Shown: piece by piece, positions 1 through 56,038 of the stretch
How positions within the stretch are numbered: the stretch's first letter is position 1
How the letters are laid out: each line of letters opens with the position of its first letter
Assembly: GCA_022574255.1 (NCBI GenBank)
Contig: JACZSK010000009.1
Span: 1 to 56,038, forward strand
Length of the DNA stretch: 56,038 bases
Direction of reading: 5' to 3'
DNA from: Pseudomonadota bacterium
GTDB taxonomy: Bacteria; Pseudomonadota; Alphaproteobacteria; Sphingomonadales; SMXR01
Notes under the pieces: model-generated
The model's database searches: none
Told to the model about the DNA's origin: nothing
Seen by the model: only the letters and a program-made list of their open reading frames with translations
Made by a program: the position numbers and the translations under genes

Positions 1-507
1 GGGCTGAAATTGGATACTGTTTTTGGTTCCGCCCACCAGCCCAATGGGCGCTGCTCATCCTGGATCGGGTTTTTCCGCGACCGGAGACTGCTTTACATGG
101 CCGGGCTGGCCTTTCGCGCCGGGCGCATGGATGATGCGATGCTGGGGCGCGTCAAAGAGCTTGCCGGTAAACTGGAAGATTTAATCGAGGAGCCCGCCGC
201 GCCCTCGCTGCTGCATGGCGACCTGTGGCAGGGAAATATGCTGGTCAGGGGCGGGCGCATCGAAGCCTTCATTGACCCGGCCATCTATTACGGCCACGCT
301 GAAATGGATCTGGCGTTTTCCACCCTGTTCGGCACCCTGTCAGATAGCTTCTTTGGCGCCTACCAGGAACAACGCCCCATCGCCGCCGGGTTTTTCGAGC
401 AGCGCCGCGATCTCTACAATCTTTGGCCGCTGCTGGGTCATGTCCTGTTCTTTGGCGGCGCGTATCTGGGTCAGGTCGACGCTATTTTACGCCGGCATAA
501 TATCTAG
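1..507 (+). CDS. fructosamine kinase family protein (5' truncated by window edge)
   Basis: Open frame from base 1; LLHGDLWQGNML and FIDPAIYYGHAEMDLAFSTLFG motifs typical of fructosamine/ketosamine-3-kinases. Confidence 0.85.
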   Translation, partial: GLKLDTVFGSAHQPNGRCSSWIGFFRDRRLLYMAGLAFRAGRMDDAMLGRVKELAGKLEDLIEEPAAPSLLHGDLWQGNMLVRGGRIEAFIDPAIYYGHAEMDLAFSTLFGTLSDSFFGAYQEQRPIAAGFFEQRRDLYNLWPLLGHVLFFGGAYLGQVDAILRRHNI

Positions 508-1049
508 GGTCTTGACCGGGCCGGAAAGGTCTCTTCGACGCGGTACCTGGCCCCAGCCTGGCTCAGATGACTGGAAATGAGCGCGAAGGAACGCACGTCA
601 AAAGCGGGCAGCGCCAGCCCCGCGTAATGATCTAGGAAATCTTCCAGCCGCCGGGCGCGGCCACCGCTGAAACGGGCCAGCGTAACATGGGGCATGAATT
701 TGCGCTCCTCTGGCGCCACGCCCGCGCCCAACAGGCTGTGGATGATTTTTTCATGCAAATGCCTCAACGGCTTTGCGTCCTCGACGCCCACCCATAACGC
801 GCGCGGCTTTCTTGCCTTGCCGAACAGGCCGATGCCGGCCAGCGTCACCTGAAAGGGTGTAAAACGCAGGCTGGCCAGCGCGGCGTGGATATCCGCTTGC
901 CGCAGCGGGTCGACCTCGCCAATAAAACGCAGGGTCAGATGCATCTGTTCGGTGTTTTGCCAGCGGGCGCCCTCGATACCGCCGCGGCAGGCGGCGAGAC
1001 GCTCCTTGATGTCTTCAGGCAATTCCACGGCGACGAACAAGCGGGTCAT
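504..1049 (-). CDS. thpR: RNA 2',3'-cyclic phosphodiesterase (2'-5' RNA ligase family)
   Basis: MTRLFVAVELPEDIKERLA; two HxT/L motifs (HLTLRFIGEV, HVTLARF). Confidence 0.9.
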   Translation of the reverse strand: MTRLFVAVELPEDIKERLAACRGGIEGARWQNTEQMHLTLRFIGEVDPLRQADIHAALASLRFTPFQVTLAGIGLFGKARKPRALWVGVEDAKPLRHLHEKIIHSLLGAGVAPEERKFMPHVTLARFSGGRARRLEDFLDHYAGLALPAFDVRSFALISSHLSQAGARYRVEETFPARSRP

Positions 1050-1050
1050 C

Positions 1051-1088
1051 GGTTGTCCATGTAATCAGTGGTTGTCCATGTAATCAGT
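1051..1088. repeat. perfect 19-bp tandem duplication GGTTGTCCATGTAATCAGT x2
   Basis: Direct reading: 1051-1069 and 1070-1088 identical. Confidence 0.95.
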
Positions 1089-1740
1089 TGGCCAGCAGTT
1101 TTGCCACCATTGGCGCCATGCCATCAACCATGATAGCAACGCCTTCGCGGTTGGGGTGAATGCCGTCTTTCAATTTCAGCTCCGGCTGCAGCACCACGCC
1201 CTTCAGGAAAAAGGGATAGAGGGCAACGCCATAATTTGCCGCCAGATCAGGAAAGATGGCGTCGAATTCCTCGGCGAATTCCCGGCCCATGTTTGGCGGC
1301 GCCCGCATGCCGACCAACAGCACATTGATGTTCCTGCCCCGGAGGATCGAGAGCATTTCATCAAGATTGCCGCGGGTGACGGCAGGATCGATGCCGCGCA
1401 GGGCGCCGTTGCCGCCAAATTCAAGGATTACCAGATCGGGATTGCCGCCATTGGCGCTGGCCAGTGCCCAGTCGAGCCGTGCCAGCCCGCCGGCGCTGGT
1501 ATCTCCCGAAACACCGGCATTGATAACGGTGGCTCCAATGCCGTCTGCACGAAGCCGGGCCTCGAGTTGCGCCGGGAAGGCGGCGTCAGCCGGAAGATTA
1601 TACCCGGCCATCAGGCTGTCGCCCATGGCCACGATCACGGGTTCGCCGGTTTGCGCTGCCGCCACGGGGGGTGCCAAACCGAAGACGACGCTGGCGAAGG
1701 CCATGAAAATGGCCACGAAAAGGAAAGACTTGAACCACAT
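1084..1740 (-). CDS. SGNH/GDSL hydrolase, arylesterase / TesA-like
   Basis: Signal peptide; GDSLMAGYNLP, GVSGDTSAGG, FGGNGALRG, DGIHPNREG blocks of TesA-like esterases. Confidence 0.88.
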   Translation of the reverse strand: MWFKSFLFVAIFMAFASVVFGLAPPVAAAQTGEPVIVAMGDSLMAGYNLPADAAFPAQLEARLRADGIGATVINAGVSGDTSAGGLARLDWALASANGGNPDLVILEFGGNGALRGIDPAVTRGNLDEMLSILRGRNINVLLVGMRAPPNMGREFAEEFDAIFPDLAANYGVALYPFFLKGVVLQPELKLKDGIHPNREGVAIMVDGMAPMVAKLLAN

Positions 1741-1764
1741 ATGGCGCTACTCATATCCCATTAA

Positions 1765-2030
1765 GGGTCCAGACTCATTAATCCGGTTCAATTCTGTTTG
1801 GCAAGGAAGATATGAATGCAAGGAGACAGCGTGCAGCCAGGGCTACACCCTTTCAAGGGCTGTATCCGCGGCAGTCGCTCTTCCTGGCCAAAACCCAAGA
1901 GGGCGGTGTTCCTTTACGGCTGGGAATGCGTTGGAACGCCTTGAAAGCCATAAAGGCTATCTGCGGCGCCCCTCCTGTTCCAGCCGAAAATAAACGCCGC
2001 AGAATGGATCGCATTAATGAGTCTGGACCC
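1765..2030. mobile_element. putative MITE / non-autonomous IS derivative with 18-bp perfect terminal inverted repeats
   Basis: GGGTCCAGACTCATTAAT (1765-1782) and its reverse complement ATTAATGAGTCTGGACCC (2013-2030); imperfect extension inward through ATTCTG; no transposase-sized ORF inside. Confidence 0.7.
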
Positions 2031-2061
2031 TGAACAGTGAGGAAATAACACGAAATCAGAG

Positions 2062-2805
2062 ATGGCTATAGAAGACGCGATAATCAATCTCGAAAATGTT
2101 CATTTGAAATTGAACAGTGCCGCCGGCGAGGTTCACATTCTCCGCGGTATTGATCTGGCGGTCTCGCCCGGCGAGGCGGTGGGGATCATCGGGCCGTCGG
2201 GCTCCGGCAAGTCAACGCTGATGGCCATCATGACCGGCCTGGAATGGGCGACCAGCGGCAGGGTGCTGGTCGACGGCATGGATTATGGCGGCAAGGACGA
2301 AGACACTCTGGCGCTGCACCGGCGCGAGCGGATCGGCATATTGCTGCAATCCTTTCACTTGATTCCCACCATGACGGCGCTGGAGAATGTGGCGGTGCCG
2401 TTGGAGCTGGCGGGGCGCGACGATGCCTTCGAGAAGGCCGCCGCCGAACTGGATGCGGTTGGCCTGTCCCACCGCCTGGAGCATTACCCGGTGCAATTGT
2501 CGGGCGGCGAGCAGCAGCGGGTGGCGTTGGCCCGCGCCGTGGCCCCGGGACCGCGTCTGCTTTTCGCCGATGAGCCGACCGGAAATCTGGACAGCGCCAC
2601 GGGCGCGCAGATCATCGATTTGATGTTCCAGCTGCATGATGATCGCAGCACCACGCTGGTGCTCATCACCCATGATCCGTCGCTGGCGTCGCGCTGCGAC
2701 CGGGTCATCCATATGGCCGACGGCTTGATCGAGCACCGGGAAGCTGGAGGGGACCGCGACGCGCCGGCTGTCCGGGAAATCGCCAGGGAAGTGGCTGGGG
2801 AATAG
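2062..2805 (+). CDS. ABC transporter ATP-binding protein, YbbA-like
   Basis: Walker A GPSGSGKST, LSGGEQQRVALARA signature, LLFADEPTGNLD Walker B; located next to tesA-like gene and FtsX-type permease. Confidence 0.9.
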   Translation: MAIEDAIINLENVHLKLNSAAGEVHILRGIDLAVSPGEAVGIIGPSGSGKSTLMAIMTGLEWATSGRVLVDGMDYGGKDEDTLALHRRERIGILLQSFHLIPTMTALENVAVPLELAGRDDAFEKAAAELDAVGLSHRLEHYPVQLSGGEQQRVALARAVAPGPRLLFADEPTGNLDSATGAQIIDLMFQLHDDRSTTLVLITHDPSLASRCDRVIHMADGLIEHREAGGDRDAPAVREIAREVAGE

Positions 2806-2808
2806 GGG

Positions 2809-5322
2809 ATGCCGGTTTCATTGCGCATTGCACTCAGGGAACTGCGCGGCGGGTTCAAGGGCTTTCGCGTTTTCATCGGCTGTCTTTTTCTTGGCGTGGT
2901 GGCTATCGCCGGGGTCGGCTCGCTGGCCAAGGCTGTGCTTGCGGGCCTGCAGGAGCAGGGCCAGGAACTGCTGGCCGGCGACGTGGAGGTGCGGCTGTTC
3001 CAGCGCCAGGCCAGCGCCGAGGAATTTGAATATCTCGCCGCTGGCGGCATTCTCTCGCGCAACACGCGGCTGCGCGGCATGGCCCGGGCAATTGCCTCGA
3101 ATGAGCGAACCCTGACCGAAATAAAGGCGGCGGACGGGCTGTACCCGCTGTACGGCGACCTGTTGTTCGACCCGCCCATTGCCCGCGACCGGGTGCTGGC
3201 GCGAATCGACGGGCGCTGGGGCGCGGCGATTCCCGCGGAGTTGGCCGACCGTCTTGAAGCCGGGCCCGGCGACGAACTTCTGCTCGGCGACGAGATTTTC
3301 GAGATTCGCGCGATCCTGGTCAACGAACCCGATCGCTCGAATGACGGGATCCAGTGGGGACCAACGGTTTTGATCGACTGGGATGCGCTGGCCGACACCG
3401 GCATGGTGCAACTGGGCAGCCTGATCCATTATCATTACCGGCTGAAATTGCCGGCGGGTACCGACATCGACGCCTGGAAAGAGGATTTGACCACGCGCTT
3501 TCCCGAAGCCGGCTGGCGCATTCGTGACCGATCGGGGAGCGCGCCGGGGGTGCGCAAATTCGTCGAACGCATGGGCATGTTCCTCACCCTCGTAGGGCTG
3601 ACCGCGCTGGTCGTGGGCGGCGTCGGGGTTGGTAACGCGGTGCGCAGCTATATGGAAGGCAAGACCGGGACCATCGCCACCCTGAAGATCCTGGGCGCCA
3701 CCAGCGCCATTGTCTTTCGCGTTTACCTGATACAGATCATGCTTATTGCGCTGCTGGCCATCGCCGCCGGGCTGCTGGTGGGCGGGCTGGTGCCGCCGTT
3801 GCTTGCCGGTCTTTTGTCGGAGCAAATTCCGGTTCCGCCGTCGGTTGGTCTTTATGCCGAGCCACTGGTGACAGCGGCCATTTACGGCTTCCTGATTACC
3901 CTGGCCTTCGCGGTGTGGCCGTTGGCCAAGGCCCGGGATTTGCCGGCGGCCCGGCTCTTCCGCTCGCTGGTCACCGCCGACCATAGCCGTCCGCGCGCGC
4001 GCTATATCGCGGTCATCGCGGCTTCGGCGATCACCATCGTGGCGATGGCAATATTTCTCTCGGAAATGAGAGGCATGGCGGCGGGCTTTGCCGCCGGTGC
4101 GATCATCGTGTTGCTGCTGCTGCGTTTCGTCGGCTATCTGGTGCAGCGCGGCGCTGCCATGCTGCCGCGTCCCCGGAATCCCGGTCTCAGGCTGGCGCTG
4201 GCCAATATTCACCGGCCCGGTGCGGCAACCGCGGCTGTCGTGCTGTCGCTGGGGTTGGGATTGACGCTGATCGCGGCGGTGACGCTGGTGCAGAAAAATC
4301 TCACCGACCGCGTTGAGGAACAGATTCCCGACCAGGCGCCGGCATTTTTCATGATCGATATCCAGCAGCATCAGATCGAGGATTTTATCGCGCTGGCGAA
4401 AGGAATAGAAGGCGTAAGCGACTTGCGCACGGTGCCTACCCTGCGTGGCAGGATTATCAGCATTGCCGGTGTGCCGGTTGGCGAGCTGCAGCCCGACCCG
4501 CAGGCGCGCTGGGTCATCGATGGTGACCGCGGGCTGACCTACGCGGCGGCAATTCCCGAAGGCAATTCCATCGTTGAAGGCGAATGGTGGGACGCCGACT
4601 ACAGCGGGCCGCCGTTGATCTCCTTCGCCGCCCGGGAAGCCCGGGGGCTGGGCATTCAAGTTGGCGACAGCATTACCCTGAATATTCTGGGCCGGGAAAT
4701 CACCGCCACCATCGCCAATCTGCGCGATTTGAACTGGGGCACCTTTGGCTTCAATTTCGTGATTATCTTCGCGCCGGGGGCGCTGGAAAACGCCCCACAT
4801 GTGCATATGGCGACGCTCAGGGTCGAAGGCGACGCCGAACGGCTGGCCCACCGCACCCTGACCGACGCCTTCCCCAACGTCACAGCGATCCGCATGAAGG
4901 ACGTGCTGAATACCATCAACAACCTATTGTCGGAAATTAATATGGCGGTACGGGCGACCGCTTTGGTGACCATACTGGCGGGTATCCTTGTGCTTGCCGG
5001 GGCCATTGCCGCCGGCCAGCGGGCGCGGGTGTATGATGCGGTCATATTAAAGGTGCTGGGTGCCGTGCGTCTCGACGTGCTGCGCGCCTATATTCTGGAA
5101 TATATCGCCCTCGGCCTGCTGACCGGCCTGGTGGCCCTGGGCCTGGGCACAATCGCCGGCTATGCGGTGGTGGTCTATGCCATGGATATGGAATTCGCTT
5201 TTTATCCACTGACAATGGGCGCCACCATCCTGGCCAGTGTGGTTATCACCTTGTTTCTCGGCCTGATCGGCACCTGGTCGGCGCTGGGGGCGCGGCCCAT
5301 GCAGGTGTTGCGGGAACAATAA
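2809..5322 (+). CDS. ABC transporter permease, FtsX/MacB-like (YbbP-like)
   Basis: 837 aa, duplicated permease architecture, VGGVGVGNAVRSYMEGKTGTIATLKILGAT motif; directly downstream of YbbA-like ATPase. Confidence 0.88.
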   Translation: MPVSLRIALRELRGGFKGFRVFIGCLFLGVVAIAGVGSLAKAVLAGLQEQGQELLAGDVEVRLFQRQASAEEFEYLAAGGILSRNTRLRGMARAIASNERTLTEIKAADGLYPLYGDLLFDPPIARDRVLARIDGRWGAAIPAELADRLEAGPGDELLLGDEIFEIRAILVNEPDRSNDGIQWGPTVLIDWDALADTGMVQLGSLIHYHYRLKLPAGTDIDAWKEDLTTRFPEAGWRIRDRSGSAPGVRKFVERMGMFLTLVGLTALVVGGVGVGNAVRSYMEGKTGTIATLKILGATSAIVFRVYLIQIMLIALLAIAAGLLVGGLVPPLLAGLLSEQIPVPPSVGLYAEPLVTAAIYGFLITLAFAVWPLAKARDLPAARLFRSLVTADHSRPRARYIAVIAASAITIVAMAIFLSEMRGMAAGFAAGAIIVLLLLRFVGYLVQRGAAMLPRPRNPGLRLALANIHRPGAATAAVVLSLGLGLTLIAAVTLVQKNLTDRVEEQIPDQAPAFFMIDIQQHQIEDFIALAKGIEGVSDLRTVPTLRGRIISIAGVPVGELQPDPQARWVIDGDRGLTYAAAIPEGNSIVEGEWWDADYSGPPLISFAAREARGLGIQVGDSITLNILGREITATIANLRDLNWGTFGFNFVIIFAPGALENAPHVHMATLRVEGDAERLAHRTLTDAFPNVTAIRMKDVLNTINNLLSEINMAVRATALVTILAGILVLAGAIAAGQRARVYDAVILKVLGAVRLDVLRAYILEYIALGLLTGLVALGLGTIAGYAVVVYAMDMEFAFYPLTMGATILASVVITLFLGLIGTWSALGARPMQVLREQ

Positions 5323-5423
5323 ATTGATGGTTAATGGGCCGGTTTGCCTTGAAATGCGGGCCTCGGCGCGCGATATTTAGCGGGATTTAATATTGCACCG
5401 CCACGCCACCGGGAGAAAATTTG

Positions 5424-6176
5424 ATGGCCGAGAGATACGATTCCAGATTTGAGACCGCCCGGGCCCCCGCACATGCGCGGGCCGACATCGACGCGGGCCT
5501 GCGCTCATACATGCTGCGGGTTTATAACTACATGGCGTCGGGGGTGCTGCTCACCGGCATCATTGCGCTATTGACCTCCACATCGCCAATGGTTGCCTCG
5601 TTGCTTTACAACATAACGCCAGACGGCATTCTGGTGGGCTATACCACCCTTGGCATGGTCGCGGCCTTCTCGCCGCTGGCTTTTGTGATGATCATCTCGT
5701 TCGGCATCAACCGGCTCAGCGTCACCACGACCCAGGCCTTGTTCTGGACTTTCGCTGCGGTGATGGGCCTGTCCCTGTCGTCGATCATGTTTATTTACAC
5801 CGGCGGCAGCGTCGCCAAGATATTCTTCATCACGGCGGCGATGTTCACCTCGCTCAGCCTGTGGGGCTATACCACCAAGAAAGACCTCACCGGCTGGGGC
5901 TCGTTCCTGTTCATGGGGCTGGTCGGCATTATTATTGCCTCGGTGGTCAATATGTTCGTGGCTTCGTCGGTGATGGAATTCGCCATCTCGATTATCGGCG
6001 TGCTGATTTTTGCCGGGCTGACCGCCTATGACACGCAGAAGATCAAGGAAATGTATTACGAAGGCGACAGCAGCGACACCACCACCAAGAAGGCGGTGAT
6101 GGGCGCTTTAAGGCTGTATCTGGACTTTATCAATATGTTCCTGATGATGCTGCGGCTGTTTGGCAACCGAAATTAG
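5424..6176 (+). CDS. Bax inhibitor-1/YccA family membrane protein
   Basis: Seven-TM-like hydrophobic pattern; FAGLTAYDTQKIKEMY and ALRLYLDFINMFLMMLRLFGNRN C-terminus. Confidence 0.93.
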   Translation: MAERYDSRFETARAPAHARADIDAGLRSYMLRVYNYMASGVLLTGIIALLTSTSPMVASLLYNITPDGILVGYTTLGMVAAFSPLAFVMIISFGINRLSVTTTQALFWTFAAVMGLSLSSIMFIYTGGSVAKIFFITAAMFTSLSLWGYTTKKDLTGWGSFLFMGLVGIIIASVVNMFVASSVMEFAISIIGVLIFAGLTAYDTQKIKEMYYEGDSSDTTTKKAVMGALRLYLDFINMFLMMLRLFGNRN

Positions 6177-6229
6177 GGCAGGGGTTGGGGACGGCAACCA
6201 ACGGCCATAGCCCTGAAAAATTAAAGAGA

Positions 6230-6257
6230 CCCGGTGCCAGAAGCGCCGGGTTTTTTT
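6230..6257 (+). terminator. rho-independent terminator after Bax inhibitor-1 gene
   Basis: CCCGGTGC-CAGAA-GCGCCGGG stem-loop followed by TTTTTTT. Confidence 0.85.
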
Positions 6258-6274
6258 ATTCCGGCAAATGCGTT

Positions 6275-6664
6275 CTATTTCACCAGATGCAGCATCTTGC
6301 GGTCAAAAACGCTGAGAATATTCTCGATCGTTTTGCCGCGTTTCAATATCTGGCCCTGCCGGCCAACCACCGCATAGGCGCCCTGGCGCTTGGCCAGCCC
6401 GGGTTCCTTGATAATCCGGTAGTCGGGCGTTTCGCTGGCGCGGCGGAAAACCGAAAAGGCAACGGCGGCACCACCAGCTTTCCCGCCGTTATCCCCGGTA
6501 TTGTCCCCGGTATTATCAATGGCATAATCCCGCCAGATACCGGCGGTGACCATGCGGCCATAAACCACCAGAATGCGGGACAGCTCTTGTTTTGAGAAAT
6601 GGACGCGGCGCTGCGCCTGCTGCTTTCGCGCCGGGAAGAATATTATCGGTTCGGGCTCCATCAT
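6275..6664 (-). CDS. DUF2794 domain-containing protein
   Basis: HFSKQELSRILVVYGRMVTAGIWRDYAID...AFSVFRRASETPDYRIIKEPGLAKRQGAYAVVGRQGQILKRG resembles the alphaproteobacterial DUF2794 family; start chosen at MMEPEP. Confidence 0.8.
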   Translation of the reverse strand: MMEPEPIIFFPARKQQAQRRVHFSKQELSRILVVYGRMVTAGIWRDYAIDNTGDNTGDNGGKAGGAAVAFSVFRRASETPDYRIIKEPGLAKRQGAYAVVGRQGQILKRGKTIENILSVFDRKMLHLVK

Positions 6665-6808
6665 CTTCGGGCTATTCTGTTCCCCCGAAACAATATTATC
6701 AAGCGCGAAGGGTATTGCCCCGCCGGGCCGTAACAGGGAAAAGTGGCCGAGCAACCGGTCTGAGCACGACCAACAGGCGAGAGCAACAGGAATGAGGAGT
6801 AATAAATA

Positions 6809-7459
6809 ATGAAAGCGATACGCAGCCAGTTGAATGTGACGGCGATCGCGGTTCTGGCCGGCGCGCTTGCCATGGTCATGCCCGCCACCGCCGCAGACGA
6901 AGTCAGCGAAAGCCGCGACCTGAAGAGTTTTTCGAGAATTCTGGTGGAAGGCGCCATAGACCTGAGCGTTGAGGCCGGAAAAAAACAAAGCGTTCAAGTC
7001 ACCACCGATTCCCGCCATATTGGCCACGTGACCACCACCGTTGAAGGCGACGTTCTGGTGATTTCGATGAAGGGCCGCAGTTGGCGCAATGCCGACGTGT
7101 CGGTGACAATTTCGATGAAGACTTTGGACGGCCTGGTTGTTGAAGGTGCGGTCGATGCGGAATTGCTGAACATCGACAGCAGGAATTTTTCCATTGAAAT
7201 CGACGGCGCCGCAGACATCACCATAACGGGTATATGCGGGTCGGCTGAATTCCAGATCAACGGCGCCGGAGACCTGAATGCGCAGGATTTCAAATGCAAG
7301 GATGTAACAATCGAAATCAACGGCGCGGGCGATGCCGAAATTTTTGCCTCGGCCTCCGTCGAGGCCACCATCAACGGCGTTGGCGATATCGACATTTACG
7401 GCGACCCGGACAAGGTTCGTCCAAGAATTGCCGGCATTGGGGAAATCGAGGTCAAGTAG
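6809..7459 (+). CDS. secreted GIN-domain (DUF2807-like) beta-helical protein
   Basis: Signal peptide ending ...MPATAADE; repeated EI(D/N)GA(A/G)D motifs: EIDGAADIT, QINGAGDLN, EINGAGDAE. Confidence 0.83.
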   Translation: MKAIRSQLNVTAIAVLAGALAMVMPATAADEVSESRDLKSFSRILVEGAIDLSVEAGKKQSVQVTTDSRHIGHVTTTVEGDVLVISMKGRSWRNADVSVTISMKTLDGLVVEGAVDAELLNIDSRNFSIEIDGAADITITGICGSAEFQINGAGDLNAQDFKCKDVTIEINGAGDAEIFASASVEATINGVGDIDIYGDPDKVRPRIAGIGEIEVK

Positions 7460-7540
7460 CCTTTTTTCACGAGAAAATCCGCATGCGGCCCGCCGCCCCA
7501 GATGCGCTGGGGGGAGGGCGCATCTTCTTCTTGAAAGTCT

Positions 7541-7580
7541 ATATATAGAAGTGATATATAGGTACGATATATAAATCGTA
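7541..7580. repeat. 13-bp periodic ATATATA array (3 units) plus TACGAT/ATCGTA inverted repeat
   Basis: ATATATA at 7541, 7554 and 7567; TACGAT 7563-7568 and ATCGTA 7575-7580. Confidence 0.75.
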
Positions 7581-7779
7581 TTTACAGGAGAGATTTCGCG
7601 GCATTCATTCGCCCATTCATTGCTCTGGCGACCGTGGCGGCGCTCTGGGCGGGCGTGGTCCCGGGAGGGTTCACGGCAATCCGGGCAACGTCGCCAAAAA
7701 GGTAAACGGCTTGGGGATGTGGAAATTGTCGAATGAAGCCAAAGAGAATGAGCGGGAATAAACAGCGAGGAGACTTGAA

Positions 7780-8454
7780 ATGAAAAACAGTAAATTGATT
7801 ACATTGGGCGCAGCCGCCGTGATGGCGGCGACGGCCTTCTCCGCATTGGCGAAAGACGACAAGAATCAGGGCGGCCTGGGCGCGGTTCGCGATCTGCCGG
7901 CCTTTACGGAGGTTTCACTGCGCGGCTCCATGGACCTGGTTGTGACCTCGGGCACCTCGGGCGAGGATCAGCGCGTGGAAATAATCGCCAAACCCGAGAT
8001 GCTGGAATATATCCACACCCGGGTGACCAGGGGCGAGCTGCGCATCTGGATGGATCGCAAGTCAGGCTTTTTCAGTCGCCGCGGCAAAATCAAGGTGCAT
8101 ATTTCCATGGCTGACTTACAGGGCATCGAGATAAATGGCTCCGGTGACGCCCGGGCCAGCGGTATCGATACGGATAATTTTGCCATGGAGATCAACGGCT
8201 CCGGCGACGCTGTCCTGCAGGGGCGGTGCGAAACGGTTTCCTGCGAGATCAACGGCTCCGGCGATATCGATGCAGTGGCGCTGAAATGCGTGGATGGCAG
8301 CGTCGAGATCAACGGTTCCGGGGATGCGCGAATTGCCGTCACCGGTAAGCTGAGCGCGGAGATCAACGGCAGTGGCGATATTCTTGCCTTGGGTGCGCCG
8401 CTGATCGAGCGCTTTTCAAGTCACGGCTCGGGATCTATCCGCACCAGGGATTAG
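7780..8454 (+). CDS. secreted GIN-domain (DUF2807-like) beta-helical protein, paralog of the upstream gene
   Basis: Signal peptide MKNSKLITLGAAAVMAATAFSALA; five EINGSGD-type repeats. Confidence 0.85.
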   Translation: MKNSKLITLGAAAVMAATAFSALAKDDKNQGGLGAVRDLPAFTEVSLRGSMDLVVTSGTSGEDQRVEIIAKPEMLEYIHTRVTRGELRIWMDRKSGFFSRRGKIKVHISMADLQGIEINGSGDARASGIDTDNFAMEINGSGDAVLQGRCETVSCEINGSGDIDAVALKCVDGSVEINGSGDARIAVTGKLSAEINGSGDILALGAPLIERFSSHGSGSIRTRD

Positions 8455-8468
8455 GGTCTGGACCCTAA
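8451..8468. repeat. near-palindrome TTAGGGTC-TG-GACCCTAA matching the MITE tip
   Basis: 8-bp perfect arms with a 2-nt centre; GTCTGGACCC identical to the outer 10 bp of the MITE right end (2021-2030). Confidence 0.8.
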
Positions 8469-8851
8469 GCAAACTTCAGTCAGGCGGTGACGGTCGGTTG
8501 GCCCGCCGTCTTACTGATTCCTGTTCCGGGTTCTGATTTCAGGCGTGCCACAGAATTGCCCCAATTCCGGCCCAATCGCGCCGCAAAGCCGGGCGATAGT
8601 CTTGTTGTTGGCCTCGTCAAGCCCAGTCGCCGCTGCGTCGGGATACTTACCCCTACAGCCCCCCTCACTCCCCGTAGCAGCGGCTGGGTCGCCACCCTCC
8701 CCGAAAATAAAATGCCCAAAGTCTGGCCCCGGCATCGTCTTGTTGTGGATCGCTTCCGCCTGTTTTTTCCTGACATCGCCTTTCGCCCGGCAAGGGCCTT
8801 GTGGGACCAGGTGTTCTCCTTTATTCAGGGTCTGGAATTCAGGGATATTTC

Positions 8852-9829
8852 ATGACAGTGATGCTGGAAGCACGCGGCCTGGTTAAGCATTTTGGCGCCA
8901 TACGGGCGGTCGACGGCATCTCGTTTAAAGTTGAGAAGGGCGAGGTTCTCGGTTTTCTTGGCCCCAACGGCGCGGGCAAGACAACAACCATGAAAATGCT
9001 CACCGGCTATCTCTCCCCGACTTCGGGCGAGGCCTTCATCTGCGGTCAGAATGTCCATGATGAACCGCTTGCCACAAAGCGCAGGCTGGGTTATTTGCCC
9101 GAGGGTGCCCCCGGATACAGCGACATGACCCCGCGGAGCTTTCTTGATTTCATCGCCGCGGCACGGGGTCTGAAAGCAGACCGGGAAGCGGCTATAGAAG
9201 CAGCCGGGGAAAGCGTACATCTGGCTTCGGTTTGGGACCAGCCCATTGAAACCCTGTCAAAGGGCTTTCGCCGCCGCGTCGGGCTGGCGCAGGCCCTGAT
9301 TCATGACCCCGACATTCTGATCCTGGATGAGCCCACCGACGGCCTGGACCCCAACCAGAAGCACGAAGTGCGCGCCCTGATCAGGAATATGGCGAGCGAA
9401 AAAGCGATCATTATCTCCACCCATATGTTGGAGGAGGTGGATGCCATCTGCTCGCGGGCGATCATTATCGATCGCGGCCGCATTGTTGCCGACGGGCACC
9501 CCGACGAGCTGAAAGCCCGCTCCCGCTACCGCAATGCCGTAACGCTTGTGCTGCCGGCTTCCGGCGCCGAGCAGGTTGAAAAGGCGCTGGCGGCGCTGGA
9601 TGAAGTCACTGATACCAGCCGCTCGAGCGATGGCGACAGATGCCAGGTCACGGCATTCGCCAAAGGGGGAAAACCCATCCTTGCGGCGGTAAACCACCTG
9701 GTTGCCCGGATGAGCTGGGCGGTAGAGGAAATCAGCGTTGACCAAGGGCGGCTGGACGATGTGTTCCGCTCTCTCACCCACTCCGACGCCGTCGATGCCG
9801 GAGACGCGGCCAGCGGGGAGACCCCATGA
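8852..9829 (+). CDS. ABC transporter ATP-binding protein (GldA/NosF-like)
   Basis: GPNGAGKTTTMKMLTGYL, LSKGFRRRVGLAQAL, ILDEPTDGLDPNQ. Confidence 0.9.
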   Translation: MTVMLEARGLVKHFGAIRAVDGISFKVEKGEVLGFLGPNGAGKTTTMKMLTGYLSPTSGEAFICGQNVHDEPLATKRRLGYLPEGAPGYSDMTPRSFLDFIAAARGLKADREAAIEAAGESVHLASVWDQPIETLSKGFRRRVGLAQALIHDPDILILDEPTDGLDPNQKHEVRALIRNMASEKAIIISTHMLEEVDAICSRAIIIDRGRIVADGHPDELKARSRYRNAVTLVLPASGAEQVEKALAALDEVTDTSRSSDGDRCQVTAFAKGGKPILAAVNHLVARMSWAVEEISVDQGRLDDVFRSLTHSDAVDAGDAASGETP

Positions 9830-10557
9830 CCGGCTTCAGCGCCATCTTCCGCCGTGAATTCGCTGCCTATTTCGCCACCCCGCTGGCGCTGGTTTTCATT
9901 GTCATATTTCTCGCCATGTCCGGCGTATTCACATTCTATATCGGCGGTTTCTTTGACCGTGGCCAGGCCGACCTGCGGCCCTTCTTCGTTTATCACCCGT
10001 GGCTGTACCTGTTTCTCATCCCCGCCATTGCCATGCGGCTGTGGGCGGAAGAGCGGAAGAGCGGCACCATCGAATTGCTTCTCACCCTGCCCTTGCCGGT
10101 CCTGGCCATTGTTTTGGGCAAATATATGGCGGCGCTGGCCTTCACCGGACTGGCCCTGGCGCTGACCTTTCCGATCTGGATCACGGTCAATTATCTCGGC
10201 GACCCCGATAACGGCGTCATACTGGCCGGCTATCTTGGCAGCCTGCTGATGGCCGGCGGCTTTCTGGCGATTGGCTCCGCGCTTTCCGCTGTGACACAAA
10301 ACCAGGTCATTGCTTTTGTACTGACCGTGACGGTCTGCTTCCTGTTCATGGTTTCGGGCCTGCCCATCGTCCTCGACTGGGTTCCCGAACTGCTGGGCCT
10401 GCGCAGCATTGTGGCGGGGCTTAGCATGCTCAGCCATTTCAACGCCATTGTCGAAGGGGTCATCGACCTGCGCGATCTTCTCTATTTTTTCAGCCTGATC
10501 GCCTTCTGGCTTTTTGCCAACAAGGTGATTATCGACTTGAAGCGGGAGGCGGGTTGA
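9826..10557 (+). CDS. ABC-2 type permease (GldF-like)
   Basis: MTGFSAIFRREFAAYFATPLALVFIVIFL; six hydrophobic segments; translationally coupled to upstream ATPase. Confidence 0.88.
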   Translation: MTGFSAIFRREFAAYFATPLALVFIVIFLAMSGVFTFYIGGFFDRGQADLRPFFVYHPWLYLFLIPAIAMRLWAEERKSGTIELLLTLPLPVLAIVLGKYMAALAFTGLALALTFPIWITVNYLGDPDNGVILAGYLGSLLMAGGFLAIGSALSAVTQNQVIAFVLTVTVCFLFMVSGLPIVLDWVPELLGLRSIVAGLSMLSHFNAIVEGVIDLRDLLYFFSLIAFWLFANKVIIDLKREAG

Positions 10558-10560
10558 GTG

Positions 10561-12525
10561 ATGGCTGAGGGCAAGGGCATCATGGACAGTGCCGCGGCGC
10601 GCAATTTTCTCGCCCTGGTCCTGGCGGCAATATTATTCCTGGCACTCAATGTGGCGGGCGACAGGATTCTTGCCGGCGCCCGGATTGACCTGACCGAGGA
10701 CCAGCTTTTCACCCTCAGCGATGGCACCGCTGATCTGCTCGCCGGTCTGGACGAGCCGGTCAGCCTGCGCTTCTTTTTCTCGGAGAGGGCGGCGCTGCCT
10801 TTTCCCTCGATCCTGCAATACGGCAATCGGGTTGGCGATATGCTGCGCGAGTTCGAAGCGCTGGCCGGCGGCAATATTGATCTGCAGATCATGGACCCGG
10901 AACCCTTCAGCGAAGACGAGGATACCGCCGTCGCCTCTGGCATGCAGGGGGTGCCGACAGCCACCGGCGATACTCTGTATCTGGGCCTGGTGGCCAGCGA
11001 CAGCACCGACCAGCAAACGGTTATCCCGTTCTTTTCGCAGGAACGCGAGGCCTTCCTGGAATATGATCTGGCCAAAATCATCCATTCCCTTTCACAGGCT
11101 TCAAAGCCGCGCATTGCGCTGCTTACCACCCTGCCCATGGAATATGGGCCGGGCGGGATCATGGCCTTTGTTCAGGGCAAGGCTAAGCCGTATGTGATTT
11201 ACCAGCAACTTCAGCAGTTTTTCGAAATTGAAAAAATGACCGCCAACTTTGTGGCGATCCCCGAAGACATATCTGTATTGCTGATCGTGCATCCGCCGGC
11301 GCTGGCCGACCGGCAGCTTTACCTGATTGATCAATATGTGCTGGCGGGTGGCCACGCGGTTATCTTTCTCGATGCCTTTGCGGAAGCGGCGGCGGCGTCC
11401 CTGGCGGCCGCCCCCAACACCGGTGCCGCGCTGGTGGCGGAAACGTCGGACCTGGGGCCGTTGCTCGGCGCCTGGGGGGTCGAAATGGTGCCATCCAGCA
11501 TTGTCGCCGACCTGGAGCTGGGCCAGAAGGTTGACATGGGCGGCGGCGGTCCGCGTGCGGTGCGCGATTACGTTGTCTGGCTGGGGCTGCGTCCTCCTTA
11601 TATGTCCCGCGAAGATATTGTGTCGGCTGCCGCGAACAGCCTGAATTTTGCCAGCGCCGGCGCGCTGCGCCAGATTGAAGGCGCGACAACGGGTTTCCAG
11701 CCCATCGTCTGGTCGTCCGGCGAGGCGGCGCTGATCCCTGCCGAGAGCGCCAGGAACAATCCCGACCCCGACGATCTGATTCGCGCGACAACGCCGGACG
11801 GGCAGAACTACACGCTTGTGGTCAGACTTTCCGGCCCCGCGGCCAGTGCTTTCCCGGATGCTGTTCCCGCGGTTCGGGAAGAGGAACAGGCGGTCGGGGA
11901 TTCAATAGAGGAAACGCCCGTGCCGGCGGCGCATCTGGCGCAGTCGGTCGGCGGAATCCGGGTGTTGCTGGGCTCGGACGCGGACTTTTTTGACGATCGT
12001 TTCTGGGTACAGGTGCAGGACTTTTTTGGCCGGCCCGTGGCCACGCCTTTTGCCGACAATGGCGCCTTTGTCCTCAATGCCGTTGACCATATGGCAGGGT
12101 CGGAAGCGCTGATCGGGCTGCGCAGCCGGGGCACGTCGCGGCGGCCCTTCCGGGTGGTCGAACAGATTCGCCGTCAGGCAGAGGCACGTTTTCTTGCCGA
12201 AGAGAAGCGGTTGCAGGAAAAACTCACTGCCACCGAGCAACGGCTGGTGGCGCTGGAATCGCCCGGCGACATGGGCGGGCAGGCGACCGGCGCTGGTGTC
12301 TATAATCCCGAGCAGGAAGCCGAAATCCAGGCCTTCCGGCAGGAACGCCTGCAGACGCGGCGGGACCTGCGCCAGGTCCAGCGCGATCTCAGGCGCGACA
12401 TCGACAGACTTGGCAATTTTCTGATCGCCATCAATATCCTGTTGCTGCCCCTGCTGCTGGTGCTGGGTGCGATAGCCGTCCATTTCTGGAAGCGTCGGCG
12501 CAGCGGAACTGGATTGGCGTCGTGA
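10561..12525 (+). CDS. GldG-family ABC-type auxiliary protein
   Basis: N-terminal TM, DLTEDQLFTLSDGTADLLAGLDEPVSLRFFFS motif, large soluble domain, C-terminal TM; operon context. Confidence 0.85.
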   Translation: MAEGKGIMDSAAARNFLALVLAAILFLALNVAGDRILAGARIDLTEDQLFTLSDGTADLLAGLDEPVSLRFFFSERAALPFPSILQYGNRVGDMLREFEALAGGNIDLQIMDPEPFSEDEDTAVASGMQGVPTATGDTLYLGLVASDSTDQQTVIPFFSQEREAFLEYDLAKIIHSLSQASKPRIALLTTLPMEYGPGGIMAFVQGKAKPYVIYQQLQQFFEIEKMTANFVAIPEDISVLLIVHPPALADRQLYLIDQYVLAGGHAVIFLDAFAEAAAASLAAAPNTGAALVAETSDLGPLLGAWGVEMVPSSIVADLELGQKVDMGGGGPRAVRDYVVWLGLRPPYMSREDIVSAAANSLNFASAGALRQIEGATTGFQPIVWSSGEAALIPAESARNNPDPDDLIRATTPDGQNYTLVVRLSGPAASAFPDAVPAVREEEQAVGDSIEETPVPAAHLAQSVGGIRVLLGSDADFFDDRFWVQVQDFFGRPVATPFADNGAFVLNAVDHMAGSEALIGLRSRGTSRRPFRVVEQIRRQAEARFLAEEKRLQEKLTATEQRLVALESPGDMGGQATGAGVYNPEQEAEIQAFRQERLQTRRDLRQVQRDLRRDIDRLGNFLIAINILLLPLLLVLGAIAVHFWKRRRSGTGLAS

Positions 12526-13589
12526 AGAATCGCAACCTCGGCCTGCTTGCTGGCCTGGCCGCCGCTGCGGTCGCCCTGGCGGTGTGGGTGTCTTTTGCAC
12601 CTGGCGATAATGCCGGCCCCGGGCAGACCGGCGAGGCCCTGTTCCCCGGCCTTGCCGACAGCCTTCCGGCGGTTGAAAGCATCGCTCTTTCAGGCCCCCA
12701 GGGACAGGCGACACTTTCTCTCAGATTCGGCCAGTGGGTGGTGGAAGAACGCTTCGGTTATCGGGCTGACAGAGGCCAGATCAGGTCGCTGCTTTCCGGT
12801 CTGGTCCGGGCCAGACGCCTGGAACCAAAAACCGCCGAGGATGCGCGGCTTGAAAGTATTGGCCTTGGCGAGGACGCTGTGAGCCTTGTGTTGACCGGGA
12901 CGGAGGGGCGGGTTGTCGCCGCCCTCAGGATAGGCCGGGCCCGTGTTCCGGCTGCCGGCGAGAGCAGGAAAACTTTTGTCTGGGCCGAGGGTGACCAGCG
13001 GTCGTGGCTGGTTTCATCGCTTCCCGCGCTGACAACAAGCCCCATCCTCTGGCTGGACAAAGAGATTATTTCTCTTTCAAACGTCAGAATGTCCGGGGTC
13101 ACGATTACCCGCGCCGACGGCGATGTGCTTTCACTGTCCGGCCAGGCGAATAACGTTGCGGCGCTGGTGGTCGCGGGACAAAGCGCCGATGAAGCCCTTG
13201 CGGGCGGCCCCGCCAACCAGACCCTGACCGCGCTTTCGAGCCTGCAATTCGATGACGTTGCCCCGCCAAGCGAGATCGAAGGCGAAGCGGTTGCCAGCGC
13301 GCGCTACATAACCTTCGACGGGTTGGTCGTTGAGGTTCGGGTCCGGGCCGCGGCATCGGGCGGAAACTGGGCAACCTTCCGTGCGGAATACGACGCCGAG
13401 GCCGCCCTGAGAGAAGAGAATCCGTCTCAGATGCCCGATGCGCCCGCCGATGGCGCCGCAGAGGCCGCGGCATTGAATGCCGGTTGGGCAGGGTGGATTT
13501 TTCAGTTGTCCAGGACAGATGCCGAGGCGCTGACCCGGTCTCGATCGGATGTGGTGATCGTGGCCTTAAAAGAAGACGAATCTAATTAG
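12522..13589 (+). CDS. DUF4340 domain-containing protein
   Basis: Downstream of GldG-like gene; EERFGYRADRGQIRSLLSGLVRARRLEPKTA pattern; GTG start overlapping previous stop. Confidence 0.8.
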   Translation: MKNRNLGLLAGLAAAAVALAVWVSFAPGDNAGPGQTGEALFPGLADSLPAVESIALSGPQGQATLSLRFGQWVVEERFGYRADRGQIRSLLSGLVRARRLEPKTAEDARLESIGLGEDAVSLVLTGTEGRVVAALRIGRARVPAAGESRKTFVWAEGDQRSWLVSSLPALTTSPILWLDKEIISLSNVRMSGVTITRADGDVLSLSGQANNVAALVVAGQSADEALAGGPANQTLTALSSLQFDDVAPPSEIEGEAVASARYITFDGLVVEVRVRAAASGGNWATFRAEYDAEAALREENPSQMPDAPADGAAEAAALNAGWAGWIFQLSRTDAEALTRSRSDVVIVALKEDESN

Positions 13590-14338
13590 TCCAGATCGGA
13601 CAATGTGATCTTTGTGGCGCCCAGTATGGGGCCGGCAATGCCCTCCTGCACCAGCACGGCAATACAATTGGCGCCCACTTCGGCGACCTTTTTCATGTCT
13701 ATGGGTATGCGCATCCGGTTGCCGGTCCAGGGGCCAACAGATTGTGCGTCGCGCACAATATTGGCATAGCGGAGCAGGCGGCCACGATTATCGCCGTACT
13801 GAATATCGACGACCTGCTCGTCGTCATAGAGTATCAGCCATATGGACGTATCGGCGTCGGTCAATCCGGCGCTGACGTTGATGACCAGGTTTTCACGGTC
13901 GCCGTCCAGCGCTACGTCCAGCTTTAACTTGCCGTTGGCCTTCTGCTCCTCGATGAGGGCCCTGATCTCGTTTTCGCGCGATCCGACGGCCTGAACCCGG
14001 CCATTGATGATCATTTGCGGCGTATAGACGCCGTTCTTGCCCATGGCGTCATTATATCCCGCCTGCCGGGCGGTGTTGGCGGTGGTGGCAAAGGTGTCTT
14101 TCCAGCCCAGGTAATCCCAGTAATCCACCGGCCATGAAAGCGCAACCACACCCTCTTCTTTGGCCAGTTTCAACATCACTTTATCCGCTGGCGGACAGGC
14201 GACGCAGCCCTGGCTGGTGAACAGCTCGATAACGACAATATCTTCGCCGGCATTGGCCGGGTTGGCGGCCAGCGCAAAAATGCCCAGGCCGGCGGCCAGC
14301 ACGGAAAAGACGAGTGATCTGTAAAAAACCTGTTTCAT
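13586..14338 (-). CDS. DUF1223 domain-containing (thioredoxin-like) protein
   Basis: VIELFTSQGCVACPPADKVMLKLAKEEGVVALSWPVDYWDYLGWKDTFA typical of DUF1223; signal peptide. Confidence 0.92.
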   Translation of the reverse strand: MKQVFYRSLVFSVLAAGLGIFALAANPANAGEDIVVIELFTSQGCVACPPADKVMLKLAKEEGVVALSWPVDYWDYLGWKDTFATTANTARQAGYNDAMGKNGVYTPQMIINGRVQAVGSRENEIRALIEEQKANGKLKLDVALDGDRENLVINVSAGLTDADTSIWLILYDDEQVVDIQYGDNRGRLLRYANIVRDAQSVGPWTGNRMRIPIDMKKVAEVGANCIAVLVQEGIAGPILGATKITLSDLD

Positions 14339-14451
14339 AGAGGAGCTAACATACTCCCCGCAAGCTGTTACTGCCAATCACCATCGGTTGTCCTCTGTTC
14401 AAAAAGCGGTGATCGGGTCTGTAACTGCGCAACTCCATCGATGGTGAAAAG

Positions 14452-17139
14452 TCAGCTTTCCGCCGCCAGCCGCCGCAGGACGTAATGCAGAATACCACCG
14501 TTGCGGTAATATTCGATCTCGTCCTCGGTATCGATCCGGCAGAGCAGTTTCAGATCAACATAATGCCCTTCTTCATAGGTTACGCGGCAATCCACATCCT
14601 GACCCGGCGACAGGCCTTCCGCGACACCGGTGATCTCGATCATTTCGTTACCCGTCAACTCAAGTCTCTCGCGTCCGAAACTCTCCTTGAACTGCAACGG
14701 CAGCACGCCCATCCCCACCAGATTTGAGCGGTGAATACGCTCGTAAGACTCGGCGATGACCGCCTTCACGCCCAAAAGCAACGTGCCCTTTGCGGCCCAG
14801 TCCCGTGACGATCCGGTGCCATATTCCTTGCCTGCTATGACCACCAGGGGAACCCCTTCCTCCTGGTATTTCATGGCGGCATCAAAAATCGACATGACTT
14901 CGCCGTCGGGCATATGCGCGGTCCAGCCGCCCTCGGTGCCGGGGGCCATGAGGTTGCGCAGCCGGATATTGGCGAAGGTGCCACGCATCATCACCTGATG
15001 ATTGCCGCGCCGCGAGCCGTAGGAGTTGAAGGCGCGTTCCGGAACCTGGTGCGCGATCAGATATTGGCCGGCCGGGGTATCGGCCTTGATGGCGCCGGCC
15101 GGCGAGATATGGTCGGTGGTGATCGAATCACCCAGCAACGCCAGAATCCGCGCCCCCTTGATGTCGCCCGGGGCCTCCGGCTCCATCGCCATATTCTCAA
15201 AATAAGGCGGGTGCTGGACATAGGTGCTGGTGTCGTCCCAGCCGTAGGTCAGGCCCTTGCTCGATTCGATGGCCTGCCAGGCCGCATCGCCGCTGAAAAC
15301 GTCGGCGTAACGCTCCTCGAACATTGAAGAAGTGACCGCCGATTGCACGATCTCGGCGACCTCGCGGTTGGTCGGCCAGATGTCTTTCAGATAGACCGGC
15401 GTGCCATCCTTGTCGGTTCCCAACGGCTCGGTGGTGATGTCGATCTTCAGCGATCCGGCGATGGCGTAGGCGACCACCAGCGGCGGTGAGGCCAGGTAGT
15501 TGGCGCGGATATCCTGGCCGATGCGGCCTTCGAAATTGCGGTTACCCGACAATACCGAGCAGCTGACCAGGTCATGTTCGTTGATCGCCGCCGAAATGGG
15601 TTCGGCGAGGGGTCCGGAATTGCCGATGCATGTGGTGCAGCCATAGCCCACCAGGTTAAACCCCAGCCCGTCCAGGGCGTCCTGCAGTCCGGCCTTGACC
15701 AGGTAATCGGTGACAACCTTCGAGCCCGGCGCCAGCGAGGTCTTGACCCAGGGTTTGACGCTCAGCCCCCTGGCCAAAGCGTTGCGCGCCACCAGCCCGG
15801 CGGCCAGCATAACGTTGGGGTTTGAGGTGTTGGTGCAGCTGGTGATGGCGGCAATCACGATATCGCCGTGGGAAAGTTCATAGTCCTCGCCCTCGACCGG
15901 GGCTGCTATGTCCTTGTCGGCGACCCGGAAGCCTGTGGCCAATTCCTTGTCGAAAGCGCTGGCGGCGGCAGACAGGGCAATCCGGTCCTGCGGGCGCTTG
16001 GGGCCGGATATACTCGGCTCGACGGTTCCGATATCCAGTTCCAGAACGTCGGTGAATATGGGGTCCGGGGTGTCCGCATCCCGCCATAATCCCTGTGCCC
16101 GGGCATAGGCTTCCGCCAGCGCCACGATATCGGCGTCGCGGCCGGTGAATTTGAGATATTCGATGGTCGCGGCATCGACCGGGAAGAAGCCACAGGTGGC
16201 GCCATATTCGGGCGCCATATTGGCGATTGTCGCCTGGTCGGCCAGCGACAAATCATCGACACCCGGACCGAAGAACTCGACAAATTTACCAACAACGCCC
16301 CTGGCGCGCAGCATCTCCACCACCGTAAGCACCATGTCGGTGGCGGTGGTGCCTTCGCGCATCCGTCCGGTCATCTTGAAGCCGATAACCTCAGGGATCA
16401 GCATGGAAATCGGCTGGCCGAGCATGGCCGCCTCGGCCTCTATGCCGCCGACGCCCCAGCCCAGCACGCCAAGGCCGTTGACCATGGTGGTGTGGCTGTC
16501 TGTGCCGACCAGCGTGTCGGGATAGGCCAGCGGCTTCTGGCCGTTTTGCGTGGTCCAGACGACCTTGGCCAGATATTCCAGATTGACCTGATGACAGATG
16601 CCGGTGCCCGGCGGCACCACGCGGAAATTATCGAAAGCCTGTTGTCCCCAACTGAGAAACGCATAGCGCTCCTGGTTACGCTCCATTTCGAACACAACAT
16701 TCTTGCCGAACGCCGCGGCGGTGCCGAAATGATCGACCATCACCGAATGATCGATCACCAGGTCGACCGGGACCAGCGGGTTTATCTTGCGCGCATCGCC
16801 GCCAAGTTTGACCATGGCGTCGCGCATGGCCGCCAGGTCGACAACCGCCGGCACGCCGGTAAAGTCCTGCATCAGAACCCGCGCCGGGCGAAAGGCAATT
16901 TCGTTCGATGAGCGCCTTTCCTCTTGCCAGTCGACAATGGCCTGAGCGTCGGCGACGGTGACCGTGGTGCCATCCTCGTGGCGCAGCATGTTTTCCAGCA
17001 GAACCTTCAGGGACATCGGCAGGCGGGATATATCGCCCAATTTCTCGGCCGCCTTCTCAAGCGAAAAATAATCGTAACTGCGTTCTCCGACTTCCAGGGT
17101 CTCGCGGGTTTTCAGGCTGTCTTTTCCGGTAGATGCCAC
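14452..17139 (-). CDS. acnA: aconitate hydratase AcnA
   Basis: 895 aa; [70 protein letters not shown]. Confidence 0.98.
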
Positions 17140-17390
17140 GGGGTTGCCTCCTCTAAATGACCGGCCTGTACCGGGTGATGGTACCGGGCGGTCCAGCTAT
17201 GGATTTAATGCCCATTTAGGTCGATCTCCACAAGTAAAAAGCCGCCGGGTCGGCGCTGCCCCGGGGCCGGGGCTCGAGAATCAGGCGGGATTGCCGCAAT
17301 TCGCCCCTAAATGGTCTGATTCACGGCAAACTTTCTCCGCAGTTGCCCGCCATTGTCATCCCGAGGGAGGCAGACAGGAGAGCCAGGATC

Positions 17391-17687
17391 ATGATGCCGT
17401 TCCGCAATCTCGAAGCCCGCAGCCGCCGTGTCATAGGGTATGCCACGCTGGTATATGTTTTCACCGTGGCCCTGCTGCTGGTCTTTGCCCATGCCGCCCT
17501 GGCGGCCGCTGATCCGGCAGCACCAGCGGTTTCGCAGTCAAACACCGTTACCGCCGCCGCCTTCGAGGGTGGCGGTCTTTTTTTGGCCACCGAAGACCCC
17601 GCCCGCCTGCGCCCGGCGCCGCTGCAATCCAGCGAAGTCGATATTTACGTCAGCGGGATTTACGTCAGCGGGCTCGGGGCGCGGTAA
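17391..17687 (+). pseudogene. truncated N-terminal remnant resembling the class GN sortase target (signal peptide plus start of VIT-type domain)
   Basis: Signal peptide, then GLFLATEDPARLRPAPLQSSEVDIYVSGIYVSGLGAR, resembling the opening of marine proteobacterial sortase targets; stops after about 98 aa and overlaps the sortase start. Confidence 0.55.
17643..17672. repeat. perfect 15-bp in-frame tandem duplication ATTTACGTCAGCGGG x2
   Basis: 17643-17657 and 17658-17672 identical; encodes IYVSG twice. Confidence 0.95.
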
Positions 17688-18292
17688 TGGCGCGGGTCAC
17701 TCGTCTGGCGCGGGCGCGGAAGTGGGCCTGGCGCGGTCTTCTTCTCAGCCTGGCGCTGTTTGGCTTTGGCCAGATTGGCAGCGGGCTTTACATCCACGCC
17801 AAGGCCGCCTTCGCCCAGGAATTGCTGGAGAGAGCCTGGGGTGAGACGCTGGAGGGCGGTGCGTCGCACAAGGCCTGGTCATGGGCCGATACCTGGCCGG
17901 TGGCGCGGCTTGTTTTCCCCGGCCATGATGTTGATCTGGTGGTGCTGGAAGGGGCCAGCGGCGAGGCCCTGGCTTTCGGTCCGGGGCGCATGCCCGCTTT
18001 TGCGCGGCTGGGCAGGCCCGGCACGGCGATTATCGCGGCCCATCGCGATACACATTTCCGTTTCCTGGAAAAAGTGCAGACCGGCGACGCGTTCTGGATC
18101 GAGACCGCGGATGGCAAGCGCCATCACTACGTGGTCATCGATACGGTGGTGCTTGATTCGCGCAGTGCCTCGATCAGCGACGACCCGTCCGGCTCGACCC
18201 TGGTGCTGCTCACCTGCTATCCTTTCGATACGCTCTCGGTTGGCGGGCCACTGCGTTACCTGGTCTTTGCCGAGGGTGCGGGCAGCGTCTGA
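17687..18292 (+). CDS. class GN sortase
   Basis: N-terminal TM; AHRDTHFRFL catalytic His region and TLVLLTCYPFDTL catalytic Cys motif. Confidence 0.88.
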   Translation: MARVTRLARARKWAWRGLLLSLALFGFGQIGSGLYIHAKAAFAQELLERAWGETLEGGASHKAWSWADTWPVARLVFPGHDVDLVVLEGASGEALAFGPGRMPAFARLGRPGTAIIAAHRDTHFRFLEKVQTGDAFWIETADGKRHHYVVIDTVVLDSRSASISDDPSGSTLVLLTCYPFDTLSVGGPLRYLVFAEGAGSV

Positions 18293-18338
18293 GCCCTCAG
18301 AGGTTGCCCCGAATTTGCCTATCCCGTACCCTGCCGCC

Positions 18339-19007
18339 ATGGCAGCAGAGCAAGCACAAATGGAGGCGCACAAGCTCACCCTCCAAGGGCGGGGGCTGGC
18401 CTGCGTCCGCTCGGGCCGACCTGTTTTCTCGGGGCTGGATTTCTCGCTTCACAGCGGCCAGGCACTGGTGCTCAGGGGGCCAAACGGCAGCGGCAAATCG
18501 ACCCTCCTGCGTCTGGTGGCCGGGCTGCTGGTGCCGGCTGCGGGCAGCATCCTCTGGTCGGATGCTTCCATCGCGGAAGATCCGGACGAATATCGCGCCA
18601 ATATCCATTATCTGGGTCACCAGACCGGCCTGAAGACAGCGCTTACGGTGGCCGAAAACATCGCCTTCTGGGCGCAGCTCTACGGGGTGGAGGCGGCGGT
18701 GGAGGAATCCTGCGCCCGCCTTGGTCTGGCCCGGATTGCCGATCTGCCTGTCAAATACCTGTCCCAGGGTCAACAGCGCCGCACGGCGCTGGCGCGGCTG
18801 GTGGCCATGCCGCTGCCATTGTGGCTGCTGGACGAGCCCAATGTTGGTCTGGACGACTTTTCCAACAAGGTTCTTCAGGATTTAATGGCCGAGCATCTGG
18901 CCTCCGGCGGCATGATCATGGCCGCCACCCATACTGAGTTGGGCATCGCCCATGCGGCGGTCCTGAACCTTCCGGGCGGGTCAATGCAAAATTCGGGAGC
19001 CCGGTGA
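18339..19007 (+). CDS. ccmA: heme exporter ATP-binding protein CcmA
   Basis: GPNGSGKSTLLRLVAGLL, LSQGQQRRTALARL, LLDEPNVGLD; followed by ccmB. Confidence 0.95.
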   Translation: MAAEQAQMEAHKLTLQGRGLACVRSGRPVFSGLDFSLHSGQALVLRGPNGSGKSTLLRLVAGLLVPAAGSILWSDASIAEDPDEYRANIHYLGHQTGLKTALTVAENIAFWAQLYGVEAAVEESCARLGLARIADLPVKYLSQGQQRRTALARLVAMPLPLWLLDEPNVGLDDFSNKVLQDLMAEHLASGGMIMAATHTELGIAHAAVLNLPGGSMQNSGAR

Positions 19008-19670
19008 ATGGCTTTCTTTGCCCTCATTGGCCGCGAAGTGCGTCTTGCCTGGCGGCAGGGAAATTCCAGCGCCATGGCGGTGACGTTTTTTCTCGTCGCC
19101 GTAACGCTGTTCCCCCTGGGCATCGGGCCTGAATTAAGCGTGCTGGCGCGAATCAGCGCCGGCGTCATCTGGGTGGCGGCATTGCTTTCGGCGCTCTTGA
19201 CCCTCGACCGTTTGTTTCAGCAAGACTTCGAGGACGGCTCGCTGGACCTGCTGGCTTTGGCGCCCATGCCCATGGAATTGATCGTGCTGGCGAAAAGCAT
19301 TGCCCACTGGCTGACCACCGGATTGCCGCTGGTTGTCGCCGCGCCCCTGCTGGCGGTGCTGTTGAATATGGACAGCGGCGGGCTGGGCATTCTGATGCTC
19401 TCGCTGGCCATCGGCACACCGGCGCTCAGCCTGACCGGGGCCATCGGCGCGGCGCTCACGGTCACCGTGCGGCGCGGCGGCGTGCTCATGCCGCTGCTGA
19501 TTTTGCCGCTCTATGTGCCGACGTTGATATTTGGCGTTGGTGCTGTCGATGCCGTGTTGAACAATATTGTCGCCGGCCCCAATCTCCTGTATCTGGGGGC
19601 GCTGTCGCTGGTGGCCCTGGCGTTGGCGCCATTTGCCGCTGCCGCGGCAATCAGGCTGGCGCTGGAGTAG
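19008..19670 (+). CDS. ccmB: heme exporter permease CcmB
   Basis: 220 aa membrane protein; FFLVAVTLFPLGIGPE, DRLFQQDFEDGSLDLL; operon position. Confidence 0.96.
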   Translation: MAFFALIGREVRLAWRQGNSSAMAVTFFLVAVTLFPLGIGPELSVLARISAGVIWVAALLSALLTLDRLFQQDFEDGSLDLLALAPMPMELIVLAKSIAHWLTTGLPLVVAAPLLAVLLNMDSGGLGILMLSLAIGTPALSLTGAIGAALTVTVRRGGVLMPLLILPLYVPTLIFGVGAVDAVLNNIVAGPNLLYLGALSLVALALAPFAAAAAIRLALE

Positions 19671-19767
19671 TTTCACGATTTGATGAATAGTCCGGCGTTC
19701 GGGTTATATGCGACATTAGGGCGCAGACGCACCACTTGAAAAGAACAGGATCAGGATTAATTCAACC

Positions 19768-20565
19768 ATGATGCACAGGTTCGCCAACCCCACCCGCTTC
19801 GTGCGGCTCGCCGACAGAATGCTGCCCTGGCTCTTTATAGTGACCCTGGGGTCGTTCGCCGTGGGCCTCTATATGGCGCTGATCACCTCGCCGCCCGATT
19901 ATCAGCAGGGCGACAGTGTGCGCATCATGTATGTCCATGCGCCCAGCGCCTGGATGGGCCTGTTCGGTTACATGGTGCTGGCGGGCGCCAGCTTTGCCTC
20001 GCTGGTCTGGCGCCACCCGCTGGCCGATGCTGCCGCCAAAGCCTCAGCCCCCATCGGGGCCGCCTTCACCGGGCTGGCGCTGCTCACCGGCTCGCTCTGG
20101 GGCCAGCCCATGTGGGGCACCTGGTGGGTGTGGGACGCGCGGCTCACCTCCATGCTGGTGCTGTTCTTCCTCTATCTCGGCTATATGGCGCTGTGGTCGG
20201 CCATTGAAGACCGGCAGAAGGCCTCAAAGGCTGCGGCTATCCTGGCACTGGTCGGCGCCATCAACGTGCCTATTATCAAATTTTCCGTCGACTGGTGGAA
20301 CACCCTGCACCAACCGGCCAGCATCATGCGCCAGGGCGGCCCGTCGATGGACAGCGCCATGCTCTGGCCGCTGGGCATCATGTTCGTCGCGTTCAACGCT
20401 TACTATGCAATGGTTTTGATGTGGCGCATCAAGGCGGAGCTGGCGGCGCGGAAGATCGAGACATTGCGTTATAATCAGGCGGCGCGGCAAGAGGGGCCGG
20501 CTGCGCGGCAAGAGGGGCCGGCTGCCCGCCAAGAAGGACAGGCCGTGCTTGAGGAGGGATCATGA
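19768..20565 (+). CDS. ccmC: heme lyase/exporter CcmC with repeat-bearing C-terminus
   Basis: DSVRIMYVHAPSAWMG, WGQPMWGTWWVWDARLTS tryptophan-rich motif. Confidence 0.97.
   Translation: MMHRFANPTRFVRLADRMLPWLFIVTLGSFAVGLYMALITSPPDYQQGDSVRIMYVHAPSAWMGLFGYMVLAGASFASLVWRHPLADAAAKASAPIGAAFTGLALLTGSLWGQPMWGTWWVWDARLTSMLVLFFLYLGYMALWSAIEDRQKASKAAAILALVGAINVPIIKFSVDWWNTLHQPASIMRQGGPSMDSAMLWPLGIMFVAFNAYYAMVLMWRIKAELAARKIETLRYNQAARQEGPAARQEGPAARQEGQAVLEEGS
20479..20541. repeat. 21-bp in-frame tandem repeat x3 (AARQEGP) at the 3' end of ccmC
   Basis: 20479-20499, 20500-20520, 20521-20541; first two near-identical, third diverged. Confidence 0.93.
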
Positions 20566-20732
20566 GCGAATTTTTGCATATGGGCGGTTACGCCGTCTTC
20601 GTCTGGCCGGCTTATGTGGCGGTGATGGGGGTGGTCGTCATCCTGGGTATTCAGAGTTGGCGCAGCCAAAAAACGCTGACCGCCGAAGCCGCGCGGTTGA
20701 AGCAGACAATGGGCGAAGAGGAACAGCACTGA
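20562..20732 (+). CDS. ccmD: heme exporter protein CcmD (56 aa, absent from the ORF track)
   Basis: Manual translation MSEFLHMGGYAVFVWPAYVAVMGVVVILGIQSWRSQKTLTAEAARLKQTMGEEEQH; ATGA overlap with ccmC, TGATG overlap with ccmE. Confidence 0.92.
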   Translation: MSEFLHMGGYAVFVWPAYVAVMGVVVILGIQSWRSQKTLTAEAARLKQTMGEEEQH

Positions 20733-21220
20733 TGCCGCTGGTTACCAAGGGACCGAAACCTTCGCAGCGCAAGCGCCGCAGGCTGGTCATGATCTTGTCG
20801 GCAATGGCGGTTCTGGCGCTGGCCGCCGGGCTGGTGCTGCGCGCTCTGAACGACAATCTGGTATTTTTCATGGCGCCCAGCGACATTCAGGCTGGCAAGA
20901 TCGAGCCGGGCCGGCAGTTTCGCCTCGGCGGGCTGGTGGCAGAGAACAGCGTTACCAAGGCCGCCGACGGGCTGACCATTCAGTTCATTGTCACCGATCT
21001 GGTGAACGAAACCCCGGTGCGTTTCAGGGGCCTCCTGCCCGACCTTTTTCGTGAAGGGCAAGGGGTGATTGCCGAGGGCCGGCTTGATGAGAGCGGTACT
21101 TTCGTTGCCACTTCGGTATTGGCCAAGCATGACGAGAAATACATGCCGCCTGAAGTGGCTGAGGCCCTGCGGAAATCCGGTAAGTGGGAAGAAGGCAGCG
21201 CCGGGGGGGATTCCCCCTGA
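20732..21220 (+). CDS. ccmE: cytochrome c maturation chaperone CcmE
   Basis: FRLGGLVAENSV, VRFRGLLPDLFREGQGVIAEG, LAKHDEKYMPPEV heme-binding His/Tyr region. Confidence 0.97.
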   Translation: MPLVTKGPKPSQRKRRRLVMILSAMAVLALAAGLVLRALNDNLVFFMAPSDIQAGKIEPGRQFRLGGLVAENSVTKAADGLTIQFIVTDLVNETPVRFRGLLPDLFREGQGVIAEGRLDESGTFVATSVLAKHDEKYMPPEVAEALRKSGKWEEGSAGGDSP

Positions 21221-23214
21221 TGCTGGGTTCGGTCCCTGAAATTGGCCATTATGCCCTGACCCTGGCGCTGGGCATGGCCATCCTGGCTGCCAGCCTGCCC
21301 ATGATCGGTGCGGCCCGCGGCGACCGGCGGCTGATCGCACTGTCCGGCCCGCTGACCTTCGGCCAGCTTTTTTTCATCGGCATCGCCTTTGCCAGCCTGA
21401 CTTATTCCTTCGTGGTCTCGGACTTCTCGGTCCTCACCGTGGCCATGAATTCCCACAGCGCCAAACCGATGCTTTACAAAATATCCGGAGTCTGGGGGAA
21501 TCACGAAGGTTCGCTGTTGCTCTGGGCGTTCATACTGGCGCTCTTCGCCTCTGCGGTGGCGCTTTTTGGCAGCGGTCTGCCGGCCGCATTTCGCGCCCGG
21601 GTGCTCAGCGTGCAGGCCGCCATCGGCGTCGGCTTCCTCCTGTTTATGCTGCTCACCTCCAACCCCTTTGACCGCCTCGACCCGCCGCCCCTTGACGGCA
21701 ATGGCCTCAATCCCCTGTTGCAGGACCCCGGCCTCGCCTTCCATCCGCCTATTCTCTATCTCGGCTATGTCGGCTTTTCCATCGCCTTCTCCTTCGCCAT
21801 CGCCGCCCTTATCGAGGGCAAGGTGACCCCCGCCTGGGCGCGCTGGGTGCGTCCCTGGACGCTGACCGCCTGGTCTTTCCTGACCGCCGGCATCGCGCTT
21901 GGCTCCTGGTGGGCCTATTACGAACTGGGCTGGGGCGGCTGGTGGTTCTGGGATCCGGTCGAGAACGCATCTTTTATGCCGTGGCTGGCGGGAACCGCCT
22001 TGCTGCATTCGGTGCTGGTGGTGGAAAAGCGCGGGGCGATGAAATCCTGGACCATTTTACTGGCGATCATGGCCTTTTCGCTGAGCCTCCTTGGCACCTT
22101 TCTGGTGCGATCGGGCGTGTTGACATCGGTGCATGCTTTTGCCGTTGATCCGGCGCGCGGCGTGTTCATCCTGGGATTCCTGGCGCTGGTCATAGGCGGC
22201 TCGCTGACCCTTTTTGCCATGCGCGCCCACAAGCTGCAGCCGGGCGGATTCTTCCAGCCCATAAGCCGCGAGGGCGCCCTGGTTTTCAATAACCTGATTC
22301 TGGTCACCGCCGTGGCGACGGTCTTTTTCGGCACCCTCTACCCGCTTTTTCTCGACGCACTGACCGGAGAGAAAATCTCGGTCGGAGCACCTTATTTCAA
22401 GGCAACCTTCGTGCCCCTGATGATGCCGCTGATCCTGGCCATGGCCATAGGCCCGATGATGGCCTGGAAGCGGGCCGATCTGGCAGGGGTTCTGGGACGT
22501 CTGAAGCTGGCCGCCGGACTGACCTTTATTGTTGTCATCATCGCCGCCTGGCAGGTGACCGGTGGGATGACAATGGCCCTGGTCGGGGTGGCGCTGGGCA
22601 CCTGGCTGGCCGCCGGCGTGATTGGCGATCTGGCGGGAAGGATCAAGCTGTTCCGCGTGCCATTGGGCACCAGTCTCAGGCGGGCTGTCGGCCTGCCGCG
22701 CAACCAGTGGGGCGTAACGCTGGCGCATCTGGGCATGGCGGTCGCCATCCTTGGCATGACCGGCGCCGAGAGCTGGACCACCGAGCGGCTGGTGGTGGTG
22801 CGGGAGGGCGAGGTGGTGGAACTGGCCGGATATGAATTCCGCTTCGATGGCGCCGAGCCGGTGGCCGGGCCAAATTATACAGCGCTGCGCGGGCATTTCA
22901 GCGTTTTCCGCGATGGCGAGCTGGTCACCCGACTGGCGCCGGAGGATCGCACCTACGCCAACCCGCGCATGCAGACCACGGAAGCCGCAATCCATTCGCT
23001 TTTTCTCGGCGACCTCTATGCAGTGATTGGCGATCCTGATGGGTCCGGCGGCTGGTCGGCCAGGCTCTACATAAAGCCGCTGGTCAGCTGGATGTGGGCG
23101 GGCGCCGGGCTCATGGTCTTTGGCGGCATGCTCTCGATTTCGGCGCGGCGTGTGCGCCGCAAGCACAGTGTAAGAGCAGGCCAGCCAAGCCCATCTGCCC
23201 AAGCAGCGGAATAG
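21220..23214 (+). CDS. ccmF: heme lyase CcmF/NrfE family
   Basis: WGNHEGSLLLW, WWAYYELGWGGWWFWDPVENASFMPWL. Confidence 0.98.
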   Translation: MLGSVPEIGHYALTLALGMAILAASLPMIGAARGDRRLIALSGPLTFGQLFFIGIAFASLTYSFVVSDFSVLTVAMNSHSAKPMLYKISGVWGNHEGSLLLWAFILALFASAVALFGSGLPAAFRARVLSVQAAIGVGFLLFMLLTSNPFDRLDPPPLDGNGLNPLLQDPGLAFHPPILYLGYVGFSIAFSFAIAALIEGKVTPAWARWVRPWTLTAWSFLTAGIALGSWWAYYELGWGGWWFWDPVENASFMPWLAGTALLHSVLVVEKRGAMKSWTILLAIMAFSLSLLGTFLVRSGVLTSVHAFAVDPARGVFILGFLALVIGGSLTLFAMRAHKLQPGGFFQPISREGALVFNNLILVTAVATVFFGTLYPLFLDALTGEKISVGAPYFKATFVPLMMPLILAMAIGPMMAWKRADLAGVLGRLKLAAGLTFIVVIIAAWQVTGGMTMALVGVALGTWLAAGVIGDLAGRIKLFRVPLGTSLRRAVGLPRNQWGVTLAHLGMAVAILGMTGAESWTTERLVVVREGEVVELAGYEFRFDGAEPVAGPNYTALRGHFSVFRDGELVTRLAPEDRTYANPRMQTTEAAIHSLFLGDLYAVIGDPDGSGGWSARLYIKPLVSWMWAGAGLMVFGGMLSISARRVRRKHSVRAGQPSPSAQAAE

Positions 23215-23229
23215 GAACAGGACTTGGCA

Positions 23230-23766
23230 ATGAAACCCGTTCATTTGCTGCCGCTGGGCCTGTTTGTGCTCATCGCCGCGGCGCTGGCGGTTGGGCTTAC
23301 ATTGAAGCCCCGCGATATTCCTTCGGCATTGATCGGCAAGCCGGTGCCGGCTTTTGCCCTGGCGCCGCTGCACGAGAGCGAAAGCCCCTTCACCGATGAA
23401 GACCTGAAAGACGGCAAGGCGCGGATCGTCAATGTCTGGGCCTCATGGTGCGTGCCCTGCGTCGCCGAGCATCCCATCCTTACCGACCTTACCGCCGCGG
23501 GGGTCAGCGTTTACGGCATCAACTACAAAGACAAGCCGGAGGACGCGCGGCTTTTTCTGCGACGCCTCGGTGACCCTTTCGCCAAAATAGGCGTTGATCC
23601 CGATGGGCGCACCAGCATCGAATGGGGCGTTTACGGCGTGCCCGAGACCTTCGTGGTCAGCGGCGACGGTGTGATCGTCTACAAGACGATTTCCGCCCTC
23701 ACCCGCGAGACGGTGAATTCGGAAATCCTGCCGCTGCTGAAGGAACTGAACGGGGGCGCTGAGTGA
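23230..23766 (+). CDS. ccmG: thiol:disulfide interchange protein CcmG/DsbE
   Basis: VNVWASWCVPCVAEHP, YGVPETFVV. Confidence 0.96.
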   Translation: MKPVHLLPLGLFVLIAAALAVGLTLKPRDIPSALIGKPVPAFALAPLHESESPFTDEDLKDGKARIVNVWASWCVPCVAEHPILTDLTAAGVSVYGINYKDKPEDARLFLRRLGDPFAKIGVDPDGRTSIEWGVYGVPETFVVSGDGVIVYKTISALTRETVNSEILPLLKELNGGAE

Positions 23767-24245
23767 AATTATCTCTTCTCAGATCTTTGCTTCTTGTATT
23801 CAGCCTCTTTTTTTCAGGGCAGGCATTGGCCGTTGCCGTGGACGAAGAGGTTATCGCCGACCCGGCGCTGGAAACCCGGGCCCGGAACATCATGACCGGC
23901 ATCCGCTGTCTGGTCTGCCAGAATCAGTCGATCGAGGATTCCAATGCCGATCTGGCCCATGATCTGCGCCGCATTGTGCGCGAGCGGGTTGAGGCGGGCG
24001 ATGATGACGACCAGGTGCGGGCCTATCTGGTGGCGCGCTATGGCGACTGGGTGCTCCTGAGACCTCCCTTCAAGCCGCGCACGTTTTTTCTCTGGTTCGC
24101 GCCGCTGATTTTTCTCACTGGCGGCATCGTCGCACTTGTTTTCGCATTGAAACGGCGGCGGGATGCCCCGACCTCTCCTGAACCCCTGGACGCCGCCGAG
24201 CAGGAAAAACTGAAGAAGCTGCTTGAGGAAAGGCAAGGCGAATGA
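23763..24245 (+). CDS. ccmH: cytochrome c-type biogenesis protein CcmH (CcmH N-terminal type)
   Basis: IRCLVCQNQSIEDSNADLAHDLR. Confidence 0.96.
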   Translation: MKLSLLRSLLLVFSLFFSGQALAVAVDEEVIADPALETRARNIMTGIRCLVCQNQSIEDSNADLAHDLRRIVRERVEAGDDDDQVRAYLVARYGDWVLLRPPFKPRTFFLWFAPLIFLTGGIVALVFALKRRRDAPTSPEPLDAAEQEKLKKLLEERQGE

Positions 24246-25108
24246 TCTGGGCGATTTATGCGGCGATGCTTCTTGTGGCCGGCGCGATTGTCCTGCTGCC
24301 GCTTTTTCGCGCCCGAAGCGCCGGGGATGAGAGCCAGGACGGCGAAAATCAGGGCGGCGAAGCCTTGGCGGTATATCGTCAGCAACTTGTTGAACTGGAG
24401 CGCGACCTGTCGTTGGGCCTGCTGAATGAAGAGGAAGCAGAAGCGGCGCGGCTGGAAATCCATCGCCGCATGCTGGCCGCTGCGGACGAAGGGGCGGGAA
24501 GCAGTGGCACGGGTCTTTCCCCAAAGGTTGCGGCTGCGGTTGCGCTGCTGGTATTGGCGGCGGCGACAGTCTTATATGCCGAGCGCGGTGAACCCGGCCT
24601 CGTCAGCCTGCCCCTCGGTCGCAGCGCCCAGGCCGACCCACAGGTCGATCTGGGGCCCGCCATGGGCCAGATCGAGACCCGCCTTGCGCAATTGGAAGCA
24701 AAACTGGCCACCGATCCCGACAATCTGGAGGGCTGGTCCATGCTGGGACGCAGCTACCGGGTTCTGGGGCGCACATATGCGGCGGCGGATGCCTACGGAC
24801 GCGCGGTGGCGCTTGCCCCCGGCAATGTTGAGCTGCGGCTCGTTCAGGCGGAATTGCTTGTTGAACTGCTGGATGGCCTGATCGGCCCGGCGGCCCGGCT
24901 GGTCTTCACACAAATCCAGGAGATCGACCCCGGCCATCCGGCGCCGCGCTTTTACCTCGGACTGGCCGCGTATCAGGACAACAACATCCGTGGGGCAATT
25001 GAAATCTGGCGGGGGCTGGAGCAGGACTCGCCCGCCGACGCGCCCTGGCTGCCGGCGCTCAGAGGCCGGATTGCCCGCGCCGAAGCCGATCTCGGGATTG
25101 GCCAATAG
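24242..25108 (+). CDS. ccmI: c-type cytochrome biogenesis protein CcmI (TPR)
   Basis: YRQQLVELERDLSLGLLNEEEAEAARLEIHRRML; TPR segment GWSMLGRSYRVLGRTYAAADAYGRAVAL. Confidence 0.93.
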   Translation: MIWAIYAAMLLVAGAIVLLPLFRARSAGDESQDGENQGGEALAVYRQQLVELERDLSLGLLNEEEAEAARLEIHRRMLAAADEGAGSSGTGLSPKVAAAVALLVLAAATVLYAERGEPGLVSLPLGRSAQADPQVDLGPAMGQIETRLAQLEAKLATDPDNLEGWSMLGRSYRVLGRTYAAADAYGRAVALAPGNVELRLVQAELLVELLDGLIGPAARLVFTQIQEIDPGHPAPRFYLGLAAYQDNNIRGAIEIWRGLEQDSPADAPWLPALRGRIARAEADLGIGQ

Positions 25109-25112
25109 CCCG

Positions 25113-25152
25113 TTTCCCGTGCCCGCTCACAATTTCCTGTGCCCGCTCACGA
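25113..25152. repeat. imperfect 20-bp tandem duplication TTTCC(C/T)GTGCCCGCTCAC(A/G)A
   Basis: 25113-25132 vs 25133-25152, two mismatches. Confidence 0.9.
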
Positions 25153-25321
25153 CAAGCTGACTGGACATCACCAGCGGCGCGCCTAAGTATCCTTGGTGAA
25201 GGTTGTGTTAACCGGCACTGTTAAAGTTTTGGTAAGACCATTGGCCTAGACCGGTTGATGGTATTTGGATTCCGAAGAACTCGGCCCAATGTAGGTTCAT
25301 ACGTCAAGGATTAGAGTTCTT

Positions 25322-25633
25322 ATGGAAATTCCTCCAAGTTCATCGCTGATCGCGGCCCTTTCGGAATTTACCGAAAGCCGCAGCACCACCGCAGCCACAG
25401 AGGCTCGCAAGCAGGAAAAAACCAGAGTTGAGGCGCAGGAGGCGCAGCGGGCAGATGATTCCGCTGCCACCGACCAGCGCGTCCAGGTCTCCAGCGAGCG
25501 CGAGCTTGAGGCGGCAAGGGACGCCGCCGCCCGCCAGGCAGATGAACAGGCGATCCTGCGCCGTGAAGCGCCGACCGCCGGTGTTGAAGAGCGCCACCAG
25601 CCGCCAGGCCAGATCATCGATATATCTGTGTGA
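25322..25633 (+). CDS. hypothetical protein, charged Ala/Glu/Arg-rich, ending PPGQIIDISV
   Basis: 103-aa ORF with ATG in an otherwise unoccupied interval. Confidence 0.5.
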   Translation: MEIPPSSSLIAALSEFTESRSTTAATEARKQEKTRVEAQEAQRADDSAATDQRVQVSSERELEAARDAAARQADEQAILRREAPTAGVEERHQPPGQIIDISV

Positions 25634-25653
25634 AATTCGCGGCCTGAAAAAGA

Positions 25654-26283
25654 TCAGGCTTCGGTGTCGCTGCCGGTATTGGTTTCTGTCTCGTCGTCTG
25701 GCGTCTCTATCTGATACTTCAAGATCACAGATATTTGCGTAACGGCGAACAGCATGGTCGCCGGTATAAAACCGAAGAGTTTGAATGACACCCAGAAATC
25801 GGTGGAGAAATTCCGCCAGACGATCTCATTCACTATTGCAGCGGCGGCGAAAAACAATGCCCAGTTGCGCGACATCTTCGTCCAGCCCGCATCCAGCATT
25901 GGCGGAAAACCCGCCTCCATGACCACCCGCAGGTAAGAGCGCCCGCGCGCCAGACCGAAGAACAGAATGCCGGAGAAGCCGCTGTAGATGATGGTTGGCT
26001 TGAGCTTTATGAAGGTCTCATCGGCCAGATAAAGGGTCAGTCCGCCGAATATCATGACCACGGCACCGGTGAACCAGAGCATGGGCGGAATATGACCCTG
26101 CAAATGCCGCGACGCTATCATCGATGTGACGATGGCGACCATGAAGGCGCCGGTGGCGGCGAAAATCCCATACATGCCGTTGACCACGAAAAACAGGATC
26201 AATGGCCCCAATTCGATGGCCAGCTTGACCCAGGTATTTTGCTGCGGCGTATCCGCCTTTCCTGTCTTTCCGGTTTCGCTCAT
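25654..26283 (-). CDS. yciB: inner membrane-spanning protein YciB / septation protein A homolog
   Basis: ELGPLILFFVVNGMYGIFAATGAFM; NEIVWRNFSTDFWVSFKLFGFIPATMLF. Confidence 0.95.
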   Translation of the reverse strand: MSETGKTGKADTPQQNTWVKLAIELGPLILFFVVNGMYGIFAATGAFMVAIVTSMIASRHLQGHIPPMLWFTGAVVMIFGGLTLYLADETFIKLKPTIIYSGFSGILFFGLARGRSYLRVVMEAGFPPMLDAGWTKMSRNWALFFAAAAIVNEIVWRNFSTDFWVSFKLFGFIPATMLFAVTQISVILKYQIETPDDETETNTGSDTEA

Positions 26284-27272
26284 TACTCTGCGCCCTCAAT
26301 GTCTTCCAGCCCCACCAGCGCATTGGCAAAAGCCGCCGGGTCAAATGAATGCAAGTCCTCGACCGCTTCGCCGACGCCGACCGCGTGAACCGGAATACCA
26401 AATTTCTCGGCACAGGCCACCAGAATGCCGCCGCGCGCGCTGCCGTCCAGCTTGGTCATGATAATGCCCGTGATTTCGGCGATTTTGCCGAAGACCTCGG
26501 TCTGGTTCAGCGCATTCTGACCGGTCGTGGCATCCAGAACCAGGATCGTATCATGGGGCGCGCTGGCGTCTTTCTTGCGGATCACCCGGATGACTTTCGC
26601 CAGCTCGTCCATCAACTCAGAGCGGTTTTGCAGTCGCCCCGCGGTATCGATGAGCAGCACATCCATGCCTTCGCCCATTGCCCGGTCCATGGCGTCCCAG
26701 GCCAGCCCCGAGGCGTCGCCGCCGACCTTTCCGGCGACTACCGGAACACCGACCCTTTCGCCCCAGATTTGCAGTTGCTCAATGGCCGCGGCGCGGAAGG
26801 TGTCGCCGGCGGCCAGCATCACAGACTTGCCCTGGTCTTTCAGTTGCCTGGCCATCTTGCCGATGGTGGTGGTCTTGCCGGTGCCGTTTACGCCGACCAT
26901 CAGGATCACATGGGGCTTGTTGGCGGGCGATATTTCCAGTGGTTTCGCGACCGGCGCCAGGATGTCCCTGATTTCCCCGGCCAGGGCGCGGCGCACTTCC
27001 TCGGGGTCCACTTCCTTCTCAAACCGTTGGCTGGAAAGCACTTTCAAGACCCGCGCCGCCGTGCCGACGCCCAAATCGGAGGTGATGAGTAAATCTTCGA
27101 GCTCTTCCAGAGAGGTGGCGTCGAGCTTGCGCTTGGTGAAGATATCGCCGATGCCGGTGGAAATTGTATTTGTCGAGCGCGACAGGCCCGATTTCAGCCG
27201 CTGGAACCAGCCTTTTTTCTCTTCGGCCCTTTCCTCGGCCTTGGCCTCGGCCTTGGCCTTCCTCTTAAACAT
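26283..27272 (-). CDS. ftsY: signal recognition particle receptor FtsY
   Basis: GVNGTGKTTTIGKMARQL, DTFRAAAIEQL, DTAGRLQNRSELMDEL, TKLDGSARGGIL. Confidence 0.97.
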   Translation of the reverse strand: MFKRKAKAEAKAEERAEEKKGWFQRLKSGLSRSTNTISTGIGDIFTKRKLDATSLEELEDLLITSDLGVGTAARVLKVLSSQRFEKEVDPEEVRRALAGEIRDILAPVAKPLEISPANKPHVILMVGVNGTGKTTTIGKMARQLKDQGKSVMLAAGDTFRAAAIEQLQIWGERVGVPVVAGKVGGDASGLAWDAMDRAMGEGMDVLLIDTAGRLQNRSELMDELAKVIRVIRKKDASAPHDTILVLDATTGQNALNQTEVFGKIAEITGIIMTKLDGSARGGILVACAEKFGIPVHAVGVGEAVEDLHSFDPAAFANALVGLEDIEGAE

Positions 27273-28548
27273 GGACCGGGACCCCCTGGAGGATGCCGTC
27301 CGTGAGGCCCATGATCTGAACCGGGACGATGGAGCCCGGTGTATCGTTTCCCGGAAAACGAACCGGCGCGAAACCGTCCGTATGGCCGAAGACCCCGTTA
27401 TCGCCCTGGGCGCGTTCGACCAGGACCTTCGACGTGCTGCCCCGCATGGTCTCGGACAACAGTTGCAGTCTGGTCTCGCCCAGCGCCCGCAGCCTGGCCG
27501 CGCGTTCCTTGCGCAGGGCTTTTGCTATCTGCGGCATGCGCGCCGCCGGCGTTCCCTCGCGCGGCGAATAGGGGAAGACATGCAAATAGGTCAGCCCGCA
27601 TTCCTCCACCAGCCGCAGGCTGTTCTCGAACATCTCATCACTCTCGGTGGGAAATCCGGCGATCAGATCGGCGCCAAAAACAATATCGGGGCGGAGCGCA
27701 CGTATCTGGTCGGTAATGCGAATGGCGTCGGCCCGGTTGTGGCGGCGCTTCATGCGTTTGAGAATCATATCATCGCCGGCCTGCAGGCTGAGATGGAGAT
27801 GCGGCATCAGCCGGGGCTCGCTGGCGATCACCTCCAGAAGCTGCTCGTCCACCTCAACGGGGTCGAGGGAGGAGAGGCGCAGGCGCGGCAGCTCGGGCAC
27901 CAGGTCGAGGATTTTCCTGACCAGCGATCCGAAGCTGGGTGTGCCCGGCAGGTCCGGGCCGTAGCTTGTCAGATCAACGCCGGTCAGCACGATTTCGCGG
28001 GTGCCGCCCTCGACCAGAATTCTGATCTGGCGGATGACCTCGCCGGCGGGCACGGAGCGCGAATTGCCCCGGCCGTAAGGGATGATGCAAAAAGTGCAGC
28101 GATGGTCGCAGCCGTTCTGCACCTGCACGAAGGCGCGCACCCGGCCTTCGAAGCCTTTAATCATGGGCGGAAGCAGATGCCCGGCGGTCTCCCGCAGGTT
28201 CATGATGTCGCCCACCGCGACGGGCGCGCCGTTCGAGATGAAGTCCTCGAAAAAGCTGCCGGCTTCGAGCTTTTCCATGTTGCCCAGAACCTTGTCGACT
28301 TCCGGCATATGGGCGAACGCCGCCGGGTCAATCTGGGCGGCGCAGCCGGTGACGATAATCCGCGCCTTGGGGTTTTCGCGCCGTGCCCGGCGGATCGCCT
28401 GGCGCGCCTGGCGCACGGCCTCGGCGGTGACCGCGCAGCTGTTGATAATAACCGCGTTTTCCAGCCCGGCGGACTTGGCATGGCCGCGCATGACTTCGGC
28501 TTCGAAGGCGTTCAGCCGGCAGCCGAATGTAATAATCTCGGCGCTCAT
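27265..28548 (-). CDS. mtaB: tRNA (N6-threonylcarbamoyladenosine(37)-C2)-methylthiotransferase MtaB
   Basis: TFGCRLNAFEAEVM; radical SAM motif QNGCDHRCTFCIIPYGRGNSRSVP. Confidence 0.94.
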   Translation of the reverse strand: MSAEIITFGCRLNAFEAEVMRGHAKSAGLENAVIINSCAVTAEAVRQARQAIRRARRENPKARIIVTGCAAQIDPAAFAHMPEVDKVLGNMEKLEAGSFFEDFISNGAPVAVGDIMNLRETAGHLLPPMIKGFEGRVRAFVQVQNGCDHRCTFCIIPYGRGNSRSVPAGEVIRQIRILVEGGTREIVLTGVDLTSYGPDLPGTPSFGSLVRKILDLVPELPRLRLSSLDPVEVDEQLLEVIASEPRLMPHLHLSLQAGDDMILKRMKRRHNRADAIRITDQIRALRPDIVFGADLIAGFPTESDEMFENSLRLVEECGLTYLHVFPYSPREGTPAARMPQIAKALRKERAARLRALGETRLQLLSETMRGSTSKVLVERAQGDNGVFGHTDGFAPVRFPGNDTPGSIVPVQIMGLTDGILQGVPVHV

Positions 28549-29435
28549 GACGGGCCCTCCGGGTTCGTTAAGCCCTCGGGGCCGGTCTCCGGGCCACTTA
28601 ATGTCAGGATATCCACTTCGCCCTCGAAGCTGGTGGCGACCGCGCCGGTCATCACGATGTCGCCGTCCTCCCGCCATTCGATGTTCAGTGTGCCACCGGG
28701 CAGATGAATATCGGCTCTGTTGTCCAGCAGTCCGCGCTTCACCCCCGCCGCACAGGCCGCGGTGGCGCCAGTGCCGCAGGCCAGCGTCAGCCCGGCACCG
28801 CGTTCCCAGACGCGCAGCTTCAGGTTTTTGCGGTCCAGCACCTGGGCAACGCCCACATTGATGCGCTCGGGGAAGAGCAGGTAATTCTCGATCATCGGGC
28901 CCAGGCCGGCCAGATCCACGGCGTCGCAATCCTTGACGAAGAAAACCACATGGGGGTTGCCGACGCTCAAGGCCACCGGGTTTTTGAGTGCACCGAACTC
29001 GAGGCCGAGATTTTCCGTGTCGCGCTCCTCGGAAAGAGGAATTTTTTTCCAGTCGAAGGATGGCGGACCCATATTGACGGCGACCCCGCCGTCGGCCCGG
29101 TGGCAGGTCAGAATTCCCGCCCCGGTCTCAATGCTGGCCTGGTCGGCCTGCCGGTCGTCCATGATCAGCCCGGCGACGCAGCGGGCGCCGTCGCCGCAGG
29201 CAAAGCTCTCGCTGCCGTCGGCATTGTAGATGCGCATGAAGATGTCGGCCTTGTCGCTGGGCTCGATCACCAGCAGCTGGTCACAGCCGATGCCCCAGCG
29301 CCGGTCGGCCAAAATGCGCACCTGCTCGGGGGTCAGCGCGGGCAGCGTTTCGCGCCCGTCAAAGATGACAAAATCGTTGCCCAGCCCATGCATCTTGCGA
29401 AACGGGTGGCGGGTGTTGACAACCGGGTTATCCAT
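28545..29435 (-). CDS. dapF: diaminopimelate epimerase
   Basis: FRKMHGLGNDFVIFDGR, FACGDGARCVA, GLTLACGTGATAACAAG. Confidence 0.97.
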   Translation of the reverse strand: MDNPVVNTRHPFRKMHGLGNDFVIFDGRETLPALTPEQVRILADRRWGIGCDQLLVIEPSDKADIFMRIYNADGSESFACGDGARCVAGLIMDDRQADQASIETGAGILTCHRADGGVAVNMGPPSFDWKKIPLSEERDTENLGLEFGALKNPVALSVGNPHVVFFVKDCDAVDLAGLGPMIENYLLFPERINVGVAQVLDRKNLKLRVWERGAGLTLACGTGATAACAAGVKRGLLDNRADIHLPGGTLNIEWREDGDIVMTGAVATSFEGEVDILTLSGPETGPEGLTNPEGPS

Positions 29436-29541
29436 GAAGGGCCTTATATGGGGGCGGGTTAGGCAGTGTCTACTCAAATTCGGGCCGAATCCCGGCCAAT
29501 TCCGGGCTTGATCGCGGCGAAATCAAGGTGATTTCAGGAGA

Positions 29542-31092
29542 TCAGCGGAAAATCTGAAAAACAACCGGAACCAGCGCGTAGCTGACGCCGGTGACAATAA
29601 CGATGCCCAGCAGGTTAAGCCGGAAGCCGGCCTTCACCATATGCGGAATGGTAACATGGCCGCCGGAGAAGATAATCGCATTGGGCGCTGTCGCCACCGG
29701 CAACATGAAGGCGCAACTGGCGGCCAGCGCGGCGGGGACGGCCAGCAATATGGGATTATAACTGCCGCTGAGCGCTACCGCGCCAAGCACCGGCAGCAGC
29801 GCCGCGACGGTGGCGGTGTTGCTGGTCAGCTCGGTGAGGAAAATGACCATGGTCACCAGCGCCAGCATCAGCACGAACAGATGGAAGGTGGTGAGCACCG
29901 ACAGCGCGTCACCCAGCCACACCGCCAGCCCGGTTTGGGCAACCGCGGCGGCCAGGCTGAGCCCGCCGCCGAACAGCAGGATAACGCCCCAGGGCAGGCG
30001 CACCGCCCAGTCCCAGTCGAGCAGGAAGCTGCCTTTGTCTTCGCTTGACCCCGAAGGGATCACGAACACGGCCACCGCCCCGGCCACCGCGATGCCCATG
30101 TCGCTGAGGCCGGAGAGGCCCGGGATCTGTACAATCAGCGGACGGAAAATCCACGCCGCCGCCACCGCCACAAACAACAATGCCGTGCGCCGCTCGGGCA
30201 CCGTAATGCGCCCCAGGGCCGCCAGCTCGTCGCGTACAATCTGGCCTCCCTTTCCCTGGCAACCGCCGCTCCCCGCAGCGCCTATTTCAAAGGCCCAGCG
30301 GGTCAGCACGAACCAGGCCGCCGGCACCATCAGCAGGACCACGGGCACCCCGAAGGCCATCCACTGGATGAAGGAAATTTCGATGCCCATGGTTTCCCGC
30401 AGGTAGCCCACCAGCAGCAGGTTGGGCGGCGTGCCGACGATGGTGCCGATGCCGCCGATGCTGGCCGCGTAGGCGACCCCCAGCAAGAGCGCCACGGTAA
30501 ATGCCGGATGCGGTTCATCTTCGCCTGCCACGGCATCGGCGACACCCAGGGCAATGGGCACCATCATCAGGGTCGTCGCCGTGTTCGATATCCACATGGA
30601 GAGAAAGGCGCTGGCCGCCATGAAGCCGCCGATCAGAGCCGCCGGGTGATCGCCCGCCCGTGTCACGATGGACAGGGCAATACGTCGGTGCAGGTGCCAG
30701 CGCTGCATGGCCATGGCGATAATGAACCCGCCGAGCAGCAGGAAAATTACCGGGTTGGCATAGGGGCTGGAAGCTTGCGACAAAGAGCTGACGCCGGCCA
30801 GAGGCAGGTAAACCAGCGGGATCAGCGAGGTGGCGGGAACGGGGATCGCCTCGGTCGACCACCAGACCGCCATCCATGCGGCCAGGGCCACCACTTTCCA
30901 GCCCTCGGCGGACAGCCCTTCAGGGGCCGGCGAGAGCAGCGCCAGCAGCGCCAGCAGCGGCCCCAGCGCAAAGCCGATGCGCTGATAGAGATGCCGCCCA
31001 CTGGTTATTGTTTCCTCGCCTTGCAAGCTGACTTCTCCCGCGGTTTGTGGCCAAACCCTAGCCTTGGTGAGAGGGCGGATCAAGGGGGCCAA
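29542..31092 (-). CDS. SLC13/DASS family anion:sodium symporter
   Basis: AWMAVWWSTEAIPVPATSLIPLVYLPL; SNTATTLMMVPIALGVA; SNTATVAALLPVLG. Confidence 0.92.
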   Translation of the reverse strand: MAPLIRPLTKARVWPQTAGEVSLQGEETITSGRHLYQRIGFALGPLLALLALLSPAPEGLSAEGWKVVALAAWMAVWWSTEAIPVPATSLIPLVYLPLAGVSSLSQASSPYANPVIFLLLGGFIIAMAMQRWHLHRRIALSIVTRAGDHPAALIGGFMAASAFLSMWISNTATTLMMVPIALGVADAVAGEDEPHPAFTVALLLGVAYAASIGGIGTIVGTPPNLLLVGYLRETMGIEISFIQWMAFGVPVVLLMVPAAWFVLTRWAFEIGAAGSGGCQGKGGQIVRDELAALGRITVPERRTALLFVAVAAAWIFRPLIVQIPGLSGLSDMGIAVAGAVAVFVIPSGSSEDKGSFLLDWDWAVRLPWGVILLFGGGLSLAAAVAQTGLAVWLGDALSVLTTFHLFVLMLALVTMVIFLTELTSNTATVAALLPVLGAVALSGSYNPILLAVPAALAASCAFMLPVATAPNAIIFSGGHVTIPHMVKAGFRLNLLGIVIVTGVSYALVPVVFQIFR

Positions 31093-31197
31093 AAGACCGC
31101 GGAAACCGGCTTTGAATCCATTGACAAGGGCCTAAGCCGGGCTTATGTTCCCGGCGCCTCCATAGAGGAAGAATTTCGGCAAGCGCCCGAGGGTGCA

Positions 31198-31227
31198 CAC
31201 CAGTCAGCGAGGGTTCGCACACTGGTG
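31198..31227. promoter_or_regulatory. inverted repeat CACCAGT...ACTGGTG just upstream of ffh
   Basis: 7-bp perfect arms, 16-nt loop, 22 nt before the ffh start. Confidence 0.4.
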
Positions 31228-31249
31228 CGATATTTATTTGCGAGACGGC

Positions 31250-32620
31250 ATGTTTGAAAGTCTGAGTGATCGGCTAAGCGGCGTCTTTGACAAGCTGACG
31301 CGGCGCGGCGCATTGAGCGAGGCGGATGTGGACGCAGCGCTTAAAGAAGTGCGCCTTGCGCTGCTCGAAGCCGACGTGGCGCTGGGCGTGGTCAAGGACT
31401 TCGTTGCAGATATGCGCAAGCGGGCCATCGGTCATGAGGTTCTGAAAAGCGTCACGCCGGGCCAGCAGGTGGTTAAAATCGTGGGTGACGCGCTGACCGA
31501 AATGCTCGGCGGCGAGAGCGAGCTGCTGTCCATCGTCGGCGCTCCGCCGGCAGCGGTGCTTTTGGTCGGGCTTCAGGGCTCGGGCAAGACCACAACCGCC
31601 GCCAAGATCGCCAAGCGCCTCACCGAAAGAGAGAACAAGCGCTGCCTGATGGCCTCGCTGGATATCCGCCGGCCGGCGGCGCAGGAGCAATTGCGCGTGC
31701 TGGGAGAGCAGGCGGGCATTCCCACATTGCCGATTGTCGCCGGGGAAACGCCGGTGGCCATTGCCAACCGGGCCATGGCTGCGGCGCGGTTGCAGGGCGC
31801 CGACATTGTTTTCCTCGATACCGCCGGTCGCATGCATGTGGACGCCGGGATGATGGCTGAAGTGGTTGCGGTTCGTGACGCGGTGCAGCCGGTTGAAACC
31901 CTGCTGGTTGCTGATTCGCTGACCGGCCAGGACGCGGTCAACGTGGCCCGGGAGTTTGACCGTCAGTTGGGGATTACCGGCGTTGTGCTGACCCGCATGG
32001 ATGGCGACGGGCGCGGCGGCGCGGCTCTGTCCATGCGCGCCGTTACCGGCAAGCCGATCAAGCTGATCGGGACCGGCGAAAAGCTTGACGCGCTGGAGGA
32101 TTTTCATCCCGCGCGCATTTCATCGCGCATTCTCGGCATGGGCGACGTGGTCAGCCTGGTCGAGAAGGCCGCCGAGACCATCGAGCAGGAAGACGCCGAA
32201 AAGATGGCCAAAAAGATGGCTCGAGGCGAGTTCGACCTGGACGATCTGCGCACGCAATTGAAGCAGATGAAAAAGATGGGCGGCATGAAGGGGCTGATGT
32301 CGATGTTGCCGGGCATGGGCAAAATCCAGAAACAGGTGGCCGAAGCCAACCTCAGCGAAGACATGTTCAAGCACCAGGATGCGATCATCTCGTCGATGAC
32401 GCCGGGGGAGCGAAAAAACGCCCGGATACTGAATGCCTCGCGCAAGAAGCGTGTGGCCGCCGGGTCAGGCACCAGCGTGCAGGAAATAAACAAGCTGCTG
32501 AAGATGCATCAGCAGATGGCAAAAATGATGAAGCGGGTGAGCAAGATGGGCGCCAGGGGCATGATGCCCGGCCCCGATTCCATGCCGCCCGGATTTGAGA
32601 ATTTCATGCCGCGTCGATGA
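31250..32620 (+). CDS. ffh: signal recognition particle protein Ffh
   Basis: GLQGSGKTTTAAKIAKRL, DTAGRMHVDAGMMAEV, Met-rich M-domain. Confidence 0.98.
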   Translation: MFESLSDRLSGVFDKLTRRGALSEADVDAALKEVRLALLEADVALGVVKDFVADMRKRAIGHEVLKSVTPGQQVVKIVGDALTEMLGGESELLSIVGAPPAAVLLVGLQGSGKTTTAAKIAKRLTERENKRCLMASLDIRRPAAQEQLRVLGEQAGIPTLPIVAGETPVAIANRAMAAARLQGADIVFLDTAGRMHVDAGMMAEVVAVRDAVQPVETLLVADSLTGQDAVNVAREFDRQLGITGVVLTRMDGDGRGGAALSMRAVTGKPIKLIGTGEKLDALEDFHPARISSRILGMGDVVSLVEKAAETIEQEDAEKMAKKMARGEFDLDDLRTQLKQMKKMGGMKGLMSMLPGMGKIQKQVAEANLSEDMFKHQDAIISSMTPGERKNARILNASRKKRVAAGSGTSVQEINKLLKMHQQMAKMMKRVSKMGARGMMPGPDSMPPGFENFMPRR

Positions 32621-32689
32621 CACGGTTCAATCAGGTAACTGCTAACAGGCAAGCAAGAGCTTAACGAAGAGAAGAAAGGACGCCATTCC

Positions 32690-33466
32690 ATGGCATTATC
32701 AATCAGACTGGCCCGGGCCGGAGCAAAAAAACGGCCCTTCTACCGGATCGTCGTTGCCGATTCGCGGATGCCCCGCGACGGGCGCTTTATCGAAAAACTG
32801 GGCACTTATAATCCCCTGCTGCCCAAGGACCACGCCGACCGGGTGACCCTGGTTCTCGACCGCATCAAATACTGGCTGGGCGAAGGTGCGCAGCCCTCGA
32901 CAAGGGTTGGACGTTTCCTGGCCGTAGCCGGGCTGACCAAGCTGAAGAAGCGGCACAACCCCGAGAAGGGCAAGCCGGGCACCAAGGCGCTGGAGCGCAT
33001 CGAGGCCAAGAAGGAAAAAATTGAGGCGGCTAAAATTGCTGCTGAAGAGGCGGCAAAAGCGCCAGTAGAGGAAAAGGCGCCTGCGGAGGAAAAAGCAGAG
33101 GAAGCCCCTGCTGAAGAGAAGCCCGCAGAGGAAACCAAGACCGAGGATAAGGCGGAAGAGAAAGCCGGAGAGAAGGCTGAAGCCAAGGCCGCCGACGAAA
33201 AATCAGAAGAGAAGCCTGCTGAGGAAGCAAAGTCGGACGCCAAGGCAGAAGCCAAGGCCGAGGATAAGGCCGAGGATAAGCCCGCAGAGGATGCGAAGGA
33301 AGAAGCCAAGGAAGAGGCCAAAGCCGAGGAAAAATCAGAAGAGAAGCCTGCTGAGGACTCGAAGGAGGACGCCAAAGCCGAGGACAAGGCTGACGAAAAA
33401 TCTGAGGATAAGCCTGCCGAAGAGGAAAAGGCGGAAAAGAAGGACGACGAAAAGGCCGCCAAGTAG
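32690..33466 (+). CDS. rpsP: 30S ribosomal protein S16 with very long acidic/lysine-rich C-terminal extension
   Basis: [42 protein letters not shown] core; then [21 protein letters not shown]-type tail to aa 258. Confidence 0.96.
33197..33357. repeat. 29-bp perfect direct repeat GAAAAATCAGAAGAGAAGCCTGCTGAGGA (33197-33225, 33329-33357) within rpsP tail
   Basis: Direct reading; 132-bp spacing, in frame. Confidence 0.92.
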
Positions 33467-33494
33467 GGCCGGCCGGTTTGGAGCATGATGGAGC

Positions 33495-34088
33495 ATGACC
33501 AGGGGCGCGGATGATCAGACGAAAACATCGGACCATGAGTGGGTTCTTGTTGGCGTGTTCACCGGCGCGCGGGGCATAAAAGGCGAGGCGATTGTGAAGA
33601 GCTTTACGGAAAATCCAGCGGGTATTGCCGATCTGGGCCAGCTTTATGCCGGCGCCGGGCGTGATCCCCTGCGGCTTTCCGCGCTGCGCCAGATGAAGGG
33701 CAAATTGGCCGTCCGGGTGGCGGGTGTCGATACCCGCGATCAGGCCGAAGCCCTGAAAGGCACCGAGATATTCCTGCGCCGCGCCGACCTGCCGGTTCCC
33801 GGAAATGACGAGTTTTACGTCACTGACCTGGAAGGCCTGGAGGCGCTGGACGGCGCCGGCAACCGGCTTGGCCGGGTGAGCGCGGTGCATGATTTTGGCG
33901 CCGGGCCGCTGATTGAAATTGCCCTGGATGCGCCGCGCAAGGGCGTCGGCTCCGCCCCCGTCCTGCCATTTACCGCTTCGATCGTTCCCGACATCGACAT
34001 TGCTGCCGGCAGGGTGACCATACTGCTGGACGAATGGCTTGAGGGGCAGGTAATGGCGGACCCCGATAAAGCGGGGAAAACCCCATGA
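33495..34088 (+). CDS. rimM: ribosome maturation factor RimM
   Basis: [35 protein letters not shown]; between rpsP and trmD. Confidence 0.96.
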
Positions 34089-34807
34089 CCTGGTCGGCAC
34101 AGGTGTTGACGCTGTTCCCCGGGATGTTTCCTGGCGCGCTTGGGCAGTCCCTGGCGGGCACCGCGCTGGCCAAGGGTCTGTGGGCAATTGAAACGCTGGA
34201 CATTCGGGATTTTGCGAGCGATAAACACCGCTCCGTGGACGATAGCCCGGCGGGTGGCGGCCCCGGCATGGTGATGCGCGCCGATGTGCTGGACAAGGCG
34301 GTGGTCAGCGCCCGCGAGAACGCCGACCAGGACTGGCCGCTTATTTACCTGTCGCCGCGGGGCCGGGTTTTCAACCAGGCGCGGGCCCGGGAACTGGCCG
34401 ATGCGGGCGGTGTGACACTGATCTGCGGTCGCTTCGAAGGCGTGGATCAGCGGGTGCTGGAGGCCCGCGAGATTGAAGAGATGTCGATCGGCGATTATGT
34501 GCTCTCGGGTGGCGAGCCGGCGGCGATCGTGGTTATTGATGCGGTGGTTCGCCTTTTGCCCGGTGTGCTGGGCGATGCGGAGACATTGCAGGACGAGAGT
34601 TTCGAGCGGGGATTGCTGGAATATCCCCATTATACCCGTCCTCAAACGTGGGACGGGCGGGAAATCCCGGAGGTTCTGACCTCCGGACATCACGGGAAAA
34701 TTGCGGCATGGCGCCGCGAACAGGCAGAGGAATTGACGCGCCGTCGTCGGCCCGATTTGTGGGCCCGCTATACAGCCGGCAGCAAAAATACAGAGGTGAA
34801 ACCATGA
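34085..34807 (+). CDS. trmD: tRNA (guanine-N1)-methyltransferase TrmD
   Basis: [59 protein letters not shown]. Confidence 0.98.
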
Positions 34808-35256
34808 ATATCATTGAGAAACTGGAAAAAGAAGAGATCGCCAGGCTGACCGAAGGCGGCGACATTCCCGATTTTGGGCCCGGCGATACCATACGGGTGG
34901 ACGTGAAGGTGCGCGAAGGCACCCGCGAGAGGGTTCAGGCCTTCGAAGGCGTTTGCATTGCGCGCGTTGCAAAGGGCGTGGGCTCGAACTTCACGGTGCG
35001 CAAGATTTCGCACGGTGAAGGCGTCGAGCGCGTTTTTCCGCTGTTTTCGCCCAATGTCGACAAGATCACGGTGATCCGCCGGGGCAGGGTGCGCCGCGCC
35101 AAGCTCTATTACCTCAGGGGCCGCACCGGCAAGTCGGCGCGTATTGCCGAAAAGCAGGACTTCACCCGCACCAAGGGCAAGAAGGGCGCTGCAAAGGCCC
35201 CAGCCAAGGAAAAGAAAGCTGCGTCCAAGAAAAAGACCGGGAAAAAAGGCAAATAA
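34804..35256 (+). CDS. rplS: 50S ribosomal protein L19 with lysine-rich C-terminal tail
   Basis: [55 protein letters not shown]. Confidence 0.97.
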
Positions 35257-35304
35257 TTTTGCCTGCGGCGTCGCCCATATCCAGAACCGAGTTCAGGCCA
35301 TAAA

Positions 35305-36327
35305 ATGACCTATCGCATAGCTGTCGTCGGCGCGACCGGGACTGTCGGTCAGGAAATGATGAATATCCTGTCCGAGCGCGATTTCCCGGTGAGCGAGGTA
35401 ATCGCGCTGGCGTCGCGCAAGTCTTTGGGCCAGGAAGCCCATTACGGCGATGACAAGACCCTGAAGGTGGCGGTGCTGGATGGGTTCGATTTTACCGGCG
35501 TCGATATTGCTTTCTTTGCCACGGGCGGCAAAGTGGCGGCAAAAGAAGCGCCCCGTGCCGCAGCCGCCGGCACCGTGGTGATCGATAATTCCTCCCACTT
35601 CCGCATGGACCCCGAGGTTCCGCTCGTGGTGCCTGAAGTCAATGCCGCAGCCATCGCCGGTTACAAGAACAAGAATATTATCGCCAACCCCAATTGCTCG
35701 ACGGCGCAACTGGTTTTGGCGCTGAAGCCCCTGCATGACGCTGCGAAAATAAAGCGCGTGGTGGTGGCCACCTACCAGGCGGTGTCGGGCGCCGGCAGAT
35801 CGGCGATGGACGAGCTGTTTACGCAGACCCGCGCGGTTTTCGTGAATGATGAACTGGTATCGGATAACTTCACCAAGCAGATCGCTTTCAACGTGATTCC
35901 CCATATCGACAGATTCGTCACCGGCGGGGAGACCCGTGAAGAACTTAAAATGAGGGAGGAGACCCACAAGATCCTGGACGCCAATATCAAGCTGACCGCA
36001 ACCTGCGTGCGGGTGCCGGTCTTTGTCGGCCATTCCGAGGCGGTGAATATAGAGTTTGCCGAGCCGATTTCGCCGGGTGCGGCGCGCAAGCTGTTGCGCG
36101 AGGCGCCGGGCTGCATGGTCATCGACAAGCGGGAAGACGGCGGTTACATCACGCCGGTGGAATGCGTTGGCGAGTTTGCCACCTATATCAGCCGCATCCG
36201 TAAAGACCCCACCGTCGAGCATGGCCTGAACCTGTGGGTGGTCAGCGATAATTTGCGCAAGGGCGCCGCCCTCAATGCGGTGCAGATTGCCGAGCATCTG
36301 ATACGCGATCATCTGGGCGGGGACTGA
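35305..36327 (+). CDS. asd: aspartate-semialdehyde dehydrogenase
   Basis: VVGATGTVGQEMMNILSERDFP; ANPNCSTAQLVLAL; SGAGRSAMDEL. Confidence 0.97.
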   Translation: MTYRIAVVGATGTVGQEMMNILSERDFPVSEVIALASRKSLGQEAHYGDDKTLKVAVLDGFDFTGVDIAFFATGGKVAAKEAPRAAAAGTVVIDNSSHFRMDPEVPLVVPEVNAAAIAGYKNKNIIANPNCSTAQLVLALKPLHDAAKIKRVVVATYQAVSGAGRSAMDELFTQTRAVFVNDELVSDNFTKQIAFNVIPHIDRFVTGGETREELKMREETHKILDANIKLTATCVRVPVFVGHSEAVNIEFAEPISPGAARKLLREAPGCMVIDKREDGGYITPVECVGEFATYISRIRKDPTVEHGLNLWVVSDNLRKGAALNAVQIAEHLIRDHLGGD

Positions 36328-36485
36328 CCCGGCACTGACCTGCTGCCTGATCCCCGAACTGGCCCCGGAACTGACATTGACAGCGGCTTCGCTTTCGTGC
36401 TGAAAATCCCGCCAGAAGAATTGTTGGCCGGGCATGGCAAATGATGCACCGGCTTCGGGACAACGAGGATAATCAGGAGAGTTTC

Positions 36486-38318
36486 ATGGACAAGCGAATT
36501 GGCGCGGGCCTGGCCGGCGTTCTTATTGGCGCGGTAGCCTATTGGGTGATCGACACGCAGGGCATTATGGAGGCGGCACCCCCTGCCACCGAGGAGTCCG
36601 CCGCGGAATGGATCGCCAGCGCGGAAATTGAAATTGAAGAGATGTGGGAATACGCGGGCAGCGCTTATTGGGTCAACGCCAATTTCGTGACGTACGACAC
36701 AACCAATCTGGTGGCCCGCGCCAGCCAGGAGGCGACGGAGCTTGGCGTGCGGCTGGCTAACGAGGCCAAGCGCTGGAACGGCGTGGAATTGTCTGGCGAC
36801 CTGAGACGCAAGATGGACCTGGTGAAGATGGGCCTGACCCTGCCGGCGCCCGACAACGCCGCCGAGAGCAAGGAGCTTGCGGAAATCACCGCCCGCCTGG
36901 ACAGCACCTATGCCACCGGGAAATATTGCCGCAGCGAGGGCGACTGCCTGGCGGATGTGGATATTATCCAGATCATGGCGACCTCGCGTGACGCCGACGA
37001 GCTGCTGGACGTGTGGCAGGGCTGGCGCACCATTTCGCCGCCCCTGAAAGACGATTACGTGCGCATGGTGGAAATTGCCAACAAGGGCTCGGTGGAGCTG
37101 GGTTACGCAGACACCGGGGCGCTGTGGCGCTCGAAATACGACATGCCGGCCGCCGATGTGCCGGCGGAGGCAGACCGGCTGTGGGGCCAGGTAAAGCCCC
37201 TCTATGATTCGCTGCATTGCTATGTGCGCGACAAGCTGATCGAGAATTACGGCGAGGTGGCGGAGACCGCCGACGGCACCATTCCGGCGCATCTTCTGGG
37301 CAATATCTGGGCCCAGCAATGGGGAAATATTTTCGACGTGGTGGCCGAGGGTGACGCCGACCCCGGCTATGACCTGACCAAGCTGTTGCAGGGCAACGGC
37401 TATGACCCCTTACGCATGGTGCAAGCCGGCGATGCCTTTTTCGTCGGGCTGGGTTTTGAGCCCATGCCCGAAACCTTCTGGGAGCGCTCGCTTTTCTCCA
37501 AGCCGCGCGACCGGGCGGTGCAGTGCCACGCCTCGGCCTGGGACCTCAGCACCACCGATTACCGCATCAAGATGTGCATCGACATCACCGGCGAAGATTT
37601 CAACACCATCCATCATGAACTGGGGCATAATTTCTACCAGCGCGCTTATAATCTGAAGCAGGATCCCATTTACAGGGACAGCGCCCATGATGGCTTCCAT
37701 GAGGCAATCGGCGACTTTATCGCGCTGTCGGTGACGCCGTCTTATCTGGTAAATCTCGGCCTGCTGCAGGAAGAGCCGGACGCCTCAAAGGATATCGGCC
37801 TGTTGCTGGCGCAGGCGCTGGACAAGGTGGCGTTTCTGCCCTTCGGCATCATGATCGATCAGTGGCGCTGGCAGGTTTTCTCGGGCGAGGCGACTCCCGA
37901 GACCTATAACGCCACATGGTGGAGCCTGCGGCAGCAATATCAGGGCGTTTCGGCCCCGGTGGAGCGGACCGAGGCAAACTTTGACCCGGGCGCCAAATAT
38001 CACATTCCGGGTAACACGCCCTATCTGCGCTATTTCTTCGCCCATATCCTGCAGTACCAGTTCCACGAGGCGGCCTGCGGCATGGTTGGATGGGAAGGCC
38101 CGCTGCACCGCTGCACCATCGCCGGCAACAAAGAGGTCGGCGCGCGCCTCAACGCCATGCTGGAGATGGGCAGCTCGCAGCCCTGGCCCGACGCGCTGGA
38201 GGCCTTTACCGGCACCCGGGAAATGGATGGCTCGGCGATTGTCAAATATTTCGCGCCGCTGAAAACCTGGCTGGACGAAAAGAACGCGGGCAAGACCTGC
38301 GGCTGGACAACCGGCTAA
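36486..38318 (+). CDS. M2 family metallopeptidase (peptidyl-dipeptidase A / ACE-like), N-terminal anchor
   Basis: HHELGH zinc motif in NTIHHELGHNFYQ; EAIGDF; FRDSAHDGFHEA-like block; ACE-like C-terminal fold motifs. Confidence 0.92.
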   Translation: MDKRIGAGLAGVLIGAVAYWVIDTQGIMEAAPPATEESAAEWIASAEIEIEEMWEYAGSAYWVNANFVTYDTTNLVARASQEATELGVRLANEAKRWNGVELSGDLRRKMDLVKMGLTLPAPDNAAESKELAEITARLDSTYATGKYCRSEGDCLADVDIIQIMATSRDADELLDVWQGWRTISPPLKDDYVRMVEIANKGSVELGYADTGALWRSKYDMPAADVPAEADRLWGQVKPLYDSLHCYVRDKLIENYGEVAETADGTIPAHLLGNIWAQQWGNIFDVVAEGDADPGYDLTKLLQGNGYDPLRMVQAGDAFFVGLGFEPMPETFWERSLFSKPRDRAVQCHASAWDLSTTDYRIKMCIDITGEDFNTIHHELGHNFYQRAYNLKQDPIYRDSAHDGFHEAIGDFIALSVTPSYLVNLGLLQEEPDASKDIGLLLAQALDKVAFLPFGIMIDQWRWQVFSGEATPETYNATWWSLRQQYQGVSAPVERTEANFDPGAKYHIPGNTPYLRYFFAHILQYQFHEAACGMVGWEGPLHRCTIAGNKEVGARLNAMLEMGSSQPWPDALEAFTGTREMDGSAIVKYFAPLKTWLDEKNAGKTCGWTTG

Positions 38319-38383
38319 CACGGCAAAAGAGGGCGGGTCTGGAGCCAGGTTCGCCCTCTTTCCGTGCACAGGGGAAATTCGCC

Positions 38384-39253
38384 ATGGCCTCCTCCCCAGG
38401 ACCCGGACGCAGCCTGCTGTTTATGCCGGGCACCAACCAGCGTGCCATGGTCAAGGCGCGCGGGCTGGATGCGGACGGCATTATCCTGGATATGGAAGAT
38501 TCCGTGGCGCCCGGCCAGAAGGGCGCGGCGCGGGAACTCATTGCAGCAGCGCTGGCGGAAGGTGGCTTTGGCGAGCGCGAGGTCGTTGTTCGGGTGAACG
38601 GCCTGGACAGCGCCTGGATAGAAGACGATCTGCAGGCGCTGCTGGCCAATCCGCCCGATGCCGTTCTGATACCAAAGATTTATGGTCCTGAGGATTTGAA
38701 CCGGCTGGGGCAGGCCATGGATGATCTCGGGTTTCCAAAGGACGTTTCCGTCTGGGCGATGATGGAGACGCCGGCGGCGATTCTGGACGCCCGGGAGATT
38801 GCTGCGACTGGCGGGCGCCTTGCCTGCCTGGTCATGGGCACAAACGACCTCGCCAGGGATTTGAAGGCACGGCTTTTGCCCGGGCGTGCCAGCATGTTTG
38901 CAAGTTTGTCCCTATGTCTGCTGGCCGCCCGCGCCGCCGGGACAGGCATTCTGGATGGTGTTTACGGCGACTTGAGCGATGCGGCGGGTTTTCTTTCGGA
39001 ATGCCGGCAGGGCCGGGAACTGGGGTTCGATGGAAAGACGCTCATCCACCCGGATCAGATTGCCGTGGCCAATGAAATCTTCGGCCCCTCTGCCGAAGAG
39101 GTGAGCGAGGCAAGGGAGATTATCGCCGCTTTTGAGGCCGCCGAGGCGGAGGGCAAAGCGGTCACCACGCTTCGTGGAAAGATGATTGAAGAATTACACG
39201 CCGCCTCTGCCCGGCGCACCCTGGACATGGCGTCCCGGCTGCAAAGACCCTAG
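38384..39253 (+). CDS. HpcH/HpaI aldolase / citrate lyase beta-like CoA ester lyase
   Basis: RSLLFMPGTNQRAMVKARGLDADGIILDMEDSVAPGQK; KTLIHPDQI. Confidence 0.93.
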   Translation: MASSPGPGRSLLFMPGTNQRAMVKARGLDADGIILDMEDSVAPGQKGAARELIAAALAEGGFGEREVVVRVNGLDSAWIEDDLQALLANPPDAVLIPKIYGPEDLNRLGQAMDDLGFPKDVSVWAMMETPAAILDAREIAATGGRLACLVMGTNDLARDLKARLLPGRASMFASLSLCLLAARAAGTGILDGVYGDLSDAAGFLSECRQGRELGFDGKTLIHPDQIAVANEIFGPSAEEVSEAREIIAAFEAAEAEGKAVTTLRGKMIEELHAASARRTLDMASRLQRP

Positions 39254-41289
39254 CTCCCTCTGCCAATATGTTCGGCGAGAAAGGCCTCCATTTCCGAGAG
39301 GAATCTTTCCCGGGATTTTTCCGTGGTCAAATCGTGATCGCCTGATTTCATTTCCACATATTTGTATTTCTTCTTGGCTCGCTTGAGCGCACGCGCCATG
39401 CCCCTGGACTGTTTGTAATCCACGTTGCGGTCGTCTTTTGCGGCAATCAGCAGGACCGGCGCCAGGATCGACTTGGCATGGAATTCAGGGGAAACCTCGC
39501 GCCTGCCCTCCTGGTTGATGTGACTGGTGCCCAGTGCGCCGCCAATATAATTGTTAGCGCTTGCCATATGGCTCGGGATGTTCATGACGCCATTCAAGCT
39601 AATAGCGCAGGCATAGAGTTCGGGCTCCTTCACCACGCCCATGAGCGCCGCATATCCGCCGTAGCTTCCGCCGACAATGCAGATGCGCCTGGGGTCGGCA
39701 ATGCCCTGGTCAATAAGCCATTTGGTGCCGTCGGTAACATCGTCCTGCATCTTCAGCCCCCATTGCTGGTATCCCGCTTTCTCGAAGGCATTACCAAAAC
39801 CAGTAGATCCTCGAAAATTTGGCTGAAGAACGGCATAGCCACGGCTGGCAAGGAATTGCACTTTGTATTGGAAGGCCATGGTGCTTCTGCTATGCGGGCC
39901 GCCATGGGGCATCACCACAGTCGGCAGATTCTTGCCGTCGCTGCCCAGCGGCAGTGTCAGGATTGCTGGTATTGTCAGGCCATCCCGCGCCTCGTAGCTG
40001 ACCGTTTTCATCGGCGCCATCTGCTCCGGTTCGATTTCCGCATAGCGGACCATCAGCGGATCGATCTTTTTCGCCTTTTCATCATAGACGTAATAAATGC
40101 CCGGCTCCCGGTCGCTGGACGACAGGATCAGATGCAGGGTTCGCGCGCTGTTTGAGCTGACAATGGTATTGTTCATGCCGGCGAGGGCGCGATTGATGGT
40201 GCGATATCGCTTTGCCCATGTGGGATCAAATATTCTTGCTTCCAGTTTGTCACTAAAGAATTTGATGCCGATCGGCTTGTGGTCGACAGGGTCAGAAACC
40301 AGAAAATACGCGTCGTAAATTTCATGCTCGAACAGGGTCTCGATGATCTTTTCCTCGTGCAGGTCGTATTTCACGAAGTTCGTGGTGCCGTACTGGCTGG
40401 TGCCCCACATAAAAACGTGGTCGGGATTTTCGGCGAAGGAAGCAGGGCGGTATCCCTGCTGGTAGATTTCCGTTTTGGTGAAATCCGTGAAGCTCCCGTC
40501 GGCATGGCGATAGTAATGAACCCGCTTTTTAGTCCGGGAGATTCCCTTGGCGCTGCGGGCGCTGACACCGCTGGCGAAGCGTACTTCGCCCTGACGGTCC
40601 GTCATCCAACTCTGGATGCCGAAAAACCGCTTGTAAAGTTGAGTAAATCTCCCGGTATGGATATTGATGCGCCGCAATTCGTCTGAATTGTCGCGATCGG
40701 CATCGACCGACAGCAGAATATGGTCCGGATCGTCGGGCAGGTAATCGACGATATCATGCTGGAGTTGCGCAACTTCCGTGCCCCGCCGAATCCCGCCCCG
40801 ACGAAGGTTGCTTCCTTTACCAGCGGGGCGATTAGACGAGCGTGCGGGCTCCACCAGATATTTGGCGTTGGAGCCGTCGCGGTTTATGCCGATCAGTCTT
40901 GTCTCGAACGTGGGGATGCCCCTCCGCCAGCCCTCAAAAGAGATGATGACCAGCAGGCGCTCGTTGCTCGCCCAATGGTACCTCCATATTTCCAGTTCAT
41001 CGCGTGGCGGGATGATAACCGGGTCGCCCTTGCCGTTCGCCGGCTGGATGACCAGATGTCTCAGCCCATTGATGGGCCGGATCATGGCGAAATATTTGCC
41101 ATCCGGCGAAAAACTGAGATCGGAGACCCGCGGCAATTGTGCAAATACCTTCACCGATATATCGGCGGGCGATTGTGCTGACACGGGCGGGACACTCAGC
41201 CGCCCCGGTCCTGACAACAGAAAAACCATGAATATTACCGCACCGGCCCGGTGAACCGGCCCGGCCGGACTGGCCAGAATGCTCATCAT
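39250..41289 (-). CDS. S9 family peptidase (prolyl oligopeptidase/acylaminoacyl peptidase type)
   Basis: MPHGGPHSRSTMAFQYKVQFLASRGYAVLQPNFRGSTGFG; catalytic GGSYGGYAAL; GDHDL. Confidence 0.94.
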   Translation of the reverse strand: MMSILASPAGPVHRAGAVIFMVFLLSGPGRLSVPPVSAQSPADISVKVFAQLPRVSDLSFSPDGKYFAMIRPINGLRHLVIQPANGKGDPVIIPPRDELEIWRYHWASNERLLVIISFEGWRRGIPTFETRLIGINRDGSNAKYLVEPARSSNRPAGKGSNLRRGGIRRGTEVAQLQHDIVDYLPDDPDHILLSVDADRDNSDELRRINIHTGRFTQLYKRFFGIQSWMTDRQGEVRFASGVSARSAKGISRTKKRVHYYRHADGSFTDFTKTEIYQQGYRPASFAENPDHVFMWGTSQYGTTNFVKYDLHEEKIIETLFEHEIYDAYFLVSDPVDHKPIGIKFFSDKLEARIFDPTWAKRYRTINRALAGMNNTIVSSNSARTLHLILSSSDREPGIYYVYDEKAKKIDPLMVRYAEIEPEQMAPMKTVSYEARDGLTIPAILTLPLGSDGKNLPTVVMPHGGPHSRSTMAFQYKVQFLASRGYAVLQPNFRGSTGFGNAFEKAGYQQWGLKMQDDVTDGTKWLIDQGIADPRRICIVGGSYGGYAALMGVVKEPELYACAISLNGVMNIPSHMASANNYIGGALGTSHINQEGRREVSPEFHAKSILAPVLLIAAKDDRNVDYKQSRGMARALKRAKKKYKYVEMKSGDHDLTTEKSRERFLSEMEAFLAEHIGRGS

Positions 41290-41526
41290 TGATCCCCCAC
41301 TTTACTCTTCCGCTCCCCCGAGCGGGCATGTGGTGCATCATAGCTAAATTTTCATGTCCGGTTCAACAAATTCAACCATAGCGAATGCCGGGGCGGATGC
41401 AGGGCAGACAATATTCCGGCCCGCTGCACCACACGCCCCATGGACAGACCGACATCTCTCTTGCCCTGACCGGGGGGGTGCTCTAAATCTGTCCGCAGCT
41501 TATTTGCCCCACCGCGAGGGAATTCC

Positions 41527-41925
41527 ATGGTCGCCAACAATCGGCCCCTTTCACCGCATCTGCAGGTCTACCGCTGGGGCCTCCATATGGCGCTTTCCAT
41601 CCTGCACCGCGTCACCGGCTCGGCGCTGGGCCTGGGCACGCTGGTTCTGGCCTGGTGGCTGATGGCAATTGCCGCCGGCCCCGCTTATTACGGGCAGTTC
41701 CAGGATTTTATCCTGCACCCCTTTGGCCGGCTGGTGCTGTTCGGCTTATCCTATGCCCTGATCTTTCACCTGCTCAATGGAATCCGGCATCTCTATTGGG
41801 ATATGGGGCTCGGGCTGGAAGTGAAGTCGGTACAACGTTCGGGCCAGGGGGTGGTGGCGCTGTCGCTTGTTCTTACCATCGCCGTCTGGGTGGGTGGCTA
41901 TTACGCTGCCGGGAGGCTGAGCTGA
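41527..41925 (+). CDS. sdhC: succinate dehydrogenase cytochrome b556 subunit
   Basis: RPLSPHLQVYRWGLHMALSILHRVTGSALG; HLLNGIRHLYWDMG. Confidence 0.97.
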   Translation: MVANNRPLSPHLQVYRWGLHMALSILHRVTGSALGLGTLVLAWWLMAIAAGPAYYGQFQDFILHPFGRLVLFGLSYALIFHLLNGIRHLYWDMGLGLEVKSVQRSGQGVVALSLVLTIAVWVGGYYAAGRLS

Positions 41926-42299
41926 TGCGCACCCCGTTGGGAAAAGCGCGCGGCCTGGGCCCGGCGCGGAACGGCACCGCCCACTGGTGGGCCCAAAGGA
42001 TGACCTCGGTGGCACTGGTGCCGCTGGTGGTCTGGTTCATCGTCTCAATCGCGGCGCTGACCGGCGCTGACCATGCCACCATCGTCGCCTGGATCGCCAA
42101 TCCCTTCACCGCCGTTCTGCTGGCGCTGATGGTGATCGCCGGCTTCTATCATCTGAAGCTGGGCGGGCAGGTGATAATCGAGGATTACGTCCACCACGAA
42201 GGCCTGAAGATTGCCGGTCTGATGGCACTGAATTTTGCCTGTGCGGCGGTCGGCCTGGCATCGATCTTCGCTATCCTGAAAATTTCCTTCGGAAGCTGA
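41925..42299 (+). CDS. sdhD: succinate dehydrogenase hydrophobic membrane anchor
   Basis: [40 protein letters not shown]. Confidence 0.96.
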
Positions 42300-42304
42300 C
42301 CCAT

Positions 42305-44095
42305 ATGAGCGAAGCCTATCCCATAACCGACCATAGCTACGATGTGATTGTCGTCGGCGCCGGGGGCTCGGGCCTCAGGGCGGCCATGGGCACTGCCGAG
42401 GCCGGGCTCAAGACCGCCTGCATTTCAAAGGTTTTCCCAACCCGATCGCACACCGTTGCGGCGCAGGGCGGCATCGCGGCCTCGCTGGGCAACATGGGCG
42501 CCGACAGCTGGCAGTGGCATATGTTTGACACGGTCAAGGGTTCCGACTGGCTGGGAGACCAGGACGCCATCGAATATATGGTGCGCGCCGCCCCCGAGGC
42601 GGTCTACGAGCTTGAGCATTACGGCGTGCCTTTTTCGCGCACCGAGGAAGGCAAGATTTACCAGCGCGCCTTTGGCGGCATGACCACAAAATTCGGCGAG
42701 GGACCGCCGGCGCTGCGCACCTGCGCCGCCGCCGACCGCACCGGCCATGCCATGCTGCATTCCCTGTATCAGCAGTCGCTGAAGCACGATGCGGATTTCT
42801 TTATCGAATATTTCGCCATCGACCTGATCGTCGAAGACGGCCAATGCCGCGGCATCGTGGCGCTGTGCCTGGATGATGGCACCATCCACCGTTTCCGCGC
42901 CCAGGCCACGGTGCTGGCCACCGGCGGCTATGGACGCACATATTTTTCCTGCACCTCGGCCCACACCTGCACCGGCGATGGCGGCGGCATGGTGCTGCGC
43001 GCCGGGCTGCCCTTGCAGGATATGGAGTTTGTCCAGTTTCATCCCACCGGCGTTTATGGCGCCGGGGTTTTGATTACCGAGGGCGCGCGCGGCGAGGGCG
43101 GCTATCTGGTCAATTCAGAGGGCGAGCGCTTCATGGAGCGCTACGCGCCGTCGGCCAAGGACCTGGCCAGCCGCGATGTGGTCTCGCGCTCCATGGCCAT
43201 GGAAATTCGCGAAGGCCGCGGCGTCGGTGAGATGGGCGATCATATCTATCTGCATCTCGATCATCTGTCGCCGGAGATTCTGGCCGAGCGCCTGCCCGGT
43301 ATTTCGGAATCGGCCATGATTTTTGCCGGCGTTGATGTGAACAAACAACCAATCCCGGTACTTCCCACCTGCCATTACAATATGGGCGGCATCCCGACAA
43401 ATTATCATGGCGAGGTGCTGGCGCCCAAGGACGGCGATGCCGACGCCGTGGTGCCGGGTCTCTATGCGGTCGGCGAGGCGGCCTGCGTTTCGGTGCATGG
43501 GGCCAACCGGCTGGGCTCAAACTCGCTGATTGATCTGGTGGTCTTTGGCCGCGCCACGGCGCAGCGCATTGCCGAGACCTATACGCCACGCGCCAGCCAG
43601 CAGCCCCTGACCGCGAATTCCGCCGACCTGGCGCTGTCGAGGCTCGACCATTTCCGCAATGCGAGCGGCGCGGCGCCGACCGCGGAAATTCGCCTCAATA
43701 TGCAGCATGTGATGCAAAGCCATTGCGCCGTGTTCCGCACCGCCGAAATTCTCGACGAGGGTGTCGAGAAAATCGACACTATATTTACCGGTATGGCGGA
43801 TATTGGCACCGCCGACCGGTCACTGATCTGGAACAGCGACCTGGTTGAGACCATGGAACTGGATAACCTGATCCGGCAGGCGGTGGTGACCATGCACGGC
43901 GCCGCCAACCGTACGGAATCGCGAGGCGCCCATATGCGCGAGGATTTCCCCGACCGCGATGACGAGAACTGGATGAAACATACGGCCGTAACGCTGTCCG
44001 AGGATGGCAAAGTGAGCATCGGCTATCGCCCGGTGCATGCTTATACGCTGACCGACGACATTGATTATATTGAGCCCAGGGCGAGGGTTTACTAA
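42305..44095 (+). CDS. sdhA: succinate dehydrogenase flavoprotein subunit
   Basis: [55 protein letters not shown]. Confidence 0.99.
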
Positions 44096-44889
44096 TGGCT
44101 GAATTCCTGTTGCCGAAAAATTCCCGCGTCAGGAAAGGCAAGACCCATGCGGCGCCTGCCGGGGCCGAGGGGGCTGCCACCAATCTGCGCCGCTTCAACG
44201 TCTATCGCTGGTCGCCCGACGACGACCAGAACCCGCGCGTCGACAGCTACGAAGTCGATATGGACAAATGCGGCCCCATGGTTCTGGACGCGCTGATCAA
44301 GATCAAGAACGAGATCGACCCGGGCCTCACCTTCCGCCGCTCGTGCCGCGAGGGCGTCTGCGGCTCCTGCGCCATGAACGTGGACGGCACCAATACGCTG
44401 GCCTGCATCAAGGCTTGCACGGATATCAAGGGCGATGTGAATATCTATCCCCTGCCGCACATGGATGTGGTCAAGGATCTGGTCACCGACATGACCAATT
44501 TCTACGCCCAGTATGCCTCGATCGAGCCCTGGATGCAGACCATGACACCGACCCCGGTGGGCAAGGAGCGGCTGCAATCCGAAGAGGATCGCGCCAAGCT
44601 CGACGGGCTCTATGAATGCGTGCTCTGCGCCTGTTGCTCCGCCTCCTGCCCCAGTTATTGGTGGAACCCGGAGAAATATCTCGGTCCGGCGGTGCTGTTG
44701 CAATCCTATCGCTGGCTGATCGACAGCCGCGACGAGGCGACCGGCGAGCGGCTCGATAATCTGGAGGATTCCTTCCGGCTTTACCGCTGCCACACCATCA
44801 TGAATTGCGCCAACGCTTGCCCCAAGAACCTGAACCCGGCCAAGGCGATCGCCGAAATCAAGAAAATGATGATCGAGCGTCAGAGTTAG
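44095..44889 (+). CDS. sdhB: succinate dehydrogenase iron-sulfur subunit
   Basis: [58 protein letters not shown]. Confidence 0.99.
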
Positions 44890-44903
44890 GCGCGGCGGTT
44901 CCG

Positions 44904-46085
44904 GTGGGCGACAGCACAGACCAATTCCAGATTTTGAATGGCCCCGAGGCCGCCTATTCGGCGCTGCTGGCCAGTGGCGAACTGACCCCTGACCCCGGCC
45001 AGGAAGAAATCGTCGCCCGCCTGCAAACCCTGCATGAAATTCTTGCCGGCCCCGGGGAAACGCCGCCGGGCTTTTTTGCCTCCCTGTTTGGCAGACGCAA
45101 CAGGCGCCCCCGGCCGCGCGGGCTGTATATCCATGGCGGCGTCGGGCGTGGCAAGTCGATGCTCATGGATCTCTTTTTTGAGACCGCTCCGGTGGCGCAA
45201 AAACGCCGCGTGCATTTCCACGAATTCATGCTGGAATGTCATGGGGCTATTCACCAATGGCGAGGCGCGCGCGGCAAAGGCGGCAAAGGCGGCAAAGGCG
45301 GTGATGATGATGGCGATCCCATCCCGCCGCTGGCCCGCCAGATCGCCGGGAGCGCGCGGCTCTTGTGCTTTGACGAGTTCCAGGTCAGTGACGTGGCCGA
45401 TGCGATGATCCTGGGCCGGCTGTTCGGGGAACTGCTGGGGCTGGGGGTGGTGCTGGTGGCCACTTCAAACCGCGCTCCCGACGCACTTTACCAGGACGGC
45501 CTCAACCGGGCGCTGTTCCTGCCTTTCATCGAGCTCCTTGAAGAGCGGCTTGACGTGATGGCGCTGGATGGCCCTACCGACTATCGGCTGCGGCGCATGA
45601 AGGGCGTTCAGGTTTATCATGTGCCGGTCAATGACGAGACCACGCAGCGTATGCGCGAAGCTTTCTTCTCCATGACCGACCGCGACGTGGAAGACGCCCA
45701 CATGGTGCCCAGCGCCGAGCTGGAAGTGCAGGGGCGGACACTGTTCGTGCCCAAGTCATCAAAGGGTGTTGCGGTTTTTTCCTTCAAGCGGCTCTGCGCC
45801 AACCCGCTCGGTGCAGCGGATTATCTGGCCATTGCGTGGCGTTATCATACGGTATTCATCGTCGCCATTCCCCAGATGGGGCCAGACAAGCGCAACGAGG
45901 CGAAGCGCTTCGTCACCCTCATCGACACGCTTTATGAGAATAACGTGAAGCTCATCTGCTCGGCAGCGGTGGCGCCCGGCGCGCTTTACCCTGCCGGCGA
46001 CGGTTCCTTCGAGTTTTCCCGCACCTCTTCAAGGCTTGCGGAGATGCAGTCGGAGGAATATCTCGCCCGCGGGCACGCGGTTTAG
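44904..46085 (+). CDS. zapE: cell division protein ZapE (AFG1-like ATPase), probable GTG start
   Basis: [60 protein letters not shown]. Confidence 0.94.
45273..45299. repeat. 9-bp in-frame tandem repeat GGCAAAGGC x3 in zapE (GKGGKGGKG)
   Basis: Direct reading, three perfect copies. Confidence 0.95.
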
Positions 46086-46104
46086 GGGGCTTGTTTCATT
46101 TAAT

Positions 46105-46120
46105 TAGACTAATCAGTCTA
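46105..46120. promoter_or_regulatory. TAGACT-AATC-AGTCTA inverted repeat upstream of mdh, operator-like
   Basis: 6-bp perfect arms in the zapE-mdh intergenic region. Confidence 0.4.
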
Positions 46121-46121
46121 G

Positions 46122-47240
<1,119 letters not shown>

Positions 47241-47279
47241 ATCCAACCCGTCTCGCCACCAGAAGGATATCAGGCATCC

Positions 47280-48449
<1,170 letters not shown>

Positions 48450-48450
48450 C

Positions 48451-49326
48451 ATGTCGATACTCATCGACGAAAATACAAAAGTCATCTGCCAGGGCTTTAC
48501 CGGCGCGCAGGGCACCTTTCATTCCGAGCAGGCCATCGAATACGGCACTCAAATGGTTGGCGGCGTAACGCCCGGCAAGGGCGGCACCAAGCATCTGGGC
48601 CTGCCCGTATTCGATACCGTGCATGAAGCGGTTGAGCGAACCGGCGCCGACGCTTCTGTCGTCTACGTGCCGCCGCCCTTTGCCGCCGACGCCATTCTGG
48701 AAGCGATCGACGCGCGCATTCCGCTGGTCGTCTGCATCACCGAGGGCATTCCGGTGCTCGACATGGTGCGGGTCAAGCGCGCGCTTACTGGTACCGCGAC
48801 CCGCCTGGTCGGGCCCAACTGCCCCGGCGTCATTACTCCTGGCGCCTGCAAGATCGGCATTATGCCCGGCCATATTCATCGCAAGGGTTCGGTGGGCATC
48901 ATTTCGCGCTCGGGCACGCTGACCTACGAAGCGGTTGGCCAGACCACCGCAGCGGGCTTCGGCCAGACCACTTGCGTGGGCATTGGCGGCGACCCGGTCA
49001 ACGGCACCGATTTCATTGACGTGCTGGAGATGTTCCTGGCCGACGACGAGACCGAAAGCATCGTGATGATTGGCGAAATTGGCGGCTCGGCCGAGGAAGA
49101 CGCCGCGGATTTCCTCAAATCCTCGAAAATCAAAAAACCCGTGGTTGGTTTTATCGCCGGGCGCACGGCGCCGGCTGGCCGCACCATGGGACATGCGGGC
49201 GCCATTGTTTCGGGGGGCAAGGGTGGCGCCGAAGACAAGATCGAAGCCATGAAGAGCGCCGGCATTACCGTGTCGGATTCGCCGGCATCGCTGGGAACGG
49301 TGCTGGCTGAAGTGCTTAAAGGCTGA
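48451..49326 (+). CDS. sucD: succinate-CoA ligase alpha subunit
   Basis: [60 protein letters not shown]. Confidence 0.99.
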
Positions 49327-49372
49327 CCACAGGGTCAACAACCGGGAGGGCGCCGCGCCGCGCCTGAGCAAT

Positions 49373-52315
<2,943 letters not shown>

Positions 52316-52338
52316 CGCCCGGATCAAGGAGCAGGAAT

Positions 52339-53595
52339 ATGGCAGAGGATGTCAGGGTACCGACCCTGGGCGAGTCGATCAGCGAGGCGACCATTGGCAA
52401 ATGGTACAAAGCCGTGGGCGACGCCGTCACCGAGGATGAGCCGATCGTTGAAGTGGAGACTGACAAGGTGGCGCTGGAAATCAACGCCCCGGTCTCGGGC
52501 GTGCTCATCGAAATCATCGCGGAAGAAGGCACCGATGTTGAAGTCGGTGCGGTAATCGCGCGCGTGGACATGTCCTGCAAGGCAGCGCCGGCTTCGAAGG
52601 GCGATATCCCGGCCCGCCCGGAACCGCGTGTCAAGGAACTGACCCCGGATTCGCCCAAGCCTGCCTCGCAGCCCGCCGCTGCCGCCAGCGCCCCGCCGCC
52701 GCAATCTTCGATGCCCATCTCTCCGGCGGTCAGGAAGCTTTTGGCCGAGCATAACCTGGACCCGGCGTCGGTTGCGGGCACCGGCAAGGATGGCCGCATC
52801 GTCAAGAAAGATGTGCTGGACGCCATAGCCTCGGGAACCGCCAGCGCAGCGCCCGCCGCGGCAACGGCGGGGAGCGCCGCGCCCGTATCCGTGGAGGCGC
52901 GGGAAGAGCGGGTGCCGATGACGCGGCTCAGGAAACGCATCGCGGAACGGCTGAAAGAGGCGCAGAATACCGCCGCCATACTGACCACCTATAACGAGGT
53001 GGACATGAGCGCCATAATGGCGGCGCGGAAACAGTATCAGGGCGAGTTCGAAAAGAAGCACGGCGTGCGCCTGGGATTCATGTCCTTTTTTGTCAAGGCC
53101 TGCGTCCATGCGCTGAAGGAAATTCCCTCGGTCAACGCCGAGATCGACGGCGACGATATTGTCTATAAGAACCATTATGACATCGGCGTCGCGGTTTCCG
53201 CCCCCGGCGGGCTGGTGGTTCCTGTGGTGCGGAATGCCGACCAGCTGGGTTTTGCCGAGGTCGAAAAAACCATCGGCGACCTCGGACGGCGCGCCCGCGA
53301 CGGCAAGCTGACTATCGACGAGCTGATGGGCGGCACTTTCACAATCTCCAACGGTGGCGTCTTCGGCTCGCTGATGTCGTCGCCGATCCTCAATCCGCCG
53401 CAGTCGGGCATTCTCGGCATGCACAAGATTCAGGAACGCCCGGTGGTCGTTGATGGCGAGATTGTCATCCGGCCGATGATGTATCTGGCGCTGTCATACG
53501 ATCATCGGATTATTGACGGGCGCGAGGCGGTGATCTTCCTGGTCAGGGTAAAGGACTGCATCGAAGATCCGAGCCGCCTGCTGCTCGATATATAA
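52339..53595 (+). CDS. sucB: dihydrolipoyllysine-residue succinyltransferase (E2 of OGDH)
   Basis: Lipoyl motif [41 protein letters not shown]; catalytic [13 protein letters not shown]. Confidence 0.98.
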
Positions 53596-53617
53596 CAGGA
53601 AGCAAGAGGGAAACGTC

Positions 53618-55006
53618 ATGAGCGACGACAAGTTTGATCTGCTGGTGATCGGTGGCGGGCCGGGTGGCTATGTTGCCGCCATCCGCGCCGCGCAACTGGG
53701 GCTGAAGGTGGCCTGCGTCGATAAGCGCGATGCCCTGGGCGGCACCTGCCTGAATGTTGGCTGCATCCCGTCGAAGGCTCTGCTGCACGCCTCCGAGCTC
53801 TACGAGCAGGCGGAAAAGCATCTTCCCGACTTTGGCATAACCGTTGGCGAGCTGAAGCTGGATTTGAAGAAGATGCTGGCCCGCAAGGACAAGACGGTCG
53901 AGGAGTTGACCGGGGGCATCGCCTTTCTGTTCAAGAAAAACAAGGTGGAGCATGTGATCGGCGCCGGCGCCATCACCGCTGCAGGCACCGTTGAGGTGGC
54001 GCAGAAGGGCGGCAAGAAGCGCGTCCTCAAGGCCGATAACATCATCATCGCCACGGGCTCGGAGGTCTCGCCGCTGCCCGGCGTCACCATCGACGGCAAG
54101 CGGGTCATCACTTCAACAGAGGCCCTGTCGCTACCCAAGGTTCCCAAGCATATGGTGGTCATTGGCGGCGGCGTTATCGGGCTGGAGCTGGGCTCGGTGT
54201 GGCGGCGTCTGGGCGCGGCGCTGACGGTGGTTGAATACATGCCGGTGCTGTTGCCGGGCATGGACGGCGAAGTCTCGAAAACCATGGCGCGCATCCTCAA
54301 GAAACAGGGCATGAAAATCAAGCTTTCGACCAAGGTCACCGGCGTTGAGATCACCAAGTCGGGGGCCAGCGTTACCGTCGAGCCGGCGGCGGGCGGTGAC
54401 GGCGAGACCATCAAATGCGACAGCGTGCTGGTCTCGGTTGGCCGGCGGCCCTTTACGGAGGGTCTGGGTCTCGAGGCCGTTGGCATAACGCTGAACGAGA
54501 CCGGGCGCATTCCGGTGGACGAGAATTTTGCCACCAGCGCCGCCGGAATATACGCCATCGGCGATGTCATAGACGGCCCCATGCTGGCCCATAAGGCGGA
54601 AGACGAAGGCTATGCCTGCGCCAGCAACCTTGCCGGCCAGACCGGCCAGGTGAACCATGACGTGATCCCCTCGGTGGTCTACACCATGCCTGAAGTTGCG
54701 GTGGTCGGCAAAACCGAGGAAGAGCTGAAGGATAAAGACATTTCATATAAGGAGGGAAGATACTTATATAAGAATACCGGAATGGGCTTAGCATTTATGG
54801 ATGAAGATAGTTTCGTTAAGGTTCTTGTTGGGGAGGATGATAGTATTTTGGGGGCACATATAGTAGGGCCCGAGGCCTCAACACTCATTCATGAGGTGGC
54901 GCTTGCCATGGCGAATGGCTTGAAAGCTAAAGCATTCAGAGAACTTATTGTTGCGCATCCTGCACTATCTGAAGTAGTTCAGAGAGCATTTCTAAAAGTC
55001 TCATAG
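53618..55006 (+). CDS. lpdA: dihydrolipoyl dehydrogenase (mosaic: GC-rich part to about 54.73 kb, AT-richer C-terminal part after)
   Basis: GGGPGGYVAAIRAAQLGLKVACVDK; GGTCLNVGCIPSKALLH redox-active Cys pair; C-terminal dimerisation domain with AHPALSEVVQ. Confidence 0.95.
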   Translation: MSDDKFDLLVIGGGPGGYVAAIRAAQLGLKVACVDKRDALGGTCLNVGCIPSKALLHASELYEQAEKHLPDFGITVGELKLDLKKMLARKDKTVEELTGGIAFLFKKNKVEHVIGAGAITAAGTVEVAQKGGKKRVLKADNIIIATGSEVSPLPGVTIDGKRVITSTEALSLPKVPKHMVVIGGGVIGLELGSVWRRLGAALTVVEYMPVLLPGMDGEVSKTMARILKKQGMKIKLSTKVTGVEITKSGASVTVEPAAGGDGETIKCDSVLVSVGRRPFTEGLGLEAVGITLNETGRIPVDENFATSAAGIYAIGDVIDGPMLAHKAEDEGYACASNLAGQTGQVNHDVIPSVVYTMPEVAVVGKTEEELKDKDISYKEGRYLYKNTGMGLAFMDEDSFVKVLVGEDDSILGAHIVGPEASTLIHEVALAMANGLKAKAFRELIVAHPALSEVVQRAFLKVS

Positions 55007-55019
55007 AGGTGACAATGCA

Positions 55020-55062
55020 AAGGGGATTGTCTTGTTCAACACAGACCCCTTCATTTTGTTTT
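55020..55062 (+). terminator. possible rho-independent terminator downstream of lpd
   Basis: AAGGGG ... CCCCTT arms followed by CATTTTGTTTTG. Confidence 0.4.
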
Positions 55063-55174
55063 GCGGGATGAATTGGTCTGAATCGGTGAAAGTGTACGGC
55101 ATTTTTCATCACGCACACCTGCGCGTCGGGGAGAAGCAACAGCTAAAAACCCTGTTTAATATGGCAATTTATGG

Positions 55175-55180
55175 TATAAT
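55175..55180 (+). promoter_or_regulatory. consensus -10 box TATAAT six nt before the ATG at 55187
   Basis: Direct reading; -35 region (TGTTTA/TTTAAT) is weak. Confidence 0.5.
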
Positions 55181-55186
55181 GAATGC

Positions 55187-55420
55187 ATGAATGAGCGACT
55201 ACAGAAGTATTTCTGGGACGTTGACCTAAAAACAGTTGACCCTAAACGGCACAGTCGCTATGTGATTGAACGGCTGGTGGAGTTTGGCGACGAAGGAGCG
55301 GTGCGGTGGATGTTGAGACAGTATGGCACCAAATCGGTGTTGGATGTTGTAGAGTCTAGTCGTCGCATCTCACAAAAAAGTAAGACATACTGGCGATGTG
55401 TGCTCGCTGGGCTTAAGTGA
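55187..55420 (+). CDS. small DUF6922-like protein, putative antitoxin partner of AbiEii-type nucleotidyltransferase
   Basis: LQKYFWDVDLKTVDPKRHSRYVIERLVEFGDEGAVRWMLRQYG...VVESSRRISQKSKTYWRCVLAG; directly upstream of AbiEii-like ORF. Confidence 0.75.
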   Translation: MNERLQKYFWDVDLKTVDPKRHSRYVIERLVEFGDEGAVRWMLRQYGTKSVLDVVESSRRISQKSKTYWRCVLAGLK

Positions 55421-55429
55421 ATATAGAAC

Positions 55430-56038
55430 ATGCAGGCGCATTTTGAGGCACTTCCCAAGGAAACGCAGTCGACATTTGCACTTCTTGCTTCCTTTAGGGG
55501 GATTGAGTCCTTCTATCTTGCTGGTGGTACGGCGCTGGCACTTGCGTTCGGCCACCGTGTCTCTGTTGACTTAGATTTCTTCTCAAGGGAATCATTTGGC
55601 GAACAGATACTAATTAACAGGCTATCTACGCTGGACGGCTTCTCGCTTGAGAAGCGTGAAGAAGGCACGATTCACGCAAATATTAATATTACGAAGATAT
55701 CTTTTTTTCACTATCCGTACTCGCTTCTCGAGGCACCTAAGGTGCTTAATGGTATTCAGATTGCATCCGTTCGCGATATTGCATGCATGAAACTTGAGGC
55801 AATAAGTCAGAGGGGCGCTAAGCGTGATTTTGTGGATTTGTATACGATCGCACAACACGGTTCCTCGCTTAGTGAAATTTTTTTCGATTACCAAAAAAAA
55901 TACGAGAAGCTTAATGTTAATATGATACATGTCAAAAAAGGGCTTGTATATTTTGATGACGCAGAGGAAGAGCCAATGCCCAGGATGCTTAAACCGCTTG
56001 AATGGAAAACCGTGAAAAACTTCTTTTATAGTGAGGCG
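55430..56038 (+). CDS. nucleotidyltransferase AbiEii/AbiGii toxin family protein (3' truncated by window end; not in ORF track)
   Basis: Manual translation MQAHFEALPKETQSTFALLASFRGIESFYLAGGTALALAFGHRVSVDLDFFS...CMKLEAISQRGAKRDFVDLYTIAQ; open to base 56038. Confidence 0.88.
   Translation, partial: MQAHFEALPKETQSTFALLASFRGIESFYLAGGTALALAFGHRVSVDLDFFSRESFGEQILINRLSTLDGFSLEKREEGTIHANINITKISFFHYPYSLLEAPKVLNGIQIASVRDIACMKLEAISQRGAKRDFVDLYTIAQHGSSLSEIFFDYQKKYEKLNVNMIHVKKGLVYFDDAEEEPMPRMLKPLEWKTVKNFFYSEA

Follow-up and report, generated by a model that had tools for sequence, protein, structure and literature searches.

When a class GN sortase is found without the protein that it would be expected to process, it has to be asked what became of that protein and what, if anything, is left for the enzyme to do. 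Class GN sortases are poorly described, and their role in Gram-negative bacteria has been called unknown (PMC10581121). The window analysed here is the whole stretch of 56,038 nucleotides of contig C128, which belongs to a 3.07-Mb assembly (genome G000; 192 contigs, 94.6% complete). It carries such a sortase directly behind a short open reading frame (ORF) (Table 1). The initial annotation, made from the letters alone, offered three readings: an internal deletion of the target that orphaned the sortase, a target encoded elsewhere, or a new role for the short peptide.

Table 1. Coordinates of the sortase locus and its neighbours in the window.
Feature	Coordinates	Strand	Remarks
Aconitate hydratase (AcnA)	14452..17139	-	Divergent left neighbour and synteny anchor; assigned by identity to AcnA of relatives
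Putative sortase-target remnant, 98 aa, in frame	17391..17687	+	Signal peptide/first membrane segment and VIT start, then stop
Perfect 15-bp tandem duplication, ATTTACGTCAGCGGG x2, peptide IYVSG IYVSG	17643..17672	+	At the deletion junction
Codons LGAR and stop TAA	17673..17687	+	Probable leftover of the target 3' end, judged from position
Class GN sortase, 201 aa, intact	17687..18292	+	Assigned by TIGR03784, PF04203 and alignment
CcmA (haem exporter ATPase)	18339..19007	+	Right neighbour; assigned by identity to CcmA of relatives
CcmB	19008..19670	+	Right neighbour; 56-73% identity, equivalent position in relatives

The sortase scores 203.9 bits (E 1.3e-60) against TIGR03784, above the curated cut-off of 158.25, passes the Pfam Sortase model PF04203 (79.1 bits) and is the single sortase-family match in the G000 genome. 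Alignment with three relatives places the catalytic residues at His119, Cys177 and Arg190, within the motifs AAHRDTHF, LLTCYPF and PLRYLVF; all three align with those of the relatives, so that the conservation first noticed for the His and Cys motifs extends to the arginine. Identity stands at 52-58% to the relatives against 50-51% among the relatives themselves, with no excess change, and the protein is intact and without visible decay. The usual context of a class GN sortase, which lies outside the TIGR03784 model itself, is a full target alongside; here the upstream neighbour is the 98-aa ORF. A search of plasmid DNA gave no match, and the plasmid protein search returned distant sortases alone (<60% identity).

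The short ORF on its own has no match to TIGR03788 up to E 10 (cut-off 551.65 bits) and none in Pfam, hence no VIT or vWA domain is called. The missing TIGR03788 match is expected, because the model begins near residue 80 of the full target and covers the last ~10-18 residues of the short protein. Direct comparison is more informative: in a search against 61 related genomes, residues 1-89 match the N-termini of the full targets of genomes G003 and G004 (46-48% identity), the search itself giving 48% at E 1.4e-15 and 49% at E 1.5e-11, respectively, with unrelated best matches at E ~0.005 or worse. This likeness is well beyond chance. The proposal that the upstream ORF is the beginning of a sortase target is therefore upheld by the full-length proteins and not by the family model, and the possibility that it has no similarity to targets falls away. 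On this comparison, the ORF encodes the N-terminus of the protein with which the sortase is usually paired, the VIT/vWA "marine proteobacterial sortase target". Over 37 columns it shares 46% identity with the G003 and G004 targets, against 32-41% among the relatives, which makes it an undecayed remnant whose divergence is no more than expected. It includes one strong hydrophobic segment (Kyte-Doolittle ~2.2 near residue 19), and its C-terminus, IYVSGLGAR, shows no LPxTG-like motif, membrane helix or basic tail. Because the C-terminal sorting signal is gone, the remnant cannot be a substrate of the sortase.

What the locus would have looked like before is indicated by two genomes of the same family, in which a full target immediately precedes a class GN sortase. 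The targets (764 aa in G003 and 749 aa in G004) score 720 and 707 bits against TIGR03788, contain VIT and vWA domains and end in tails with LPQTAT and LPSTAT, respectively. The window and both genomes share the order divergent acnA, target, sortase, ccmA, ccmB, ccmC, and G019, from another family of the same order, has the same arrangement up to the end of its contig, which includes part of ccmB. The anchors agree with this synteny: AcnA is 70-77% identical to the proteins that adjoin this locus in G001, G003, G004, G005 and G019 and 74% identical to that of G013, and CcmA is 44-54% identical to the proteins beside the locus in the same five genomes. Elsewhere in the window, the end of ccmC includes a 21-bp tandem repeat (20478-20534) that codes for RQEGPAA-type repeats, and a long degenerate tandem array of 66/132-bp units (33191-33444) would be Glu/Lys/Ala-rich if coding.

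Relative to the full targets, ~660 codons (2.0 kb) are absent in frame. Homology to the targets stops at EVDIYVSG, within the first copy of the 15-bp duplication, which is the sole exact tandem of that size (15+15) in the window (TRF score 60); no repeat >15 bp occurs at the junction. The stop codon of the remnant overlaps the sortase start as TAATG, as the initial annotation had it for this ORF of about 98 aa. The same overlap is found in G003 and is thus ancestral, and its presence in both places argues that the 3' boundary of the target is probably original and that the ~660 codons were removed in frame.

The rarity of this state was assessed at two scales. In a survey of 385 genomes of the class (sortase threshold E 1e-20) the sortase is present in 42, and 41 of these have a target match, nearly always directly upstream, with G000 as the only exception. 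The view that class GN sortases normally sit beside their target holds in this sample, and the pairing is nearly obligate. Of the 80 sortases on GTDB contigs that are nearest to this one, 76 are preceded by the target and three stand where the contig ends; in the remaining one (L088) the region upstream is disrupted. No other short form of the target was seen among the 80 near relatives or the 42 surveyed genomes. In L088 (3339-3929, Nitrospira RSF8) the sortase is immediately preceded by a target tail of the LPKTG type, which is joined to unrelated sequence in antisense orientation that includes masked bases; a misjoin or rearrangement is likely. Another irregular module (G357:C1:2187218-2189567) has its target divided between two overlapping reading frames, and its sortase matches profile positions 4-101 only; the module is either frameshifted or affected by sequencing errors. 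Two genomes of the same order, G025 (locus L039) and G060 (locus L040), have no GN sortase match and encode a TIGR03788-like VIT/vWA protein (~460 bits). The tail of the L039 protein scores as PEP-CTERM (22.2 bits, cut-off 16), its sorting signal appearing, from this score, to have been swapped to the exosortase type, and L040 has a similar PEPG tail by eye.

Other states of the same locus give the change a direction. In G001 and G005, of the same family, acnA adjoins ccmA with neither target nor sortase between them. In G013, of the same order (L187 7061-7177), a sortase C-terminal scrap of ~40 aa, which lacks two residues just ahead of the Cys, is found near acnA and the target is absent; this scrap represents independent decay of the same module. 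The occurrence of intact pairs at the locus in two families, together with these loss states, suggests that an ancestral module has been lost repeatedly. The window is best read as one step in that loss, the target being the first of the two genes to go.

Whether the sortase might use a target encoded elsewhere was addressed across the G000 assembly, from which ~5% of the genome is missing. TIGR03788 has no match in this assembly, and a VIT domain is absent even when matches up to E 10 are admitted. When scanned with a profile made from the C-termini of 14 targets, four control genomes yield their known targets at E values from 5e-20 to 2e-14, and a fifth, G069, does so more weakly (E 0.003); in G000 nothing scores better than E 0.04, a match whose frame overlies a tRNA region. 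Sites coding for LPxTAT number 18, against 32 for a reversed-pattern control, and none of the 18 precedes a C-terminal membrane helix. The LPXTG_anchor model finds nothing above cut-off; its top match falls inside a histidine kinase, and the next one covers the N-terminal end of a different protein. The candidate sorting signals examined were out of frame, in the tRNA region or in membrane helices of other proteins (e.g., CcmF). None of these approaches therefore offers a candidate for a target elsewhere, and the suggested look for LPxTG-like substrates in the rest of the genome found none in the 94.6% complete assembly.

Taken together, the N-terminal match, the synteny, the kept overlap and the lack of a target elsewhere make a recent, real, in-frame internal deletion of the target, which orphaned the sortase, the probable explanation, in line with the first of the three initial readings. 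The ancestral locus would have been a two-gene module of a secreted VIT/vWA protein, ending in a signal of LPxTAT, membrane helix and basic tail, and a class GN sortase, which presumably cleaves this signal and transfers the protein to an acceptor. The in-frame loss would have taken nearly all of the target, including the sorting signal, and spared the promoter side, the start, the signal peptide, the stop codon and its overlap with the sortase start. Behind a short leader ORF, the sortase gene would still be translated, with no recognisable substrate, as a young and intact orphan in a lineage with repeated loss of the module; the enzyme is probably a relic that is being lost. That neither sortase nor remnant is over-diverged means either that the deletion is recent or that selection on the sortase persisted for another reason. 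We infer all three elements of this account, namely a real deletion in the organism, a functionless sortase and neutral loss.

The undecayed state of both genes could also mean a functional module that was wrongly assembled, or a remnant under selection. The former would require that a full-length target exists and that the contig skips it, as an assembly artefact or minority allele, for instance where the short duplication gave rise to a chimeric join. The deletion allele rests on one assembly, fragmented into 192 contigs, the exact duplication sits right at the junction, and L088, the one other near relative with no target, contains masked stretches and a residual LPKTG tail, which suggest a misjoin. 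However, the junction is in frame with the TAATG overlap kept, its repeat is no longer than 15 bp, shorter than the words on which de Bruijn assemblers join, and the missing segment occurs on no other contig; an artefact is accordingly unlikely. That the sortase still acts on some other substrate, unrecognised and encoded elsewhere, with the target dispensable, would fit the kept catalytic residues and the absence of accelerated change, but no LPxTAT-type or generic LPXTG-anchor signal rises above threshold in the genome and every other surveyed genome with the sortase has a target, which leaves such a substrate highly improbable. The 98-aa product could itself be functional, either as a peptide that is secreted or held in the membrane or as a leader whose translation is coupled to sortase expression, and this would suit its in-frame structure, strong hydrophobic segment and kept stop/start overlap. 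Yet the product lacks all functional domains and the sorting signal, the survey and the near relatives hold no second short form, and the overlap is ancestral, so that the new role envisaged for the peptide is barely credible. Re-use of the sortase and a role for the peptide are improbable even when taken together. A scenario that combines them, in which the sortase outlived its target and serves a substrate without an LPxTAT-type tail while the secreted remnant was kept as leader or partner, has a very low probability.

With internal deletion as the preferred reading, the case is a clean but ordinary one of stepwise gene loss and is biologically modest. That the target was lost first here, while some relatives have the complete pair and others lack both genes, suggests that the whole module is dispensable. 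The main use of the locus is as a natural target-deletion allele, in which it can be asked whether the sortase has any other substrate.

Compared with class GN sortases as defined by TIGR03784, the enzyme has the same length, N-terminal membrane helix and His/Cys/Arg motifs, and it likewise adjoins the position of the target gene; the difference lies in the partner, cut to 98 codons. Compared with the TIGR03788 target (VIT, vWA and LPxTG-like tail), the remnant shares the signal peptide region and the first VIT strand, in the equivalent locus and orientation, and lacks the ~660 codons for VIT, vWA and sorting signal. The intact modules of G003 (L017) and G004 (L016) share the acnA/target/sortase/ccmA/ccmB order with the window, and G003 also the TAATG overlap, whereas both retain full targets of 764 and 749 aa with their LPQTAT and LPSTAT tails.
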